Positions 1-7,679 of a stretch of DNA of 7,679 nucleotides are shown piece after piece (the stretch's first letter is position 1; every line of letters starts with the position of its first letter). A model generated the notes under the pieces. That model was not told the DNA's origin. It worked only from the letters and a program-made list of their open reading frames with translations, and ran no database searches. Both the position numbers and the translations under genes were made by a program. The DNA is taken from assembly GCA_035288405.1 (NCBI GenBank), contig DATEAK010000168.1:1-7679 (forward strand), written 5' to 3'. The stretch comes from JACPSX01 sp035288405 [NCBI: bacterium] (GTDB lineage: Bacteria > JACPSX01).

Positions 1-1046
1 CGCGGGCGGATCGCTATCAGAAGGCACTGGAAGTGTTATTGCCTGACTCCGGAGTGGGCGGCGTACTCGTTCTATTGACTCCCCAGGCAATGACCGAGAT
101 TGATAAGACCGCGGAGCTTGTGGGGCAGGCCGCTGTTTCTTCGCGGAAGCCGATCCTGACCTCCTTTATGGGGGAAGCCAGTATGGGAAAAGCACGCGAA
201 ATTCTGCGGCGCTACCATGTGCCGGACTACCCGTATCCTGAAGAAGCCGTCAAGGCGTTTGAAGCTCTGGCTGTCTACCGAGGCTGGCGGGATTCTCCCG
301 CCGAGCAACCGGCCACGTTTCCGTGCCGGGCTCAGGAGGCAAGGGAGAGAATTCGGAAGAATCAAGAGCAAGGCCGGATGGATCTCGGAGAATACGAAGC
401 TCGTTTTATTGCCGAAGCTTTCGGCTTCCGGTTTCCCCGCAGCGTGATTGCCCAGACGGCCGACGAGGCTGTCAATGCGGCCGAAGAAGCAGGGTATCCC
501 GTGGTCCTGAAAATTGTTTCACCGGAGATCCTCCACAAGACCGATGTGGGAGGAGTCAAGGTCGGACTGCGAAGTCCGAAAGAGGTTCGTGAGGGGTTCC
601 TGGAAATCATCACACGCGTGAGGCGTCTGTTTCCCGATGCGTCGATTCAAGGAGTCATGATTCAAGAAATGATAACCGGCGGGAAAGAAGTGATCCTGGG
701 AATGAGCCGTGACCGTCAGTTTGGTCCCCTTCTTATGTTCGGCCTGGGTGGAATCTATGTGGAGGTTCTCAAGGACGTGACATTCCGAGTGGCCCCCATC
801 ACCGCCCGTGAAGCCGAGGAGATGATCCGAGAGATTCGTTCCTTCCCCTTACTGCTCGGAGTGCGGGGAGAGAAGCCTGCGGATCTTCCTGCCCTCATTG
901 AAAGTCTCCAACGCCTCTCCCAACTCGCCACGGAGCTTCCCGAAGTCCTGGAGATGGATATCAATCCGCTCATCGTCCGTCCGGCCGGGGAAGGAGCCGT
1001 GGCCATTGACGTACGGATGTCACTCGTCCACGAGGAGGCCCCATGA
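1..1046 (+). CDS. ADP-forming acetate/acyl-CoA ligase, C-terminal part (5' end outside window)
   Basis: The reading frame is open from the first complete codon (position 3) to the TGA at 1044-1046, so the gene starts upstream and only about the last 347 residues are visible. The first ~60 residues look like the end of a succinyl-CoA-ligase-type CoA ligase domain (VGGVLVLLTPQAMTE, then KPILTSFMG). A linker follows, then an ATP-grasp domain with the family hallmarks EILHKTDVGGVKVGL, the GMSRDRQFGPLLMFGLGG segment and the terminal EMDINPLIV. Enzymes of this family interconvert acyl-CoA + ADP + Pi and acid + CoA + ATP in the cytoplasm, conserving energy by substrate-level phosphorylation; some members instead bind effectors or act on other acids. 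The substrate cannot be told from sequence. The stop overlaps the next start by 4 bp (ATGA), so the two genes are probably translationally coupled. Family assignment is firm; acetate specificity is not. Confidence 0.93.
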   Translation, partial: RADRYQKALEVLLPDSGVGGVLVLLTPQAMTEIDKTAELVGQAAVSSRKPILTSFMGEASMGKAREILRRYHVPDYPYPEEAVKAFEALAVYRGWRDSPAEQPATFPCRAQEARERIRKNQEQGRMDLGEYEARFIAEAFGFRFPRSVIAQTADEAVNAAEEAGYPVVLKIVSPEILHKTDVGGVKVGLRSPKEVREGFLEIITRVRRLFPDASIQGVMIQEMITGGKEVILGMSRDRQFGPLLMFGLGGIYVEVLKDVTFRVAPITAREAEEMIREIRSFPLLLGVRGEKPADLPALIESLQRLSQLATELPEVLEMDINPLIVRPAGEGAVAIDVRMSLVHEEAP

Positions 1047-2104
1047 AATCGCTATACATTGGTTCCACGGGAGATTATTCCGGAAAGACCCTGGTTACGA
1101 TGGGGTTGGCGATGACCCTGCAGAAGCAGGGCTACCGCGTCGGGTATCTGAAGCCTCTGGGAAAGCACCCCATCATTGTCGAAGGCGAGGCCGTCGACGG
1201 CGATGCTGAATTTCTCAAGAAGGTCTTACATCTGGCTGATCCCTTGAGTGTGATCTCTCCTGTTGTCATCACCCACGAGCTTGTCGTGCAGCGCTACAAG
1301 GGGGCCATGCCGGACCTTCTCCCGAAGGTGGTGGAAGCCCACGCGCGTATCTCTCGGGAAAAGGACATCGTTCTCATCGGGGGAGCCGGGAATCTCATGG
1401 GTGGAGCCTTCCTTGACATGAGTGTTGCGCGGGTCTGCGAGGCCCTGGATTCCCAGGTTTTACTGGTTGATTCTTCCGATCCTCAACACGGCTATGATGC
1501 GCTCTTTGTCGCCCGAGAGATTCTCGGAGACCGCCTGATCGGAGTGGTCCTGAACCGGGTTTCCCATTCCCTGCTCAATATGGTGGAAGAGATGGCGATC
1601 CCGTTTCTAACAAAGTCGGGGTTCCGTATCCTGGGGGTTCTTCCCCACGACCCGCTGCTGGATGCCATCACCGTCCGCCAGCTCCAGGAGCTGCTGGAGG
1701 GAAAAATTCTATGCGCCGAAGACCGGATGGAGGAGTTGGTGGCCAACTTCAGCGTCGGAGCCATGGACTTGGACAAAGCCATGAGCTATTTCCGAAAGCT
1801 CCCGAACAAAGCCGTCATCACCGGAGCCAACCGTCCGGACTTGCAGCTTGCCGCTCTGGAGACCGCCACCAAATGCCTGATCCTCACCGGGAACCAATCC
1901 CCGAACGAGATTATCGTTTCTCGGGCTCGAGAACTGCACGTTCCCATCATCGTGGTCCCCTATGACACCTTTACGACTGTGGATCGGGTCGAGCATTTCA
2001 TGGGCCGGATTCGCATCCGGGAGCAGCAGAAAGTGGAGAAGGCCCGCCAGCTTCTGGAAGATCGCCTGGACTGCGGTGCTCTCCTGCAGGCGCTGCAACT
2101 GTAA
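1043..2104 (+). CDS. BioD-like P-loop / DRTGG-domain protein (phosphotransacetylase N-terminal-like)
   Basis: A 353-residue cytosolic protein. The N-terminus carries a P-loop-like segment GSTGDYSGKT (residues 7-16), as in dethiobiotin-synthetase-like (BioD) NTPases, followed by a domain with the 'VLIGGAGNLMGGAF' and 'VLLVDSSDP' strands. From about residue 253 a DRTGG-type domain is seen (AVITGANRPDLQLAALE), where the usual GGDR/DRTGG signature reads GANR. The same two-domain arrangement forms the N-terminal regulatory half of long phosphotransacetylases, but no catalytic acetyltransferase domain follows, so this is a stand-alone version. Such genes commonly sit beside ADP-forming acyl-CoA synthetases, as here. 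A regulatory or accessory role in acetyl-CoA/acetate metabolism is an inference, and no reaction can be assigned. The start is set by GAGGAGG at 1032-1038 and the ATGA overlap with the upstream stop. Domain call is strong, function open. Confidence 0.9.
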   Translation: MKSLYIGSTGDYSGKTLVTMGLAMTLQKQGYRVGYLKPLGKHPIIVEGEAVDGDAEFLKKVLHLADPLSVISPVVITHELVVQRYKGAMPDLLPKVVEAHARISREKDIVLIGGAGNLMGGAFLDMSVARVCEALDSQVLLVDSSDPQHGYDALFVAREILGDRLIGVVLNRVSHSLLNMVEEMAIPFLTKSGFRILGVLPHDPLLDAITVRQLQELLEGKILCAEDRMEELVANFSVGAMDLDKAMSYFRKLPNKAVITGANRPDLQLAALETATKCLILTGNQSPNEIIVSRARELHVPIIVVPYDTFTTVDRVEHFMGRIRIREQQKVEKARQLLEDRLDCGALLQALQL

Positions 2105-2109
2105 GGAGA

Positions 2110-2138
2110 GCTGAGAGCCTAGCGCTAAGTGCTGAGTG
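2110..2138 (+). repeat. Heptad extragenic repeat, GCTGANN type
   Basis: Four units starting at 2110, 2117, 2124 and 2131 have a strict 7-base period and approximate the heptad GCTGANN (GCTGAGA and GCTGAGT are exact; the two middle units are degenerate). They lie 5 bases after the stop of the DRTGG gene. The same heptad builds both arms of the hairpin at 5761-5829, so this looks like a dispersed extragenic repeat family rather than chance. Confidence 0.6.
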
Positions 2139-2144
2139 CCTATT

Positions 2145-2170
2145 GTCATTCCCGCGCAGGCGGGAATGAC
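2145..2170. repeat. Palindromic extragenic element (GTCATTCCCGC, perfect 11-bp arms)
   Basis: GTCATTCCCGC (2145-2155) and GCGGGAATGAC (2160-2170) are exact inverted repeats around a GCAG loop. Palindromes with this GTCATTCCCGC core occur as dispersed intergenic repeats in many proteobacterial genomes. No T-tract follows, so it is not a classic intrinsic terminator. It lies between two same-direction transcription units, where it could stabilise or end the upstream mRNA. Confidence 0.75.
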
Positions 2171-2235
2171 GAAAGCGCAGCAATTGTGACACCATATCCA
2201 AACGTCCCGAGTAATAATTTTCGATGCCAATGCCG

Positions 2236-2264
2236 TTGACGGGGGATGAAGACTGCGGTACAAG
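2236..2264 (+). promoter_or_regulatory. Candidate sigma70-type promoter for the sigma/anti-sigma pair
   Basis: TTGACG (2236-2241), a 17-base spacer, and TACAAG (2259-2264) resemble -35 and -10 boxes (5/6 and 4/6 matches). It would start transcription near 2271, upstream of the TTG start at 2308 but inside the longer reading frame that opens at 2224, which favours the later start. The match is moderate and may be fortuitous. Confidence 0.35.
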
Positions 2265-2307
2265 GGAGATTGTTCGGGCCGGGCCTGTTGCGGAGAAGGA
2301 GAGGGAG

Positions 2308-2901
2308 TTGTCTGATTCATCGGATCAACAGATCATCGAGCGGGTCAATCAGGGCGATCCGGCCGCCTTTGAGGAACTCCTGGAAAGATATGAGGAGAGG
2401 ATCTTCCACTTCGGCATGCGTATGTGCGGCCAGGTGGAGGATGCCCGCGATCTGCTTCAAGAAACGTTCCTCAATGCTTTCCGCTACCTGAAGGGCTTCC
2501 GGGGGGAAGCACAGTTCAAGAACTGGCTGTACAGAATCGCCAGCAGCGTCTGCATCAAGATGCGACGCAAGGGGAAGTTTGAGCCCGACTATGAAATTTC
2601 CCTTGATCAGTTGGTCCCTACGGAAGACGGAGAAGTCCCTCAGGAGATTCCCGATTGGGCACGGGAGCCCCTGGAGAATGTTCTCAGTAAAGAGATCCGC
2701 CAGCGCCTTTCAGAAGTTTTGGGACTCCTTCCCAAGGAATACCGGATCGTTCTGGTCTTGAGGGACATGGAAGGCTTTTCGACTGAAGAGACAGCGGAGA
2801 CTCTGGGAATCAGTAAAGCGGCCGTCAAGTCGCGCTTGCACAGAGCGCGCCTGTTTGTGCGGCAAAAGCTCCACGAGTACTTTCAGGGAAGGAAACCATG
2901 A
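2308..2901 (+). CDS. ECF-family RNA polymerase sigma factor (RpoE-like)
   Basis: A 197-residue sigma70-family factor of the extracytoplasmic-function type. Region 2 includes DARDLLQETFLNAFRYLKGF and the -10-recognition stretch around FKNWLYRIASSVCIKMRRK. Region 4 has LPKEYRIVLVLRDMEGFSTEETAETLGIS followed by the helix-turn-helix AAVKSRLHRARLFVRQ, which would contact the -35 box. I place the start at TTG 2308: AAGGAG (2297-2302) sits 5 bases upstream, and the ECF homology begins at once (DQQIIERVNQGDPAAFEELLERY). The same frame is open to ATG 2224, which would add 28 unconserved-looking residues, but no ribosome site precedes that ATG. The gene overlaps the anti-sigma gene by ATGA, the usual arrangement for a sigma factor and its inhibitor. 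The inducing signal and target promoters are not visible in the window. Confidence 0.93.
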   Translation: MSDSSDQQIIERVNQGDPAAFEELLERYEERIFHFGMRMCGQVEDARDLLQETFLNAFRYLKGFRGEAQFKNWLYRIASSVCIKMRRKGKFEPDYEISLDQLVPTEDGEVPQEIPDWAREPLENVLSKEIRQRLSEVLGLLPKEYRIVLVLRDMEGFSTEETAETLGISKAAVKSRLHRARLFVRQKLHEYFQGRKP

Positions 2902-3134
2902 TGGACGAGGGCTGCCGAAAGCTCTTTGAGCGCATGTCGGAGTATCTGGACGGCGAGATCGATCCCGTAGAGCTGGCCGATATCGAGTCCCACCTGCATG
3001 CCTGCAATCACTGCGAAGCTTGCCTGGCGGCCTTGCGCCGCACCATAGAAGTCTGCCGTTCGTATCAACTGCCCGCCATGCCCATCGAGGTCCGCCGGGA
3101 ACTGCGTGAGTTGATTCGCAAGAATCTGTCCTGA
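2898..3134 (+). CDS. Zinc-finger (zf-HC2/ZAS-type) anti-sigma factor
   Basis: A 78-residue cytosolic protein with no membrane segment. It has the anti-sigma zinc-binding pattern H32-x3-C36-x2-C39 with an upstream C6, followed by YLDGEIDP, as in the zf-HC2 family. C42 and C53 are extra cysteines. Proteins of this family bind and silence the ECF sigma factor encoded just upstream; some (the RsrA type) release it when their cysteines are oxidised. Whether this one is redox-responsive is an inference from its five cysteines. The start ATG 2898 overlaps the sigma stop (ATGA) and has AGGGAAGG (2885-2892) 5 bases upstream; ATG 2901 is an alternative. The TGA stop (3132-3134) lies inside a dispersed repeat (3130-3148), so the last residues may have been shaped by a repeat insertion. 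Confidence 0.88.
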   Translation: MMDEGCRKLFERMSEYLDGEIDPVELADIESHLHACNHCEACLAALRRTIEVCRSYQLPAMPIEVRRELRELIRKNLS

Positions 3135-3148
3135 GCAAAGTCGAAGGG
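3130..3148. repeat. Extragenic repeat, CCTGAGC...GTCGAAGGG type
   Basis: CCTGAGCAAAGTCGAAGGG overlaps the stop codon of the anti-sigma gene. Its reverse complement closely matches the apical part of hairpin A in the palindromic element at 4404-4540 (CCCTTCGACGCGCTCAGGG), so both seem to be members of one dispersed repeat family. Confidence 0.5.
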
Positions 3149-3203
3149 CCAGCGCTGAATTTCTCTCATTCACCCCGGCGAAAGTCCTGTTGCAGACGAC
3201 TCG

Positions 3204-3232
3204 TTGACCAAACCCCTGTGAAAAGATAAAAT
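3204..3232 (+). promoter_or_regulatory. Strong sigma70-type promoter for the VKOR-selenoprotein operon
   Basis: TTGACC (3204-3209), a 17-base spacer and TAAAAT (3227-3232) match the housekeeping consensus at 5/6 each with ideal spacing. Transcription would start near 3239, about 40 bases before the VKOR start. The implied 5' leader would begin with an inverted repeat, TCTCTCC (3241-3247) and GGAGAGA (3257-3263), a 7-bp hairpin just ahead of the ribosome site at 3265-3273. Confidence 0.6.
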
Positions 3233-3278
3233 AAGCTCGCTCTCTCCTTTTACCACGGAGAGAGAAGGAAGGGTGCGG

Positions 3279-3794
3279 ATGAGCAGGGAAGAGATCCCAA
3301 TGAACAGAGACCGCTGGCCGTTGCAGGCGATCCTGGTTCTGGTGCTGTCCGGGTTGGGGGTGAGTTCCTATCTCTCCTATCTGGATGTGCAGATCTCCAA
3401 AGCCCCCAATAAGTCCTTTTGCAGCATCTCCCAACTCTTTTCTTGTGATGTGGTCATTCGCAGTCCTTATGCACGCTTCCTCGGTGTTCCCGTGGCGTAT
3501 CTGGGTGTGGCCGGATTTCTGCTGTTCTTGATCCTGACGATATGGGCTCTCGTTCGTCTGGATCAGCCGTCGGCGCGCCGGCCGATTTTGGGATTGATGG
3601 GCCTGTCCTGGGTCGCCTTGATCTTTGAGTGTTACCTGACTTCCGTGGAAGCTTTCGTCCTCAAGACATTTTGCCCGTACTGCCTGACGGTTTTCGCGCT
3701 CATCATCGCGATTTTTTTGTTATCCTTGCGGGTGGCCTCCGGGGGTCCGAACACCCGGAAGCCGGGTACCCGGGTGGCTGTCCTCGAACACTAA
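3279..3794 (+). CDS. Vitamin K epoxide reductase (VKOR) family membrane thiol oxidoreductase
   Basis: A 171-residue integral membrane protein with about four transmembrane helices. Both redox pairs of bacterial VKOR are present: loop cysteines C48 and C56 within FCSISQLFSCDVV, followed by the conserved S-x-Y-A and GVPVAYLG segments, and the active-site motif C132-P-Y-C135. Bacterial VKOR takes electrons from a periplasmic thioredoxin-fold partner and passes them to quinone, replacing DsbB in disulfide formation. C118 is an additional cysteine. I chose ATG 3279 because AAGGAAGGG (3265-3273) precedes it by 5 bases; ATG 3300 (giving MNRDRWPLQ) and GTG 3273 are possible. The downstream gene begins 11 bases after the stop, so the two are almost certainly cotranscribed. 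That partner has a UPYC motif encoded by nearly the same 12 bases as this CPYC (TGC versus TGA, then CCG TAC TGC in both). Confidence 0.9.
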   Translation: MSREEIPMNRDRWPLQAILVLVLSGLGVSSYLSYLDVQISKAPNKSFCSISQLFSCDVVIRSPYARFLGVPVAYLGVAGFLLFLILTIWALVRLDQPSARRPILGLMGLSWVALIFECYLTSVEAFVLKTFCPYCLTVFALIIAIFLLSLRVASGGPNTRKPGTRVAVLEH

Positions 3795-3805
3795 AGGAGG
3801 ATTTG

Positions 3806-4396
3806 GTGGCAGCAAAAAAGAACCGCAAACAAGGATCCCAGGGAAAGAGGGCCTCCAAGCGCAAATTTCCCCTTTGGACTCTCGGGGTTTTGGTCCTTGT
3901 CGTTGTGGGCATTGTCGCGTTCCAGTCCGGGTGGTTTTCCGGTTCCGGGTCCGAGGGAGGTGGACAGGGGGCTGCTATAGGGACAAAGGCGCCTGCCTTT
4001 CAGCTTTCCGACCTATCCGGGAAGCGCTACGCTCTGGCGGACTACAACGGCAAGAAACCCGTTCTGGTGGAATTTATCTGGACCGGCTGACCGTACTGCG
4101 AAACTTTCGCCTCGACCGTGGGTCGAGCCTATGAGAGCTACAAGGATCAGATGGAGTTTTTTTCCATTGCAGCCGATTCCCGGGACACTCCGGATCTCGT
4201 GCAACGCTTTGCCCGGTCCCATTTCAGCAACTGGCCCTATCTCTTAGGGAGCCGCAGCAACATGAGTGCGTACAACGCCGACAGCTATCCCACCACGTTC
4301 TTGATTGACCGGCAGGGCATTGTCCGCAAACGGATTGATGGTGCCGTGTCCTACGATGAGCTTCGGGCGGATATCGTCAGCGTCCTGGGGAAATAA
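3806..4396 (+). CDS. Membrane-anchored thioredoxin-fold selenoprotein (TlpA/redoxin-like) with in-frame UGA = selenocysteine
   Basis: Read through one in-frame TGA (4088-4090), this frame gives a single 196-residue protein with no other interruption. The N-terminus is basic (KKNRK, KRASKRK), followed by one membrane helix (about 21-40), a Gly/Ser linker, then a thioredoxin/AhpC-type fold: IGTKAPAFQLSDLSGKRYALADY, the strand KPVLVEFIWTG, then Sec95-P-Y-C98, and the cis-proline loop SYPTTFLID (Pro162). The TGA falls exactly at the first cysteine of the CxxC site. C98 is the only cysteine in the protein, so without Sec there would be no redox pair. A hairpin fitting a bacterial SECIS follows the TGA. 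The start GTG 3806 has AAAGGAGG (3793-3800) 5 bases upstream, overlapping the VKOR stop. Probable role: periplasm-facing thiol-disulfide exchange, perhaps with VKOR. A premature stop or sequencing error is the alternative. Standard gene calling would give a truncated protein ending at 4090 plus a fragment from 4118. Confidence 0.85.
4088..4090 (+). other. Selenocysteine codon (recoded TGA)
   Basis: This TGA lies between GGC and CCG-TAC-TGC and replaces the first cysteine of a CPYC-type active site. TGA ends other genes in this window (1044, 2899, 3132), so the organism does not use TGA as a sense codon in general. Local recoding to selenocysteine is the best explanation. Confidence 0.82.
4111..4127 (+). 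promoter_or_regulatory. Candidate bacterial SECIS hairpin
   Basis: CTCGACC (4111-4117) pairs perfectly with GGTCGAG (4121-4127), leaving the loop GTG. The loop starts 27 bases after the TGA, within the range usual for bacterial SECIS elements bound by SelB, and carries the expected G then U. A second small inverted repeat, GCGAAA/TTTCGC (4098-4110), lies between it and the TGA and could stack on the main stem. All of this lies in translated sequence, as is normal for bacteria. Confidence 0.7.
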
Positions 4397-4403
4397 TGTT
4401 TTC

Positions 4404-4540
4404 TAGCAGGCTGCTGAAAAACCCTCCGTTCACCCTTCGACGCGCTCAGGGCGAACGGAGCACGCATTGAAATTCTGGAAGTTTCTCCGTTCGTGGTGAG
4501 CTTGTCGAACCACGAAAGGGACTTTTTCAGCAGCCTATTA
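4404..4540. mobile_element. MITE-like palindromic element with terminal inverted repeats
   Basis: The element fills the gap between the convergent selenoprotein and thiolase genes. AGGCTGCTGAAAAA (4408-4421) and TTTTTCAGCAGCCT (4523-4536) are perfect 14-bp terminal inverted repeats, extendable to 18 bp (TAGC/TAAT ends) with two mismatches. The 6-bp word GTTTTC flanks both sides (4398-4403 and 4541-4546), as a target-site duplication would. Inside are hairpin A (CTCCGTTC 4424-4431 with GAACGGAG 4453-4460, plus CCCT/AGGG) and hairpin B (TTCGTGGT 4490-4497 with ACCACGAA 4509-4516). Their 11-base loops, TCGACGCGCTC and the complement of GAGCTTGTCGA, differ at two positions. It encodes no protein. 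It would also be a natural bidirectional end point for transcription. The right end carries the TAA stop of the thiolase. Confidence 0.65.
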
Positions 4541-5728
4541 GTTTTCCCGCCGAATAATCATCGCCATCGTCACGCCGCCGCCTCCGCAAATCGAGGCGAT
4601 GCCCAGTTCTTTGTTCAGACGGCTCAGTGCATTGTAGAGGGTGACAATGATCCGGGCTCCGCTGATCCCCGTGGGGTGACCCAGGGCAATGGCTCCGCCA
4701 TGAATGTTGAGCTTGCTGCGATCCCACTGGAGGACCCGCTCATTGGCCAGGATTTGCACGGCGAAAGCCTCGTTCACCTCGATCAAGTCCATGTCCTTGA
4801 GCGTCATGCCCGCGTTCTTGAGAGCCAGCGGAATGGCGATACCCGGCCCTTCTCCCATCGTCTCGGGATCAACGGCCGCGTTGGAATAAGCGACCAGGGA
4901 GAAGAGGGGTTTTAATCCCAGGGATTTGGCCTTCTCCCGTGACATGACGACGAGGGCCGTGGCTCCGTCCGTCATACCGCAGGCGTTTGCGGCAGTTACT
5001 GTGCCGCCCTTCTTGAAGGCACCGGAAAGAGTACCCATCTTCTCCAGCGTGGTGTCGCGGCGGATGCTCTCGTCTTTCTTGAAAGAGATTGCGGGCTTTT
5101 TCCCTTCGGCGGGAATCTCCACAGGGATAATCTCGTTATCGAACCAACCCTGATCCTGTGCCCGGGCCGCCTTCTGGTGGCTCTCGATGGCAAACTGGTC
5201 CTGCTCCTGGCGGCTGATTCCGTATTTCTCGACCAAGTTCTCGGCGGTCTGACCCATCCCCATGTTGCACAGGGGGTCGATGCTGTCGCTCCAGCCGTCT
5301 AGAATGGTTTTGTCCCCCATCTTGAATCCTTCCCAGCGGACTCCCTTCAGGAGGTAGGGAATGGTGCTCATGCTGTCCATGCCACCGGCCACCACGATTT
5401 CCGAATCACCGGCTCGAATGGTGAGGGAGGCCAGGGCAATGGATTTCATCCCCGAGGGGCAGGCCATGTTGAGGGTCTGGGTGGTAACCGAGCGGGGAAT
5501 CCCGCCTTTAATCGAGGCGGTCCGGGAAGGGTTCGGTCCGTTTCCTGCCTGGCGGCAGTTCCCATAGATCACTTCGCTGATCTGGTCTCCTTTTAAGTCC
5601 ACTCGCTTGAGGGCGCCGGCAATGGCGATGCCGCCCAGATCCCAGGCCGGGATGTCTTTCAGTGTTCCTCCAAAGCGCCCCATCGGGGTGCGCACACCGC
5701 TGACGACCACGATATCTTTCAGTTCCAT
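4538..5728 (-). CDS. Thiolase (acetyl-CoA C-acetyltransferase)
   Basis: A full-length thiolase of 396 residues. It carries the nucleophile in NMACPSG (Cys90), the NEAFA motif, the catalytic histidine in GGAIALGHPTGISGARI near the C-terminus, and the second cysteine in SICGGGGVTMA. The family condenses two acetyl-CoA into acetoacetyl-CoA, or cleaves 3-ketoacyl-CoA in the reverse direction. The frame opens at ATG 5740, but I choose ATG 5728 because GGAGG lies 5 bases before it, within the upstream ATG-GAGG codons; the protein then begins MELKDIVVVSGVRTP, as thiolases do. It lies downstream of the reductase gene on the same strand, and together they form the first two steps to 3-hydroxybutyryl-CoA. 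No polyhydroxyalkanoate synthase is in view, so polymer synthesis versus butyrate-type or degradative metabolism stays open. The TAA stop lies in the end of the adjoining palindromic element. Confidence 0.95.
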   Translation of the reverse strand: MELKDIVVVSGVRTPMGRFGGTLKDIPAWDLGGIAIAGALKRVDLKGDQISEVIYGNCRQAGNGPNPSRTASIKGGIPRSVTTQTLNMACPSGMKSIALASLTIRAGDSEIVVAGGMDSMSTIPYLLKGVRWEGFKMGDKTILDGWSDSIDPLCNMGMGQTAENLVEKYGISRQEQDQFAIESHQKAARAQDQGWFDNEIIPVEIPAEGKKPAISFKKDESIRRDTTLEKMGTLSGAFKKGGTVTAANACGMTDGATALVVMSREKAKSLGLKPLFSLVAYSNAAVDPETMGEGPGIAIPLALKNAGMTLKDMDLIEVNEAFAVQILANERVLQWDRSKLNIHGGAIALGHPTGISGARIIVTLYNALSRLNKELGIASICGGGGVTMAMIIRREN

Positions 5729-5760
5729 GTGATCCTCCATTTAAGTTAATGGAAAGCGTT

Positions 5761-5829
5761 CAGCGCTCAGCATTCAGCTCTCAGCAAAAAGGATTTCCCT
5801 TTCTGGCTGACCGCTGACAGCTGATTGCT
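5761..5829. repeat. Heptad-built hairpin between reductase and thiolase genes
   Basis: The left arm has CAGC at 5761, 5768, 5775 and 5782; the right arm has GCTGA at 5806, 5813 and 5820. Both have an exact 7-base period and opposite orientation. Folding aligns five-base-pair blocks separated by two-base mismatches, because the two variable heptad positions do not pair, around a loop that holds its own small stem (AAAGG 5788-5792 with CCTTT 5798-5802). It lies in the 103-base gap of a same-strand pair, so it may affect mRNA processing or relative expression. Confidence 0.6.
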
Positions 5830-5831
5830 TC

Positions 5832-6575
5832 TTAAATATATTGTCCACCATCGACCTTAATTACTTCACCGTGGATGTGGCGGGCTTTCTCGGAGCACAG
5901 GAAGGTGACCACGGCAGCCACTTCTTCGGGCTTCCCCGGGCGTCCCAGTGTGATCTCGTTGATCGCCTGCTGCTTGACGTCTTCGGGAACTGTTTCATAC
6001 ATGGGGGTCAGAATAAAGCCCGGGGCCACTGCATTCACGTTCACATTGGAGCGCCCAAGTTCTTTGGCCAGCGCCTTGGTAAAGCCGATGATTCCTGCTT
6101 TGGCAGCCGAGTAATTCGTTTGACCGAATTTTCCTCTGAGACCGTTGATGGAGGTGATGTTTATGATCTTTCCTGATTTTTGCTCGCGGAAAATCCCGGC
6201 CACCGCCCGGGCATAATTGAAGTACCCCTTCAGGTTGATGTTGAGAACTGTGTCCCACTGCTCCTCGGTCATCTTCCAGATCACCCCATCCCAATTGATC
6301 CCCGCGTTGTTCACCAGGATGTCGAGCCGGCCGAATTTCTCTCTCACCTCAGAGACCATTTTTTCCGCATCCGCAAAGGAGGAGACGTCGGCTTTAATCA
6401 CCAGGCAGCGGCGGCCTGCCGCCTCGATCTTTTGGGCGATTTCCCGGGCTTCGGCGTCGTGCTTGCGGTAGTTGATGGCCACATCGGCCCCATTTTCGGC
6501 GAGATCGATAGCCATGGCGGCCCCGATCCCCATGCTGGCCCCAGTGACGATTGCGGCCTTTCCTTCTAACAACAT
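5832..6575 (-). CDS. Short-chain dehydrogenase/reductase, probable acetoacetyl-CoA reductase (PhaB/FabG-like)
   Basis: A classical SDR of 247 residues, the normal length. It has the cofactor motif TGASMGIG (residues 11-18), NNAG (89-92) and the catalytic tetrad Asn114, Ser142, Tyr155 and Lys159. The stretch INITSINGLRGKFGQTNYSAAKAG is closer in feel to acetoacetyl-CoA reductases (PhaB) than to average FabG, and the gene precedes a thiolase, so reduction of acetoacetyl-CoA to (R)-3-hydroxybutyryl-CoA with NADPH is the likely reaction. 3-oxoacyl-ACP reductase (FabG) remains possible; sequence alone does not separate them. The start ATG 6575 has AGGAGGAG 7 bases upstream (6583-6590 on the plus strand). 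No convincing promoter was found upstream. A 6-bp hairpin (CCGACC 6646-6651 with GGTCGG 6660-6665) and CCCTGTAGGG (6625-6634) lie in the leader. Confidence 0.93.
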   Translation of the reverse strand: MLLEGKAAIVTGASMGIGAAMAIDLAENGADVAINYRKHDAEAREIAQKIEAAGRRCLVIKADVSSFADAEKMVSEVREKFGRLDILVNNAGINWDGVIWKMTEEQWDTVLNINLKGYFNYARAVAGIFREQKSGKIINITSINGLRGKFGQTNYSAAKAGIIGFTKALAKELGRSNVNVNAVAPGFILTPMYETVPEDVKQQAINEITLGRPGKPEEVAAVVTFLCSEKARHIHGEVIKVDGGQYI

Positions 6576-6582
6576 GTGCGAA

Positions 6583-6590
6583 CTCCTCCT
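6583..6590 (-). promoter_or_regulatory. Strong ribosome binding site of the reductase gene
   Basis: On the minus strand this reads AGGAGGAG, 7 bases before the ATG at 6575. It fixes that start over any upstream alternative. Confidence 0.7.
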
Positions 6591-6697
6591 TCCGACCTGG
6601 GTGGTGTTTCTGCCCCTCCTTACACCCTGTAGGGACTCTAAGTAGCCGACCCATATTGAGGTCGGGCCGGACTAATGTAAATGGGGAAATCGCATCA

Positions 6698-6725
6698 TTT
6701 GCTTGGAGCGGCTACTCCAAGCAAA
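6698..6725. repeat. Perfect 11-bp inverted repeat in the divergent intergenic region
   Basis: TTTGCTTGGAG (6698-6708) and CTCCAAGCAAA (6715-6725) pair perfectly around CGGCTA. It lies between the divergent reductase and antitoxin genes, with no T-tract on either strand, so it is not an obvious intrinsic terminator. An operator or an mRNA 5' structure is possible. The rest of 6576-6910 holds a shorter palindrome (6809-6823) and the antitoxin promoter; I see no gene in it. Confidence 0.55.
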
Positions 6726-6808
6726 ACTCTTGCATCCACACGGGCCTCCGCCTCGGAAGTTTCCATTCGTTTGCGCAAGGTTTAAAAATTGTTCTGTCCA
6801 TGCTCCCC

Positions 6809-6823
6809 GTCCACAGTGTGGAC
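6809..6823. promoter_or_regulatory. Short palindrome GTCCACA-G-TGTGGAC, possible operator
   Basis: Exact 7-base arms with a one-base centre, about 30 bases upstream of the antitoxin -35 box. The form suits a dimeric repressor or activator site. No regulator is identified and chance is possible. Confidence 0.3.
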
Positions 6824-6852
6824 CTGTTGCGAAATAAGAAATCGAGATCAGT

Positions 6853-6886
6853 TTGACGGAGTCGAATTAGTTGACTATAGTGGTCA
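6853..6886 (+). promoter_or_regulatory. Promoter with overlapping operator-like palindrome for the antitoxin gene
   Basis: TTGACG (6853-6858), 17 bases, TATAGT (6876-6881) matches the sigma70 consensus at 5/6 in both boxes. The -10 box lies within an imperfect palindrome TGACTA-TAG-TGGTCA (6872-6886). Phd/YefM antitoxins repress their own promoters by binding palindromes at this place, so this is a reasonable autoregulatory operator. Confidence 0.6.
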
Positions 6887-6910
6887 CATTGAAGCAGCCA
6901 TGGAGGTTTT

Positions 6911-7216
6911 ATGAAGAACGCTACCGTATCGAAACTCAAAGCAACCCTCAGTGAGTATCTGGCTCGGGTGAAAGCCGGAGAGGAGATCCTGGTGACGGAA
7001 CGGGGAAAACCAATTGCCAAAATCGTTCCTCTTCCCCTTGAGAGATCAACCATGTCTCCCCATCTCTTGGAACTCGCTCGAGCGGGACTCGTGCGGATCG
7101 GATCCGGAAAATTACCAAAAGGCTTTTGGAATTTGCCGCGGCCTTCGGATCCGCAGGGGGCTGGTTTAAAAGCGCTCCTGGAAGAGAGAGCGGGCAGAAT
7201 AAACAACCGCGGTTAG
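6911..7216 (+). CDS. Phd/YefM-family (VapB-type) antitoxin, orphan
   Basis: A 101-residue protein. Its N-terminal half is the Phd/YefM DNA-binding fold (TVSKLKATLSEYLARVKAGEEILVTERGKPIAKIVPL). The C-terminal half (LLELARAGLVRIGSGKLPKGFW, then PRPSDPQGAGLKALLEERAGR) resembles the toxin-binding tail of antitoxins that pair with PIN-domain VapC toxins. Such antitoxins bind their own promoter and neutralise the toxin. GGAGG (6902-6906) lies 4 bases before ATG 6911. No PIN toxin follows: after the TAG at 7214-7216 the plus strand shows no start or PIN motif, and a minus-strand reading frame ends there instead. It appears intact but partnerless, either a relic or a stand-alone regulator. Confidence 0.85.
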   Translation: MKNATVSKLKATLSEYLARVKAGEEILVTERGKPIAKIVPLPLERSTMSPHLLELARAGLVRIGSGKLPKGFWNLPRPSDPQGAGLKALLEERAGRINNRG

Positions 7217-7488
7217 GGTCTCGCCTCCATGGGCAGAGGGAGCTTGCCCAGGCGCAAGCAGAGCCTCCCGCAGGTGATGGCCGTGGGAGGGCGGAACGCC
7301 GTGCAGCGGCTCACCTCCAATGGACCGTCGTCCCAGATCTTCTCCTGGAAGTCTGCCGTTACGTTTCGGCCAAGCACCGGACACCTGAGCGACCGCGTTG
7401 CCGTCCGGGTCACCCGGGGCGGCGAGCTACAGGCGCCCCACAGGAGCAGCGCTGCGACCTGTTTTCCTGGAACTCCTGAAGAAACCAT
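7213..7488 (-). CDS. Small cysteine-rich hypothetical protein
   Basis: A 91-residue reading frame on the minus strand that I do not recognise with certainty. The distal part carries a spaced cysteine set C36-P-V, C62-T-A-F, then C73-G-x-x-C77, which could bind a metal, and its codons from about residue 31 are rich in G/C at third positions, like real genes here. The first ~30 residues (to GACSS) look less natural; no ribosome site precedes ATG 7488, and GTG at codon 26 is another possible start. Its TAA (7215-7213) overlaps the TAG of the convergent antitoxin gene. The opposite-strand frame over this region looks like a shadow (low-complexity Arg/Pro). Coding status is about even. Confidence 0.45.
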   Translation of the reverse strand: MVSSGVPGKQVAALLLWGACSSPPRVTRTATRSLRCPVLGRNVTADFQEKIWDDGPLEVSRCTAFRPPTAITCGRLCLRLGKLPLPMEARP

Positions 7489-7538
7489 AACGATTTGCCA
7501 CCGGTGGTCTGAATATCCGAGCGGAACGGCGAAAAGCG

Positions 7539-7570
7539 AAACGCCCCGGGGATTTCTCCCCGGGGCGTTT
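7539..7570. terminator. Bidirectional intrinsic terminator hairpin
   Basis: AAACGCCCCGGGGA (7539-7552) and TCCCCGGGGCGTTT (7557-7570) form a perfect 14-bp, very GC-rich stem with the loop TTTC. On the minus strand the stem is followed by a T-rich run (CGTTTCGCTTTTC). It lies 38 bases beyond the stop of the minus-strand beta-barrel gene, fitting termination of that gene. The plus-strand tail is only GTTTGCC. Confidence 0.8.
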
Positions 7571-7608
7571 GCCAGGAGGTGACAGAGACGAGAGAACTAC
7601 CTGGCGGT

Positions 7609-7679
7609 CTAGAACTCGAGTTTCACACTGAGCGCCACGATGTGCGCCGCGTAGCTGGGCTGCGTGGCTCCCAAGAACA
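7609..7679 (-). CDS. C-terminal end of a probable outer-membrane beta-barrel protein (partial)
   Basis: Only the last 22 codons are in the window, ending in TAG (7611-7609). The peptide FLGATQPSYAAHIVALSVKLEF has alternating hydrophobic residues and a terminal phenylalanine, the signature of the last strand of Gram-negative outer-membrane beta-barrels recognised by the BAM complex. The strong terminator 38 bases downstream supports a genuine gene end. The family cannot be determined from so little. If right, it shows a diderm host. Confidence 0.55.
   Translation of the reverse strand, partial: FLGATQPSYAAHIVALSVKLEF

What the first reader, a model, noticed from the sequence alone, without database searches (positions are those of the whole stretch)
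3806..4396. Unannotated selenoprotein: membrane-anchored thioredoxin-like protein with a UPYC active site
Two ORFs in the same frame are separated by a single TGA at 4088-4090 with no other stop. The TGA is exactly where the first Cys of CxxC belongs (WTG-U-P-Y-C), C98 is the only cysteine in the whole protein, and the fold continues past the TGA to a proper cis-Pro loop and a natural end. TGA is a true stop for other genes in the window. Thioredoxin-fold selenoproteins are known as a class; this membrane-anchored form beside VKOR would be missed by standard callers, which would give a truncated protein and a fragment.
Basis: partly seen in the sequence, partly recalled or inferred. Interest (0 to 1): 0.92.

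Follow-up and report, generated by a model that had tools for sequence, protein, structure and literature searches.

The report
Selenocysteine redox protein beside VKOR
A TGA that looks like a stop codon most likely encodes selenocysteine in the active site of a membrane-anchored thioredoxin-like protein from an uncultured bacterium, a real but not unprecedented kind of protein that ordinary gene callers would cut in two.

Summary
In detail: window 3806-4396 is one frame with a single TGA (4088-4090); read as Sec it gives a 196-aa anchored TlpA/ResA-like protein with motif WTGUPYC. A Candidatus Tectomicrobia MAG (G001) carries a 77%-identical orthologue behind VKOR with the TGA at the same codon. 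The 101 codons after the TGA evolve as protein (dN 0.10, dS 0.51). Fourteen unchanged codons cover a hairpin that fits the published bacterial SECIS model. TGA ends 3 of 9 window genes. G001 encodes SelB, two SelD with Sec in their own active site, and two more UxxC TlpA-like proteins. SelA and tRNA-Sec were not found there, and no genome is held for the window. UxxC proteins of the AhpC/TSA kind are a known predicted selenoprotein family (PMC13188914), so this is a new member of a known kind. The unusual point is its place directly behind VKOR, which suggests a periplasmic selenenylsulfide carrier; that partnership is inferred, not shown.

The parts
3806..4396 (+). TlpA/ResA-like selenoprotein gene (196 aa, Sec95, stop TAA 4394-4396)
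4088..4090 (+). TGA read as selenocysteine (U95 of WTG-U-P-Y-C)
   Evidence: same TGA in orthologue L002; aligns with Cys in the three structure alignments shown
4111..4127 (+). candidate bacterial SECIS hairpin: 7-bp stem, GUG loop 27 nt after the TGA, -9.4 kcal/mol for the hairpin alone
   Evidence: also in the fold; identical in orthologue; 396 of 5074 tested positions also pass the model, 194 with as good an energy
4106..4147 (+). 14 successive codons (101-114) without any nucleotide change between window and orthologue, covering the hairpin
   Evidence: 0 of 14 codons changed, against synonymous change in 51 of 132 conserved degenerate codons elsewhere; run length reached in 156 of 20000 permutations
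3866..3922 (+). N-terminal membrane anchor (residues 21-39); redox domain taken to face the periplasm
   Evidence: hydropathy; helix 23-40 in the otherwise poor model
3273..3794 (+). VKOR-family membrane protein (Cys 50, 58, 120 and the pair 134/137 in FCPYC), same strand, 11 bases upstream
   Evidence: (PF07884, 2.9e-28); a VKOR gene also precedes the orthologue
3793..3800 (+). Shine-Dalgarno-like AAAGGAGG before GTG 3806
   Evidence: sequence; AAGGAGGAT kept in the orthologue

Best explanation
Window 3806-4396 is a bacterial selenoprotein gene. The ribosome reads UGA 4088-4090 as selenocysteine, directed by SelB and a SECIS hairpin at 4111-4127. The product is an inner-membrane-anchored, periplasm-facing TlpA/ResA-like thiol-disulfide oxidoreductase with Sec as attacking residue and Cys98 as resolving residue. 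Shown: conserved in-frame TGA, purifying selection after it, homology with Cys at that place, SelB and Sec-type SelD genes in a relative. Inferred: actual Sec insertion, SECIS function, topology, and that the neighbouring VKOR exchanges electrons with it (about 50% likely), most simply by re-oxidising the Se-S pair so that it can pass oxidising equivalents to exported proteins.
For: Orthologue at 77% identity over residues 1-196 with the TGA at the same codon (75% by tblastn, 78%). After the TGA: dN 0.101, dS 0.515 (Nei-Gojobori; 0.115 and 0.445 by YN00), 81 of 101 residues identical, differences by codon position 12/9/27. The three best structure alignments put Cys at U95. PF00578 E 4.6e-18 over residues 58-175. 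In G001: SelB over cut-off; two SelD over cut-off, each with one in-frame TGA, in a UxxK motif. Of six G001 matches, the orthologue, L005 and L006 have TGA in UxxC, L003 and L004 have CPPC. SECIS-like hairpin fits the four limits of the published model. TGA stops other genes. VKOR lies upstream in both genomes.
Against: SelA was not found in G001 with two models. No tRNA-Sec was found there: the 12 Rfam matches coincide with ordinary tRNAs (only 150 of 508 candidates were scored), one pattern gave 0 matches, the other 1, in a locus where ARAGORN finds no tRNA, and nothing lay beside selB or selD. The window's own genome is not held. Only two orthologues are known, and identical hairpins give no covariation. 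The hairpin model is met by 7.8% of tested positions, and the fold of 4085-4145 is no more stable than shuffles (z -0.33). The paralogue L005 has no hairpin under the same strict test. No test of function or of VKOR partnership was possible.
Confidence: 0.9

Rival explanations
1. The TGA is a true nonsense codon and the gene is a decaying pseudogene, or two separate genes.
For: SelA and tRNA-Sec not found in the related MAG.
Against: The same TGA in two genomes whose DNA here is about 84% identical, with dN/dS about 0.2 (0.26 by YN00) over the 101 codons after it; no other stop in frame; homology to ResA runs through the TGA.
Confidence: 0.04
2. The lineage reads TGA as an ordinary amino acid everywhere (altered genetic code, e.g. 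Trp or Gly).
For: An open frame through TGA alone would fit this.
Against: TGA ends 3 of 9 window genes; the orthologue's VKOR ends in TGA where the window's ends in TAA; the five in-frame TGAs examined in G001 (three TlpA-like, two SelD) sit at known Sec or redox-Cys positions.
Confidence: 0.01
3. Sequencing or assembly error in a Cys codon (TGC/TGT).
For: The window is a single record without reads.
Against: The same TGA appears in a relative's assembly that differs at about 16% of bases here.
Confidence: 0.01
4. It is a selenoprotein (so not exclusive with the main reading), but works as a reductase (ResA/CcmG-like, cytochrome maturation or disulfide reduction) fed by a CcdA/DsbD-type protein, with VKOR a chance operon neighbour.
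For: Closest solved relatives are ResA and the best NCBIfam match is ResA (71 bits, below its cut-off of 170); Sec pairs generally have a lower redox potential than Cys pairs (recalled).
Against: VKOR is directly upstream with 11 bases between in the window, and VKOR also precedes the orthologue. No CcdA/DsbD family was among the matches of the 9 window proteins scanned, but the window is short.
Confidence: 0.4

Closest known systems
Prx-like thiol:disulfide oxidoreductase selenoproteins (PF00578, UxxC/UxxU; Table 1 of PMC13188914; 'Prx-like protein, UXXC' in PMC1088965)
   Same: AhpC/TSA family by profile, Sec in the first position of UxxC
   Different: Membrane anchor and VKOR-linked gene order were not mentioned in the passages I saw; no listed member's sequence was compared here
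ResA / TlpA / CcmG(DsbE) periplasmic thiol-disulfide oxidoreductases
   Same: AhpC/TSA-type redox domain, position of active-site Cys
   Different: Sec instead of Cys; all 15 NCBIfam matches, ResA, StoA, DsbE, MauD and TlpA among them, are below their curated cut-offs
VKOR with a DsbA/Trx partner (Rv2968c-Rv2969c; cyanobacterial Trx-VKOR fusion; PMC3792642, passages seen)
   Same: VKOR gene next to a thioredoxin-fold redox gene
   Different: Partner candidate here is AhpC/TSA-like; PF01323 (DsbA) is not among its matches; it has Sec
UGC-containing TlpA selenoproteins and thioredoxin-like SaoT (PMC13188914, Table 1 passages); TlpA-named selenoproteins of algae (PMC7539508, passages)
   Same: TlpA-like or thioredoxin-like selenoproteins
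   Different: Motif here is UPYC, not UGC; SaoT and WAxxUGC models match only far below cut-off; algal sequences were not compared

Membership tests
Bacterial selenoprotein | in-frame TGA at a redox-Cys position, kept in an orthologue | tested here: met
   (one orthologue found)
Bacterial selenoprotein | protein-coding selection after the TGA | tested here: met
Bacterial selenoprotein | SECIS hairpin 16-37 nt after TGA, loop 3-9 nt with G in first two places, stem 4-16 bp, MFE at most -7.5 | tested here: met
   against the model in PMC13188914; weak alone, 396 of 5074 positions pass
Bacterial selenoprotein | SelB and SelD in the genome | tested here: met
   in relative G001 only:
Bacterial selenoprotein | SelA and tRNA-Sec in the genome | tested here: inconclusive
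   not found in relative MAG G001, a draft of unstated completeness; the window's own genome is not held
Bacterial selenoprotein | Sec shown in the product | not testable with these tools
   needs 75Se or mass spectrometry
AhpC/TSA (PF00578) UxxC selenoproteins | PF00578 over its cut-off and UxxC | tested here: met
   (65.8 bits, cut-off 26)
ResA proper (NF002854) | score over curated cut-off | tested here: not met
   71 bits against 170
VKOR (upstream neighbour) | PF07884 over cut-off, CxxC and two loop Cys | tested here: met
VKOR redox partner (DsbA-like function) | electron exchange with VKOR | not testable with these tools
   only gene order is known

The most novel reading that the evidence does not exclude
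A VKOR-driven periplasmic oxidation pathway in an uncultured bacterial lineage whose disulfide carrier is a membrane-anchored selenoprotein: VKOR re-oxidises the Se-S pair of a TlpA-like UPYC protein, making quinone-linked oxidative protein folding depend on selenium.
Probability: 0.33. Interest if true: 0.6.

Novelty: new member of a known kind. Interest (0 to 1): 0.38.

Why it matters
Standard annotation cuts such genes at the TGA, so envelope redox proteins of uncultured lineages are missed or filed as fragments. In the related MAG, TGA stands at the Sec or redox position in three TlpA-like genes (the orthologue among them) and in two SelD genes, suggesting broad use of selenium in redox proteins there. 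If the VKOR link is real, selenium would enter the pathway that makes disulfides outside the cell, which asks what Sec gains over Cys in an oxidising role.

Tried and rejected
Direct scan of genome contigs with the 196-aa protein found no relative; the scan with the upstream DRTGG protein gave the one useful locus. Class and phylum searches centred on G001 returned G001 alone, so wider conservation of the VKOR link could not be tested. Viral contigs gave nothing: protein alignment (its two patterns came from the N-terminal tail, so a weak test) and an exact DNA pattern for the WTGUPYC stretch (0 matches). In plasmid records 54 matched, all under 60% identity and none covering 80% of the query; 20 were listed, mostly annotated ResA or TlpA family. 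Rfam found nothing relevant in the window or in L023, L024 and L027. The structure model from the single sequence was poor (pLDDT 50.4, pTM 0.33); it was not used for a fold search, and only its N-terminal helix is mentioned. The first 262 bases of contig C175, before and into the start of selB (base 260), were translated in three frames; all carry stops and by eye I saw no SelA tail. One search was a wrong frame of L027; one search gave the right one. One of the six G001 matches, L007, covers residues 14-88 only, before the active site, and reads GVMCYPAC further on; I left it out of the UxxC/CxxC comparison. A global TGA reassignment and a sequencing error were considered and rejected (see rivals). 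Literature, judged from listings (titles, starts of abstracts): VKOR with selenoprotein, 35 papers, 15 listed, mostly ferroptosis or pharmacology; selenocysteine with vitamin K epoxide reductase, bacteria and disulfide bond formation, 3 papers, none with such a pair in its title; Tectomicrobia with selenoprotein, 0; Entotheonella with selenocysteine, 3, none opened; Sec-containing/TlpA/selenoprotein/periplasm, 10. PMC1794560 was seen only as a listing.

Full report
What is there. The window holds, on the + strand, an ATP-grasp gene (cut by the window's start), a DRTGG/AAA_26 gene, an ECF sigma factor and a zf-HC2 protein, a VKOR-family gene (3273-3794) and the finding (3806-4396); then, on the - strand, a thiolase and an SDR gene, and last a Phd/YefM antitoxin gene on the + strand. 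The finding is one frame interrupted only by TGA 4088-4090. It begins with GTG behind AAAGGAGG, 11 bases after the VKOR stop, and ends with TAA. Read through, it gives a 196-aa protein with nine K/R before a hydrophobic segment 21-39 and an AhpC/TSA-like domain over residues 58-175. Its only Cys-type positions are 95 (TGA) and 98.

Is the TGA sense? A scan with the upstream DRTGG protein led to L001, a contig of a Candidatus Tectomicrobia groundwater MAG (JACPSX010000087.1; 89% identity over residues 1-343). The genome behind it (G001) holds six matches to the 196-aa protein. The best is 77% identical over residues 1-196 and has one in-frame TGA, at the same codon (WTG-U-PYC). It lies behind the end of a VKOR gene, and the order on to thiolase and SDR is kept; the contig with the start of that VKOR overlaps this one by 141 bases. 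In G001 some 8 kb of other sequence lie between the zf-HC2 gene and VKOR. Between the two orthologues the part after the TGA has dN 0.101 and dS 0.515 over 101 codons (Nei-Gojobori; YN00 gives 0.115 and 0.445), and the 40 codons before it (residues 55-94) dN 0.064 and dS 1.09 (YN00 gave no value there). Differences by codon position after the TGA are 12, 9 and 27, and 81 of 101 residues are identical. So the downstream part is protein under selection and the TGA is kept. It is not a general code change: TGA ends 3 of 9 genes in the window and ends the orthologue's VKOR.

Is it selenocysteine? U95 aligns with Cys in the three best structure alignments (two of them ResA; best E 7.4e-15) and in the G001 paralogues L003 and L004 (WCPPC), while L005 (WUHSC) and L006 (WUPSC) also carry TGA there; the sixth match, L007, ends before the active site. 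G001 encodes SelB (370.6 bits, cut-off 242.25) and two SelD proteins over the cut-off, each with one in-frame TGA, in CAGUAGK and GAGUGCK; UxxK is the motif listed for selenophosphate synthetase selenoproteins in PMC13188914 and PMC9312934 (passages). Against this, SelA was not found with PF03841 or TIGR00474. For tRNA-Sec, the Rfam search (150 of 508 candidates scored) gave 12 matches, and all 12 lie on ordinary tRNAs by ARAGORN (Trp, Ser, Leu, Gly, Tyr, Arg, His, Thr or Phe). One pattern search gave 0 matches and a looser one 1, in a locus without a tRNA by ARAGORN. G001 is a draft in many contigs (numbers up to C263 seen, 2.9 Mb) and its selB begins 260 bases from a contig end, so I read these absences as probably incompleteness; this is inference, since completeness is not given.

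SECIS. The published bacterial model (PMC13188914, passages) asks for a 3-9 nt apical loop with G in the first two places, a 4-16 bp stem, 16-37 nt from UGA to loop, and at most -7.5 kcal/mol. Window 4111-4127 has a 7-bp stem, loop GUG, 27 nt and -9.4 kcal/mol, identical in the orthologue. Alone this is weak: of every third position on both strands of the window, 396 of 5074 pass the same test and 194 have as good an energy; of TGA triplets in any frame, 15 of 245 pass. The region of 61 nt is no more stable than shuffles (z -0.33). More telling is that codons 101-114, which cover the hairpin, show no nucleotide change, while 51 of 132 conserved degenerate codons elsewhere do (p about 0.001, chosen after seeing the run; 156 of 20000 permutations give as long a run). 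L006 and one SelD (L023) also have passing hairpins, L005 has none; the second SelD (L027) was not scored by that script.

How it likely works. The protein should sit in the inner membrane by its N-terminal helix, with the redox domain in the periplasm (positive-inside rule, inferred). Sec95 would attack or carry a bond to Cys98. The upstream VKOR has the CPYC pair (Cys 134, 137) and Cys 50, 58 and 120 in the 3273 reading. VKOR is proposed to act as a DsbB equivalent with DsbA or a fused thioredoxin partner, and in mycobacteria the two genes are linked (PMC3792642, passages). By that analogy the selenoprotein could be VKOR's partner. Its sequence relatives, however, are mostly ResA- or TlpA-type proteins, many of them reductases (function recalled), so a reductive role stays nearly as likely. 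No test here separates them.

What is known. UxxC AhpC/TSA-like thiol:disulfide oxidoreductases are listed as a predicted selenoprotein family in reviews of 2022 and 2026, and a Prx-like UXXC family in the Sargasso Sea survey (PMC9312934, PMC13188914, PMC1088965; passages only). TlpA-named selenoproteins are reported in algae too (PMC7539508, passages). The find is therefore a new member of a known kind. My searches for VKOR together with selenoprotein or selenocysteine, for Tectomicrobia with selenoprotein and for TlpA with Sec-containing selenoproteins listed no title on such an operon; only open-licence PMC papers were searched, and only 15 of 35 were listed.

Verdict. Observation confirmed; selenoprotein reading about 0.9; VKOR-coupled oxidising pathway about one in three.

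Noticed in passing
window 4397-4545: 149-bp intergenic stretch with terminal inverted repeats (4403-4421 / 4523-4541), 98.7% identical at the same place in G001 (L024 9818-9966) although the surrounding DNA is about 84% identical; partial copies in L011 and L031. Looks like a MITE/REP-type element; why it is more conserved than the genes is unexplained.
   Followed up: partly
L023 8406-9452; L027 (minus strand): Two SelD genes in one MAG, both with an in-frame TGA in a UxxK motif (CAGUAGK and GAGUGCK).
   Followed up: partly
L005 1501-2028; L006 1501-1974: Two further TlpA-like genes in G001 with UxxC (WUHSC, WUPSC) read through TGA.
   Followed up: partly
L001 about 5508-11986: Radical-SAM (NifB-like), two NifH-like and NifD/K-like frames between the zf-HC2 and VKOR genes in the relative, not in the window at that place; names are by eye from the translations, no profile search was run.
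   Followed up: no
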